From: an uncultured Opitutia bacterium | Lineage (GTDB): Bacteria > Verrucomicrobiota > Verrucomicrobiia > Opitutales > Opitutaceae | Length of the DNA: 44,247 nt | Reading direction: 5' to 3' | Assembly (NCBI GenBank): GCA_903839035.1 | Contig: CAIMAQ010000107.1 | Span: forward strand, 1-44,247 | Shown here: piece after piece, positions 1 through 44,247 of the stretch | How positions within the stretch are numbered: position 1 is the first letter of the stretch | How the letters are laid out: every line of letters starts with the position of its first letter | Made by a program: the position numbers and the translations under genes | Notes under the pieces: generated by a model | Database searches by the model: none | Seen by the model: only the letters and a program-made list of their open reading frames with translations | What the model was told of the DNA's origin: nothing

Positions 1-935
1 GCGAGCAGCGTGAGCACGAGGAACAGCCCGAAGCCGAGGGCACAGTTGAGCAGCGCGCCGGCGTTGGGGATGTTTTCATCCGGCGTGTCCGGGCGGCGCC
101 AGAGCTGTCCCGTGCCGAGGATCGCCGTGGCCACCAGCAGGAGGAAGGGGGCGGCAGGCGGGACGGTGACCCATTGGAAAGGATGGCCGAGAAATGGATC
201 GTTCAGGGCCCAGACCAGACCGGTGACCGGGAGGACGGGGATGGCGGCGACCCAGAGGATCGGCCAACCGCCGCGGGAGCTGAGCCCCACGACGAGCACG
301 GCGAGCACCACGAGGCTGGGCAGGACGAACCCGGCCGAGCCGACGGCGAGGGTGGCGATGCAGCCGGTGAACAAGGCGAGCGCGAGCAGCCACGGGCACC
401 GGCGGCGCCAGGCGATGACCAGGTTGGCAATCACGGCCAGTACGAGCACGGCCTGGCCGAGGGCCGTGTCGGTTCCCAGCACGGGTCGCGGGCTGAAAAA
501 GTAGAGGCGCAGGGTCGCAAAAAAGAGCAGGGCCATCGCCACGCCCCGGAGCTGGCCGGCCAGCGGCGCGAAGGAGTCACGCCAGCTCCGCGCCAAGAGC
601 AGAAATCCCATGGCCAGGGCGTAACCGATCAACGAAGGGGCGGCGGCGGGCAGGCGCGCAAACGGCAGGGAAAGGGTGAAGCCGGCGCCGATCGCAAGCA
701 CGATGATGCCGATCCGGGCAAACCAGTTCTGGCCGACTTGAAACTCGAGGTCCTCCCCGGCCGGTTCGGGGGTCGGAGCAACGGCGGGGGTGACCTCAGT
801 GAGCGCGGGAGCCGCGTCCGGTACGTTGTCGGGTGCGAGCCCGAGTTGGGCTTCCAGACGGGCGAGACGCTGTTCCACCTGGGCGAGGCGCCGGGCGGTG
901 GGGTCGTCGGACGGATCCGGAAGCGGGGCGTGCAT
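1..935 (-). CDS. DUF2339-family polytopic membrane protein (partial, C-terminus outside window)
   Basis: The reading frame is open from the ATG at 935 through the left edge, so 311 codons are visible. Residues 16-33 (RLAQVEQRLARLEAQLGL) form a short predicted coiled coil, followed by a Pro/Ala-rich linker. The segment VGQNWFARIGIIVLAIG (about residues 67-83) resembles the core signature of DUF2339 predicted membrane proteins, and a long run of hydrophobic helices follows. No biochemical role is known for the family. The ATG at 935 was chosen because it lies just ahead of the coiled coil and downstream of promoter P1. The gene is downstream of mtrAB but separated from it by a strong terminator. 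The shared P1 operator suggests it is expressed together with the cytochrome and hydrogenase genes, so a membrane or envelope role linked to electron transfer is possible but unproven. Confidence 0.75.
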   Translation of the reverse strand, partial: MHAPLPDPSDDPTARRLAQVEQRLARLEAQLGLAPDNVPDAAPALTEVTPAVAPTPEPAGEDLEFQVGQNWFARIGIIVLAIGAGFTLSLPFARLPAAAPSLIGYALAMGFLLLARSWRDSFAPLAGQLRGVAMALLFFATLRLYFFSPRPVLGTDTALGQAVLVLAVIANLVIAWRRRCPWLLALALFTGCIATLAVGSAGFVLPSLVVLAVLVVGLSSRGGWPILWVAAIPVLPVTGLVWALNDPFLGHPFQWVTVPPAAPFLLLVATAILGTGQLWRRPDTPDENIPNAGALLNCALGFGLFLVLTLL

Positions 936-1018
936 CGGGCGGCGCGGGGGAGCGCAAGTCGGGTTGGGGTGGGTCCGAGGGGCGGAGCAAGGCGCAGGGG
1001 GAGCACCTTACAGGCCTT

Positions 1019-1080
1019 ACTTTCGTTTAAAACGGGCAAACCGGCTACCGCTGGCTTGGCCGAAACGGCGCATTTCTTGG
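1019..1080 (-). promoter_or_regulatory. P1: predicted AraC-type operator and promoter of the DUF2339 gene
   Basis: Read toward the gene, CCAAGAAATGCG starts at 1080 and a second CCAAG starts at 1059, exactly 21 bp later. A -10-like hexamer GAAAGT follows at 1024-1019, 30 bp after the proximal CCAAG. The same geometry recurs at P2 to P9. The proximal half-site matches the second block (YGCG) only with a one-base shift, and the hexamer is weak. The predicted transcript start is near 1012, giving a leader of about 75 nt. Confidence 0.55.
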
Positions 1081-1123
1081 TGTCGGTGATTCAGGTTGGA
1101 AATGATCCGGGGTGCGGCGGCTT

Positions 1124-1164
1124 CCCACGTGGGTGGCGCGCCACGTTGCGTGCGAGCACGCAAC
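1124..1164. repeat. Three abutting perfect palindromes
   Basis: CCCACGTGGG (1124-1133) shares its last base with GTGGCGCGCCAC (1133-1144). This is followed at once by GTTGCGTGC, a 2-nt GA loop, and GCACGCAAC (1145-1164). An outer pair, GTGGGTGGC at 1129-1137 and GCCACCCAC at 1186-1194, could enclose the last two. The block lies between the mtrB terminator and P1. Its function is unknown; a REP-like or RNA-structural element is possible. Confidence 0.6.
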
Positions 1165-1222
1165 CCACAATGAGCCCCACAACGGGCCACCCACCACCTC
1201 TCCAGCCAAGGTCGCAGCTCGA

Positions 1223-1259
1223 ACAACAAAAAGCCGCGGCACCCGAAGGTGCCGCGGCT
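1223..1259 (-). terminator. Rho-independent terminator of the mtrAB operon
   Basis: On the minus strand a perfect 12-bp stem beginning AGCCGCGGCACC, with a TTCG tetraloop, is followed by TTTTTGTTG. It begins 30 nt beyond the mtrB stop codon. Stem, UUCG-type loop and U-tract make this a textbook intrinsic terminator, and it separates mtrAB from the DUF2339 gene. Confidence 0.9.
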
Positions 1260-1288
1260 GAAGCCGTGAGGAGAGATCAACCCGACCT

Positions 1289-3505
1289 TTAGAAGGCCTT
1301 GTCGAGTGAGACGTAGCCGATCGGGCCGTGATAGTTGGCGAACCCGCCCGACGTGTCGTTCTTGCTCTCGAAGTAGCCGACCTTGGCATTGCCGATGAGG
1401 GTGCTCGAGAACAGGTGCTTCACGCCGACGGTGACCGAGTAATCGCGAACCGCCACGCCGTAGGGCATGGTCATCGGAGCGAGATAGGCGTCGCCGTTGT
1501 CGGCGTGGTAGTAGTTGACCTGAAACTGCACGTCATCGGTTTTGCTGGCCACGAAGCCCGCGACCAGGCTGCCCGTGACGTAGTTGTTGTCGGAGTTCTG
1601 CACGATGCCGTCCGTGTTGAAGGCACTGACGGTGGACGTGGCCGGGGTGACCCCGGCGCGCGGGTAGGACGTCTGGATGGTCTGGAAGGTCCCCGTCACG
1701 TTCAGCTGCGCATAGAACTGGGCGTTCGGAGTCCAGTCGATGGACTCGCTAATCATGTAGTTCTTGGCGTCGAGCGAATCATAGGCCGGGAACGTCGGCA
1801 GGAAGCCGGTGACCTGCATGGTGCCCTTTTGCGTGATGAAGCGGGTGGTGAAGCTGAGCTCGTCGCTGAGCTTGACCAGGGCGGTGACCTTGAACCCGGT
1901 GTACTTCGAATCGAGCAGGTAGTAGTCACCGACGGTCGGGCCGGTGACGGCATAGCCGAGGGTATTGTCCTTGTGGCCCTTGTGGAACACCTCGCCCCGC
2001 AGCGTGAGGAAGCCTGATTGCCGCCAGTTGGCGCCGAGGGTGTAGTTGCCATGATCCTCGGAGACATTGTTGGTGGCGTTCGTGCCGTTCGTGGCCGTGA
2101 GCGGGTTGTAGGAGGACGTGTTGCGCTCATCCCCATCCAAGCTGCGCAGGCTGCCGTTGAAGTAGAGGGCGAGGTCCTTGATGCCGGTGTAACGAAGCTC
2201 CAGCACGGGGGTCTTCACGGTCTGGTTGACGTCGGCAAAGCCGGTGCGCGGCGTGCTGGCGATGGTCACGGCGGGCGTGCCTGAGGCCGCGATCACGGTG
2301 TAGCTGGAGGTGCCGTTGATGTATTCTTCCTGCACCCGGTAGGCCAGCTTGATGAAGACGGACGGGACCGGCACGTAATCGAGGGCGATGTTGGCGACGT
2401 AGTCGTTCACCTTGGTGCCACCGTTCAGGCCGTAGTAATTATCCGTCGAGACTAGCACGGGGCCGGTGGACGTCGGGGTCGTGGTGATGAGCGGCCGGCC
2501 GCCGGCGATATCGGTGTTCACCAGCTCGTAGCTGCCGCTGACCTTGAGGGTCAGCTTGCTCGAGACCACGGTGCTCGTGGCCACGGTGACACCGGATGAC
2601 TTGGTCTTCATCGCGTCATTCTCCGCGATCACCACCTGGTTGTTCCAGTTGGTGTAGGCAACCAAGGCCTTGGCGGCCGGCTGCAGAGAGCTCGACAGGC
2701 TGGCGATGGACCACGGAATGGTCTCACCGGGGAAGCGGGTGACAAAACGGTTGTCCGAGTTGTCGGTGCTGTCCCCGAACAGGACGACCTCGATATCGGT
2801 GTCCTTGACCTTGTAGTTGGCCGAGAGCTCGAGGCGCTCGTGGCGCTCGTTCACTTCAAGGTAGCTCGGGGCGAATTTGCGGACCTGGCTGATGGGATTC
2901 GGCGCCACCGTGAAGGGCAGGCCGGTGTTGTCGGTGTCACCCCAGATGGTGGAGTCCTTGCGACCGTCGCGGAGCTCATTCGTGTAGCGGAGCTTGAAGA
3001 CCGGGGCGTTCGGCAGCGCAATGGTGCCCTCGACCCAGAACTTCGAGCGGTCGATGTGCAGGTCCTCGTTGGTGAGGGCCAGCCACTGGTTGTTGGTCGG
3101 GAAGAAGCCGCCGGCGCCGTCGTAGAACGTGCGGAAGCTCTTGTAGCCGGCTTCAAAGGAGCCGACGTCGGTTTTGGAGATGTTCAAGCTCAGGAGGTAA
3201 TCCTCGGAGCCGGTGAGGGCCCGTCCGTCGACCACCGTGGTGACGGTTTTGGAGAGATCCTTGCTGAAATGCATGTCCTCAATGCCCACGCCGCTATTGC
3301 TGGGCAGGGAGTTGCGTTTCTGAAAAGCGGCCTCGTTGCCGCTGATGGTCGCCGCCTGCCCGCTGATCTTGATATAGCTATCAAAATTAGGGAAGGCGTC
3401 GGAAGGAAGGGGATCCGCGGCGAGCGCAGGGGATCCCGTGAGGATCAGCAGTCCACCGGCAAGGATGCCGGCGGGACGGATGAAGTCGGAAAGGTTAACT
3501 TTCAT
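1289..3505 (-). CDS. mtrB: MtrB/PioB-like outer-membrane beta-barrel protein (porin of a porin-cytochrome conduit)
   Basis: The 738-residue protein starts with a Sec signal peptide (to about residue 29, ending in SPALA-A) and ends in phenylalanine, the usual outer-membrane barrel signature. The body is a long series of alternating beta strands. The segment around GYKSFRTFYDGAGGFFP resembles conserved N-terminal parts of MtrB/PioB/DmsF proteins, which form the barrel that sheathes an MtrA-type multiheme cytochrome. The gene lies 23 nt downstream of the mtrA-like gene in the same operon, matching the paired gene order of known conduits. No N-terminal CXXC, as found in Shewanella MtrB, was seen. 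By family knowledge it should place the cytochrome across the outer membrane and allow electron exchange with extracellular partners. The family call rests on sequence impression plus partner gene, so the exact subgroup (Mtr, Pio or Dms type) is open. Confidence 0.8.
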   Translation of the reverse strand: MKVNLSDFIRPAGILAGGLLILTGSPALAADPLPSDAFPNFDSYIKISGQAATISGNEAAFQKRNSLPSNSGVGIEDMHFSKDLSKTVTTVVDGRALTGSEDYLLSLNISKTDVGSFEAGYKSFRTFYDGAGGFFPTNNQWLALTNEDLHIDRSKFWVEGTIALPNAPVFKLRYTNELRDGRKDSTIWGDTDNTGLPFTVAPNPISQVRKFAPSYLEVNERHERLELSANYKVKDTDIEVVLFGDSTDNSDNRFVTRFPGETIPWSIASLSSSLQPAAKALVAYTNWNNQVVIAENDAMKTKSSGVTVATSTVVSSKLTLKVSGSYELVNTDIAGGRPLITTTPTSTGPVLVSTDNYYGLNGGTKVNDYVANIALDYVPVPSVFIKLAYRVQEEYINGTSSYTVIAASGTPAVTIASTPRTGFADVNQTVKTPVLELRYTGIKDLALYFNGSLRSLDGDERNTSSYNPLTATNGTNATNNVSEDHGNYTLGANWRQSGFLTLRGEVFHKGHKDNTLGYAVTGPTVGDYYLLDSKYTGFKVTALVKLSDELSFTTRFITQKGTMQVTGFLPTFPAYDSLDAKNYMISESIDWTPNAQFYAQLNVTGTFQTIQTSYPRAGVTPATSTVSAFNTDGIVQNSDNNYVTGSLVAGFVASKTDDVQFQVNYYHADNGDAYLAPMTMPYGVAVRDYSVTVGVKHLFSSTLIGNAKVGYFESKNDTSGGFANYHGPIGYVSLDKAF

Positions 3506-3528
3506 GGCGGGGATGGGATCGGGTTGGA

Positions 3529-4329
3529 TCAGTTGCGGAAGTGGAAGCTGACGTTGGAACCGTGCGGTTGCTCGTGGCAGCCGGCGCTCCAGCAGGTGCC
3601 CTGCATGAGGCGGGAGTTATGATTCTCCGTGGTGTGCCGGATGGCGTTGGCGTTGATCTCGCCGCTGGAGCCGGGCGTGGAAGCTTCCAAGTGGCAGCGC
3701 AGGCAGAGGTTGGCGTCGCGGGCGACCAGCATCTTGGCGTTGATGGAGCCGTGGGGGTTGTGGCAGGCCACGCAGCCCTCGCGCATTGCGCCGTGCTCGT
3801 AGACGAACGGACCCTTCTGTTCGGTGTGGCACTTGGTGCAGGTGGCGTTCTGGCCCTCGAGGTCGACGCCGGTGCCGGCGATCGCATTGCCCTTGTGGAC
3901 CTCATGGCAGTCGGCGCAGCTCATCTTGCCGTTCAGCACCTGGTGGGTGTTGGGCAGGCTGAACTGGGCTTTCTTGTCGAGGTGGCAGGCAAAACAGGCC
4001 TCAGGCGACTTGCCTGGGTTGACGATCGAGCCCTTGCCGCCGCCAGCGGCGACGTGGACGCTGCCGGGACCGTGACAGGCCTCGCAGCCAGTCTCACCGA
4101 CCTTGGGGTCGGCCAGATTCAGGCGGGCGTGGCTCGCGGTGGCGAAATGGTCGGTTTGGTCGGTATGGCACTGGGCGCATTCCTTGGTGCCGACGTAGTG
4201 CGCGCCGGGGATCTTGGGCGGCGCGAGCACGGCGCGATTAACGCCGATGCAGGAAATTAGCAGCAGGCCCCAAATGATGGTGCCTCCGAATATCAGGGTG
4301 TTTTTGCTCCAGCGGTTTTTCATGGTCAT
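3529..4329 (-). CDS. mtrA: MtrA/DmsE-like octaheme c-type cytochrome
   Basis: The 266-residue protein has seven canonical heme motifs (CAQCH, CEACH, CFACH, CADCH, CTKCH, CVACH, CLRCH) and one CX4CH motif (CWSAGCH) near the C-terminus, eight in all. MtrA, PioA and DmsE homologues usually have ten. The N-terminus has a hydrophobic segment ending LLLISC, with Cys27 in an acceptable lipobox, so the protein may be lipid-anchored rather than freely periplasmic. It is the partner of the adjacent barrel gene, and the pair should form an electron conduit across the outer membrane. Two candidate starts exist two codons apart (4329 and 4323); the first is used. Expression is predicted from P2. No separate cell-surface cytochrome of MtrC or OmcA type is visible in the window. 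Confidence 0.85.
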   Translation of the reverse strand: MTMKNRWSKNTLIFGGTIIWGLLLISCIGVNRAVLAPPKIPGAHYVGTKECAQCHTDQTDHFATASHARLNLADPKVGETGCEACHGPGSVHVAAGGGKGSIVNPGKSPEACFACHLDKKAQFSLPNTHQVLNGKMSCADCHEVHKGNAIAGTGVDLEGQNATCTKCHTEQKGPFVYEHGAMREGCVACHNPHGSINAKMLVARDANLCLRCHLEASTPGSSGEINANAIRHTTENHNSRLMQGTCWSAGCHEQPHGSNVSFHFRN

Positions 4330-4394
4330 GACGGGTGAAAATTGCAGTTGGTCGAGGGGGTGAGGGGTCGGTGAATGCCTGATTTAGCAGTGTC

Positions 4395-4456
4395 AATATG
4401 CCAGAATGGGGCAGGGCCATCGCCGCATGATTTGGCGACTTATGCGCGTGAATTGC
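4395..4456 (-). promoter_or_regulatory. P2: predicted AraC-type operator and promoter of mtrAB
   Basis: Toward mtrA, half-sites GCAATTCACGCG (from 4456) and CCAAATCATGCG (from 4435) are 21 bp apart. CATATT at 4400-4395, preceded by an extended-10 TGG, lies 30 bp beyond the proximal CCAAA. The distal half-site overlaps the last codons of the upstream radical SAM gene. The predicted transcript start is near 4388, about 59 nt before mtrA. The DNA is closely similar to the operator at 27931-27956 upstream of hupE. Confidence 0.65.
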
Positions 4457-5780
4457 TCTGCGGATTCGCTGCAACTAATAGCGGGCGAACGTTACTGCGC
4501 AGGTTAAGCCCTGCTTCTAGCTCCCCGGAGATGCGTTCACGCATGGCGTCGCGATAGGTGTTCACGGAACCAAAAAACTCGGACATCATCAACATCAACC
4601 AGTACATCCCCCGCTCGGTCAGTTGCCAACCCCGGGCGGTGCGACGCGCCGCCCCAAGCAGGCGCAGGGTGGCTAATTCGCCCCAAACGGTGCGGAAAAA
4701 CCGTGATCCGTAGCGGGCCCGGGCCCATTCCCGGTCCAGACCGAGTCCGAACATCCTGACTAGTAGGGTGTAACGAATCTGATCGCCCGCACTCAGCTGG
4801 TGGCGGGCGGTGATGCCGGTCAAACCTTGTCCCACCTGGGTCGCATAGTGGGCGAGCGAGAACGTCGTGGCGTAGAGGATCCCGTCGAGATAGCTGAAGG
4901 CGCCGCTGCCGACGCCGACATAGTTCTCGGCGGCGACGATATACTCGTCGCCGGCGGTGCCCTTCCGGGTAAAGCACCAGGCGGATGTGGGGGTGAAGTC
5001 GGGTTGGAGGCGCCGGAGGATCGTGGCAAAGTACGGCCGCAGGCGCCGCGTGTCCGGCACGCCCATCGCGGTCGTCATCCGGCGCTTCACGCTGGGCGCC
5101 GTCATCAACGGATAGCACGAGACCTGGGTCACGCCGAGTCCGCGGATGAGGTCGAGGTCGCGCTCCAGCGAGGCGAGGGACTGGTGCGGCTGATTGAAGA
5201 TCAGGTCCACGTTGAGCGTTGGGAACATACCCGCAGCCAACTTGAGGCGGGCGATGATTTCCTCGGCGCTGCCGTATTTTTCGTAGCGCTCCATGTCGCG
5301 CAGGAGCTGGTTGTCGAAGCTCTGCACGCCCACGGACAGCCGCGTCACGCCGGCCTCGCGCAGCAAGTTGAGCAGGGGCGGCTGCAGTTCGTGCGGGTTG
5401 GTCTCAACGGAGATTTCTTTGACGCCGAAAAGCTCCCGCACCAGCGCGATCGTCTGCCGCAGCTCCTCCGGCTCGATGGTCGGGGTTCCGCCGCCGAAAT
5501 ATACCCCGGTGAACCGGTAACCCGCCTCGTGGTAGAGCCGGATCTCGGCGCGCAGCGCGGCGAAATACGGCACGGCCTGGGCGTGGCAGTGTTGCACGCG
5601 GTGAAAGGAGCAGAACGGGCACAGCGAGGCGCAGAAGGGAATGTGGACGTACAGGTAGCACTCGCCGATAGGGGGAGGCCGCGGCACCTGCCCGGTCGCA
5701 TCCACCATCTTCAGGAAGCCGCGGGTGCGGAACCGGAAGAGGCGGATGAGGGCCGAGTCGATGAGCGGCCAGGCGGACAT
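4440..5780 (-). CDS. HemN/HemW-family radical SAM protein (coproporphyrinogen oxidase-like)
   Basis: The 446-residue protein carries YVHIPFC at 44-50 and the radical SAM cluster motif CASLCPFC (Cys50, Cys54, Cys57), followed by FGGGTPT and a typical HemN/HemW middle region (VGVQSFDN, DLIFNQPHQS). A fourth cysteine of true HemN (CXC) is replaced here by CSF. It therefore resembles HemW or HutW/ChuW heme-handling proteins more than the decarboxylase, and a genuine HemN is encoded separately at 14.9-16.3 kb. The gene starts 20 nt after the stop of the cbcL-like gene and probably shares its transcript. Placement in a multiheme cytochrome locus suggests a role in heme insertion, heme synthesis or heme modification. 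The exact substrate cannot be read from the sequence. Confidence 0.75.
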   Translation of the reverse strand: MSAWPLIDSALIRLFRFRTRGFLKMVDATGQVPRPPPIGECYLYVHIPFCASLCPFCSFHRVQHCHAQAVPYFAALRAEIRLYHEAGYRFTGVYFGGGTPTIEPEELRQTIALVRELFGVKEISVETNPHELQPPLLNLLREAGVTRLSVGVQSFDNQLLRDMERYEKYGSAEEIIARLKLAAGMFPTLNVDLIFNQPHQSLASLERDLDLIRGLGVTQVSCYPLMTAPSVKRRMTTAMGVPDTRRLRPYFATILRRLQPDFTPTSAWCFTRKGTAGDEYIVAAENYVGVGSGAFSYLDGILYATTFSLAHYATQVGQGLTGITARHQLSAGDQIRYTLLVRMFGLGLDREWARARYGSRFFRTVWGELATLRLLGAARRTARGWQLTERGMYWLMLMMSEFFGSVNTYRDAMRERISGELEAGLNLRSNVRPLLVAANPQSNSRA

Positions 5781-5799
5781 GGCGGGTGAGGCAGGCAGC

Positions 5800-7965
5800 C
5801 TAGTGGCCGAGCCGCGACAGGAGCGCGTAGACCATCAGTCCGAGGATCAGCACGCCGATCCCGAGGAAGATGAAGCCGAGTGTCTTGTAGAGCGTCTTCC
5901 GCGTGGCCCAGTCACTGTGCAGGACGCGGTGCTCCTCGAGCCGGCCGCTGGCGACCAGGCGGTCGTACCACCGGCGGCGCTCCGACAGCATCTCGGTCTT
6001 CGAGATGTGGCCGGAGAAGATCACCGTATCCATCGGGAACTTGTCGAAGCGGAAGTGCGTGTTGAAGAAATGGAAGGTGAAGATGAAGCCCGCGGCCAGC
6101 AGGGCCTCATCGGAGTGGATCACGACCGCGATGTTGATCATCCAGCCCGGCAGGAAGGCCGTGAAGAAGCGCGGGAACCAGAGCACCAAGCCGGACAGGC
6201 CGATGATGGCGACGCCCCAGAACACCGCGAGGTAGTCGAAGCGCTCCCAGTAGGTCCAGCGGTCCCACGACGGCTTCGGGCCGCGGCCGACGAACCATTT
6301 CACGTGGGCGATGAAGTCGCGCCCGTCCTGCAGGGACGGCACCATGGAGTCGGGGCCGAAGACCCCGCCCCACACCTGGCGCAGGGAGAACTTGCCGGTG
6401 ACCGGATCATGCAGGGCGCGGCGGTTCCGCCACAGGCTTTGCACCACGTTGGTGATGTGCAGGGCGAAGTAGAGGAACGTCACCATCGCGGCGAGGTGAT
6501 GCAGCACGCGCGCGGCCTCGGGTCCGCCGAGGATGTTGAACAGGGTGTGGGCCCAGTCCGTGTAGTAGAACTTCAGCGGCATGCCGGTCAGCACGAGCAT
6601 CAGGAAGCTCGTGACCACGAGCATGTGGAGGAAGCGCTCATACGGGTTGAAGCGGCGGTACGTCTCGGCATCCGCATGGGCGGCGAGCCGCGCGGCCCGG
6701 AAGCCGGCGGGGTTGCGGAAGTAGGTGATCGCGAAGCGCGTGATCCAGAGCAGCGTGTGCAGGCCGAAGAAGGCGAACACGCTGACCAGCAGCGTCGTCA
6801 TCGCCAGGTACACGGCGTTAAGCGCGGCGTAGTGCTTGCCGTCGGTGGGATCGGCGTGCGGCTGGTACTGGGCAAACGAGGCGGTGGCGCCCTCGTGGCA
6901 CTTGGCGCAGGTCCCAACGATGTGGGCCGCGGAGAGCTTGGAACGGGCGTCGGTGTGCTTGAAGATGTCGTGGTGGCCGTGGCAGTCGTAGCAGGCGGCG
7001 ACCTCGGCAGCCGAGTTGGTCTTGCCGAGGAACATGGCCTTGCCGTGGTAGGTCTCGCGGTAGTTGGCGAGGCGCTCCTCATGGCAGGCGCCGCACTTGG
7101 CGTCGCTGGTGGCCTTGAAGTGGGCGTTGCCCGGCCGCTCGATCTCGTGCGCGGTGTGGCAGTCGGTGCAGACGGGGCTCTTGCGCCCGTTCCTCTCCAG
7201 CAACGTGCCGTGCACGCTCGCGGCGAAGGTCTTCTCGACGCCGATGTGGCAGGCACCGCAGGTCTGGGCCAGCGCGGCGCGGCTGGTGTGGGCGGTGCGG
7301 TCCTTGATCGACTTGATGTCATGCACCCCGTGGCAGTCGTTGCAGGTCGGGGAGACGTTGAGGCCCATCTGGTAGAGGCCCTGGCCGTGGATGCTGTCGC
7401 GGAAATGCGCGACGGCGCCGTTGTTCTTCAGCCCCAGCTTGGAGGCGTCGCCCTCGTGGCACTTCGCGCAGGTCGCGAGCAGGTTGAATTTCGCGACCGG
7501 GGAGTCGGTGTGTTTCACCGGCAGCAGCGTGTGGGCATCACCGTGGCAGGCGGCACAGGTGGCGGCGGCGGGGCGGCCGTTGGTGCGGCTCACGCCGTGG
7601 ATACTCGTGGCAAACTGGGCGACGGCGCCCGCGTGGCAGGAGGCGCATTGCGCGGGCGGGAGCTTCGAGTCGTGCGGCGTCTCCTTGAGTGTGGCGTGGC
7701 AATCCACGCAATTCACGCCGGCGTGGACGGACTTGGCGAAGAGCTCGGACCGCACGCCGATCCACCCGGCGGCCTCGCCCTTCTTGCGCGGCTTGAACTC
7801 CGCCTCATGGCAGTCGAGGCACTCGGAGTTGGCGACGGCGGGCGGCGTGAGCGCGGGGCCTGCGAGGGCGTGGTCGGGACCGGCCGGAGTGGTGGTTGCG
7901 ACCGAGACGAATGGAGTGAGCAGGGCGAGGGCCGGCCAGAGGAAAAACCGGGAGAAAACTTTCAT
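5800..7965 (-). CDS. cbcL: CbcL-like fusion: multiheme (11 c-type) cytochrome with C-terminal cytochrome b domain
   Basis: A signal peptide (MKVFSRFF...) leads into a periplasmic domain with eleven CXXCH motifs between about residues 49 and 370. About 340 residues of membrane domain follow, with roughly six helices and several helix-borne histidines (FLHMLVV, VLHHLAA, FALHITN, FTFHFF) suited to b hemes. Geobacter CbcL has the same plan: a multiheme c domain fused to a HydC/FdnI-type cytochrome b, acting as an inner-membrane menaquinol oxidase for extracellular respiration. By analogy this protein moves electrons from quinol to periplasmic cytochromes. An in-frame ATG at 7983 would add six residues, but it overlaps the -10 hexamer predicted for P3 and precedes a poorer signal peptide, so 7965 is preferred. 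The HemW-like gene follows in the operon. Confidence 0.8.
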   Translation of the reverse strand: MKVFSRFFLWPALALLTPFVSVATTTPAGPDHALAGPALTPPAVANSECLDCHEAEFKPRKKGEAAGWIGVRSELFAKSVHAGVNCVDCHATLKETPHDSKLPPAQCASCHAGAVAQFATSIHGVSRTNGRPAAATCAACHGDAHTLLPVKHTDSPVAKFNLLATCAKCHEGDASKLGLKNNGAVAHFRDSIHGQGLYQMGLNVSPTCNDCHGVHDIKSIKDRTAHTSRAALAQTCGACHIGVEKTFAASVHGTLLERNGRKSPVCTDCHTAHEIERPGNAHFKATSDAKCGACHEERLANYRETYHGKAMFLGKTNSAAEVAACYDCHGHHDIFKHTDARSKLSAAHIVGTCAKCHEGATASFAQYQPHADPTDGKHYAALNAVYLAMTTLLVSVFAFFGLHTLLWITRFAITYFRNPAGFRAARLAAHADAETYRRFNPYERFLHMLVVTSFLMLVLTGMPLKFYYTDWAHTLFNILGGPEAARVLHHLAAMVTFLYFALHITNVVQSLWRNRRALHDPVTGKFSLRQVWGGVFGPDSMVPSLQDGRDFIAHVKWFVGRGPKPSWDRWTYWERFDYLAVFWGVAIIGLSGLVLWFPRFFTAFLPGWMINIAVVIHSDEALLAAGFIFTFHFFNTHFRFDKFPMDTVIFSGHISKTEMLSERRRWYDRLVASGRLEEHRVLHSDWATRKTLYKTLGFIFLGIGVLILGLMVYALLSRLGH

Positions 7966-7978
7966 GGGAGAATGCCAG

Positions 7979-8040
7979 AGCATGCTCCCATTACCCAGAC
8001 CCTGCTCCGCAGGGGTTGGCCGAACGCACGCGTTTCTTGG
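7979..8040 (-). promoter_or_regulatory. P3: predicted AraC-type operator and promoter of the cbcL-like gene
   Basis: Toward the gene, CCAAGAAACGCG starts at 8040 and CCAACCCCTGCG at 8019, 21 bp apart. CATGCT at 7984-7979 sits at the standard 30-bp distance. The transcript would start near 7972, leaving a very short leader before the ATG at 7965. A 7-bp inverted repeat, ATGGGAG (7964-7970) and CTCCCAT (7985-7991), brackets the predicted start. Confidence 0.6.
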
Positions 8041-8067
8041 TCTGGCGCGCGCCGGCCCCGGCTCCGC

Positions 8068-9561
8068 TTATTTCTGGATGCCGCCGTTGTGGCAGTCCGA
8101 GCAGGTCAGGTCGGAATCAACTTCGCCGCCCGGGTGCTTGAAGGCCTGGCCTCGCGCGTTGAGCAGTTCGAACTCCGATCCCTTGCCTTGCGCCAGGATG
8201 GTATGGCAGGAGGAGCAATCCGAGGAGCGCACCGCCTCGCCGGCGGAAGTCTTGTGCTTGTCGTCATGGCAGCGGAAGCAGCCGGGCCAGTCCTTGTGGC
8301 CGATGTTGTTGGGATAAACCCGCCAGTCGGCCTTCCGCTCCGGGAAGATGGAAACGGCGTAGATTTTCTGCACCTCGGCGATGGCGGCGGGCAGGCTGGG
8401 GGCGCCGGTGTACTTTGAACGCAGGTAGTCGGCGATCTTCTGGGCGGCCTCCGGGCCGGTGGTGATGTCGGGCTGCAGCATCGCCTTGACCGCCTCGCGC
8501 TTGAGGTTGGGGAGGTTGGCCGGGAGTGTGCCGGCGGTGAGGGCGGCCTCGATGGCGTCGTTGGCCGTGGGGAAGACGTGGGCGGGACGGTTGTGGCAGT
8601 CCATGCAGTCCATCGTGCGGATGGAACCGGCGGGCGGCTCGCCCTTGAAGGATTCCATGCGGTAGACCCGGGAGGTGCCGTCCGTCTTGTTGGTCACACG
8701 CGTCCACGGAATCTCCTGCCGCTTGTCGTCGGTGGCGTAGTATTCGACCTTGGCGTTCTGGTTCACATGCCAGTGGATGCCGCCGGCGGGGGCGCCGGGG
8801 CTGGTGGTGTTCACCCGCAGCAGCAGGCGCACACTGTAGGGGGTGTTGGCGCGGTCGGACAGGAAATGGGAGAAGCTGACATCAATGTTGCCGTGGAATT
8901 TCTCGGGCCAGTGGCATTTTTCGCAGATGTCCTGGGCGGGCCGGAGGTTCTTGAGCGGGGTGCCGATGGGGCGGCCGTAGTTGTTCAGCGTGTAGGCGAT
9001 GAGCTGGTGGGTGCCGTTGATCTTCGCCTTGATGAACCATTCCGCCCCGGAGCCGATGTGGCAGTCCACGCAGTCCACCCGGGCATGGGCGCCGCGCTGG
9101 TAGGCGACGAACTCGGGGTTCATGGCGCGGTGGCAGACCTGGCCGCAGAACTGGACCGACTCGGAGTAATGGTAGGTCTGGTAACTGCCGAAGGCGCTGA
9201 GCATGACGAAGCCGATGGCGCCGATCACAAACAGGATCAGGCTGCGGCGCTGCGCGGGATTGGAGAAATTCAGCCGCCACTTGTCGGGCATGGTCGCAGC
9301 GTGCTTGATCATCCAGCGGCGCTGCGCCCACGCGCCGAAGAACACCATCACGAGGCCCGTGATCAGGAACCCGGGCGCGACGATGTACGTGAAGATGCCC
9401 AGGTAGGGATTTTTGTCCCCCTGCGTGAAATCCATCCACACGAGCAGCGCGAACGAAAACAGCGCACCGATGGCCACCACGCCGCCGATGGCGCTGATCC
9501 AGTTATTGAAGAGGGAGCGGGAGGTCGGCGAGGAATTCGCCGGAGGCGTGGATTCGGACAT
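8068..9561 (-). CDS. imcH: ImcH-like NapC/NirT-type inner-membrane heptaheme cytochrome c
   Basis: The 497-residue protein has three N-terminal membrane helices (about residues 21-43, 54-77 and 107-125) and then a periplasmic heme domain. Heme motifs are one CX3CH (CGQVCH, 139-144), followed by CVDCH, CEKCH, CMDCH, CFRCH, CSSCH and CSDCH, seven in total. The first heme segment (SVQFCGQVCHRAMNPE) and the following HARVDCVDCHIG match the NapC/NirT-like quinol-oxidizing module. Geobacter ImcH is a seven-heme inner-membrane cytochrome of this type needed for high-potential extracellular acceptors. Here the gene follows the monoheme cytochrome gene by about 100 nt containing a hairpin, and both should be read from P4. 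Its likely role is quinol oxidation that feeds periplasmic cytochromes, parallel to the CbcL-like protein. Confidence 0.8.
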   Translation of the reverse strand: MSESTPPANSSPTSRSLFNNWISAIGGVVAIGALFSFALLVWMDFTQGDKNPYLGIFTYIVAPGFLITGLVMVFFGAWAQRRWMIKHAATMPDKWRLNFSNPAQRRSLILFVIGAIGFVMLSAFGSYQTYHYSESVQFCGQVCHRAMNPEFVAYQRGAHARVDCVDCHIGSGAEWFIKAKINGTHQLIAYTLNNYGRPIGTPLKNLRPAQDICEKCHWPEKFHGNIDVSFSHFLSDRANTPYSVRLLLRVNTTSPGAPAGGIHWHVNQNAKVEYYATDDKRQEIPWTRVTNKTDGTSRVYRMESFKGEPPAGSIRTMDCMDCHNRPAHVFPTANDAIEAALTAGTLPANLPNLKREAVKAMLQPDITTGPEAAQKIADYLRSKYTGAPSLPAAIAEVQKIYAVSIFPERKADWRVYPNNIGHKDWPGCFRCHDDKHKTSAGEAVRSSDCSSCHTILAQGKGSEFELLNARGQAFKHPGGEVDSDLTCSDCHNGGIQK

Positions 9562-9613
9562 GGCGAAAGGGGATCAGTGCAGGACAGGGAGGGGGAGACG
9601 GGTGGACGGGAAA

Positions 9614-9638
9614 CCCGCCGACGGGATGCGTCGGCGGG
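9614..9638 (-). other. Hairpin between the monoheme cytochrome gene and imcH
   Basis: A perfect 9-bp inverted repeat, CCCGCCGAC (9614-9622) and GTCGGCGGG (9630-9638), surrounds a 7-nt loop. On the transcribed minus strand only TTT follows, so it is a weak terminator at best. It could lower imcH expression relative to the upstream gene or stabilise a processed end. Confidence 0.5.
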
Positions 9639-9664
9639 GTCGGTCGAAAAACGGGCGGAAAGGA

Positions 9665-10000
9665 TCAGGCCTTGAACTTCCGGATGTAGGCGACGAGGTC
9701 CTTGACCTCGGCGGGCGTGAGATCCGAGTAGGCCTTCATCTTCTCCTTGCCGGTCTTGTCCTTGTAGCCGTCGACAATGACCTTGGCCATGTCCTCGTCC
9801 TTCAGGTCGGCCTGCACCTTGGCATCCGTGTAGTCCTTCAGCGAAAGTTTCTTGCCGACCTTGGTCAGGCCCTTGCCGTCGGCGCCGTGGCACTTCGTGC
9901 AGAGGTTTTCCCAGTTTTCAGAGGCGGGAGCGGCATAGCCAAGGGCGGAGCCGAGGAGGAAAAGGAGGCTGAGCGCCGTGATTTTGGAGCTGGTTTTCAT
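9665..10000 (-). CDS. Small periplasmic monoheme class I cytochrome c
   Basis: The 111-residue precursor has a clear signal peptide (cleavage near GYAA-P at residue 24). One CTKCH heme motif at 34-38 lies at the start of the mature chain, and Met88 in the C-terminal half is a good axial ligand. Mature size, about 87 residues, fits cytochrome c6/c553-like electron shuttles. It is the first gene after promoter P4 and precedes imcH, so a role in accepting electrons from the ImcH-like or CbcL-like oxidases and handing them to the MtrA-like conduit is plausible. The partner assignment is an inference from gene order. Confidence 0.85.
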   Translation of the reverse strand: MKTSSKITALSLLFLLGSALGYAAPASENWENLCTKCHGADGKGLTKVGKKLSLKDYTDAKVQADLKDEDMAKVIVDGYKDKTGKEKMKAYSDLTPAEVKDLVAYIRKFKA

Positions 10001-10070
10001 GATGAGTGAGTTGATATTTTTTAGCTGAAATCAGCCGGTCGCATGGCACCGGACGTTTCGTTGTGGAGAA

Positions 10071-10132
10071 ACCTTAGCACAATTGGGACCCAGCGGCTGC
10101 GCATCGCTTGCGGAGCTTCACGCAAAGCTTGC
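10071..10132 (-). promoter_or_regulatory. P4: predicted AraC-type operator and promoter of cytochrome c-imcH
   Basis: Toward the cytochrome gene, GCAAGCTTTGCG (from 10132) and GCAAGCGATGCG (from 10111) are 21 bp apart and both fit the half-site consensus fully. TAAGGT at 10076-10071, preceded by TGC, is 30 bp beyond the proximal GCAAG. The predicted start is near 10064, about 64 nt before the ATG. P5 lies 81 bp away in the opposite orientation. Confidence 0.65.
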
Positions 10133-10212
10133 ACAGGAGATTAGGGGAATTCATCGGCCGGGCTGGATTTTCGTGGAGCCCGGGGTGCGGACTCGCTTTT
10201 TGAGGATTTTTC

Positions 10213-10274
10213 GCAAGGAGTGGGCACAGCTGCGCAAGAAATGCGCAGTCGTCCGGACTGACTTAGGTCATACT
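10213..10274 (+). promoter_or_regulatory. P5: predicted AraC-type operator and promoter of lipoprotein-ccsBA
   Basis: GCAAGGAGTGGG (from 10213) and GCAAGAAATGCG (from 10234) are 21 bp apart. CATACT at 10269-10274 is 30 bp beyond the proximal GCAAG. The transcript would start near 10281, leaving only about six nucleotides before the ATG at 10287, so translation may be nearly leaderless. Confidence 0.65.
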
Positions 10275-10286
10275 GTTAACCGCACC

Positions 10287-11489
10287 ATGTCACGGTTCCA
10301 ATTCTCCCTGCCCCGGTCCCACGTTTTGCCTCGGCGCGCCTCAATATCGGGTCTCACCGCCCGTTCATCCGGCCTGCTCCGGACCCTGCTCCTTGCCCTT
10401 CCGCTCGCCGCGGGGGCCTGTCGCGAGGGCAAGATCGAGGACTATCGCATTGCCAAGGAGTCGGATGCCCCGGCGCCCGCCGCCGGTCCCGCCGCGACGG
10501 CCATGCCGCCAGCCGGGGCCCCGGGCGCCGACCACAACGCACCGTTTTTGACCTCCCGGCCCGGCACCGCGCTGGTTTGGACCGCCCCCGCGTCGTGGAA
10601 GAAGAAGCAGAATTCGTCCATGCGCAAAGGCAGCTACACCGTGGGCGAAGAGGGCACCGGCGGCGACCTGGCGATCACGGCCTTCCCCGGTGACGTCGGC
10701 GGCGACCTGGCGAATGTGAACCGCTGGCGCGGCCAGGTGGGGCTGGCCCCGATTGCGGACTCCGAGTTGTCGGGGGCCCTGACGCCCCTCGAGGCCAATG
10801 GCCTGAAGATCGAGTATGTCGACCTGCTTGGTGGCACGCCGGAGCAACCGGTCCGCATGCTGGGCGCCTTGGTGCCCTACGACGGCTCCACGTGGTTTTT
10901 TAAGCTCACCGGTCCCGCGGCGCTGGTCGCGCAGGAAAAGCCCGCCTACCTCGAGCTGCTCCGCTCGGTAAAGGCCGCGCCGACTCTGGCCGTCGACGCT
11001 TCCGTTCCGACGGGTTCAACCCCGCCGGTATCCGACATGGCCAGTTCCGCCGTTCCCACGGCTGGCGGTCCCGGTCTCAAGTGGGTGGCTCCCGCCCATT
11101 GGCAGAGCAAGCCCGCCTCCGGCATGCGCAAGGCCACGTTTGTGGCCCTGGGCGACGCCGGGACGTTGGCCGAGCTTTCCGTGACGGCTTTCCCCGGCGC
11201 CGTCGGGGGCGAACTGGCGAACATCAACCGCTGGCGCGGCCAGCTGTCGCTGCCGCCGCTGGGTGAGGCTGAGCTCGCGGGAGCGATCACCCGCGAAACC
11301 GTCCACGGCCTCGCCGTGACGTTGGTGGATCTCACCGGCGGCCCCGCCGGCAAGCCGGTGCGCCTGCTCGGCGCGATCGTCCCGCACGATGGCGCGAACT
11401 GGTTCTTCAAGTTCACTGGCCCGCCGCCGGTGGTGGCCAAGGAACAGGCCGCCTTCCTCGAATTTGTACGCTCCCTGCAGGCTCCCTGA
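10287..11489 (+). CDS. Exported protein, probable lipoprotein, with two tandem homologous domains
   Basis: The 400-residue protein has a long N-terminal region ending in a hydrophobic stretch LLLALPLAAGAC; the Cys is in an imperfect lipobox, so a lipoprotein is likely but not certain. Two repeats of about 135 residues follow. Each begins W-x-AP-x-x-W and contains TAFPG-x-VGG-x-LAN-x-NRWRGQ, then LLGA-x-VP-x-DG-x-x-WFFK-x-TGP. No cysteine or heme motif occurs in the mature domains. I do not recognise an enzymatic function. The gene ends six bases before ccsBA and is expressed from P5, so an accessory role in cytochrome c assembly or envelope electron transfer is the simplest guess. The ATG at 10287 is chosen because it lies just after the predicted promoter; an open frame continues upstream to 10083. 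Confidence 0.7.
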   Translation: MSRFQFSLPRSHVLPRRASISGLTARSSGLLRTLLLALPLAAGACREGKIEDYRIAKESDAPAPAAGPAATAMPPAGAPGADHNAPFLTSRPGTALVWTAPASWKKKQNSSMRKGSYTVGEEGTGGDLAITAFPGDVGGDLANVNRWRGQVGLAPIADSELSGALTPLEANGLKIEYVDLLGGTPEQPVRMLGALVPYDGSTWFFKLTGPAALVAQEKPAYLELLRSVKAAPTLAVDASVPTGSTPPVSDMASSAVPTAGGPGLKWVAPAHWQSKPASGMRKATFVALGDAGTLAELSVTAFPGAVGGELANINRWRGQLSLPPLGEAELAGAITRETVHGLAVTLVDLTGGPAGKPVRLLGAIVPHDGANWFFKFTGPPPVVAKEQAAFLEFVRSLQAP

Positions 11490-11494
11490 CCATC

Positions 11495-14400
11495 ATGAAG
11501 AACCTCGCCACCCTCCTTCGCGATGCCCGCGACCTGATCGTCTCGCTCAAGCTGACGGTCGTTCTGATCCTGTTCTCCATCATCCTCGTCCTGGTCGCCA
11601 CGCTGGACCAGGTGAACCTCGGCATCTGGGTGGTGCAGCAGAAGTACTTCAACACCTTCGTGGTGTTCTGGAAGACGGGGAACATGTCGCTCGCGATCTT
11701 TCCCGGCGGCTACACCATCGGCGGCCTGCTGCTGCTGAACCTCCTCGCGGCGCACTTCTACCGCTTCAAGTTCAGCTGGCGAAAAATCGGCATCTGGCTC
11801 GTCCACGCCGGGCTCATCCTCCTCCTCATTGGCCAGCTCCTCACCGGGCTCATGCAGGACGAGTACCAGCTGCGCCTGGACCAGGGGCAGACGAAGAATT
11901 TTTCCGAGAGCTACCGCAACGTCGAGCTGGCGATCACGGACATCACCGACCCCAAGTACGACGAGGTCATCGCGATTCCCGAGGACCGGCTGGTGCACCA
12001 GACCCCGATCCAGCACCCGCGGCTGCCTTTCCGCGTCGCGGTGAAAACCTATCTGCCCAACGCCACCCTGCAGATGGGCCTCCCGCCGGCGACCACCGCT
12101 GACACCACCGCGACGCAGGGCGTCGGCCCGCAGATCCTCGCGACGCTGCAACCGCTCACCTACAAGCAGGACGAGCGCAACATCCCGGCGGCCTACGTCG
12201 AGCTGACCGGCCCGGAGGGCGTCATCGGCACCTGGCTCGTGTCGCCGTTCCTCGACGACCCGCAGCATTTCACCGCGGGCGGCCGCAGCTGGAAGATCGC
12301 GCTGCGGTTTGCGCGGCATTACCAGCCGTACTCGCTCACGCTGCTGAAGTTCAGCCACGACAAGTACGCGGGCACCGACATCCCGAAGAATTTCTCCAGC
12401 CGCCTCCGCCTCACGACGCCCGACGGGCGCGACGACCGCGACGTGCTGATCTACATGAACAACCCGCTGCGCTACGCCGGGCTCACGTTCTATCAGGCGG
12501 GCTTTCAGAACAACGACATGACCACCGTGCTCCAGGTGGTGCGCAACCCGAGCTGGCTGATCCCGTACATTGCCTGCGGGGTGATGACCCTCGGCCTGAT
12601 CCTCCAGTTTGGCCTGCACCTGGTCGGCTTCATCGGCAAGCGCCGCGCCCTCGCGGCGGGCGCCCGTGCGCCCCAACCGGCCGCGTCCGCTCCGAAAGTG
12701 AAGGTTCCCTGGACGGCGGCGCGGCTCTTTCCCTGGATCACGCTGGGCGTGGCAGCCCTGGCCGTGCTGTTCTCGCTGTTTCCGCCGCGGGCCGGGGGCG
12801 TGTACGACCTCGCCGGCTTTGGCCGGCTGCCGACGCTCGTCAACGGCCGCATCAAGCCGCTCGACACCGTGGCCCGCACGTCGCTGATGGTCCTCCAGGC
12901 CCGCCAGCGCGTCAAAGCCGCCGACGGCCGCTCGGTCAGCCCGGAGGAGTGGCTCCTCGACGTCCTGTACCGTCCCGCGCAGGCGAACGCCTACCCGGTG
13001 TTCAAAATCGTCCACCCGGACGTGCTCTCTTTGTTCAACCTAACGCTCGAGGACGGTACGCCCGAGCTGCGCTTCACGTTCAACCAGCTGCTGAAGGGTC
13101 TGCCCGAACTCGACCGCCAGTCGAAGATGGCTGACTCGGTCGAGTCCGCCCTGCGCAATTCCTTCCAACGGGGTGTGATCCAGCTGCGCGACAACATCGT
13201 CTTGTACGAGAGCCTCGGCGACAGCGTGGTTGCGCCAGGCGTGGACGACTTCCTTGGCCATCTGGCCCATTTCAACGAAACCGCGCCGGCAGGATGGGCG
13301 GCGGTCAAGGCCAAGCAGGCGGGGCAGCCCCATGATGCGGCGGCCGCCGCGGCCCTGCTCGAGCTGAGCAACACCTTCTCCAGTTTGGAGAGCCTCGCTT
13401 ATCTCCGCCCGATTCCCCCTGCGACGGGCAAGACGGACCCGAAGGGCTGGATGAATCTCGGCGCCGCGTTGCATCAAAGCCTGGAACACGGCCGGCTTGA
13501 CGGCGCGTCGGCCACCTATGTCGCGCTGGGCCTCGCCTGGCGGGACCAGCAGCCGGCGAAATTCAACAGCCTCGTGCACGAGTATCGCACCAGCCTGGAG
13601 CCGGAGATTCCCGGCTTTCTGGCCAAGGTGGACCTCGAGGCGCGCTTCAACGCCGCGCAGCCGTTCTACACCAGCACGATCCTGTACGTGTTTGCCTTTC
13701 TCCTGGCGGTCTTCTCCTGGCTCAAGTGGCCCGAGGCGCTGGGCCGCGCGGCGCTCTGGCTGACCGGGCTCGCGTGGGTGCTGACCACTGCCGGCATCGT
13801 GACCCGCATGTGGCTCGAGGGCCGCCCGCCGGTGACCAACCTTTATTCGTCGGCCCTGTTCATCGGCTGGGCCGCGGTCGCGTTGTGCCTCCTGCTGGAG
13901 GTCACCTACCGCAATGCGATCGGCAGCGTGGCCGCGGGGCTGATCGGTTTTGCCACGCTGCTGATTGCCCACCACCTGGCGCTCGGCGGCGACACGCTCG
14001 AGATGATGCGCGCCGTGCTCGATTCGAACTTCTGGCTGGCGACGCATGTCGTCACCGTGACGCTTGGCTACTCGGCGACGTTCCTCGCGGGCTTCCTCGC
14101 CCTGATTTACGTCATCCGCGGCGTCTTCACGCGCTCGCTCGATGCCGCGACGGCGGATTCGCTGAACCGCATGGTGTACGGCGTGGTCTGCTTCGCCACG
14201 GTGCTGAGCTTTGTCGGCACGGTGCTGGGCGGCATCTGGGCGGACCAGTCCTGGGGCCGCTTCTGGGGCTGGGACCCGAAGGAGAACGGCGCGCTGATCA
14301 TCGTCCTGTGGAACGCGCTCATCCTGCATGCCCGCTGGGGCGGCCTGATCAAGGCGCGCGGCCTGATGGCGCTGGCGATCTTCGGCAACATCGTGACGGC

Positions 14401-14569
14401 CTGGAGCTGGTTTGGCGTCAACATGCTCGGCGTGGGCCTGCACAGCTACGGCTTCATCGACGCGGCGTTCTGGTGGCTGCTGGCCTTTGTCGCCAGCCAG
14501 CTGGCCTTCATCGCGGTGACCGGCCTGCCGCTCCCGCGCTGGCGGAGCTTCCGGTCCGCGATCGGTTGA
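11495..14569 (+). CDS. ccsBA: Fused ResB-CcsA cytochrome c biogenesis protein (System II, CcsBA)
   Basis: The 1024-residue protein joins a ResB/CcsB half to a CcsA half. The N-terminal half has transmembrane helices near residues 15-35, 65-85 and 90-110, a large periplasmic domain, and a helix near 355-375. A second periplasmic domain (about 430-725) links to CcsA. The C-terminal half carries the tryptophan-rich WWD signature WADQSWGRFWGWDPKENGAL and many membrane helices. CcsBA exports heme and attaches it to CXXCH motifs of apocytochromes in the periplasm. The local demand is large: 27 heme-binding motifs are encoded within 10 kb. It is the second gene of the P5 operon. The family assignment is firm because both signature halves are present in order. 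Confidence 0.93.
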   Translation: MKNLATLLRDARDLIVSLKLTVVLILFSIILVLVATLDQVNLGIWVVQQKYFNTFVVFWKTGNMSLAIFPGGYTIGGLLLLNLLAAHFYRFKFSWRKIGIWLVHAGLILLLIGQLLTGLMQDEYQLRLDQGQTKNFSESYRNVELAITDITDPKYDEVIAIPEDRLVHQTPIQHPRLPFRVAVKTYLPNATLQMGLPPATTADTTATQGVGPQILATLQPLTYKQDERNIPAAYVELTGPEGVIGTWLVSPFLDDPQHFTAGGRSWKIALRFARHYQPYSLTLLKFSHDKYAGTDIPKNFSSRLRLTTPDGRDDRDVLIYMNNPLRYAGLTFYQAGFQNNDMTTVLQVVRNPSWLIPYIACGVMTLGLILQFGLHLVGFIGKRRALAAGARAPQPAASAPKVKVPWTAARLFPWITLGVAALAVLFSLFPPRAGGVYDLAGFGRLPTLVNGRIKPLDTVARTSLMVLQARQRVKAADGRSVSPEEWLLDVLYRPAQANAYPVFKIVHPDVLSLFNLTLEDGTPELRFTFNQLLKGLPELDRQSKMADSVESALRNSFQRGVIQLRDNIVLYESLGDSVVAPGVDDFLGHLAHFNETAPAGWAAVKAKQAGQPHDAAAAAALLELSNTFSSLESLAYLRPIPPATGKTDPKGWMNLGAALHQSLEHGRLDGASATYVALGLAWRDQQPAKFNSLVHEYRTSLEPEIPGFLAKVDLEARFNAAQPFYTSTILYVFAFLLAVFSWLKWPEALGRAALWLTGLAWVLTTAGIVTRMWLEGRPPVTNLYSSALFIGWAAVALCLLLEVTYRNAIGSVAAGLIGFATLLIAHHLALGGDTLEMMRAVLDSNFWLATHVVTVTLGYSATFLAGFLALIYVIRGVFTRSLDAATADSLNRMVYGVVCFATVLSFVGTVLGGIWADQSWGRFWGWDPKENGALIIVLWNALILHARWGGLIKARGLMALAIFGNIVTAWSWFGVNMLGVGLHSYGFIDAAFWWLLAFVASQLAFIAVTGLPLPRWRSFRSAIG

Positions 14570-14573
14570 AAAT

Positions 14574-14598
14574 CTTGGTCACGGATTACGTGACCAAG
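14574..14598 (+). other. Hairpin directly downstream of ccsBA
   Basis: CTTGGTCACG (14574-14583) and CGTGACCAAG (14589-14598) form a perfect 10-bp stem with a 5-nt loop, starting four bases after the ccsBA stop codon. There is no T-tract on either side, so it may be a factor-assisted terminator or an mRNA 3' stabiliser rather than an intrinsic terminator. Confidence 0.5.
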
Positions 14599-14657
14599 CC
14601 GCGCTGAACCGCGGGCCCTCGGCTCAAACCCCGGTCCAAAGTCGTTTTTCACCCCGC

Positions 14658-14800
14658 GTCGTTTTCACTTAATAGATGAAAATGACGCGGAGCGCCGCGC
14701 GCCATCGACCCTGGGTCGTTTTCACTTATTATGTGAAAATGACGGGATGGACTCACGGCCACCGGTTGGGCGTCGTTTTCACGTATTAAGTGAAAACGAC
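14658..14800. repeat. Three 29-bp palindromes with an exact 57-bp period
   Basis: Copies lie at 14658-14686, 14715-14743 and 14772-14800. Each starts GTCGTTTTCAC and ends in an imperfect complement (TGAAAAYGAC), with an AT-rich centre. The 28-bp spacers differ from each other, and starts are exactly 57 bp apart. A partial arm, GTCGTTTTTCAC, lies at 14641. The block fills the 354-bp gap between the convergent ends of ccsBA and hemN, which otherwise holds only the ccsBA hairpin and GC-rich DNA. No cas gene or transposase is nearby. It may be a remnant of IS ends with multiple transposase-binding repeats, or a REP-like array. Confidence 0.75.
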
Positions 14801-14923
14801 ACGGGGGAATGGGGCTGGCCTGATGGGCGGGCGCCGTCGGCCTGGTGGCGCGGGGCGCGGGGTTCCTGCGTTGGGCGCGCGGCGGGGCGGAGCGACGGCG
14901 AAACGGCGGCGGGGCGGGACGGC

Positions 14924-16294
14924 TCAGACCGTGCGCGAGTGGCGCTTGGACTCGGGGGCGTAGTACGCGTCGAAGCAGACGGCGATGTTGCGCAGGAACA
15001 GCCGGCCGAGGTCCGTGACCTGCAGGCCGCCGGGTGAGAGTTTGACGAGCCCGTCGGCCGCGAGGGGCGCGAGCCGGGCAATCTCCTTGGCGTACTTTTC
15101 GGCGAAATTGCAGCCGAACTCCCGGGAAAGCTGGGCGTAATCCAGGGTCAGGTGGCACATCACGCGCATGATGATCTCACGGCGATGGGTGTCCTCGTCG
15201 CTGAGCTCCACGCCGCGGATGGCTGGCAGCTCGCCGCGGTCGAGGGCGGCGTAGTAGGGCTCGAGGGTCTTGTGATTCTGGCGGTAGCTGTGCGGCGTCT
15301 GGGAAATCGCGGAGATGCCGAGCGCGAGGATTTCCACACCGGCCTTGGTGCTGTAGCCCTGGAAATTGCGCTGCAGCGTGCGCGCGGCCTGCGCGACGGC
15401 GAGTTCGTCGGTCTCGCGGGCGAAATGGTCCATCCCGATGTAGACGTAGCCGCTGCGGGTGAGCGTCTCCGTGATGACCTTGAGCATGGCCATCTTGGTC
15501 TCCGGGGACGGCAGCGCCGCCTCGCGCTCGAGGAGCTTTTGCGCGGGTTTCATCCACGGCACGTGCGCGTAGCTGAACACGGCGAGGCGGTCGGGCTGGA
15601 TCTCCAGCACCTGGCGGAGCGTGTCGGTGAAGGATTCGACGGTCTGGTAGGGCAGGCCGTAGATCAGGTCGATGTTGATGGAGGTGAACCCCTCTTCGCG
15701 CAGCCAGCGGATGGCCTGCTCGGTCATGGCGCGCGGCTGGATGCGGTGGACCGCGACCTGCACCTGGGGATTGAAGTCCTGCACGCCGAGGGAGGCGCGG
15801 GTGAAGCCGCTCTCGCGCAGGGCGACCACCTGTTCCCGGCTCAGCCGGCGGGGGTCAATCTCCACGCTCAGCTCGGCGTCGGGGGCCAGTTGGAAGTGTT
15901 TCCGGGTGATCGCCGCGAGGCGGGCGAGCTGCGGGGCCTGGAAAAAGGTGGGGGTGCCGCCGCCGTAGTGGAGCTGGACCACCTGGCGGCCCGGATGCAC
16001 GCGCTTGGCCATGAGCTCGACCTCCTTCTCGAGGTAGTCGAGGTAGGTGTCCGGCAGCTTGTGGTTGGTGCTGATCACCGTCGTGCAGCCGCAGAACCAG
16101 CAGAGCGTCTCGCAGAACGGCAGGTGGAAATAGAGCGAAAGCGGCACGGTGGCGTCCACGTTCGCCCGGTCTAGGTGCGCCAGCAGCGGGTCGGGCGTGG
16201 GGAAGTCCTTGAACTCCACCGCCGTGGGATAGGAGGTGTAGCGCGGGGCCGAGATATCGTATTTCCGGACGAGGTCTAAATCGACGGTGATCAA
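14924..16294 (-). CDS. hemN: Oxygen-independent coproporphyrinogen III oxidase
   Basis: HemN converts coproporphyrinogen III to protoporphyrinogen IX by radical SAM chemistry without O2. The cluster motif CETLCWFCGC (Cys61, 65, 68, 70) has the CX3CX2CXC form diagnostic of true HemN. The N-terminus DLVRKYDISAPRYTSYPTA, plus YGGGTPTF and the GLPYQT segment, are typical. The start is the TTG at 16294, giving 456 residues, the usual family length. An upstream ATG at 16441 would add 49 unrelated residues and would lie beyond the predicted promoter P6. The gene is convergent with ccsBA and divergent from hypE. It should supply heme for the multiheme cytochromes under low oxygen. Confidence 0.92.
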   Translation of the reverse strand: MITVDLDLVRKYDISAPRYTSYPTAVEFKDFPTPDPLLAHLDRANVDATVPLSLYFHLPFCETLCWFCGCTTVISTNHKLPDTYLDYLEKEVELMAKRVHPGRQVVQLHYGGGTPTFFQAPQLARLAAITRKHFQLAPDAELSVEIDPRRLSREQVVALRESGFTRASLGVQDFNPQVQVAVHRIQPRAMTEQAIRWLREEGFTSINIDLIYGLPYQTVESFTDTLRQVLEIQPDRLAVFSYAHVPWMKPAQKLLEREAALPSPETKMAMLKVITETLTRSGYVYIGMDHFARETDELAVAQAARTLQRNFQGYSTKAGVEILALGISAISQTPHSYRQNHKTLEPYYAALDRGELPAIRGVELSDEDTHRREIIMRVMCHLTLDYAQLSREFGCNFAEKYAKEIARLAPLAADGLVKLSPGGLQVTDLGRLFLRNIAVCFDAYYAPESKRHSRTV

Positions 16295-16313
16295 AGTGGT
16301 AGGAGGTTGGCTG

Positions 16314-16375
16314 AGAATAGCAGACGCCCGGCAATCCGGCCACGCCCCGGTTGCTGGAGGCTGTGCATTTCTTGC
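16314..16375 (-). promoter_or_regulatory. P6: predicted AraC-type operator and promoter of hemN
   Basis: Toward hemN, GCAAGAAATGCA (from 16375) and GCAAC (from 16354) are 21 bp apart. TATTCT at 16319-16314, preceded by TGC, lies 30 bp beyond the proximal GCAAC and is one of the best -10 matches of the set. The predicted start is near 16307, 13 nt before the TTG start codon. Confidence 0.65.
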
Positions 16376-16416
16376 GGTGATCCCGGACGAGTCCAGCCGG
16401 GAAAACGGCGATTCCG

Positions 16417-16478
16417 CCAAGATCTGCGTGATGATTCGCAAGCGCTGCTGGGCCGGAGACCCGGAATCCTGCGATGAT
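16417..16478 (+). promoter_or_regulatory. P7: predicted AraC-type operator and promoter of hypE
   Basis: CCAAGATCTGCG (from 16417) and GCAAGCGCTGCT (from 16438) are 21 bp apart. GATGAT at 16473-16478, preceded by TGC, lies at the standard 30-bp distance. It is back to back with P6, so the 314-bp hemN-hypE gap holds two divergent promoters of the same class. The predicted start is near 16485, about 124 nt before the hypE ATG. Confidence 0.6.
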
Positions 16479-16608
16479 GTTACCCGTCAGATTCCCCTGT
16501 TCCATGATGAACCCTTACCCCCAGGTCGCCCGGAAGGTGTCGCCGATTCCCCCGGTTTCGGCTGCGCCAACGCCGCCCTGGACGGTTGCGGGCTAGCAAT
16601 AGCACCCG

Positions 16609-17670
16609 ATGGCCACCTCCGCCGATCTCTCCGGACTCCAATGTCCCGTGCCTTTACCGCATCGGACGGAGATCACCGTGGGACACGGCGGCGGTGGCCG
16701 GCTGACACAGGACCTGCTGGACCGGGTCTTCCGGCCGGCCTTCGGCAACCCGGCGCTCGATTCCCAGCATGACGGCGCGATGTTGATGCCGCCGGTGGGC
16801 TGCCGGCTGGCGTTCACGACGGACTCCCACGTGGTCAGTCCCCTGTTTTTTCCCGGTGGCGACATCGGTGAACTGGCGGTCAATGGCACCGTCAACGACC
16901 TCTGCATGTGCGGGGCGCGGCCCCGTTGGCTCAGTGCCGGCTTCATCCTCGAGGAGGGGCTTCCCATCGCCACGCTGGAGCGCGTGGTGGCGTCGATGCG
17001 GGACGCCGCCCAGGCGGCCGGGGTGAGCATTGTAACCGGCGACACGAAGGTCGTGGAGCGCGGCAAGGGTGACGGACTTTATGTGACCACGTCCGGGGTG
17101 GGCGTGATCGAAACCCCACTGGTGGTGGCGCCCTCTTCCATCCGCGCCGGGGATGTCGTGATCCTGAGCGGTGACATCGGCCGCCACGGCATCGCCATCA
17201 TGGCGACCCGGGCGGGCCTGAGTTTCGAAAGCGAAATCCAAAGCGATTGCGCGCCGCTGGTGACACCGGTGCACGCCCTGTTGGGCGCGGGCCTGGAAGT
17301 CCATTGCCTGCGCGACCTGACCCGCGGCGGACTCGCGACGGCGCTGGTCGAGCTGGCGGAGACAGCCCATGTGGGCATCGAGATGGACACTGCGAACGTC
17401 CCGGTGTCCGAGCTCGTGCAGGGCGCGTGTGAAATCCTCGGGCTCGACCCGTTGTACGTGGCCAACGAAGGCCGGTTTGTGTGCGTGCTGCCCGAGTCGC
17501 AGGCCACGCGGGCGTTGAGCATTCTCCAGAAGTCGGCGCTGGAACAATCCGCGGTGATCATCGGCCGCGTCACGGCCGGTCCGGCCGGGCAGGTGACGCA
17601 GCGGAGCATCATCGGCTCTGAGCGGATCGTGGACCGCCTGAGTGGCGAGCAGTTACCGCGGATTTGCTAG
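16609..17670 (+). CDS. hypE: Hydrogenase maturation protein HypE (carbamoyl dehydratase)
   Basis: HypE accepts a carbamoyl group from HypF on its C-terminal cysteine and dehydrates it with ATP to a thiocyanate, the source of the CN ligands of the [NiFe] site. The 353-residue protein ends in PRIC, with the essential terminal Cys, and has the AIR-synthase-like features [37 protein letters not shown] and [12 protein letters not shown]. The gene stands alone on the plus strand, convergent with hypD (20 bp between stops), and has its own operator P7, while the other hyp genes form one minus-strand run. Confidence 0.95.
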
Positions 17671-17690
17671 GCCGGGCCGGGATTCCGGGC

Positions 17691-18806
17691 TCAGACCACG
17701 GTGACCGCGGCGGGCGTCTCGAGCCGGTGGCGGTAACGGTAGTAGGCGGCGCAGGCGCCTTCGCTGGAAACCATGGGGGCGCCGAGCGGGTGCTCGGGAT
17801 TGCAGCGCGTGCCGAAGGCGGGGCAGTCATGGGGCTTTTTCACGCCGCGCATGATGGCGCCGCTGATGCATTCCGTGGCGCACGTGGCGCCCGCCTTGGC
17901 CAGCGGGAAGCGGCGGCCGGCATCGTAGGCCGCGTAGGCCGGGCGGAGGGCCAGGCCGCTTTGCGGGATGACGCCGAGCCCACGCCAGTCGCGGTCGCAG
18001 ACTTCGAAGACCTGCTCGACGATCTGGCGGGCGGGGGCGTTCCCCGCGGTGCGCACGGCGCGCGAATAGGCGTTTTCAATCTCGGCGCGGCCGGACTCGA
18101 GTTGCTGTACGCAGCGCAGGATGCCCTCCATGATGTCCACCGGCTCGAAGCCGGTGATGATGATCGGTGCGCCGAATTCGCGCGCGATCGGGCCATACTC
18201 CGCGGTACCCATGATGGCGCACACGTGGCCGGCGGCGAGGAAGCCCTGCACGCAGTTTTCCGGGGAGCCGAGGATGGCGCGCATCGCCGGCGGCACCAGG
18301 ACGTGGGACGTCAGGATGGAAAAATTCTTCACCTGCTCGCGCTCGGCGCGCAGGACCGACAGCGCGTTGGCCGGCGCGGTGGTCTCGAAGCCCACGGCAA
18401 AGAACACGACCTGCTTGGTGGGGTTTTCCTTGGCGAGGGTCACCGCATCGAGCGGCGAGTACACGATCCGGACGTCAGCGCCGCGGGCCTTGGAGGTGAG
18501 GAGGTCCACGCCATTGCCCGGCACGCGCAGCATGTCGCCAAACGAACACAGGATCGCGCCATGGTGCAGCGCGAGCTCGACGGCCTGGTCAATCAGGTCG
18601 GCGCTGGTGACGCAGACCGGGCAGCCCGGGCCGTGGACGAGCGTGACGAGCTTGGGCAGCAGGTCATCGAGGCCGAACTTGACGATGGCGTGCGTCTGGC
18701 CGCCGCAGATTTCCATGAGTGTCCACGGCTTCGTCACCGTGCGCGCAATCGCTGCGGCCAGCTGGTGGACGAGGGCGGCGTCGCGGTATTCGTCGACGTA
18801 TTTCAT
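17691..18806 (-). CDS. hypD: Hydrogenase maturation protein HypD
   Basis: HypD carries a [4Fe-4S] cluster and, with HypC, forms the scaffold on which Fe(CN)2CO is built. The 371-residue protein has CGGQTH (from Cys34), GPGCPVC (Cys62, Cys65), GFETTAP and the C-terminal cysteine-rich segment ([16 protein letters not shown]). Its start overlaps the hypC stop by four bases (ATGA), so translation is probably coupled and stoichiometric with HypC. It is the last gene of the hypABFCD run. Confidence 0.95.
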
Positions 18807-19105
18807 GACGGGCGGGTGCTGAGGACGATGCGTTTGGCTTCGTCCGGTGGCGGGGAAGGGGGGATGTCCAGGCCGTCGAGCTCGCCCATGGCCCGGAGGT
18901 AGCGGTAGGTTTCCTCGGCCTCCTGCGGGTCGATGACGCTGATGGCGACACCGACGTGAACGAGGACGAAGTCGCCGAGGCGGGCCTCGGGGGTGCAGGT
19001 GAGGCTGACGAGCTTGATGACGCCGGCGAAGCTGACCTTGGCGGCGCGGAGCAGGGGATCGTCACCCAAGATTTCGAGAATTTTACCGGGAACGGCGAGG
19101 CACAT
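18803..19105 (-). CDS. hypC: Hydrogenase maturation chaperone HypC
   Basis: The 100-residue protein begins MCLAVPGKI, with the conserved Cys2 that binds the iron precursor and HypD. The rest shows the OB-fold pattern of HypC/HupF (VKLVSL-type strand, [16 protein letters not shown]). The C-terminal tail after about residue 80 is Pro-rich and longer than in the shortest homologues. It lies 21 bp downstream of hypF and overlaps hypD. Confidence 0.94.
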
Positions 19106-19126
19106 GGTGGGGACGGGTTGCGGGGG

Positions 19127-21439
19127 TTACGAGGGAAGTGAAACGGAAGACAGTTGCCAGAGGGCCGCGAGGGCCTGGCCGGCGGCGATGGAATTGTCGT
19201 TGGGGGACAGGCGCTGGTGGACTAGCACGCGGAAACCGGCCGCGGTGAGGGCCGCGGACGCGAGGGAGTGGAGCAGGGCGTTCTGGAAGCAACCGCCGGT
19301 GAGCACGACGGTGCCGGCGCCGGCCTGTCGTGCGACGTCCACCATGGCGCGGACCAGGCCGCGGTGCAGGGCCGCGGCATTGGCGGCCGCGTTGTGGTAC
19401 GGGTGCAGGAGCTGGCTGACGGCGAGGCCCCAGTCGACCTCGAGCCGGGCGCCGCGCGTGGCGGACGGGATGACGGGGAAAGGCAGCGCCTCGTCCGAGG
19501 GCGCGGCGGTGGTGGCGGCGGCCTCGACGGCGAGGGGCACCTGACCCTCGAAGGCGTTGTTCTGACCCAGGCCGAGCAGGGCGCCAAAGGCATCGAACAG
19601 CCGGCCCGCGCTCGAGCACAGCGGGGAGTTGAGTTGCTGGGCGAGCATGGTGCCGAAGAGCGCCGTCTCGCGCTCGCCGCAGTGCAGGTGCGCGGCCACG
19701 TCCGGGAGGAGATTCAGTTCGTGCGCCAGGCCCAGCGCCACGCGCCGCGCGTCGCGGACGGCGGCGCCGCTGCCGGGCAGACGGAAGGGACGCAGCCGGG
19801 CGAAGCGCTCGGCCTGGTTGTTTTGGAGCAGCAGGAATTCGCCGCCCCACACGGTGCCGTCGGGACCATGACCCGTGCCATCCCACGCAATGCCGAGGAC
19901 GTCATGGGCGGGCTGGCCGTGTTCCAGCAGGCAGGCGAGCACGTGCGCGAGGTGGTGCTGCACCGCGAGGCGTGGCAGGCCGGTGCGTTCGGCGTAGTGG
20001 GTGGACGCGTAGTCGGGGTGCTGGTCGTGAACCACGGCGGCGAAGTGCGCGCCCTGCAGTTCACCGAGGGTGGTGATCGTCTGCTCGAACAGCCGGTGGG
20101 TCGCGACCCCCTCCAGGTCGCCGAGGTGGGGACTGAGCACGACCGAGGTGCCTGCGGCCACGGCGATGGTGTTCTTCATCTGGCCGCCGACGCAGAGCAC
20201 CGGGGCCGCCAGCCGGCCGGGCAGCGCCAGCGGTGTGGGGGCGTAGCCGCGCGCGCGCCGCAGCAGGATGGGGGCGTGGTGATCGGCGAGCCGGACCACT
20301 GAATCATCCACCGCCCGCGCGATGGACCGGTCATGATCGAGAAACAGGTCCGCGATTCCCGCGAGCCGCCGGTGGGCCTCGGCGGGATCGGTGCACAGCG
20401 GCTCCTCGGACAAGTTGGCACTCGTGGCGACGAGGGGAAAATTGACCGACTCGAGCAGCAGCACGTGCAGCGGGTTGGACGGCAGGAGCGCGCCGATCCA
20501 GGGATTGCCCGGGGCGATGCCGGCGGCGAGAGCGGCGTGCTTGGTGTCGGTGCGGCGCGGCACGAGCACGATAGGGGCGGCCGGCGACCGGAGGAGATTG
20601 GCGGCGGCGGCTGAGACCGTGGCAAAGTGGCGGAGCTGGTCGAGGTCGCGGAACATCACGGCCAGCGGCTTTTCATCGCGGTGCTTGCGCGCACGAAGCG
20701 CGGTTATGGCCGGCCCGTTGGTCGCGTCGCACATGAAATGGTAGCCGCCCACGCCCTTGACCGCCAGGATCGCTCCGCCGCTGAGAAATTCACCCGTGGT
20801 GCGGAGCGCGGCCTCGCGCTCGGCCTTCACCCCGCCGTTGGCGTCCGTGAGGCTGAGATGGGGTCCGCAAACCGGGCACGCGTTGGGCTCGGCGTGGAAG
20901 CGCCGACTGGCGGGATCGTCGTATTCGCGCTGGCAGTCCGGGCATTGGCGGAATGCGCGCATGGTGGTGTGCGGACGGTCGTAGGGCAGGCGCTCGATGA
21001 GGGAGTAGCGCGGGCCACACTGCGTGCAGTTGATGAACGGATAGCGGTGGCGCCGGTTGGCGGGATCGAGGAGTTCGCGGCGGCAGTCGTCACACAGGGC
21101 GAGATCGGGCGGGATGGCGGTGGTGATTTCCCCGCCGGGACCGCTGAGTGCGATGGCGAACCGCGCGCCCACGGGGGCGTCGGCGGGACCGGGCTCCAAT
21201 TCGTCCAGCGCGGTGACGACCGCGGCATCCGGGGCGGCATGCACGAGGGCCTCCTCGAGCGCCGCGACGTGGCGGGCGTCACCGGCGGCGCGAATGAGCA
21301 CGCCCTCGGCGTCATTGCGCACCCAGCCGGCGAGGCCGAGGTGCGTGGCGGTGCGGTGGACGAACGGCCGGTAGCCCACGCCCTGCACCGTGCCGCGGAC
21401 GCGGATCAGCACGTCGGTGACTGGCGGGGTGGCGGGCAT
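19127..21439 (-). CDS. hypF: Carbamoyltransferase HypF
   Basis: HypF makes carbamoyl-AMP from carbamoyl phosphate and transfers the carbamoyl group to HypE. At 770 residues it shows the standard order: N-terminal acylphosphatase domain (GTVQGVGYRPFVHR), two zinc-finger pairs (CDDC...CTQC and CPDC...CPVC), a YrdC-like domain (ILAVKGVGGYHFMCDA), and a C-terminal Kae1-like domain (HDQHPDY, HHLAHVLAC, GIAWDGTGHGPDGTVWGGE). No break or missing domain was seen. It lies between hypB and hypC with gaps of 15 and 21 bp. Confidence 0.95.
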   Translation of the reverse strand: MPATPPVTDVLIRVRGTVQGVGYRPFVHRTATHLGLAGWVRNDAEGVLIRAAGDARHVAALEEALVHAAPDAAVVTALDELEPGPADAPVGARFAIALSGPGGEITTAIPPDLALCDDCRRELLDPANRRHRYPFINCTQCGPRYSLIERLPYDRPHTTMRAFRQCPDCQREYDDPASRRFHAEPNACPVCGPHLSLTDANGGVKAEREAALRTTGEFLSGGAILAVKGVGGYHFMCDATNGPAITALRARKHRDEKPLAVMFRDLDQLRHFATVSAAAANLLRSPAAPIVLVPRRTDTKHAALAAGIAPGNPWIGALLPSNPLHVLLLESVNFPLVATSANLSEEPLCTDPAEAHRRLAGIADLFLDHDRSIARAVDDSVVRLADHHAPILLRRARGYAPTPLALPGRLAAPVLCVGGQMKNTIAVAAGTSVVLSPHLGDLEGVATHRLFEQTITTLGELQGAHFAAVVHDQHPDYASTHYAERTGLPRLAVQHHLAHVLACLLEHGQPAHDVLGIAWDGTGHGPDGTVWGGEFLLLQNNQAERFARLRPFRLPGSGAAVRDARRVALGLAHELNLLPDVAAHLHCGERETALFGTMLAQQLNSPLCSSAGRLFDAFGALLGLGQNNAFEGQVPLAVEAAATTAAPSDEALPFPVIPSATRGARLEVDWGLAVSQLLHPYHNAAANAAALHRGLVRAMVDVARQAGAGTVVLTGGCFQNALLHSLASAALTAAGFRVLVHQRLSPNDNSIAAGQALAALWQLSSVSLPS

Positions 21440-21454
21440 GGGGTGAAGGGAAAC

Positions 21455-22270
21455 TCAGCGCCGGCCGGCGCGGGCCTGCAGGAAGGCGTACCATTCCGCC
21501 ATGCCCTCGCCGGTGCGGGCGGAGAGCTGGATGATCTGGGCCTGGGGGGCGATGCGGCGGATGTTCTCGACCGCGACGTCGCGCTTGAAGCCGAGCACGT
21601 CCGCCACGTCCACCTTGGTCAGGAGAACGAGGTTGGCGGACTTGAAGATCGGCGGGTACTTGAGGGGCTTGTCCTCGCCCTCGGTGGTGGAGAGCAGCAC
21701 GACGCGCACCTGCTCGCCGAGGTCGAACGAGGCGGGACAGACGAGGTTGCCGACATTCTCGATGAAAAGGATGCGCACGCCGTCGAGGTCGATGGACTGC
21801 GCGGCGCGGGCGATCATGCCGGCGTCGAGGTGGCAGACCGTGCCGGTGGTGATCTGCGCGACGGGGGCGTGGGGCCGGCTGAGGCGGATGCCGTCGTTGT
21901 CGGTCTCAAGGTCGCCGACGAGCACGGCGCAGCGGTTCTGCCGGCCGAACTCGTCGAGGGTGCGCTCGAGCAAGGTGGTTTTGCCGGCCCCGGGGGAGGA
22001 CACGAGGTTGAGCGCGGTGAGGCCGCGGCCGAGGAAGTAGCCGCGGTTCCGCTCGGCGAGGATGTCGTTCTTCTCGAGGAGCGGAATGTTCACGTCGACG
22101 GAGCGCACGGCGATCTCGCCGTCGGGGCTGGCGGCGAAGGCGGCGTTGATCTCGGCGGACAGCGGTCCGGAGAGGTCGCGGGTGGAGCCGGTGGCCGCGC
22201 CGGTGAGCGCATGGATGCGATAATCCGGGGCGGACTCAGGCGTGGCGGGGAGGGGGGCGGGGGAGTTCAT
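21455..22270 (-). CDS. hypB: Hydrogenase nickel-incorporation GTPase HypB
   Basis: HypB delivers nickel to the large subunit with HypA, using GTP. The 271-residue protein has the P-loop SSPGAGKTTLL (about 91-100), VGDLETDNDG, the metal-binding CH pair in TGTVCHLDAGM, and LTKVDVADVLGF. It lacks both the N-terminal CXXCGC nickel motif and the His-rich stretch of some homologues; its first 55 residues are instead low-complexity Ala/Pro/Ser. It is six bases downstream of hypA. Confidence 0.94.
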   Translation of the reverse strand: MNSPAPLPATPESAPDYRIHALTGAATGSTRDLSGPLSAEINAAFAASPDGEIAVRSVDVNIPLLEKNDILAERNRGYFLGRGLTALNLVSSPGAGKTTLLERTLDEFGRQNRCAVLVGDLETDNDGIRLSRPHAPVAQITTGTVCHLDAGMIARAAQSIDLDGVRILFIENVGNLVCPASFDLGEQVRVVLLSTTEGEDKPLKYPPIFKSANLVLLTKVDVADVLGFKRDVAVENIRRIAPQAQIIQLSARTGEGMAEWYAFLQARAGRR

Positions 22271-22276
22271 GATGGG

Positions 22277-22621
22277 TTACGGAAATTCCAGGCGGGCGAT
22301 GCCCAGTTCGCGGCCGGCGCGGATCTCGCCGGAGAATGCGTGACATTGCGGGCATTCGAAAATGAAGCCGCGGCCGGCGCCGAATTCGGTGTGACAGGAG
22401 GCGCAATAGGCGCGGGCCGGCACGGATTCGATTTCGAGCACGGCGCCGTCGGCCAGGCTGCCCGGCGTCAGGGCCTCGTAGGCGAAACGCAGGGCTTCCT
22501 GGTCGACCCCGGCCAGGGTGCCGATGCGCAGCACGATCCGCGAAACGCGCGTGGCGCCGTGGTTCACGGCCTGCTGCCGGATGGCGTCCAACGCCGACTG
22601 CATGATGCCGACCTCGTGCAT
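22277..22621 (-). CDS. hypA: Hydrogenase nickel-incorporation protein HypA
   Basis: The 114-residue protein starts MHEVGIMQSAL, where His2 is the nickel ligand, and has the zinc site CASC (73-76) and CPQC (90-93). The start at 22621 is chosen to give this canonical N-terminus; an ATG at 22645 would add eight residues and displace the nickel-binding amino terminus. hypA heads the hypABFCD run and is divergent from the hydrogenase operon. A single operator-like half-site, CCAAGGATTGCA, lies at 22652-22641, but no full paired operator faces hypA. Confidence 0.93.
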   Translation of the reverse strand: MHEVGIMQSALDAIRQQAVNHGATRVSRIVLRIGTLAGVDQEALRFAYEALTPGSLADGAVLEIESVPARAYCASCHTEFGAGRGFIFECPQCHAFSGEIRAGRELGIARLEFP

Positions 22622-22676
22622 AAGGCCAATAGATGCACAGTGCAATCCTTGGCGTCCAGCGTGTGGGGTCGGATTC

Positions 22677-22738
22677 GCAAGATACGCTCAGTTTTTGCCA
22701 AGTGACGCACAACAGCGCGCCGCCGGTTTCGGTACTGT
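22677..22738 (+). promoter_or_regulatory. P8: predicted AraC-type operator and promoter of the hydrogenase operon
   Basis: GCAAGATACGCT (from 22677) and CCAAGTGACGCA (from 22698) are 21 bp apart. TACTGT at 22733-22738 lies 30 bp beyond the proximal CCAAG. The predicted start is near 22745, with a leader of about 77 nt before the small-subunit ATG at 22822. It sits in the 200-bp hypA-hydrogenase gap. Confidence 0.65.
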
Positions 22739-22821
22739 GGCCCAACCCCGAACCCTGTGTTGTAACCCTCCTCCCCCCGCGCTGCGTGCCCGTTTCTGGC
22801 CGCATTCGCACCTTCCCTCCC

Positions 22822-23979
22822 ATGTCCCTCGAACTCGAAACCCTCCCCAAGGAACAGACGATCTACGACCAAGTCATCGCCCGCGGCGTGTCGCGCCGGG
22901 AATTCCTCGGCTTCTGCGCCTGGATTGGCGCGTGCATCGGCGTGCAAGGTGCCGGTGTCGACCAGGTGGTCAAGGCCCTCGAGACCAAGAAGCGCATCCC
23001 GGTGATCTGGCTCCATTTTCAGGAGTGCACCTGCTGCAGCGAGTCCTTCCTGCGCAGCTCGCACCCGATCGTCGCCGACATCCTCCTCGACAAGATCTCG
23101 CTGGACTACACGGAGACGCTGATGGCGGCCTCGGGCCACCAGGCCGAGCAGTCGCTCCAGGATGTGATCGCGAAGTACAAGGGCGAATACCTCCTCTGCA
23201 TCGAGGGCTCGGTGCCGCTCGCCGAGGACGGCGTCTATTGCTGCATCGGCGGCAAGTCGGCCAAGAGCATCGCCGAGGAAGTGGCGGAGCATGCCAAGGC
23301 GATCATCGCCTGGGGCAACTGCGCCTGTTCCGGCTGCGTGCAGGCCGCGAAACCCAATCCGACGCAGGCGATGCCGATCAAGAAAGTCATCGCCGGCAAG
23401 CCGATCATCAACGTCCAGGGCTGCCCCCCGATCGCGGAGGTCATGGCCGGCGTGCTGGTGCACCTGCTGGCCTTCGATGCCATCCCGGAGCTGGACAATC
23501 TCGGCCGCCCGAAGGCCTTCTACTCCCGCCGGGTCCACGACACGTGCTACCGCCGCCCGAACTTCGACGCCGGTCTCTTTGTCGAGAGCTTCGACGACGA
23601 GAATGCGCGGAAGGGCTATTGCCTCTACAAGGTCGGCTGCAAGGGCCCCACGACCTACAACTCCTGCGGAACGATCCGCTGGAACGGCGGCGTCAGCTTC
23701 CCAATCCAGTCGGGTCACCCGTGCATCGGCTGCTCCGAGGAAAACTTCTGGGACAAGGGTCCGTTCTACGAGCGCCTGCCCAACTTCCCGGGCTTCGGCG
23801 TCGAGGCCACGGCCGACACGCTGGGCAAAGTCGCCCTCGGCGCCGCGGCGGTGGGGGTGGCCGCACACGCGGTCATGACGAACTTCCGCAAGCGCAACGA
23901 GATCGGCGAACAGACCGGCGAAAACGCCGAGAAGGCGGAAAAAGCCGACACCGCCGTGACCGACGACCATTCCATCTAA
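22822..23979 (+). CDS. hyaA: [NiFe]-hydrogenase small subunit, group 1, O2-tolerant type
   Basis: The small subunit relays electrons from the NiFe site through iron-sulfur clusters to the membrane cytochrome b. A Tat motif SRREFLGF (residues 24-31) directs export, and a C-terminal hydrophobic helix after about residue 330 anchors it. Cys69, Cys71, Cys72, Cys167, Cys172 and Cys201 line up with the six cysteines of the [4Fe-3S] proximal cluster of Ralstonia HoxK (C17, C19, C20, C115, C120, C149), with a constant offset of 52. Cys71 and Cys172 are the supernumerary pair linked to O2 tolerance. An additional Cys169 is unusual. The ATG at 22822 puts the Tat motif at a normal distance. The large subunit follows after 18 bp. 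Confidence 0.95.
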
Positions 23980-23997
23980 CTTCTACCCCCCAGCCCC

Positions 23998-25716
23998 ATG
24001 AGCACCCGCATTGTAGTTGATCCAGTCACCCGCATCGAAGGCCATCTCCGGATCGAGGCCGAAATCAAGGACGGCAAGATCGTTGACGCCTGGAGCGCCG
24101 GCACGATGGTGCGCGGCTTGGAGATCATCCTCAAGGGTCGCGACCCGCGCGACGCCTGGGCGTTCTGCGAGCGCGTCTGCGGCGTCTGCACCACCGTGCA
24201 CGCGCTGGCCTCCGTGCGCGCGGTGGAGGACGCCATTCAGGTCCAGGTCCCGCCCAACGCCGAGCTGATCCGGAACATCATGTTCTGCGCGCAGTACATG
24301 CAGGACCATGTCGTGCACTTCTACCACCTCCACGCCCTTGACTGGGTGGATGTGGTCAGCGCGCTGAAGGCCAATCCCGCGGCCACGTCGACGCTCGCGC
24401 AAAGCATCTCGCACTGGCCCAAGAGTTCGCCGGGCTATTTCTCGGATATCCAGAAACGCCTGACGAAGTTCGTCGAGAGCGGCCAGCTGGGCATCTTCGC
24501 CAACGGCTACTGGGGCCATCCCGCGTACAAGCTCCCGCCCGAGGCCAACCTCATGGCGGTCGCGCACTACCTCGAGGCGCTCGAGTGGCAGAAGGAGATC
24601 GTCAAGGTCCACACCATCTTCGGCGGCAAGAACCCGCACCCGAACTACCTGGTCGGCGGCATGCCGTGCTCGATCAACATCAACGAGGCGAATGCGATCA
24701 ACGCCGAGCGCCTCGCGATGGTGGGCGATCTGCTCAAGCAGGGCCAGCAGTTCATCGAGCAGGTTTACATTCCCGACGTCCTCGCGGTCGCCCCGTTCTA
24801 TCTGGACTGGGCGGGCATCGGCGGCGGCCTGGACAATTACCTCTGCTACGGCGACCTGCCGACCAACGGCTTCTCCGACATCAGCAGCTACAAGTTCCAG
24901 CGCGGCGCGATTCTCGGCCGCGACCTCAGCACCGTGCACCCGGTGGACCCGCGCGACGACACGGGCATTCAGGAATTCATCGACCACTCGTGGTACGAAT
25001 ACGAGGGCGCGGCCGCCGGCCTGCACCCGTGGAAGGGCGAGACAAAGCTCAAGTATTCCGGGCCCAAGCCGCCCTACGCCAATCTCGACACCGATGCCAA
25101 GTACAGCTGGCTCAAGACGCCGCGCTGGAAGGGCCACGCCATGGAAGTCGGTCCGCTGGCCCGCATGCTCGTCGGCTATGCCGGGGGCAATGCCGAGATC
25201 AAGGATGCGGTCACCGCCACCCTGGGCGCGCTCAACGCGCCGCCTTCAGTCCTGTTCTCGACGCTCGGCCGCACCGCGGCCCGCGCCATCGAGTCGCAGC
25301 TCGCGGCCCGCTGGGGTCTGGATTTCTACAACCAGCTCCTCGCGAACATCAAGGCGGGTGATACCCGGACGTTCACGCGCGAAAAATGGGAGCCTTCCTC
25401 CTGGCCGAAGCAGGCCAAGGGCGTCGGTACCAGCGAGGCGCCCCGCGGCGCGCTCGCGCACTGGATCGTCATCAACGAGCAGAAGATCGAGAATTACCAG
25501 CTGGTCGTCCCGAGCACTTGGAACGCCTCGCCCCGCGATGCCAAGGGCCAGCGCTCCGCCTACGAGGCTGCGCTCATCGGCACGCCGGTGCACGATCCGC
25601 AACAGCCGCTGGAGATCATCCGCACGATCCACTCGTTCGATCCCTGCCTCGCCTGCGCGGTGCATCTCTATGAGGACAAGAAGGAAATCGCCCGCCACGA
25701 CGTGATGGTCAACTGA
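23998..25716 (+). CDS. hyaB: [NiFe]-hydrogenase large subunit, group 1
   Basis: The catalytic subunit splits H2 at the NiFe(CN)2CO centre. The two metal-binding motifs are present: ERVCGVC (Cys61, Cys64) near the N-terminus and DPCLACAVH (Cys550, Cys553, His556) near the end. Sixteen residues follow His556 and should be removed by the maturation protease after nickel insertion. The 572-residue length is usual for group 1. It lies between the small subunit and the cytochrome b gene with gaps of 18 and 16 bp. The best family match from memory is the membrane-bound uptake type (HupL/HoxG/HyaB). Confidence 0.96.
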   Translation: MSTRIVVDPVTRIEGHLRIEAEIKDGKIVDAWSAGTMVRGLEIILKGRDPRDAWAFCERVCGVCTTVHALASVRAVEDAIQVQVPPNAELIRNIMFCAQYMQDHVVHFYHLHALDWVDVVSALKANPAATSTLAQSISHWPKSSPGYFSDIQKRLTKFVESGQLGIFANGYWGHPAYKLPPEANLMAVAHYLEALEWQKEIVKVHTIFGGKNPHPNYLVGGMPCSININEANAINAERLAMVGDLLKQGQQFIEQVYIPDVLAVAPFYLDWAGIGGGLDNYLCYGDLPTNGFSDISSYKFQRGAILGRDLSTVHPVDPRDDTGIQEFIDHSWYEYEGAAAGLHPWKGETKLKYSGPKPPYANLDTDAKYSWLKTPRWKGHAMEVGPLARMLVGYAGGNAEIKDAVTATLGALNAPPSVLFSTLGRTAARAIESQLAARWGLDFYNQLLANIKAGDTRTFTREKWEPSSWPKQAKGVGTSEAPRGALAHWIVINEQKIENYQLVVPSTWNASPRDAKGQRSAYEAALIGTPVHDPQQPLEIIRTIHSFDPCLACAVHLYEDKKEIARHDVMVN

Positions 25717-25732
25717 ACCGGAGGCCCACCCC

Positions 25733-26482
25733 ATGAACGCCTCGCACGATTACCAACGCGTCTACGTGTGGCAGCAGCCGGTGCGCTGGTTCCACTGGAT
25801 CAATGCCCTCGCGATCATTACCCTCGGCGTCACCGGCTGGCTGATCACGCATCCGCCGGCCCTGATGAATTCCGGGGAGGCCTGGACGAGCTTCTGGTTC
25901 GGCAAGGTGCGTTTCGTGCACTTCACCAGCGGCTACGTGCTGCTCGCGAACTTCCTGGTGCGGATCTACTGGTCCTTCGCCGGCAACAAGTACGCCAGCT
26001 GGCGCAACTTCCTGCCCCTCACCAAGGCGCAGGTGCGCGAGATCTGGCAGGTGCTCAAGGTCGACATCATGCAGTCGAGCGACAAGGCCGTGCATGCGCT
26101 CGGGCACAACGCCGTGGCCTATTTCACCTATGCCGCCACGGGCTTGCTGACGGTTTTCCAGGTGGGCACCGGCTTCGCGCTCATGGCGCCGACGAGCCAA
26201 TCCTGGATCCCGCGCCTGTTCACTTGGGTGACGCCCCTGTTCGGCAGCGAAGGCACCGTGCGCACCTTCCATTACGCCGGCATGTGGCTGTTCGTCATTT
26301 TCACCTTCATCCATGTCTACCTCGTGTTCTACCACGACTACGTGGAAGGTCACGGGGTGATGTCCTCGATCATCGGCGGCTGGAAATTCATGGAGAAGCA
26401 CAAGATCGCCGCTCAGGAGGCCACCGGCATCTCGGGCCTGCCCACGAAATCCCGCCAGACCGGGTCGCGGCCCAAGGTCTAG
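25733..26482 (+). CDS. hyaC: Ni/Fe-hydrogenase b-type cytochrome subunit
   Basis: The diheme membrane cytochrome b anchors the hydrogenase and passes electrons from H2 to the quinone pool. The 249-residue protein has four hydrophobic segments and the expected histidines (WFHWINALAI, VRFVHFTSGY, TFHYAGMW, FTFIHVYLVFYHDY). A clear Shine-Dalgarno-like GGAGG precedes the ATG by nine bases, one of few in this window. Together with the CbcL-like and ImcH-like quinol oxidases, it would close an H2-to-quinone-to-cytochrome chain. Confidence 0.95.
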   Translation: MNASHDYQRVYVWQQPVRWFHWINALAIITLGVTGWLITHPPALMNSGEAWTSFWFGKVRFVHFTSGYVLLANFLVRIYWSFAGNKYASWRNFLPLTKAQVREIWQVLKVDIMQSSDKAVHALGHNAVAYFTYAATGLLTVFQVGTGFALMAPTSQSWIPRLFTWVTPLFGSEGTVRTFHYAGMWLFVIFTFIHVYLVFYHDYVEGHGVMSSIIGGWKFMEKHKIAAQEATGISGLPTKSRQTGSRPKV

Positions 26483-26533
26483 CGCCGGGCGGATCCTTCC
26501 GACTTGCCCCTCCCACCGCCACCCCCCCGCCCT

Positions 26534-27073
26534 GTGATCAGCCTGATCGATACCACCCTGGTGGGGGAAAGTTTTGCGATCTGCCCGCCGATCAACGCCA
26601 GCGACCGCATCCTGGTGCTCGGCGTCGGCAATCTGCTGATGGGTGACGAGGGCGCGGGCGTGCATGCGCTGCGCTGGCTCGAGGCGGAGCCGCCGCTGGC
26701 GGGGGTCCGCCTGCTCGATGGTGGCACCGGCGGCGCGAACCTGCTGGGAGAATTTGAGGGCCGGCGGGCCGTCATCCTGATTGATGCGACCCGCGATGGT
26801 TCCGCGGCCGGCACCGTGGTCTACCGTCACCTCCAGCTGGGCCGGAGCTTTGATCTCCCGCCGAGCCTGAGCGCGCATGACTTTGGCCTGAAGGATCTCT
26901 TTGCCGCCGCGGCCCTGATCGGCACGCTGCCGGAGATCCATCTCTACACCATCGCGGTGCAGACACTGCACCCGATGTGCACGGAGCTGTCGCCGGAAGT
27001 GGAGGCTGCGATCCCGGAAGTCGTGCACTCGGTGCATGCGCTGGCCGCCCGGCTGACCGCCTCGCTGGATTGA
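26534..27073 (+). CDS. hyaD: Hydrogenase maturation protease (HyaD/HupD family)
   Basis: The protease removes the C-terminal tail of the large subunit once nickel is in place. The protein has the family signature RILVLGVGNLLMGDEGAGVH, including the metal-binding Glu, then LIDATRDG and a later HPMCTELSP. The length from the GTG at 26534 is 179 residues. A TTG at 26504 would add ten Pro-rich residues. Neither has a convincing ribosome-binding site, so the start is uncertain. It is the last gene of the hydrogenase operon, and a bidirectional terminator follows at 27185. Confidence 0.92.
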   Translation: MISLIDTTLVGESFAICPPINASDRILVLGVGNLLMGDEGAGVHALRWLEAEPPLAGVRLLDGGTGGANLLGEFEGRRAVILIDATRDGSAAGTVVYRHLQLGRSFDLPPSLSAHDFGLKDLFAAAALIGTLPEIHLYTIAVQTLHPMCTELSPEVEAAIPEVVHSVHALAARLTASLD

Positions 27074-27184
27074 GCCGGAGGGATGGGCGAATCAACGGAT
27101 CAGCCGGTGCGCAGGGGTGGTGTTGGCGGCTGGTTTTACGGAGAACGGACCTTCCCTGAACCGGTGGCGCCGCCCCAAAACTAC

Positions 27185-27212
27185 TCCGCCGCCCACTTCC
27201 GTGGACGGCGGA
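27185..27212. terminator. Bidirectional terminator between hyaD and hupE
   Basis: TCCGCCGCCCAC (27185-27196) pairs with GTGGACGGCGGA (27201-27212) along 12 bp with one G-T wobble around a 4-nt loop. It lies between convergent genes. The minus strand continues GTAGTTTTGG, so the U-rich tail favours termination of hupE transcripts. On the plus strand no T-run follows. Confidence 0.75.
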
Positions 27213-27240
27213 AAAACCACACAACGAAATGACGTGGGCG

Positions 27241-27822
27241 TCAGCTGGCGAGGAGACCCGCGCCAACGGCCGCGATGCCCCAGCCGATCAGGCGGGGAGC
27301 CCGCTCGGAGAGGCGGGCAGCGCCGAGACCCAGGCCCAGGCCGGTGACGGCAAGGAGGGCGGAGGCACTCATCAAGCCGGCGCCATAGGCGAGACCACTG
27401 CTGGTGGCGGGCATTTCTGCCCCGTGGGCAAAACCATGGAACACGGCAAAAACCGAGGCGAGGGTCACGCTGGCGACGAGCGGCAGGCGGCCGGCGCAGC
27501 CCACGAGCAGACCTAGGGCCAGCACGGAGGCGGCGATGCCCTGGTCGAGCCCGGGGATGACCCCGATGAAATGACCGCCGACGGCTGACAGGGCCATCAC
27601 GCCGACAAAGGCAGCTGGCACACGCCAGCTGGCGCGGCCACCGAGTTGGGCGGCCCACAGGCCGATGGCGATCATCGCGAGAAGGTGATCCCAGCCGGTC
27701 AACGGGTGGGAGAAACCGCACGCGACACCATTGGCCTGCGCAGCGCCCGGGTGGGCCAACGCGGCTGACGTGGCAGCAAGAAAAAGGGAGGTCGCCAGCA
27801 GGGAGGAAGATTTGATTTTCAT
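27241..27822 (-). CDS. hupE: HupE/UreJ-family membrane protein
   Basis: HupE proteins are small membrane proteins, proposed nickel permeases, associated with hydrogenase loci. The 193-residue protein has a cleavable signal (MKIKSSSLLATSLFLAATSAALA) followed by the mature start HPGAA, the motif HPLTGWDHLLAMIAIGLWA, and FHGFAHGAEMP with further metal-capable histidines, plus about six membrane helices. The ATG at 27822 begins the signal peptide. Transcription is predicted from P9, which has two stacked operators. It is convergent with the hydrogenase operon and divergent from the PocR-AraC regulator. Confidence 0.92.
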   Translation of the reverse strand: MKIKSSSLLATSLFLAATSAALAHPGAAQANGVACGFSHPLTGWDHLLAMIAIGLWAAQLGGRASWRVPAAFVGVMALSAVGGHFIGVIPGLDQGIAASVLALGLLVGCAGRLPLVASVTLASVFAVFHGFAHGAEMPATSSGLAYGAGLMSASALLAVTGLGLGLGAARLSERAPRLIGWGIAAVGAGLLAS

Positions 27823-27848
27823 GGGGTAGTGGAAGGGGTACGGGACAG

Positions 27849-27956
27849 AGGATAGTCGCAAACCCCCGCCGGTGCATTGCGGTTCTTGCCGTACACTCCG
27901 CACCAATTGTCCCGCACTTTTTGCGCATCACTTGGCGAGTCCTGCGCATCAATTGT
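27849..27956 (-). promoter_or_regulatory. P9: hupE promoter with two stacked AraC-type operators
   Basis: Toward hupE, the upstream operator has ACAATTGATGCG (from 27956) and CCAAGTGATGCG (from 27935). The downstream operator has ACAATTGGTGCG (from 27910) and GCAAG (from 27889). Each pair is spaced 21 bp and the two operators start 46 bp apart. TATCCT at 27854-27849 lies 30 bp beyond the most proximal GCAAG. The predicted start is near 27842, 20 nt before the ATG. The same DNA is the upstream region of the regulator gene on the plus strand. Confidence 0.65.
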
Positions 27957-28009
27957 CCTACGGGCTGTGTTCGCTTGCCCGCCCGGGGGTCGGGGCGTAA
28001 CCGACAGGC

Positions 28010-28918
28010 ATGCCCGTACCCGACGCTCTCCGCCCGAAACGCACGCTCGTCGACCAGCTCCGTGCCTCGCCCATTTACCGCGACTATGCGAAGGCTTTCC
28101 GCGAGACCACGGGTCTGCCCCTGAACCTGCGCGAGCTTGAGAGCTTCGACCTGCCGTTCCACGGCGACCCGAATCAGAATCCCTTCTGCGAGCTGATGGC
28201 CGGGGCCAACCACACCTGTGCGGGCTGCCTGCAATTGCAGCGGAAAGTGGAGGAGGGTGCGGGCGGGGAGGCGAAGACCCTCACGTGTTTTGCCGGGCTG
28301 AGCGACTCGGCGGTCCCGGTCAAGGTGGGGGAAAACCTGGTGGCGTTCCTCCAGACCGGGCAGATCCTGCTGCACGAGCCGACCGCACCCCAGTTGCAGA
28401 AGCTCTCGCGGGTGCTGCGGAAATACGGCGTGGCGACGGAGCTGGAAAAATACGAGGCGGCCTACCGCCGGAGCCGCGTGGTGCCGCAGCGGCAGTACCG
28501 CTCGATCCTGCAGCTCCTGACAATTTTTGCGCAGCATCTCTCCACCCTGAGCAACCAGCTGGTGGTCCAGGATGTGACGGAGGAGGCCCCCGCCATCAGC
28601 CGCGCGCGCGCTTTCATCACCGAGCATCACGGGGAGGAAATGACACTCACGGGCGTGGCCCGGGCGGTGAACATGAGCGCCTTTTATTTCTGCAAGAGCT
28701 TCCGCAAGGCGACCGGGCTGACGTTCACCCATTATGTCGCCCGGGTGCGGGTGGAGAAGGTCAAGGACCTGCTGCTGAACCCGAACAAACGGGTGAGCGA
28801 GGCCGCCTACGAGGCCGGCTTCCAGTCCCTGTCCCAGTTCAACCGCGTCTTCCGCCGCATTGCCGGGGAGCCGCCCTCGACGTACCGGGAGAAAGTGCGT
28901 TCCGGAGCCCTGACCTGA
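28010..28918 (+). CDS. AraC-family transcriptional regulator with PocR sensory domain
   Basis: The 302-residue protein has an N-terminal PocR-type ligand-binding domain (about residues 12-175) with four cysteines, Cys60, Cys70, Cys73 and Cys93, in a pattern suited to a metal or redox site. A C-terminal AraC double helix-turn-helix domain (about 200-300) includes MSAFYFCKSFRKATGLTF and VSEAAYEAGFQSLSQFNRVFRR. AraC-type activators usually bind two direct half-sites 21 bp apart next to the -35 region, exactly the arrangement of P1 to P9. It is the only transcription factor in the window and lies beside P9. It is therefore the leading candidate to control the cytochrome and hydrogenase genes. The signal it senses cannot be read from sequence. 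Confidence 0.9.
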   Translation: MPVPDALRPKRTLVDQLRASPIYRDYAKAFRETTGLPLNLRELESFDLPFHGDPNQNPFCELMAGANHTCAGCLQLQRKVEEGAGGEAKTLTCFAGLSDSAVPVKVGENLVAFLQTGQILLHEPTAPQLQKLSRVLRKYGVATELEKYEAAYRRSRVVPQRQYRSILQLLTIFAQHLSTLSNQLVVQDVTEEAPAISRARAFITEHHGEEMTLTGVARAVNMSAFYFCKSFRKATGLTFTHYVARVRVEKVKDLLLNPNKRVSEAAYEAGFQSLSQFNRVFRRIAGEPPSTYREKVRSGALT

Positions 28919-28935
28919 ACGCCGGGCCGGCCGCC

Positions 28936-29427
28936 TCAGGCCGGGATATGATGCACCGGGTGGTGCTCGGGATCCGCGAGGAGGGACAGGGCTGCGGGCC
29001 TGACCTCCGGGCTGGCTTTGTCCGATACCTCGCGAAACAGGCAGATGGCACAGAAGGACTGGATCTCACGCTGGGCGATGTGACTGAACACCTGCTCCAG
29101 GCAGGTCAGCGCCTCGTCCCGCTGCGGTGCGGTCAGGCCCGGGGCGAGCACCTGCGCCAGCACGAGACCCTCGCGCAGGGCCTGTCGTCCGGCGGAGAAA
29201 TAGGCCAGGAGGGGATTGCGGCCGCACGGACAAGGCGGTTCCGCGTTGCGGGTGTGGAGCCGGCGGGCCGACCAGATCCGCAGGGTCGAGAAGACCTCAT
29301 TCAACGTGGTGTCGAGCAGGTGGACCAGCGTGTCCGGATTGGCCAGGGGCGAATTCATCCGCTCGATCCGCAGGAGGTTCTCCCAATTGGACCGAATGCA
29401 GGGACGATGCGCCTCTAGGGCCTGCAA
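28936..29427 (-). CDS. Uncharacterised protein with CXC and CXXC cysteine pairs
   Basis: I do not recognise the family. The frame encodes a mostly helical soluble protein without signal peptide or membrane helix. Cysteines cluster as PCPCGRNPLLAYF in the middle and SFCAICLF near the C-terminus, which could bind metal. The C-terminus is His-rich (EHHPVHHIPA). The N-terminus (about RPCIRSNWENLLRIE) loosely resembles RsbR-type N-terminal helices, but this is not enough for a call. Start choice is uncertain: TTG at 29427 lies directly after a perfect inverted repeat, the first ATG is at 29358, and the frame is open to 29493. It is convergent with the PocR-AraC gene (17 bp). Confidence 0.55.
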   Translation of the reverse strand: MQALEAHRPCIRSNWENLLRIERMNSPLANPDTLVHLLDTTLNEVFSTLRIWSARRLHTRNAEPPCPCGRNPLLAYFSAGRQALREGLVLAQVLAPGLTAPQRDEALTCLEQVFSHIAQREIQSFCAICLFREVSDKASPEVRPAALSLLADPEHHPVHHIPA

Positions 29428-29454
29428 TATTACCGTTTCCACAAACGGTAATAT
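29427..29454. promoter_or_regulatory. Perfect 12-bp inverted repeat, probable operator
   Basis: ATATTACCGTTT (29427-29438) and AAACGGTAATAT (29443-29454) are exact complements around CCAC. The site abuts the proposed start of the Cys-containing unknown gene. Length and AT-rich ends fit a dimeric repressor site better than a terminator. The ATATTACC core also occurs in the palindrome at 32147-32170. Confidence 0.6.
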
Positions 29455-29533
29455 CCCAGAAAGCCCCGCCCCCCGCTCATCACCCCTTGGCAAATGGTGG
29501 CTGTCTTTTGTTGTGCATGGATTGTCTCCGTCC

Positions 29534-30823
29534 TCACCTGGCCGGGCGCAGGGTCCGGCAGTCGCGCTCCAGTTCCGCCCGGAAGTCGGGATGCGCGATC
29601 GAAATCAGGGCGGCGGCGCGTTCCCGCAGCGTCCGGCCATGGAGGTTAACGGCGCCGTATTCCGTGACCACCCAGTGCACATGCCCGCGCGTGGTGACCA
29701 CCCCGGCGCCGGCCGAGAGTTGGAAGGTGATGCGCGACACGCGGCCGCTGGCGGCCGTCGAGGGCAGCGCAATGATCGGCCGGCCGCCCGGCGACAGCGC
29801 GGCACCGCGGATGAAGTCCATCTGACCGCCGATGCCGGAGTAGATCCGGTGACCGATGGAGTCGGCGCAGACCTGGCCGGTCAGATCGATCTGGATCGCG
29901 GAGTTGATCGCGACGACCTTCGGATTCCGGCGGATCACCGAGGTGTCGTTCGTCCAGTCGCAGGGATGGAAAGCGACCAGAGGGTTGTCATGGACGAAGT
30001 CGAAGAGCCGGCGGGTGCCATTGATGAAGCTGGTGACGATACGGCCGGGGGAGACGGTCTTGAGGCGGTTGGTGATGACGCCGGCCTCGACCAGGTCCAC
30101 GACGCCGTCGGAAAACATCTCGGTATGGATCCCCAGGTCATGCTTGCCGTGCAGGCGGGCGAGCACGGCGTCGGGAATGCCACCGATGCCCATCTGGAGG
30201 GTGGAACCGTCCTCCACGAGCCCGGCCACCAGCTCCCCGATGCGGGCCTCGACGGCGGTTTCGGGGGCGGGCCGGTGCTCGACCAGGGGACGGTCGGTGG
30301 CCACGAAGGCATCGATCTGATCGAACGGCAGGACGTTGTTGCCGTGGGTGCGCGGCATCTGCTCGTTGATTTCCGCGATGATCACCCGGGCCGTCGTGGC
30401 CGCGGCCCGGGCGGCGTCGCAGGAGGTGCCCAGCGAGCACATGCCATGGCGGTCGGGCGGCGAAACCTGCAGCAGGGCGACGTCGAGCGGCACGCTGCCG
30501 CTCAGGAACAGGGCGGGGATGTCGGACAGGAAGATCGGGATGAAATCGGCGCGGTCCTCGGCGACGGCCTGGCGCAGCGGGGCGCCGGTGAAGAGGGACA
30601 CCGAGCGGAATTCTCGCTCGCGGCCGGTGGCGGCAAACGGCGCGGGTCCGGCCGTGTGCAGGTGGTAAAGCTTCACCCCCTCTAGGTCATGCCGGTCGCA
30701 GAGCGCCTCAATCAGCGGGGCAGGCGTGGCGCACGCCCCGTGGATGAAGACATTGGTGCCGCTGCGCACCAGGGCGGTGGCGTCGGCGTGGGACACGGCG
30801 GAGGATTTCCAGTCGGGACTCAT
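29534..30823 (-). CDS. Acetyl-CoA hydrolase/CoA-transferase family protein
   Basis: The 429-residue protein belongs to the family that includes acetate/succinate CoA-transferases, 4-hydroxybutyrate CoA-transferase and acetyl-CoA hydrolase. Supporting segments are LVRSGTNVFIHGACATP near the N-terminus, SPPDRHGMCSLGTS, LQMGIGGIPDAVLA, HTEMFSDGVVDL, the signature YSGIGGQMDFIRGA, and VVTEYGAVNLHG; the catalytic glutamate that forms the acyl-CoA thioester lies in one of the conserved segments. Substrate cannot be assigned. The ATG at 30823 is used because the homologous N-terminus begins there; the open frame extends 76 codons upstream with low-complexity sequence. The enzyme would link acetyl-CoA and organic acids in central metabolism. 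Confidence 0.85.
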   Translation of the reverse strand: MSPDWKSSAVSHADATALVRSGTNVFIHGACATPAPLIEALCDRHDLEGVKLYHLHTAGPAPFAATGREREFRSVSLFTGAPLRQAVAEDRADFIPIFLSDIPALFLSGSVPLDVALLQVSPPDRHGMCSLGTSCDAARAAATTARVIIAEINEQMPRTHGNNVLPFDQIDAFVATDRPLVEHRPAPETAVEARIGELVAGLVEDGSTLQMGIGGIPDAVLARLHGKHDLGIHTEMFSDGVVDLVEAGVITNRLKTVSPGRIVTSFINGTRRLFDFVHDNPLVAFHPCDWTNDTSVIRRNPKVVAINSAIQIDLTGQVCADSIGHRIYSGIGGQMDFIRGAALSPGGRPIIALPSTAASGRVSRITFQLSAGAGVVTTRGHVHWVVTEYGAVNLHGRTLRERAAALISIAHPDFRAELERDCRTLRPAR

Positions 30824-31062
30824 GGGAGGATAAGTTAAATTGATACTGGGCGAATCACCCGGGAAGCGAAGCGCCGAAACTGAGCTTGGAATGGGAAATT
30901 GTCCGCATTTTTTGCGGTGCGCCGGCGAGGGCGGATTTTGGCCGGCCGGACGACGTCCCGGTTCGTCCGGCCCGGGCCGCGGCCCTGCCGGGTTTTCGGC
31001 GGTTTTTGGAGTGCCGAAATGAACCTTGCCCGGTGGCGGCGTGCTGGCCACGGTGCGCGGCA

Positions 31063-31641
31063 GTGAAAATCGGATTTCTTGGCGGGAGCTTCGACCCCGT
31101 GCATTTCGGCCACCTGATGGCCGCGCAGGACGCCTACGAGCAAAACCAGCTTGACCGGCTCATCTTGGTGCCCGCGGCGCAGGCCCCGTTGAAGAACAAC
31201 GATGTGCAGTCCTCGGCGGAAGACCGCCTGGCCTTGCTGCGGGCCGCGGTGGAGTGGGACAAGCGGTTTGAGATTTCCGACGTTGAGCTGCGGCGGGGCG
31301 GGGTGAGCTACACGATCGACTCGGTCCGGCACTTTCGCGCGCTCTACCCGAACGACGAGCTTTACTGGATCATCGGCGGGGACCAGCTGCCCAAGCTCCA
31401 CCTGTGGAAGGACATCAAGGAACTCGCGAAGCTGGTGGAGTTCATCTTCCTCGAGCGGCCGGGCCATCCGGTGAAGGCGGTGCCGGACATTCCCGGGCTG
31501 CGCCTGCGCCGCTGCGACGGCCATTTGCTCGCGATCAGCTCCACGGAACTGCGGGACCGGGTGAAACGGGACCTGTCGCTGGACTATTTTGTGCCGCACA
31601 AGGCGATTGTATATATCCGCGACCACCGTCTTTATCGCTGA
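31063..31641 (+). CDS. nadD: Nicotinate-nucleotide adenylyltransferase
   Basis: NadD adenylates nicotinate mononucleotide in NAD synthesis. The 192-residue protein, from the GTG at 31063, begins MKIGFLGGSFDPVHFGH with the nucleotidyltransferase HXGH motif at residues 14-17. It ends with ISSTELRDRVKRDLSLDYFVPHKAIVYI, the conserved SSTxIR-like ATP-binding segment. The GTG was chosen because it starts exactly at the family N-terminus; the open frame runs upstream without similarity. rsfS follows after 5 bp, the common bacterial order nadD-rsfS. Confidence 0.93.
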   Translation: MKIGFLGGSFDPVHFGHLMAAQDAYEQNQLDRLILVPAAQAPLKNNDVQSSAEDRLALLRAAVEWDKRFEISDVELRRGGVSYTIDSVRHFRALYPNDELYWIIGGDQLPKLHLWKDIKELAKLVEFIFLERPGHPVKAVPDIPGLRLRRCDGHLLAISSTELRDRVKRDLSLDYFVPHKAIVYIRDHRLYR

Positions 31642-31646
31642 TCTAC

Positions 31647-32081
31647 ATGAAGGGAAAAAAATCAAACGCACTTTTGCTGGTTAAACTCTGCTGCCAGGCC
31701 TTGGACGAGAAGAAGGCCGTGGACCTGCAGGTCCTCGACGTGAGCGCACAGTCCTCGATCACCGATTACCTCGTGCTGGCCACGGGCACGTCGGAACCGC
31801 ACCTCCGCGCCTTGCGCGTCGAACTCGAGAAGGCGATCGATGCGAGCCAGCATCCCATCCTCGGCATGGAAACCGCCCAGGAAAGCGGCTGGATCGTGGT
31901 CGATGTCTTCGACGTGATGATCCACCTCTTCACCGCCGAGGCCCGGGCCAAATACGGCCTTGAGAACCTCTGGAAAGACGCGGTGAGCGTGTCAGTGCCC
32001 AAACTTCTGGGGATCGCGCCCAAGGCAAAAAAGCGCAAGCCGGCTGCTGTGCCCAAGAAACGCAAAAAAGCCGCCAAATAA
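31647..32081 (+). CDS. rsfS: Ribosomal silencing factor RsfS
   Basis: RsfS binds ribosomal protein uL14 and blocks subunit joining under starvation. The 144-residue protein shows the family core (LQVLDVSAQSSITDYLVLATGTSEPHLRAL, given as segments: VLDVSAQSSITDYLV, ATGTSEPHLRAL), WIVVDVFDVMIHLF, and YGLENLWKDA. A Lys/Arg-rich tail of about 25 residues after the domain (KAKKRKPAAVPKKRKK) is longer than usual. It forms an operon with nadD. Confidence 0.92.
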   Translation: MKGKKSNALLLVKLCCQALDEKKAVDLQVLDVSAQSSITDYLVLATGTSEPHLRALRVELEKAIDASQHPILGMETAQESGWIVVDVFDVMIHLFTAEARAKYGLENLWKDAVSVSVPKLLGIAPKAKKRKPAAVPKKRKKAAK

Positions 32082-32515
32082 CGGCTGGTCCCCGTGGCCT
32101 TAAAGGGTGCTTCGGGGTTGTAAAATTACCTTAAGATTGGGGTCAGAATATAGGTAATATTACCTATATTTGATCCATTTCAGTGGAAATATAATAGGCC
32201 CGTCCGGGTGGCTTCACCCGCTTGGGACTGGGGGTATTAGCTGTGCGGAGAGCCTCTTTAACCGGGGTAGCTTTAATCCTATAAAACTCTATTTTATAGA
32301 TAGATAGGAAATCAGATAACTCCTTTTATCCGACGGATTGGTCATCAATCTTTAGGGATGACATCCAGATTGAACGATAATCCGGATGCGCCGGTGCCGC
32401 TCAGACTAAGTAATCCACCACAGAAAATGGTCTTGTTCTCGTCGGGTGGGTTTGCTTGAGTGTTATGAAGCTCAAGTCCGAGCCATCATATCCTAATCAT
32501 TACAGATATATACCT
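32082..32515. other. 434-bp AT-rich non-coding region upstream of the pilin gene
   Basis: This stretch is clearly more AT-rich than its surroundings and holds no credible gene. It contains a 24-bp perfect palindrome (32147-32170), a hairpin CGGGTG-GCTT-CACCCG (32205-32220), an AT-rich inverted repeat CTATAAAA/TTTTATAG (32279-32299), and CTTGAG/CTCAAG (32455-32460 and 32471-32476). It probably carries the promoter, operator and a long structured leader of the pilin gene. No P1-P9-type operator was found here. Confidence 0.6.
32147..32170. promoter_or_regulatory. 24-bp perfect palindrome upstream of the pilin gene
   Basis: The left arm is AATATAGGTAAT (32147-32158) and the right arm its exact complement (32159-32170), without a loop. 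Such symmetry and length suggest binding of a homodimeric regulator. It lies about 345 bp before the pilin ATG and 65 bp after rsfS. The core GGTAATATTACC shares GGTAATAT with the inverted repeat at 29427-29454. Confidence 0.6.
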
Positions 32516-32869
32516 ATGAAAAATACCAATAACTCCAACAAGGGTTTCACCCTCGTCGAAATCATGATTGTCGTCGTCATCATCGGCCTTCTGGCCGCCA
32601 TGGCGATTCCCGCGTTCCAGAAGGTGCGCTCGGCCTCGCAGGACAAGACCGTGTTGAACAACGCGCGTCAGCTGTCCGCCGCCGCCGACCAGTACTACCT
32701 GGAAAACGGTGTCTCCACCGTCACGATCGGCAACCTGATCGGCTCCACGAACTACGTGAAGGCCCTCAATCTGGTCGCCAACGAGACCTATCCCCAGGCG
32801 TTCACGCAGGGTATCGCGATCTCGATCGTCGGTGTCGCCGGCGTGCGCACGATCACCTACGCCCCGTAA
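32516..32869 (+). CDS. Type IV pilin-like protein (prepilin N-terminal methylation motif)
   Basis: The 117-residue precursor has a ten-residue leader ending in Gly10, then FTLVEIMIVVVIIGLLAAMA, with Glu at position 5 of the mature chain. This is the canonical prepilin peptidase site and hydrophobic assembly helix. The mature protein has about 107 residues and no cysteines, so it lacks the disulfide loop of classical PilA. It resembles the short GFTLVE pilins or pseudopilins common in Verrucomicrobiota. The ATG at 32516 was chosen because it gives the short charged leader; upstream in-frame ATGs would add 20 residues. No pilus assembly genes adjoin it. A strong terminator follows. Confidence 0.88.
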   Translation: MKNTNNSNKGFTLVEIMIVVVIIGLLAAMAIPAFQKVRSASQDKTVLNNARQLSAAADQYYLENGVSTVTIGNLIGSTNYVKALNLVANETYPQAFTQGIAISIVGVAGVRTITYAP

Positions 32870-32893
32870 TTGGGTCGCACGGTTTAACTCTCA

Positions 32894-32922
32894 AGCCGTC
32901 CGCGTCAGCGGACGGCTTTTTT
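32894..32922 (+). terminator. Rho-independent terminator of the pilin gene
   Basis: AGCCGTCCGC (32894-32903), loop GTCA, and GCGGACGGCT (32908-32917) form a perfect 10-bp stem followed by a T-run to 32922. It lies 24 bp after the pilin stop codon, making the pilin a single-gene transcript. Confidence 0.93.
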
Positions 32923-33031
32923 GTGCCCAAATGACAAGGGGTGCCCCGGCTCCAAGGCGACGGAGGCCCGCCCGCCTCGCCTGCCAAGAAGCTTTCATTT
33001 TTCACCCCAACCGCCCAATCTGCCTGCGCGC

Positions 33032-34915
33032 ATGACCCAGCCTGCTTCCCCGGCCCTGCTTTCCGACAAACGCGTCTGGCTCTTTCTGCTTTCCGGCGCC
33101 CTGGCCGTGGTGCTCGGTTTCTTCGCGATCCCCGGCTACGCCGCCATCAACCTGGTGTCGAAAACCGGCTACTGGTTTGAGCTCGTGGCGTTCGTGCTGT
33201 TTCTGCGGGCGCTCTGGCTGACGTTCCGGGACGACCTGCGGGCGCTGCACTGGCGGCGGCTGGACTGGGCCTCGGTGGCGGTGGTGGCCCTCGCCGGCAT
33301 CGTCCTGCTCGTGCACGAAACCTTCGGGTTCAAGATCATCATGGACGAGCTGATGCTCCTCGGCACGTCGATGAGCATGCACTTCGACCGGGCGGTGCTG
33401 ACCCCGACGCGCGGCAACGACATCCAGGGAGCCTTCGTGATTCTCGACGGGATCATGGACAAGCGCCCGCTGTTTTTCCCGTTTCTGCTTTCGCTGCTGC
33501 ATGACCTCACCGGCTACCGGCCGGCGAACGCCTTTGTGCTGAACGGCGCGCTGACCTTCATCCTGCTCGGCCTGACCTACATGTGTGGGCGCATGCTGGC
33601 GGGCCGGCGCGCCGGCTGGCTGGGGGTCCTGCTGCTGGCCGGGCTGCCCCTCCTCGGGCAGAACGCCACCGGCGGCGGGTTTGAGCTGCTTAACATCGTC
33701 ATGATCCTCACCACGCTGTTGCTCGGCGCGCGGTTCGTGCAAAAGCGGGACGAGGCCTCGTTCACGGCGTTGTGCTTCTCGACGCTGCTGCTGGGCCAGG
33801 TCCGGTACGAGTCGCTGATCTACGTGCTGCCGGTGGTGATCCTGATCCTGTGGGTCTGGTATGATGAACGGCGGGTCATCCTCTCTTGGCCGGTGATTTT
33901 CGCCCCGCTGCTGCTGCTGCCCTATCCGCTGCAGCATCACATCTTCGAGCTGCGCTCCACTGCCTGGCAGATGGGCACCGCCGTGGGCGACAAGTCCAAC
34001 GCCACCGTGCCGTTTTCCCTCTCGTACGTCGCCAACAACCTCACCCACGCCGAGAGTTTCTTCCTCGCCCGTTCCACGGATCAGCCGAATTCCCTGACGC
34101 TTTCCCTCATGGGCGGGGTCGGGGTCGTGTTTTTCCTGTTGTTCGCCGTCAAGCGGCTGCGGTCCCTGCGCACGGAGCCGCCGGTCGTGGTGGCCTCCAT
34201 CATCTTTGCGACGGGCTTCATCGTCCAGTTTGTCCTCTTCATGGGTTACTTCTGGGGCCAGTTCGATGATCCCATCATCCGCCGGCTCAGCCTGCCCACG
34301 CATCTCGGGATGGTGATCGCGGTGATGACCGTCCTCCCGCAATTCGCCGCCGCCGGCTTTCAGCGCCTCCTCCTCGGCGTGGCGGCCTTCGGCCTGATTG
34401 CGAGCGGCGTGCCCTCGATGGCCGAGCATGCCTACTCCCAGGAATACCTGCCCGGCAAGGAAACCGCGTGGCGCCGCCAGTTCATGGCGGACCAGCCGCG
34501 CCATGACTACCTCATGATCGACAACGACGCGATCCTGTGGGTCTCGCACCTCGTGTCGGCGACCACCGTCCCGCAGGCGATCAAGCGCCGCGATGCGGTG
34601 GTGTTCACCCTGCGCAACCACACTTTCTCCGGCATCTACGTGTTCCAGCGTTTCAACATCAACGAGACCACGGGGGTGCTGACCCTGCGCGATGGCGATG
34701 ATCTCGGGCCTGATTTTGTGCTGGAAACGGTGTGCGAGGAGCGGCTGCAGACGCTGACGCTGACGCGCATCAGCCGGATCAAGGAGGTCCGCGAGGGGAA
34801 GGTTTCCCTGACGGCGCCCGATGGTGGCAAGCCACCGGTGGTGACGCAGAATCGCGCCGAGATCGAAAAGATGCGCAAGGCCTACCTCGAGAATTTCATC
34901 AAGCAGCTCCCGTGA
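33032..34915 (+). CDS. Polytopic membrane protein, GT39/PMT-like glycosyltransferase
   Basis: The 627-residue protein has about 11-13 predicted membrane helices and a soluble C-terminal region of about 150 residues. An acidic pair in MDELMLLGTSMSMHFD (about residue 105) sits in the first extracytoplasmic loop, as in ArnT/PMT-type GT-C enzymes that use polyprenyl-phosphate sugars. Segments DKRPLFFPFLLSLLHDLTGYR and LLGQNATGGGFELLN recur in the next gene (first segment quoted as DKRPLFFPFLLSLLHDL). The two are tandem paralogues. The donor and acceptor are unknown. The ATG at 33032 starts shortly before the first helix. It is likely the first gene of a three-gene operon. Confidence 0.7.
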   Translation: MTQPASPALLSDKRVWLFLLSGALAVVLGFFAIPGYAAINLVSKTGYWFELVAFVLFLRALWLTFRDDLRALHWRRLDWASVAVVALAGIVLLVHETFGFKIIMDELMLLGTSMSMHFDRAVLTPTRGNDIQGAFVILDGIMDKRPLFFPFLLSLLHDLTGYRPANAFVLNGALTFILLGLTYMCGRMLAGRRAGWLGVLLLAGLPLLGQNATGGGFELLNIVMILTTLLLGARFVQKRDEASFTALCFSTLLLGQVRYESLIYVLPVVILILWVWYDERRVILSWPVIFAPLLLLPYPLQHHIFELRSTAWQMGTAVGDKSNATVPFSLSYVANNLTHAESFFLARSTDQPNSLTLSLMGGVGVVFFLLFAVKRLRSLRTEPPVVVASIIFATGFIVQFVLFMGYFWGQFDDPIIRRLSLPTHLGMVIAVMTVLPQFAAAGFQRLLLGVAAFGLIASGVPSMAEHAYSQEYLPGKETAWRRQFMADQPRHDYLMIDNDAILWVSHLVSATTVPQAIKRRDAVVFTLRNHTFSGIYVFQRFNINETTGVLTLRDGDDLGPDFVLETVCEERLQTLTLTRISRIKEVREGKVSLTAPDGGKPPVVTQNRAEIEKMRKAYLENFIKQLP

Positions 34916-34940
34916 GCCCACGGGCCCGACCGACCGCGCG

Positions 34941-36764
34941 ATGAACCTGTTGAGCCCATTTGTCCGGGACCCGGCGGCGAAGAAGCGGCTGCTGCTGTTC
35001 GCGCTGTGCGGCGGGCTGGCCGTGGTGACCGGCTTCAGCGCGGTCACGCCCCACCTCGCGGAGGTGCTGATCGTCAACGGCGGCTACTATTACATGCTGG
35101 GCCTGTTCGGCCTGTTCGTTTTCTTCGCCGCCCGGGTGGCCCGGGCGCGGCGCGAGGTGTGGTCGGGCTGGCTGCGCCGCCCGGGCTGGCCGGCGCTGGC
35201 GATCGCCGCCGCGACGGCGTTTGCGCTCTGGTCCGACCCGTTCCAGCACAAGGTGCTCTTTGATGAATACGTCCTGCAGGCCACGGCGTTTCACATGCAC
35301 ATCACGAAGGAGATCGGCACGGTGATCCGGGCCTACGACATCGGCGGCACCTGGCTGCCGATCGACACCTTCCTCGACAAGCGGCCCTACTTTTTCACGT
35401 TCTTGCTTTCGCTGGTGCACGACCTCGCGGGCTACCGGATCGTGAACGTGTTTTTCCTCAACGCCGGCTTCACCGCCGCCTGCCTCAGCCTGGCCTACTG
35501 GTTCGGGCGCGAGCTGACCAACCGCGCCGGCGGGCTGCTCGTGGTGGTGCTGCTCTCGACGATGCCGCTGTTTGGGCAGAACGCCACCTGTGCCGGCATG
35601 GAGATGCACAACCTCACCATGCTCCTCTTGGTGATGGTCCTCGCCTTGCTTTACCTGCGCGCCCCGGACGCCGACCGCCTGGCGCTGCTCTGCCTCGCGA
35701 CGGTGCTGCTGGCGCAGAGCCGGTATGAGTCGGTGATTTTCGTCGTGCCGGTCGCCGTGGTCATTGTGGCCGGGTGGTGGCGCGTGCAGCGCGTGCTGCT
35801 GCCCTGGGTGGCGGTGGCGACGCCGCTGCTGCTGGTGCCTTACGCTTGGCACAACCGCTACGTCTCGGCGGCGCCGCTGTTGTGGCAGCTGGGCGAGGGG
35901 CAGAAGTCGCGTTTCAGCCTGGAGTACCTGGCGGGCAATTTCTGGAACGACCTCCAGTTCTTATTCAGCTTCAGCAACGCCTACGCCAACTCTTGGTATC
36001 TTTCGGCGTTCGGCTGTGCGGGCCTGGCTTATTTCCTGTGGGGCGCGATCCGGTGGCTGCGCCGGCGGACCCCGCTTTCCCCGGTGGCTTGGGTGGCCGT
36101 GCTGTTCGGGACGGCGATCGCCGGCAATTTTGTCCTGCTGCTGTTTTATTACTGGAGCCGCCTGACCGATTCGATTGCAGCCCGTTTCGCCCTGCCAGCC
36201 TGCGTGCTGTTTGCCCTGCTGGCGGCGGTGCTCGCCCGCGGCCTCGACCGCCGCTGGCCGGCCATGCGCGTGGCATTCCTGGGGGCCGGCGTCTATCTGC
36301 TCTTCTCGTCCGTGCCGGCCATGGCGCACCGGTTTTACACCAGCCAGAATCTGGTGATGAAGGAGGTCGACTGGGAGCACGACTTCGTCCTGCCCCGCCA
36401 ATCCGGCCCGGTGCTGTTCATTTCCAACAAGTCCACCATCCCCTGGGTCCTGTGGCGGATCCCGTCCCTCATCATCGGGGTCGCGCGCCAGCGCGGCGAT
36501 CAGCTGCGCTATCACATGGCGCAGGGCACGTTTCACGAGGTTCTCGTCGCGCAGGCGCTGCGCCCGACCACGCCCGAGGGGAAATTTGGCGTGGATCCCG
36601 ATGACGTACTGCCGGACAACTTCCGGCTCGAGCTGCTCGCGGAAAAACGTTTCGGCGGCCGCATGGCGCGGCTGAGCCGGCTGGTGGCGGTGGATCCCGC
36701 GCCGGTGGGGACCGTCCAGCCGAAGCGCCCGCCGCCTCCGCCCAGCTTGACCCCCGACTCATGA
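34941..36764 (+). CDS. Polytopic membrane protein, GT39/PMT-like glycosyltransferase (paralogue of preceding gene)
   Basis: The 607-residue protein repeats the plan of the gene before it: hydrophobic N-terminal helix, FDEYVLQATAFHMH with the acidic pair, DKRPYFFTFLLSLVHDL, LFGQNATCAGMEMHN and LLAQSRYESVIFVVP, then several more helices and a soluble tail ending in a Pro-rich stretch. It begins 25 bp after the paralogue's stop and overlaps the next gene by four bases (ATGA), so the three are probably cotranscribed and partly coupled. Function is inferred as sugar transfer at the membrane; no substrate can be given. Confidence 0.7.
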   Translation: MNLLSPFVRDPAAKKRLLLFALCGGLAVVTGFSAVTPHLAEVLIVNGGYYYMLGLFGLFVFFAARVARARREVWSGWLRRPGWPALAIAAATAFALWSDPFQHKVLFDEYVLQATAFHMHITKEIGTVIRAYDIGGTWLPIDTFLDKRPYFFTFLLSLVHDLAGYRIVNVFFLNAGFTAACLSLAYWFGRELTNRAGGLLVVVLLSTMPLFGQNATCAGMEMHNLTMLLLVMVLALLYLRAPDADRLALLCLATVLLAQSRYESVIFVVPVAVVIVAGWWRVQRVLLPWVAVATPLLLVPYAWHNRYVSAAPLLWQLGEGQKSRFSLEYLAGNFWNDLQFLFSFSNAYANSWYLSAFGCAGLAYFLWGAIRWLRRRTPLSPVAWVAVLFGTAIAGNFVLLLFYYWSRLTDSIAARFALPACVLFALLAAVLARGLDRRWPAMRVAFLGAGVYLLFSSVPAMAHRFYTSQNLVMKEVDWEHDFVLPRQSGPVLFISNKSTIPWVLWRIPSLIIGVARQRGDQLRYHMAQGTFHEVLVAQALRPTTPEGKFGVDPDDVLPDNFRLELLAEKRFGGRMARLSRLVAVDPAPVGTVQPKRPPPPPSLTPDS

Positions 36765-38041
36765 GTGAGGTCCGTGACAGCGGAACGGCCGCGCCGGTCC
36801 CGGCCCCGGGCGGGCGTTTTGGGCGGATGGGCTGGGGGCTGCTCGTGCTCCTGACGGTGGGGTACTTCGCCGCCTTCGCGTACGAGCCCAACTTGTTTTT
36901 TTCCCTGGGCGTGGCGCATTACGACGGGTGGTTCATCGACACGTTTGCCCTGCTGGCGTCGAGCGATGCGGTCACCCGCGGACTCGATCCCTATGCCCCG
37001 AACCCGCTCGATTATTTCAACCGGCCGCACGTCTATTCGCACTGGTGGCTGCACCTGCGGGACCTGGGGCTGACCCGGGCGGATTCCTTCCGGCTGGGCC
37101 TGGGCCTGGTCATCACCTTTCTCGTCGCGGCGCTCTGGCGGCTGCGGCCGCGGGTTCCGCTCCAGCTCCTGTGGTATCTGGCCGTGATCTGTTCTTCGGC
37201 GATCCTCCTCGCGCTGGACCGGGGCAATAACGACCTCGTGATTTTCCTGGTCCTCACGCCCCTAGTGCCCTGCCTGCTGAGTCCGCGGGCGGGGGTGCGG
37301 TTGATCGCGCCGTTCCTCGTCACCGCGGCGGCGATGTTAAAATACTATCCCGCGGCGGCGGGTCTGGTGTTGCTGGCGCAAGCCGGGCGCCCGGAACTGC
37401 GATCCCGGCTGTGGATCACATTTTTGCTGCTGGCGGCGGCGGGTGGCAGCGTGGCAGGTGACTTGGCGGGTTTCGGTCCGGTGGCGCCCCAGCCGGCGGG
37501 GTTGATGACCTTTGGCGCGACGGGATTTTTGCACGAGCTTGGCTGGATGGGGCTGGGTCCGAAACTGGCCGTGGCCGGCCTCGGCCTGGCCGGCGTGGCC
37601 TGGACCTGGCGCCGCGCGGCGCTGGGTGACTGGGAACCGGCAGCGGCCCAGCGCTCCGACTGGCTGCACTTCATCCTGGGGGCCGTGCTGCTCGCCGGCT
37701 GTTTCTTCACGAGCATGAATTTCGGCTACCGCTGGGTGTTTGCGGTCTGGCTGGCACCTGCGCTGTGGGTGCTGCCCCGGGACCCGGACACCCCCGCGCC
37801 CGTTCGCCGGCTGGCCCGGGCGACGAGGTGGCTCCTGCTGGTCGTGCTGTGGTGGCCGCCCCTCTGCTGCCTGGCCGTCAACCATTTCATCGGCGTTGTG
37901 CCGAGCCCCACGATCATGTTTCTGGCCAAGCTCTCCTTCCTCGTGGAGCAGCCGTTCGACTGGGCGTTTTTTCTCTGCCTGCTGGTTTTCCTGACCCACT
38001 TCACCCGGCGCCGGCTCGCCGTGCTCCGCGGCTCAGCGTGA
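36761..38041 (+). CDS. GT87-like (DUF2029) membrane glycosyltransferase
   Basis: The 426-residue protein has about ten membrane helices. LLALDRGNNDLVIFLVL and AAMLKYYPAAAGLVLL match the pattern of GT87 (PimE-like) polyprenol-dependent mannosyltransferases, where an Asn/Asp-containing loop and a K-x-YP segment are conserved. An acidic residue early in the chain (HYDGWFIDTFAL) may be the catalytic one. Its start overlaps the preceding stop (ATGA). Its 3' end overlaps that of the converging minus-strand operon by nine bases. Confidence 0.65.
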   Translation: MSEVRDSGTAAPVPAPGGRFGRMGWGLLVLLTVGYFAAFAYEPNLFFSLGVAHYDGWFIDTFALLASSDAVTRGLDPYAPNPLDYFNRPHVYSHWWLHLRDLGLTRADSFRLGLGLVITFLVAALWRLRPRVPLQLLWYLAVICSSAILLALDRGNNDLVIFLVLTPLVPCLLSPRAGVRLIAPFLVTAAAMLKYYPAAAGLVLLAQAGRPELRSRLWITFLLLAAAGGSVAGDLAGFGPVAPQPAGLMTFGATGFLHELGWMGLGPKLAVAGLGLAGVAWTWRRAALGDWEPAAAQRSDWLHFILGAVLLAGCFFTSMNFGYRWVFAVWLAPALWVLPRDPDTPAPVRRLARATRWLLLVVLWWPPLCCLAVNHFIGVVPSPTIMFLAKLSFLVEQPFDWAFFLCLLVFLTHFTRRRLAVLRGSA

Positions 38042-40021
38042 GCCGTGACCCGCGGTGCGGTCGATGAGCGCCTGCCACTCGGCCAGCGAGCCGGTGGTGG
38101 CCGCGGCGATTTCCGCGGCCGTGAGGCGATAGATGAAAATCGAATAACCGATGTTTGCGTCGGGTGTCCGCGCCCGCAGGTACTGGCAGAGCCGCGCGAA
38201 GCGCAGCAGGTCGAGCCGGGTCCCGGCACGCCGCCATTTGTCCGGGCTCGCGGCCCGGTCCATCTCCGCGCGCTGCTGCGGGTCGCCGTAGTAAACCAGC
38301 AGGGCCGGCTCCAACGCCCGTGCCTGCTGGTATTCCTTTTCCAACGCGGCGGTCCACGGCCCGCGGATCGGGCTGTAGACGTGCTCCAGCATGGTCGCCC
38401 CGATGCAATACACCCCGGGCTCGAGCGGGACCCACGGCTGGGTGATCTTGAAACCGTTCACGAACGGCAGCCGCCGGACATAAAGGTGATAATAAGCCGG
38501 CTCGCCCGTGCCGAAATAGGAGAGGTAAACCGGCTCGCCCGGCGCCACGGACGTGTCGATCCAGTCCTTGAGCCCCGGCAGGTCCTGGCCCCAGTCGAGC
38601 GAACTGTCGACGAGGTGGCGGTGGCCGTTCTCCGGACCGCCGGCGAGGGCGTTGAAATAAGCGATGAAGTGGGGCGCCACACGCGCGGACTCCGTCACAT
38701 GCCAGCCGAGCAGCACCACCACGGGGAGCACCCAGGCGGGGCGCCGGGAAGCGAGCCAGGCGCCGAGCGTTCCGGCCGCGATGAACAGCACGGGGTAGGT
38801 CGGCAGGATATGGCGGTGGCCGATGTTCAGGTGGCTCGTGATCGAAAACGCCCAGTACACGACAAACAGCGCCGCGAGCGGAGTGAAGCGGTACCACACG
38901 TCGCGGGTGCGCCGCACCAGCAGGACCAGGGCGGTGCCGCTCGCGACCAGCAGCGCCAGGGTGGTCTTGTAGGCGAAGGCGTAGACGAAAAACGCCGGCC
39001 AGCCGGTCACACTGTAGGCGCCGTTCAAAAACGCCGAGCGGACCTGCATCGACGCCTTCACGTAGGCCATGCCGTAAATGTAGGCCTCGGGCAGCACGCG
39101 CCAGGCGGCGAGTGCGCGGAAGAGCTTGCCGCTGGCGCCGAGCTCGGCGTCGAGCGTCGCCCACGGCCAGATGAAATTATCGAAGGGTGGGAGCGCGGGA
39201 TTGGCGGCGGCGAAGCGGAAGCCGAAGGCGGCCCAGATGATGAGACCGGCCACCAGGCCCTGGCCGAGCGCGGAGAGCGCGGCCGCGCCGAACTTGCCAC
39301 CGCGCGAGGTCCACGTGAGGCCCAGGAGCTGGAGCGGCGCCGGGGCGAGCGCGCGCACCAGCGCGAGTGCAACAAACACCGGCAGCAGCAGCGGCGCGGA
39401 GAATTTCGCCACGCAGGCGAGCCCGAATGTCCCCGCGCTCAGCCACCACCAGCGCGCGCGGCCGTCATGCAGGTGACGCCACCAGGCGCCCACGCTCGCG
39501 AGCAGGAAAAACGCGGAGCAGACATCGCTGGTCACCAGCGCGCCATGGGCGAGAAAGGTCGGCTCGAACGTGAAGAAGACCAGTGACACCACCGCCCCCG
39601 CGTCGCCGAACAACCGGCGGGACCAAAGGAACACCAGCAGCCCCGTCGCCACGCTGAACAGCGCGATCATGGCGCGCCCCGCCATCAAGCGCGGAAAATG
39701 GTTGTCGCCGGTCTCATAGAAAAACTCGTGGCCGAACCCCCACACATCGCTGGTGCGCCACCGGGGATTGCCGGCCAGCGGGGGCTGCTTCGTGCCGGCG
39801 AGGACCGCGGGCAGCGCCGCCCAGCGCTGGGGGAGGATGCCGTTCTCCGGCTGCAGCCGGTAATCCTGGTTCTGCCAGTAGCTGAAGCCGGCCGTCAGGT
39901 GCGCCAGCTCATCCGAGGTCGTGCTCTCACGCTCCTTGCTCCCCACCGCGAGGGCGAAGTGGATCGCGAGCAACCCGGCGACGAGCGCAAAAAACCACGG
40001 GCGGCTGGCGGGTTGGGTCAT
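38033..40021 (-). CDS. GT39-family dolichyl/undecaprenyl-phosphate sugar glycosyltransferase-like membrane protein
   Basis: The 662-residue protein has the GT39/ArnT-like N-terminal loop TTSDELAHLTAGFSYW with the catalytic acidic pair, QPENGILPQRWAALP, a mid-protein SHLNIGHRHILPTYP, and SSLDWGQDLPGLKDW toward the C-terminus. About 12 helices are predicted. The start at 40021 forms an ATGA overlap with the stop of the upstream paralogue, which decides the start and implies translational coupling. Sequence motifs are nearly identical in order to those of the upstream gene. It is last in a minus-strand operon of four glycosyltransferase genes. Confidence 0.75.
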   Translation of the reverse strand: MTQPASRPWFFALVAGLLAIHFALAVGSKERESTTSDELAHLTAGFSYWQNQDYRLQPENGILPQRWAALPAVLAGTKQPPLAGNPRWRTSDVWGFGHEFFYETGDNHFPRLMAGRAMIALFSVATGLLVFLWSRRLFGDAGAVVSLVFFTFEPTFLAHGALVTSDVCSAFFLLASVGAWWRHLHDGRARWWWLSAGTFGLACVAKFSAPLLLPVFVALALVRALAPAPLQLLGLTWTSRGGKFGAAALSALGQGLVAGLIIWAAFGFRFAAANPALPPFDNFIWPWATLDAELGASGKLFRALAAWRVLPEAYIYGMAYVKASMQVRSAFLNGAYSVTGWPAFFVYAFAYKTTLALLVASGTALVLLVRRTRDVWYRFTPLAALFVVYWAFSITSHLNIGHRHILPTYPVLFIAAGTLGAWLASRRPAWVLPVVVLLGWHVTESARVAPHFIAYFNALAGGPENGHRHLVDSSLDWGQDLPGLKDWIDTSVAPGEPVYLSYFGTGEPAYYHLYVRRLPFVNGFKITQPWVPLEPGVYCIGATMLEHVYSPIRGPWTAALEKEYQQARALEPALLVYYGDPQQRAEMDRAASPDKWRRAGTRLDLLRFARLCQYLRARTPDANIGYSIFIYRLTAAEIAAATTGSLAEWQALIDRTAGHGSR

Positions 40022-41913
40022 GGGGAAAATGGCGGGGGTCCGTCCAGCAAGGCCCTCACGTCGGCCTCCGTCAGCCGGAAAATCAGGATTGAATAACCCA
40101 CCTCGGCATCGGGCGACCGGCGGTGCAGTCCCGCGCACAGCCGGCCGAAGCGCAGGTGCTCCAGCTCGATCAGGCGCGGTATGGCGGCGTCGCGCGGCAT
40201 CGCATCCCGGCCCGCCCGCCACGCGTCCAGCCAGCCGCGCAGTTCCGTGTACCGGCGTTCGTGCTCCGGCGTCCAGCCGTGGCGCACCAGCGTGTAGGGC
40301 TGCTGGAACATCGTTGCGCTGATGCAGTAGACCCCGCCGGTCATCTCCGGCAGCAGTTCGCGTCCGCGCAGGTCAAAATAGCCGTCGGCGATCCGCGTCG
40401 CGCTGATGCCTTCGAGCGCGGGCGAACCCGAGCCGAAGTACGAGAGGTAGGTTTTTTCGCCGCGCGCGTGCGTCGCGAGCCAGCGTTTCAGCCCCGGCAG
40501 GTCCTGGCCCCAGTCGAGCGAGCTGTCCACGAAGTGCTCATAGCCATGCTCCGGGCCGCCCAGCAGCGGGTTGAAATAGGCGAGGTAGTGCGGCCGGATC
40601 GATAGGGACGCCGCCGCATGTCCGGCCAGGAGAATCGCCAGTACCACCGCACCCCAACGGCGCCGCGGCAGCCAGACCACCGCCCCGGCCAGGAGGTACA
40701 GCACCGGGTAAAGCGGCAGCAGGTGGCGCACGCCGATGTTCAGGCGGCTCGTGAGCATGACCGCGCCATAGATCACAAGGAACACCAGAAGCGGCGCGAG
40801 CCGGTACCAGCGCCGCGCGGATTTCAGCCGCGCCAGCGCCACCGCTGCCAGCGCGAGGAGGGCGAGGGCCGGGAGCGTGGTCTTAAGCGCAAATCCCACG
40901 GGGAAAAACGCCAGCCAGCCGTGCGTGCCGTATTCACCCATGAAAAACGCCGGCCGGCCGCCCGCAAAAAACAGCGTGTGCGCGAATCCCTGCAGCCACG
41001 TATCGGGCAGCAGGTGCAGGGCCCGCGCCCAACCGGTCACCCGCACCGCGAGGCCGGTGCCATAGTCCGCCCAGGGATGGTTGTAGGCGCCCGCACTACG
41101 GAGCCCGTCGAAGCGAAATCCGTAGGCCGCCCAGATCGTAACCGACGCGATGAGCAGCGCAGCCAGCGCGGCCACCGCCAGCACGCCCACGGCGCGGCCG
41201 CCGCGCACGCGGGTCGGGCGCGAGCCGAGGTGCACGGGCAGGGCGGGGTGGCGCACGCAGCGCACCACGAGCATGGCGGCGAACATCACGGCAAACAGCG
41301 GCGCGGAAAATTTCGCCAGCGCGAGCCCGCCCCAGGCGAGGCCGGCCAGGACCACCCGCCCGGGTGTCACGCGGTGCAGCAGCCGCCAGGAGGTCAGTGT
41401 CGCCGCGAGGAAACCGAGCGTCACCGCCATGTCGCTCGTCGCCAGTCCGCCATGTGCCAGCAGCAGCGGACAAAAGGCATACAGCCCCGTGGCGATGAGC
41501 GCGCCGGTCCGGCCAAAGAGCGACCGCGCCCAGAAAAACACCAGCAGCCCGCAGGCAACGCCGAGCAGCGCGATCATGGCGCGAGCGGAGGCGAGCAGGC
41601 GCGGCAGGTCGTTGCCCGACTCATAAAAAAACTGCTGGCCGATCTCCGCGACATCGGCGCTGCGCCAGGCGGCCTGGCCGGTGGCCGGGAAATGAACGTC
41701 CGTGGCCAGCAGCGGCAGCGCGGCCCAGCGCTGGGGCAGGTTCCCATTCTCCGGCTGCAGGCGGTAGTCACCGAGCGTCCAGTAGCTGTAGCCGGCGGTG
41801 ACGTGGAAAATTTCGTCGGCTGTCGTGCTGTGCTCGCGCGACACGGATGCGGCCATCCACCAGAACAGCGCGAGCAGCGCGCCCGCGACCAGCGTCGCTC
41901 CGGTGCCGCGCAT
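40018..41913 (-). CDS. GT39-family membrane glycosyltransferase-like protein (paralogue)
   Basis: The 631-residue protein parallels its downstream neighbour: STTADEIFHVTAGYSYW, LQPENGNLPQRWAALP, TSRLNIGVRHLLPLYP and SSLDWGQDLPGLKRW in the same order. The acidic pair in the first loop and the polytopic topology place it in the GT-C fold group that uses polyprenyl-phosphate sugars. It starts three bases after the GT2 gene's stop. A GT2 enzyme of the dolichyl-phosphate-sugar synthase type beside two GT39-like transferases suggests a module that makes a lipid-linked sugar and transfers it to a surface glycan or protein. Confidence 0.75.
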   Translation of the reverse strand: MRGTGATLVAGALLALFWWMAASVSREHSTTADEIFHVTAGYSYWTLGDYRLQPENGNLPQRWAALPLLATDVHFPATGQAAWRSADVAEIGQQFFYESGNDLPRLLASARAMIALLGVACGLLVFFWARSLFGRTGALIATGLYAFCPLLLAHGGLATSDMAVTLGFLAATLTSWRLLHRVTPGRVVLAGLAWGGLALAKFSAPLFAVMFAAMLVVRCVRHPALPVHLGSRPTRVRGGRAVGVLAVAALAALLIASVTIWAAYGFRFDGLRSAGAYNHPWADYGTGLAVRVTGWARALHLLPDTWLQGFAHTLFFAGGRPAFFMGEYGTHGWLAFFPVGFALKTTLPALALLALAAVALARLKSARRWYRLAPLLVFLVIYGAVMLTSRLNIGVRHLLPLYPVLYLLAGAVVWLPRRRWGAVVLAILLAGHAAASLSIRPHYLAYFNPLLGGPEHGYEHFVDSSLDWGQDLPGLKRWLATHARGEKTYLSYFGSGSPALEGISATRIADGYFDLRGRELLPEMTGGVYCISATMFQQPYTLVRHGWTPEHERRYTELRGWLDAWRAGRDAMPRDAAIPRLIELEHLRFGRLCAGLHRRSPDAEVGYSILIFRLTEADVRALLDGPPPFSP

Positions 41914-41916
41914 GGT

Positions 41917-42864
41917 TCAGCTCCGCGGACGCGGCGGTTTCACGAGGTACACGGGACGCTGCTTCACCTCGTCATAGACGCGGCCGAGATATTCGCCGAG
42001 CACGCCGATGGCGATGAGCTGCACGCCGCCGAGAAACAGCACCAGCGCCGCGAGGGTGGTGAAACCGGTGGGCGCGGTCTCGATCGCGATGAGGCGCTTG
42101 ATCACGTAATACAGGCCGAGGCAGAAGCCGATGAATCCGGTGAACACGCCGGAGTAGGTCAGCAGCCGCAGCGGCAGGTGGGAAAAGCTGAACACGCCAT
42201 CGAGCGCGTAATGCACCAGCCGCGAAAAGGTCTGCTGCGGCTGCCCCGCGGCCCGCTCCTGCCGGTCGTACGGCACGTCGGCCGTCGGGAAGCCGATCCA
42301 TGCGCGCAGTCCGGGGAAGAACCGGTTGCGCTCGGGCAGCTGGTGGAACGCCGCCACCGCATGGCGCCCGAGCAGGCCGAACGTGCCGCTGTTCGGCTCG
42401 ACCGGGTAGTCGGACAGCGTGCCGAAGAGCTTGTGGAAAAAATCAAAGCCCACGCGGCGCAGGCCAGTCTCGGCGCGGGTGCGGCGGGTGGCGCGCACGA
42501 CCTCGGCGCCCTCGCGCCACGCGGCGACGAGCGCCGGGATGACCTCGGGCGGATCCTGCAGGTCGGCGTCCATTGTCACGGCCGCGTCGGCGTTGCTGGC
42601 GGCCGCGAGGCCGGCGGCGAGGGCGGCCTGGAAGCCGAAGTTGCGCGACAGCTCGACGAGTTCGAAACGCGGATCGCGGGCGGCCTGCGCGCGGATGAGC
42701 GCGGCGGACGTGTCGCGGCTGCCGTCGTCCACCAGCACGGCGGTCCAGCTGCAGCCGGGCTGGGCATCGAAGAGCGCGGCCAGCCGGGCGATCAACTCGG
42801 GCAGCACAGCCGCTTCGTTGAAGACGGGGATGACGACGGCGATTTTGGCAGCGGAGACGGGCAT
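41917..42864 (-). CDS. GT2 glycosyltransferase of the polyprenyl-phosphate sugar synthase type (DPMS/GtrB-like)
   Basis: The 315-residue protein has the GT2 core IAVVIPVFNEAAVLPEL, LVDDGSRDTSA, SRNFGFQAALAAGL and the metal-binding TMDADLQDPPE. Two C-terminal membrane hairpin helices follow (about 230-255 and 268-290), ending in LGEYLGRVYDEVKQRPVY. This is the layout of GtrB/ArnC-like enzymes that move a sugar from a nucleotide donor to undecaprenyl phosphate on the cytoplasmic face. The ATG at 42864 is used because homology begins there. The gene is four bases from the upstream transferase and three from the downstream one, so the operon is tightly packed. Confidence 0.88.
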   Translation of the reverse strand: MPVSAAKIAVVIPVFNEAAVLPELIARLAALFDAQPGCSWTAVLVDDGSRDTSAALIRAQAARDPRFELVELSRNFGFQAALAAGLAAASNADAAVTMDADLQDPPEVIPALVAAWREGAEVVRATRRTRAETGLRRVGFDFFHKLFGTLSDYPVEPNSGTFGLLGRHAVAAFHQLPERNRFFPGLRAWIGFPTADVPYDRQERAAGQPQQTFSRLVHYALDGVFSFSHLPLRLLTYSGVFTGFIGFCLGLYYVIKRLIAIETAPTGFTTLAALVLFLGGVQLIAIGVLGEYLGRVYDEVKQRPVYLVKPPRPRS

Positions 42865-42868
42865 GGTT

Positions 42869-44247
42869 TCAACCGGCGCGCCGGGCGGCGCGGGCAACGG
42901 CGAGAGTGATAATCCCGGCGAGAAGTGCGAGCACAAGTGCGGCGGACGGCTGGAATTCATCCCGAAAAAAAACGAGATGATTCACCAGCTTGCCTGCCGC
43001 ATTCATCAGGGAGGTTTCCGAGTAGCTCCGCAAAATGGCCTCGGGGGCCCGGTTCGGCGTGAACCAGCGGTCGAGCGCGTAGTTTTGCACGGCAAAATGC
43101 AGGGCGATCCCGAGGACAAAATCGACGGCCGCACCGGCGATCAGCACCCGCTGCCAGCCGCGGCCGAGGCCGGCCCAGCGGGCGGCGAGAAACGCGAGCC
43201 CGAGCAGCACGAGCGCCTGCAGGCAGATATGGGCCAGGCCCCACGTGTCGCGCGCGCCGTGTACCGCCACGCCGAGGATGATCACTCCGCCGGAAAACAA
43301 GGCCCAGAACCACCGGCTCCGGGGCGTCGCGCCGGGCCACCCGCGGCCGAGCTCACGGCCGAGCACCAGCCAGCCGACGGAGCCAAAGACAAGGAACAGG
43401 TTGAGCTGATACACCTGGAAGAACCAGTCGTGCCAGTAGCCCCAGCGGCTGGTTTGGGTGATCAGCGCCCCGTCCAGCGGACGCAGGAAGTGCGGCACGA
43501 GCGTATCGCGCAGGTTGAGGGCAATTTTTATGAACTGGTTCCCGGTGTGGACGTCCTTCACCTCCACACTGGAGTTGGACAGCAGCGTCGTGTGGGCACC
43601 GTAAACCGCGAGGGACCAGCCGAACCACGTCGCGAGTACGAGTCCGCCGATAAGGCCGAGCCCCGCGGTCTGGCGCCAATAGGTCGCGTCCGCCCAGCGG
43701 GTCCGGGATAGGAGGAGCCACGCGAGGGCGAGCAGCAGGACATAGGGTCCGGCGGAAAAATGCGCGAGCAGGGCGGCGGCCAGGGCGGTCGCACAGAGCG
43801 GACCCGCGGACGGGGGCGCGTCGGGGTCCCGGGCGCGCAGGAAAAAATACAACCCGCCCAGGATGAAGCAAACGGCGGTGAGTTTCGTCCACGCGAACGT
43901 GGCGTTTTCCACGAACGAGGGGTTGAGCATCAGCAGCACGGCGAGCACGGCCATCGCGGTGGAGCCGGCAACGCCTCGGGTGGGCGAAAAGCGCCGGGCC
44001 AGCAGGGCCGCCGGGAGGAAGGCCAGGCTGCTGAGCAGCGTGGTGAACAGCTGGTAGTGCGCGAAATTGCCCGGGGTCAGCGCCAGCAACGCGCCGGTGA
44101 CAAGATTGGCGAGCGGCGGTCGGGCGGGCAGCGCGTAGACGCCGAGAAATTTGGTGTCGAGCGGCCAGTGCCCGAGGAAAAACCGCGCGCGTTCGCAGTG
44201 TTCATACCAGTCGCTCGTCCAGCCGCCACCCGAGTAGCTCGCGATGA
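42869..44247 (-). CDS. GT39-like membrane glycosyltransferase (partial, N-terminus outside window)
   Basis: The frame is open from the right edge to the stop at 42869, giving at least 459 residues. The first visible residues (SDWYEHCERARFFLGHW, ARPPLANLVTGALLAL) resemble the first extracytoplasmic loop of GT39/ArnT-like proteins, and about ten helices follow. TPGNFAHYQLF and NATFAWTKLTAVCFILGG are typical of the helix-loop pattern in such enzymes. It is the most upstream visible gene of the four-gene minus-strand glycosyltransferase operon. The start codon lies beyond the window. Confidence 0.7.
   Translation of the reverse strand, partial: IASYSGGGWTSDWYEHCERARFFLGHWPLDTKFLGVYALPARPPLANLVTGALLALTPGNFAHYQLFTTLLSSLAFLPAALLARRFSPTRGVAGSTAMAVLAVLLMLNPSFVENATFAWTKLTAVCFILGGLYFFLRARDPDAPPSAGPLCATALAAALLAHFSAGPYVLLLALAWLLLSRTRWADATYWRQTAGLGLIGGLVLATWFGWSLAVYGAHTTLLSNSSVEVKDVHTGNQFIKIALNLRDTLVPHFLRPLDGALITQTSRWGYWHDWFFQVYQLNLFLVFGSVGWLVLGRELGRGWPGATPRSRWFWALFSGGVIILGVAVHGARDTWGLAHICLQALVLLGLAFLAARWAGLGRGWQRVLIAGAAVDFVLGIALHFAVQNYALDRWFTPNRAPEAILRSYSETSLMNAAGKLVNHLVFFRDEFQPSAALVLALLAGIITLAVARAARRAG

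Follow-up and report, generated by a model that had tools for sequence, protein, structure and literature searches.

A PocR-AraC protein as probable activator of a low-oxygen and hydrogen respiration regulon in Opitutaceae, and its predicted direct-repeat operator

The window, i.e., the whole 44,247-nt stretch of DNA analysed here (from an uncultured Opitutaceae bacterium), encodes a PocR-AraC protein which, jointly with a paralogue on contig C11 of the same genome, probably forms the pair of activators behind a regulon of low-oxygen, anaerobic and H2 respiration in Opitutaceae and is itself probably oxygen- or redox-sensing. Computation reveals (i) an operator with defined orientation and -10 spacing, (ii) its co-occurrence and synteny with pocR and the cbb3 operon, and (iii) the content of the regulon that it precedes. 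The gene and its domains are:

28010..28918, plus strand: pocR-araC, 302-aa PocR-AraC regulator (ORF with ATG start)
28082..28552, plus strand: PocR domain (residues 25-181) with Cys60, Cys70, Cys73 and Cys93, its predicted model resembling GAF/IclR-effector folds
28658..28891, plus strand: AraC-type DNA-binding domain (HTH_18)

Pfam assigns PF10114 (PocR) to residues 25-181 of the window protein (E 1.4e-23; 83.9 bits vs. a curated cut-off of 23.9) and HTH_18 to residues 217-294 (E 9.3e-25, above the curated cut-off). ORF and Pfam matches thus bear out the preceding sequence-only reading, which had recognized a PocR-AraC protein with these four cysteines at these positions. With the PocR equivalog model NF047788 (TransRegPocR), the protein reaches 88.3 bits and stays below the curated cut-off of 500. 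The C-terminal part of its predicted model (mean pLDDT 85.8) resembles AraC domains (6swi, Z 16.6, 111 aligned, rmsd 2.1), while the matches listed for the N-terminal part include the GAF/IclR-effector folds 5h1a (Z 10.3, 141 aligned, rmsd 3.5) and 4g3k (Z 9.8, 120 aligned, rmsd 3.2). HTH_18 and the 6swi match correspond to the double helix-turn-helix of AraC family activators; the AraC HTH and PocR domain stand in place of the CRP-type fold and HTH of FNR/FixK. The protein had also been taken for the sole transcription factor of the window, which holds for the part that was scanned: no other DNA-binding transcription factor domain appears in the Pfam scans, which cover 30 window ORFs, the PocR-AraC protein and P0003 out of 168 ORFs of at least 80 aa, some of the scanned window intervals representing the wrong strand. 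A CoA-transferase gene adjoins pocR in the window.

In the direction of the gene under control, the operator reads CAAnnnnTGCGCA-N8-CAAnnnnTGCGnA; it forms a direct repeat with a 21-bp period and spans 34 bp in all. A matrix including the -10 and trained on 95 sites, all from outside the window's clade, finds 11 window matches scoring at least 22, compared to a highest score of 19.4 in 100 shuffles; these 95 sites (score of at least 20, outside the clade) were chosen by means of a first matrix built from window sites, and the test is therefore out-of-sample for the clade, not fully independent. Ten of the 11 matches precede nine genes or operons. The remaining one (1019-1079, score 24.9) lies within a coding region and is without an assigned target. 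The ten sites and two of the genes concerned are:

27922..27955, minus strand: distal tandem operator, 54-55 bp from the pocR start and opposite to the pocR direction
27876..27909, minus strand: proximal tandem operator toward hupE, -10-like TATCCT at 27849-27854, score 23.3
27241..27822, minus strand: hupE (HupE_UreJ), predicted target
29477..29510, minus strand: operator before P0003 (four-cysteine gene), -10-like GATATT at 29450-29455
28936..29493, minus strand: P0003, four-cysteine protein and convergent pocR neighbour, true start probably GTG at 29442
22678..22711, plus strand: operator before the NiFe hydrogenase small and large subunit genes (possible ATG at 22822), -10-like TACTGT
16418..16451, plus strand: operator before the AIRS-family (HypE-like) gene at 16609, -10-like GATGAT
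16341..16374, minus strand: operator before the HemN-like radical SAM gene (about 14927-16219, minus), -10-like TATTCT
10214..10247, plus strand: operator before ORF 10287-11489 and the fused ResB-CcmF gene 11495-14569, -10-like CATACT at 10269-10274
10098..10131, minus strand: operator before a small c-type cytochrome gene (9665-10000, minus), -10-like TAAGGT
8006..8039, minus strand: operator before a multihaem cytochrome c/cytochrome b561 gene (5800-7983, minus), -10-like CATGCT
4422..4455, minus strand: operator before a multihaem CXXCH cytochrome gene (3529-4329, minus), -10-like CATATT

Two of the downstream genes encode unusual domain combinations: ResB and CcmF-like domains are fused in the single 1024-aa ORF 11495-14569, and multihaem cytochrome c and cytochrome b561 (Ni_hydr_CYTB) domains are found within one protein in case of 5800-7983. 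The non-coding stretch 14569-14900 between the ResB-CcmF and HemN-like genes contains about three similar palindromic repeats of the GTCGTTTTCAC...GTGAAAACGAC type.

The intergenic region between pocR and hupE contains an exact pair TGCGCATCA-N12-TGCGCATCA at 27922-27951 with half-sites 21 bp apart, which occurs only once in the window and has no match in 100 shuffles. A doubled operator had been proposed at this place; the matrix goes further and places two complete 34-bp operators in tandem (27922-27955 and 27876-27909), 46 bp apart and both oriented toward hupE. The proximal operator, though the weaker of the two, scores above every shuffle maximum (23.3), and the distal one is without a -10, having CGGAGT at its own -10 distance. 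Among five relatives, the proximal operator is found together with a -10 in L035 (TACTCT), L036 (TATTCT) and L037 (TAAGGT), while at hupE L038 is without the -10 and L039 without the proximal operator. The spacing of 54-55 bp between the distal operator and pocR is retained in the window and in L035-L039.

The -10-like hexamer occupies a fixed position relative to the operator. When 116 distinct sites are compared, those of the window among them, the start of TANNNT falls on position 55 in 44 cases vs. a mean of 0.8 per position, and A56 and T60 occur in 77 % and 79 %, respectively. The PFOR site of the window's own genome has ATCATG at position 55 and no TANNNT. At this fixed distance the proximal half-site would overlap the -35 (positions 32-37, 17-bp spacer), which would be the geometry of a class II activator. 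The paired direct repeat is in helical phase, as for AraC-type activators (21-bp period; predicted -35 overlap). In a de novo analysis of 6-mer spacing in 29 intergenic regions, 21 bp ties with 15 bp (30 each vs. about 9 expected), and the spacing is therefore not decisive alone. We infer that the window protein binds the operator and activates rather than represses: two AraC domains, presumably of a dimer, would contact the two half-sites, the proximal one over the -35 element, and the bound protein would recruit RNA polymerase in class II manner. A function of the operator as repression site appears highly improbable; the reversed site at 27922 upstream of pocR would suit negative autoregulation, but the -10-like hexamer at one single spacing and the orientation of the assigned window sites along their genes argue against it.

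In other genomes, pocR-araC genes often adjoin P0003 homologues and the cbb3 operon (ccoNO, P, G, DsbD-like, I). With the window-only matrix, the operator was found at a score of at least 17.5 in all 29 non-redundant divergent intergenic regions between P0003 homologue and ccoNO (3 of 32 removed as near-duplicates), compared to 5 of 1450 shuffles and 0 of 540 coding stretches. Within these regions it is mostly equidistant from the P0003 homologue, and the ccoNO-facing sites are located several hundred bp ahead of the ccoNO match.

Co-occurrence of regulator and operator across genomes, suggested earlier as a check, is evident from two patterns. Of 130 genomes with PocR at E<=1e-100, 111 have the short operator (at most one mismatch), with a mean of 3.36 sites per genome; the figures are 6 of 23 for genomes of intermediate score and 17 of 46 (mean 0.54) for those without PocR. 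The reversed-pattern control yielded 4 matches in 200 genomes. The contrast also holds within genera (16 genera, 109 genomes; the 23 intermediate genomes left out): none of 20,000 permutations reaches the observed difference (p=5e-5), with 14 genera higher with PocR, one equal and one lower. The operator together with the -10 (at most two mismatches) was detected in 110 of 130 PocR genomes (20 thus being without it), 9 of 23 intermediate ones and 15 of 46 without PocR (Fisher p 1.4e-10 for 110/130 vs. 15/46). Across the phylum sample it is confined to 14 of 194 genomes, each of them from the window's family (19 genomes in the sample); the 175 genomes outside this family yielded no match, as did the control. 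The cbb3 subunit FixO (E<=1e-60) follows the same distribution (113 of 130 PocR genomes vs. 10 of 46 without).

Genomes with operator plus -10 and without the regulator, which by the sequence-only reading should not occur, do exist, namely the 15 of 46 that are without a P0001-like protein (i.e., one resembling the window PocR-AraC). A PF10114 search of these 15 genomes gave four matches, three of them above the cut-off; at E<=0.001, 11 of them yielded no match, including all six with a completeness of at least 90 % and a contamination of at most 5 %. The operator might accordingly be bound by another regulator, with PocR-AraC being merely a co-inherited neighbour. However, 12 of the 15 are also without a strong cbb3 FixO match; as the cbb3 genes are frequent neighbours of pocR, a contig lacking from the assembly might account for the missing regulator, though this is unproven. 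Moreover, 21-bp direct repeats over the -35 suit an AraC-type activator, the within-genus contrast holds, and the operator adjoins pocR not only in the window's own clade but also in G010, G056 and G083. A different binding protein is therefore considered improbable, and the link between PocR-AraC and operator, common to the paralogue, appears well supported at the sequence level.

Which of the two copies is the main activator is a separate issue. The window's own genome (G000, 3.39 Mb) encodes one further PF10114 protein (C11:19233-20114, 62 % identical), located beside the cbb3 operon. In a FastTree phylogeny built from 93 PocR proteins, seven relatives group with the window protein in one clade (support 1.0). 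Hydrogenase genes (>60 % identity) are near pocR in 5 of these 7 relatives and a P0003 homologue in all 7, whereas the 60 named loci outside the clade, which differ in length, include cbb3 in 38, a P0003 homologue in 42, a CoA-transferase gene in 12 and hydrogenase in only 1. All 93 aligned proteins have the recognition stretch QSLSQFNR unchanged, and 90 of the 93 have FYFCK; since the C11 copy carries both, the two copies probably share the operator. One may speculate that the C11 paralogue is the main activator and that the window copy represents a specialised or redundant duplicate, mainly tuning itself and hupE. This would agree with the cbb3 synteny of the C11 copy, as in 38 of the 60 outside loci (the window-clade relatives being hydrogenase-linked in 5 of 7), with the occurrence of the operator in many genomes beyond the window clade, and with the recognition stretches, which do not differ between the copies. 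The conserved presence of the operator 54-55 bp ahead of pocR, in the window as in L035-L039, and the clustering of the window sites around the window copy render it rather unlikely, though it is the most probable of the alternatives considered. The earlier proposal of the PocR-AraC protein as activator of the regulon is hence sustained by synteny, co-occurrence, the site beside pocR and the promoter geometry, with either copy as candidate.

The activator pair would control a coherent set of genes. Among the matches listed for 64 script-picked downstream ORFs (6 of 67 removed as repeats, 3 window ORFs added; 25 of 43 families listed) are 9 multihaem cytochromes, 5 Usp, 4 COX1, 4 PFOR and 2 NiFe small subunits, one of the latter being the window's own. 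The HemN-like gene is also preceded by the operator, which in the window's own genome is additionally located before the cbb3 operon, a Usp gene and a PFOR-like gene. In other bacteria, genes for hydrogen uptake, electron export and low-oxygen respiration are often controlled by FNR. The predicted targets (multihaem cytochromes, cbb3, NiFe hydrogenase, HemN, PFOR, Usp) resemble such an FNR regulon, and because of this resemblance to FNR/Anr regulons, low oxygen or redox is the probable signal. The role in anaerobic electron export and H2 use suggested before agrees with the regulon content and is extended by the cbb3 oxidase, HemN, PFOR and Usp genes. For Anr, the excerpt of PMC6588701 lists hemN in the core.

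Absence of FNR was dropped as an argument, since CRP/FNR-type HTH proteins score above the cut-off in 121 of 200 family genomes, that of the window included (L195; G000:C24:26751-26954). Thus, another regulator could share the job. A crude search for the FNR-like motif CX2C-X4-6-C around 30 CRP/FNR-HTH matches, covering the first 120 residues of open frames of 151-419 residues, gave a single frame on the strand opposite its match, which does not imply absence.

The proposed signal would be perceived by the PocR domain. In the alignment of 93 Opitutaceae PocR proteins (redundant rows removed beforehand), Cys60, Cys70, Cys73 and Cys93 are invariant (92 of 92 letters). Across 30 PocR domains of the phylum, Cys60 and Cys73 are each present in 30 of 30 and Cys93 in 29 of 29 letters, while Cys70 occurs in only 8 of 30. 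From these alignments, Cys60, Cys73 and Cys93 appear to be family-wide, and only Cys70, in place of the usual His94, seems special. The two residues are mutually exclusive in the phylum set (16 with His94 and no Cys70, 8 with Cys70 and no His94, 5 with neither, none with both, 1 without a letter), and in the Opitutaceae set Cys70 is present and His94 absent in every one of the 92 letters, suggesting that Cys70 replaces His94 as candidate ligand. Since the other three cysteines are family-wide and the named member PocR belongs to propanediol utilization loci (excerpt of PMC4207490), the cysteines alone do not equate to oxygen sensing; as a sign of an oxygen-labile Fe-S cluster, the invariant quartet is only suggestive. 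We infer a metal or Fe-S cluster in the sensor domain: the GAF/IclR-like predicted fold probably reads low oxygen or redox via Cys60, Cys70, Cys73 and Cys93, and their centre would most likely be metal or Fe-S.

Alternatively, the PocR domain could sense a small carbon metabolite (propanediol-like or related to CoA esters), with the cysteines forming a structural zinc site. PocR domains are predicted sensors of simple hydrocarbon derivatives according to the title of Anantharaman and Aravind 2005 (cited in PMC1592074 and PMC4207490) and occur in BMC loci according to the excerpt of PMC4207490; moreover, a CoA-transferase gene is located beside the window pocR and in 12 of the 60 outside loci. 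Such a ligand is, however, unlikely in view of the respiratory regulon (cbb3, HemN, hydrogenase, Usp, multihaem cytochromes).

The convergent neighbour P0003 accompanies the regulator widely, its homologues being convergent with pocR in many loci and located beside pocR or cbb3 in many Opitutaceae loci. Its cysteines C88, C90, C148 and C151 are each retained in 63 of 64 aligned homologues (those outside 110-260 aa left out), and no Pfam or NCBIfam match was found for P0003. A globin-like fold is at most tentative, the fold matches of its helical predicted model (Foldseek best E 0.12; VIA, Z 10.5, 134 aligned, rmsd 5.8) being too weak to rely on. A 17-nt inverted repeat (88 % complementary, 4-nt loop) is located at 29422-29459, at the 5' end of the P0003 reading frame. 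A more far-reaching reading, offered only tentatively and held to be somewhat doubtful, is that PocR-AraC with a metal or Fe-S centre replaces FNR as the sensor for low-oxygen and anaerobic respiration in Opitutaceae, with Cys70 in place of His94 constituting the redox centre and the P0003 family, mostly encoded nearby and preceded by the operator as well, acting as partner or modulator.

Titles and abstract openings of the literature searched contain neither a link of PocR to oxygen sensing, cbb3 control or Opitutaceae, nor an account of the regulation by which Verrucomicrobiota change between oxygen, hydrogen and extracellular electron transfer; PocR is mentioned in the anaerobic-growth studies PMC3075218 and PMC3792023. 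What the present analysis offers is a defined regulator, an operator resolved to the base together with its promoter geometry, and a set of predicted targets spanning many genera, which makes it directly testable. If correct, it would add a new type of input for the PocR domain, hitherto known from propanediol-type loci, and a non-FNR solution for low-oxygen control of cbb3 oxidase and hydrogenase.

Compared to PocR of the pdu/cob regulon (NF047788), the window protein has the same order of PocR domain and AraC HTH, but differs in its predicted regulon (respiratory instead of propanediol utilization), probably in having Cys70 without His94, as does a minority of the PocR domains examined in the phylum, and in scoring far below the NF047788 cut-off. 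AirS and NreB are Fe-S sensors whose sensor domain, of GAF or PAS type, contains four cysteines; the number of sensor-domain cysteines is shared, whereas those two are histidine kinases and the cofactor is only putative here. AraC at araI1-I2 binds a 21-bp-spaced direct repeat, the proximal half of which overlaps the -35, and activates in class II manner. The Opitutaceae system matches it in spacing and predicted -35 overlap and differs in sensor domain and targets. FNR, in turn, recognizes the palindrome TTGAT-N4-ATCAA. With FNR/Anr/FixK the system shares a regulon, here predicted, of cbb3, hemN, hydrogenase, Usp and cytochromes; however, those regulators are of the CRP family and bind a palindrome, whereas the Opitutaceae regulator is of the AraC family, with a 21-bp direct repeat as its predicted operator and its cysteines in a GAF-like domain.
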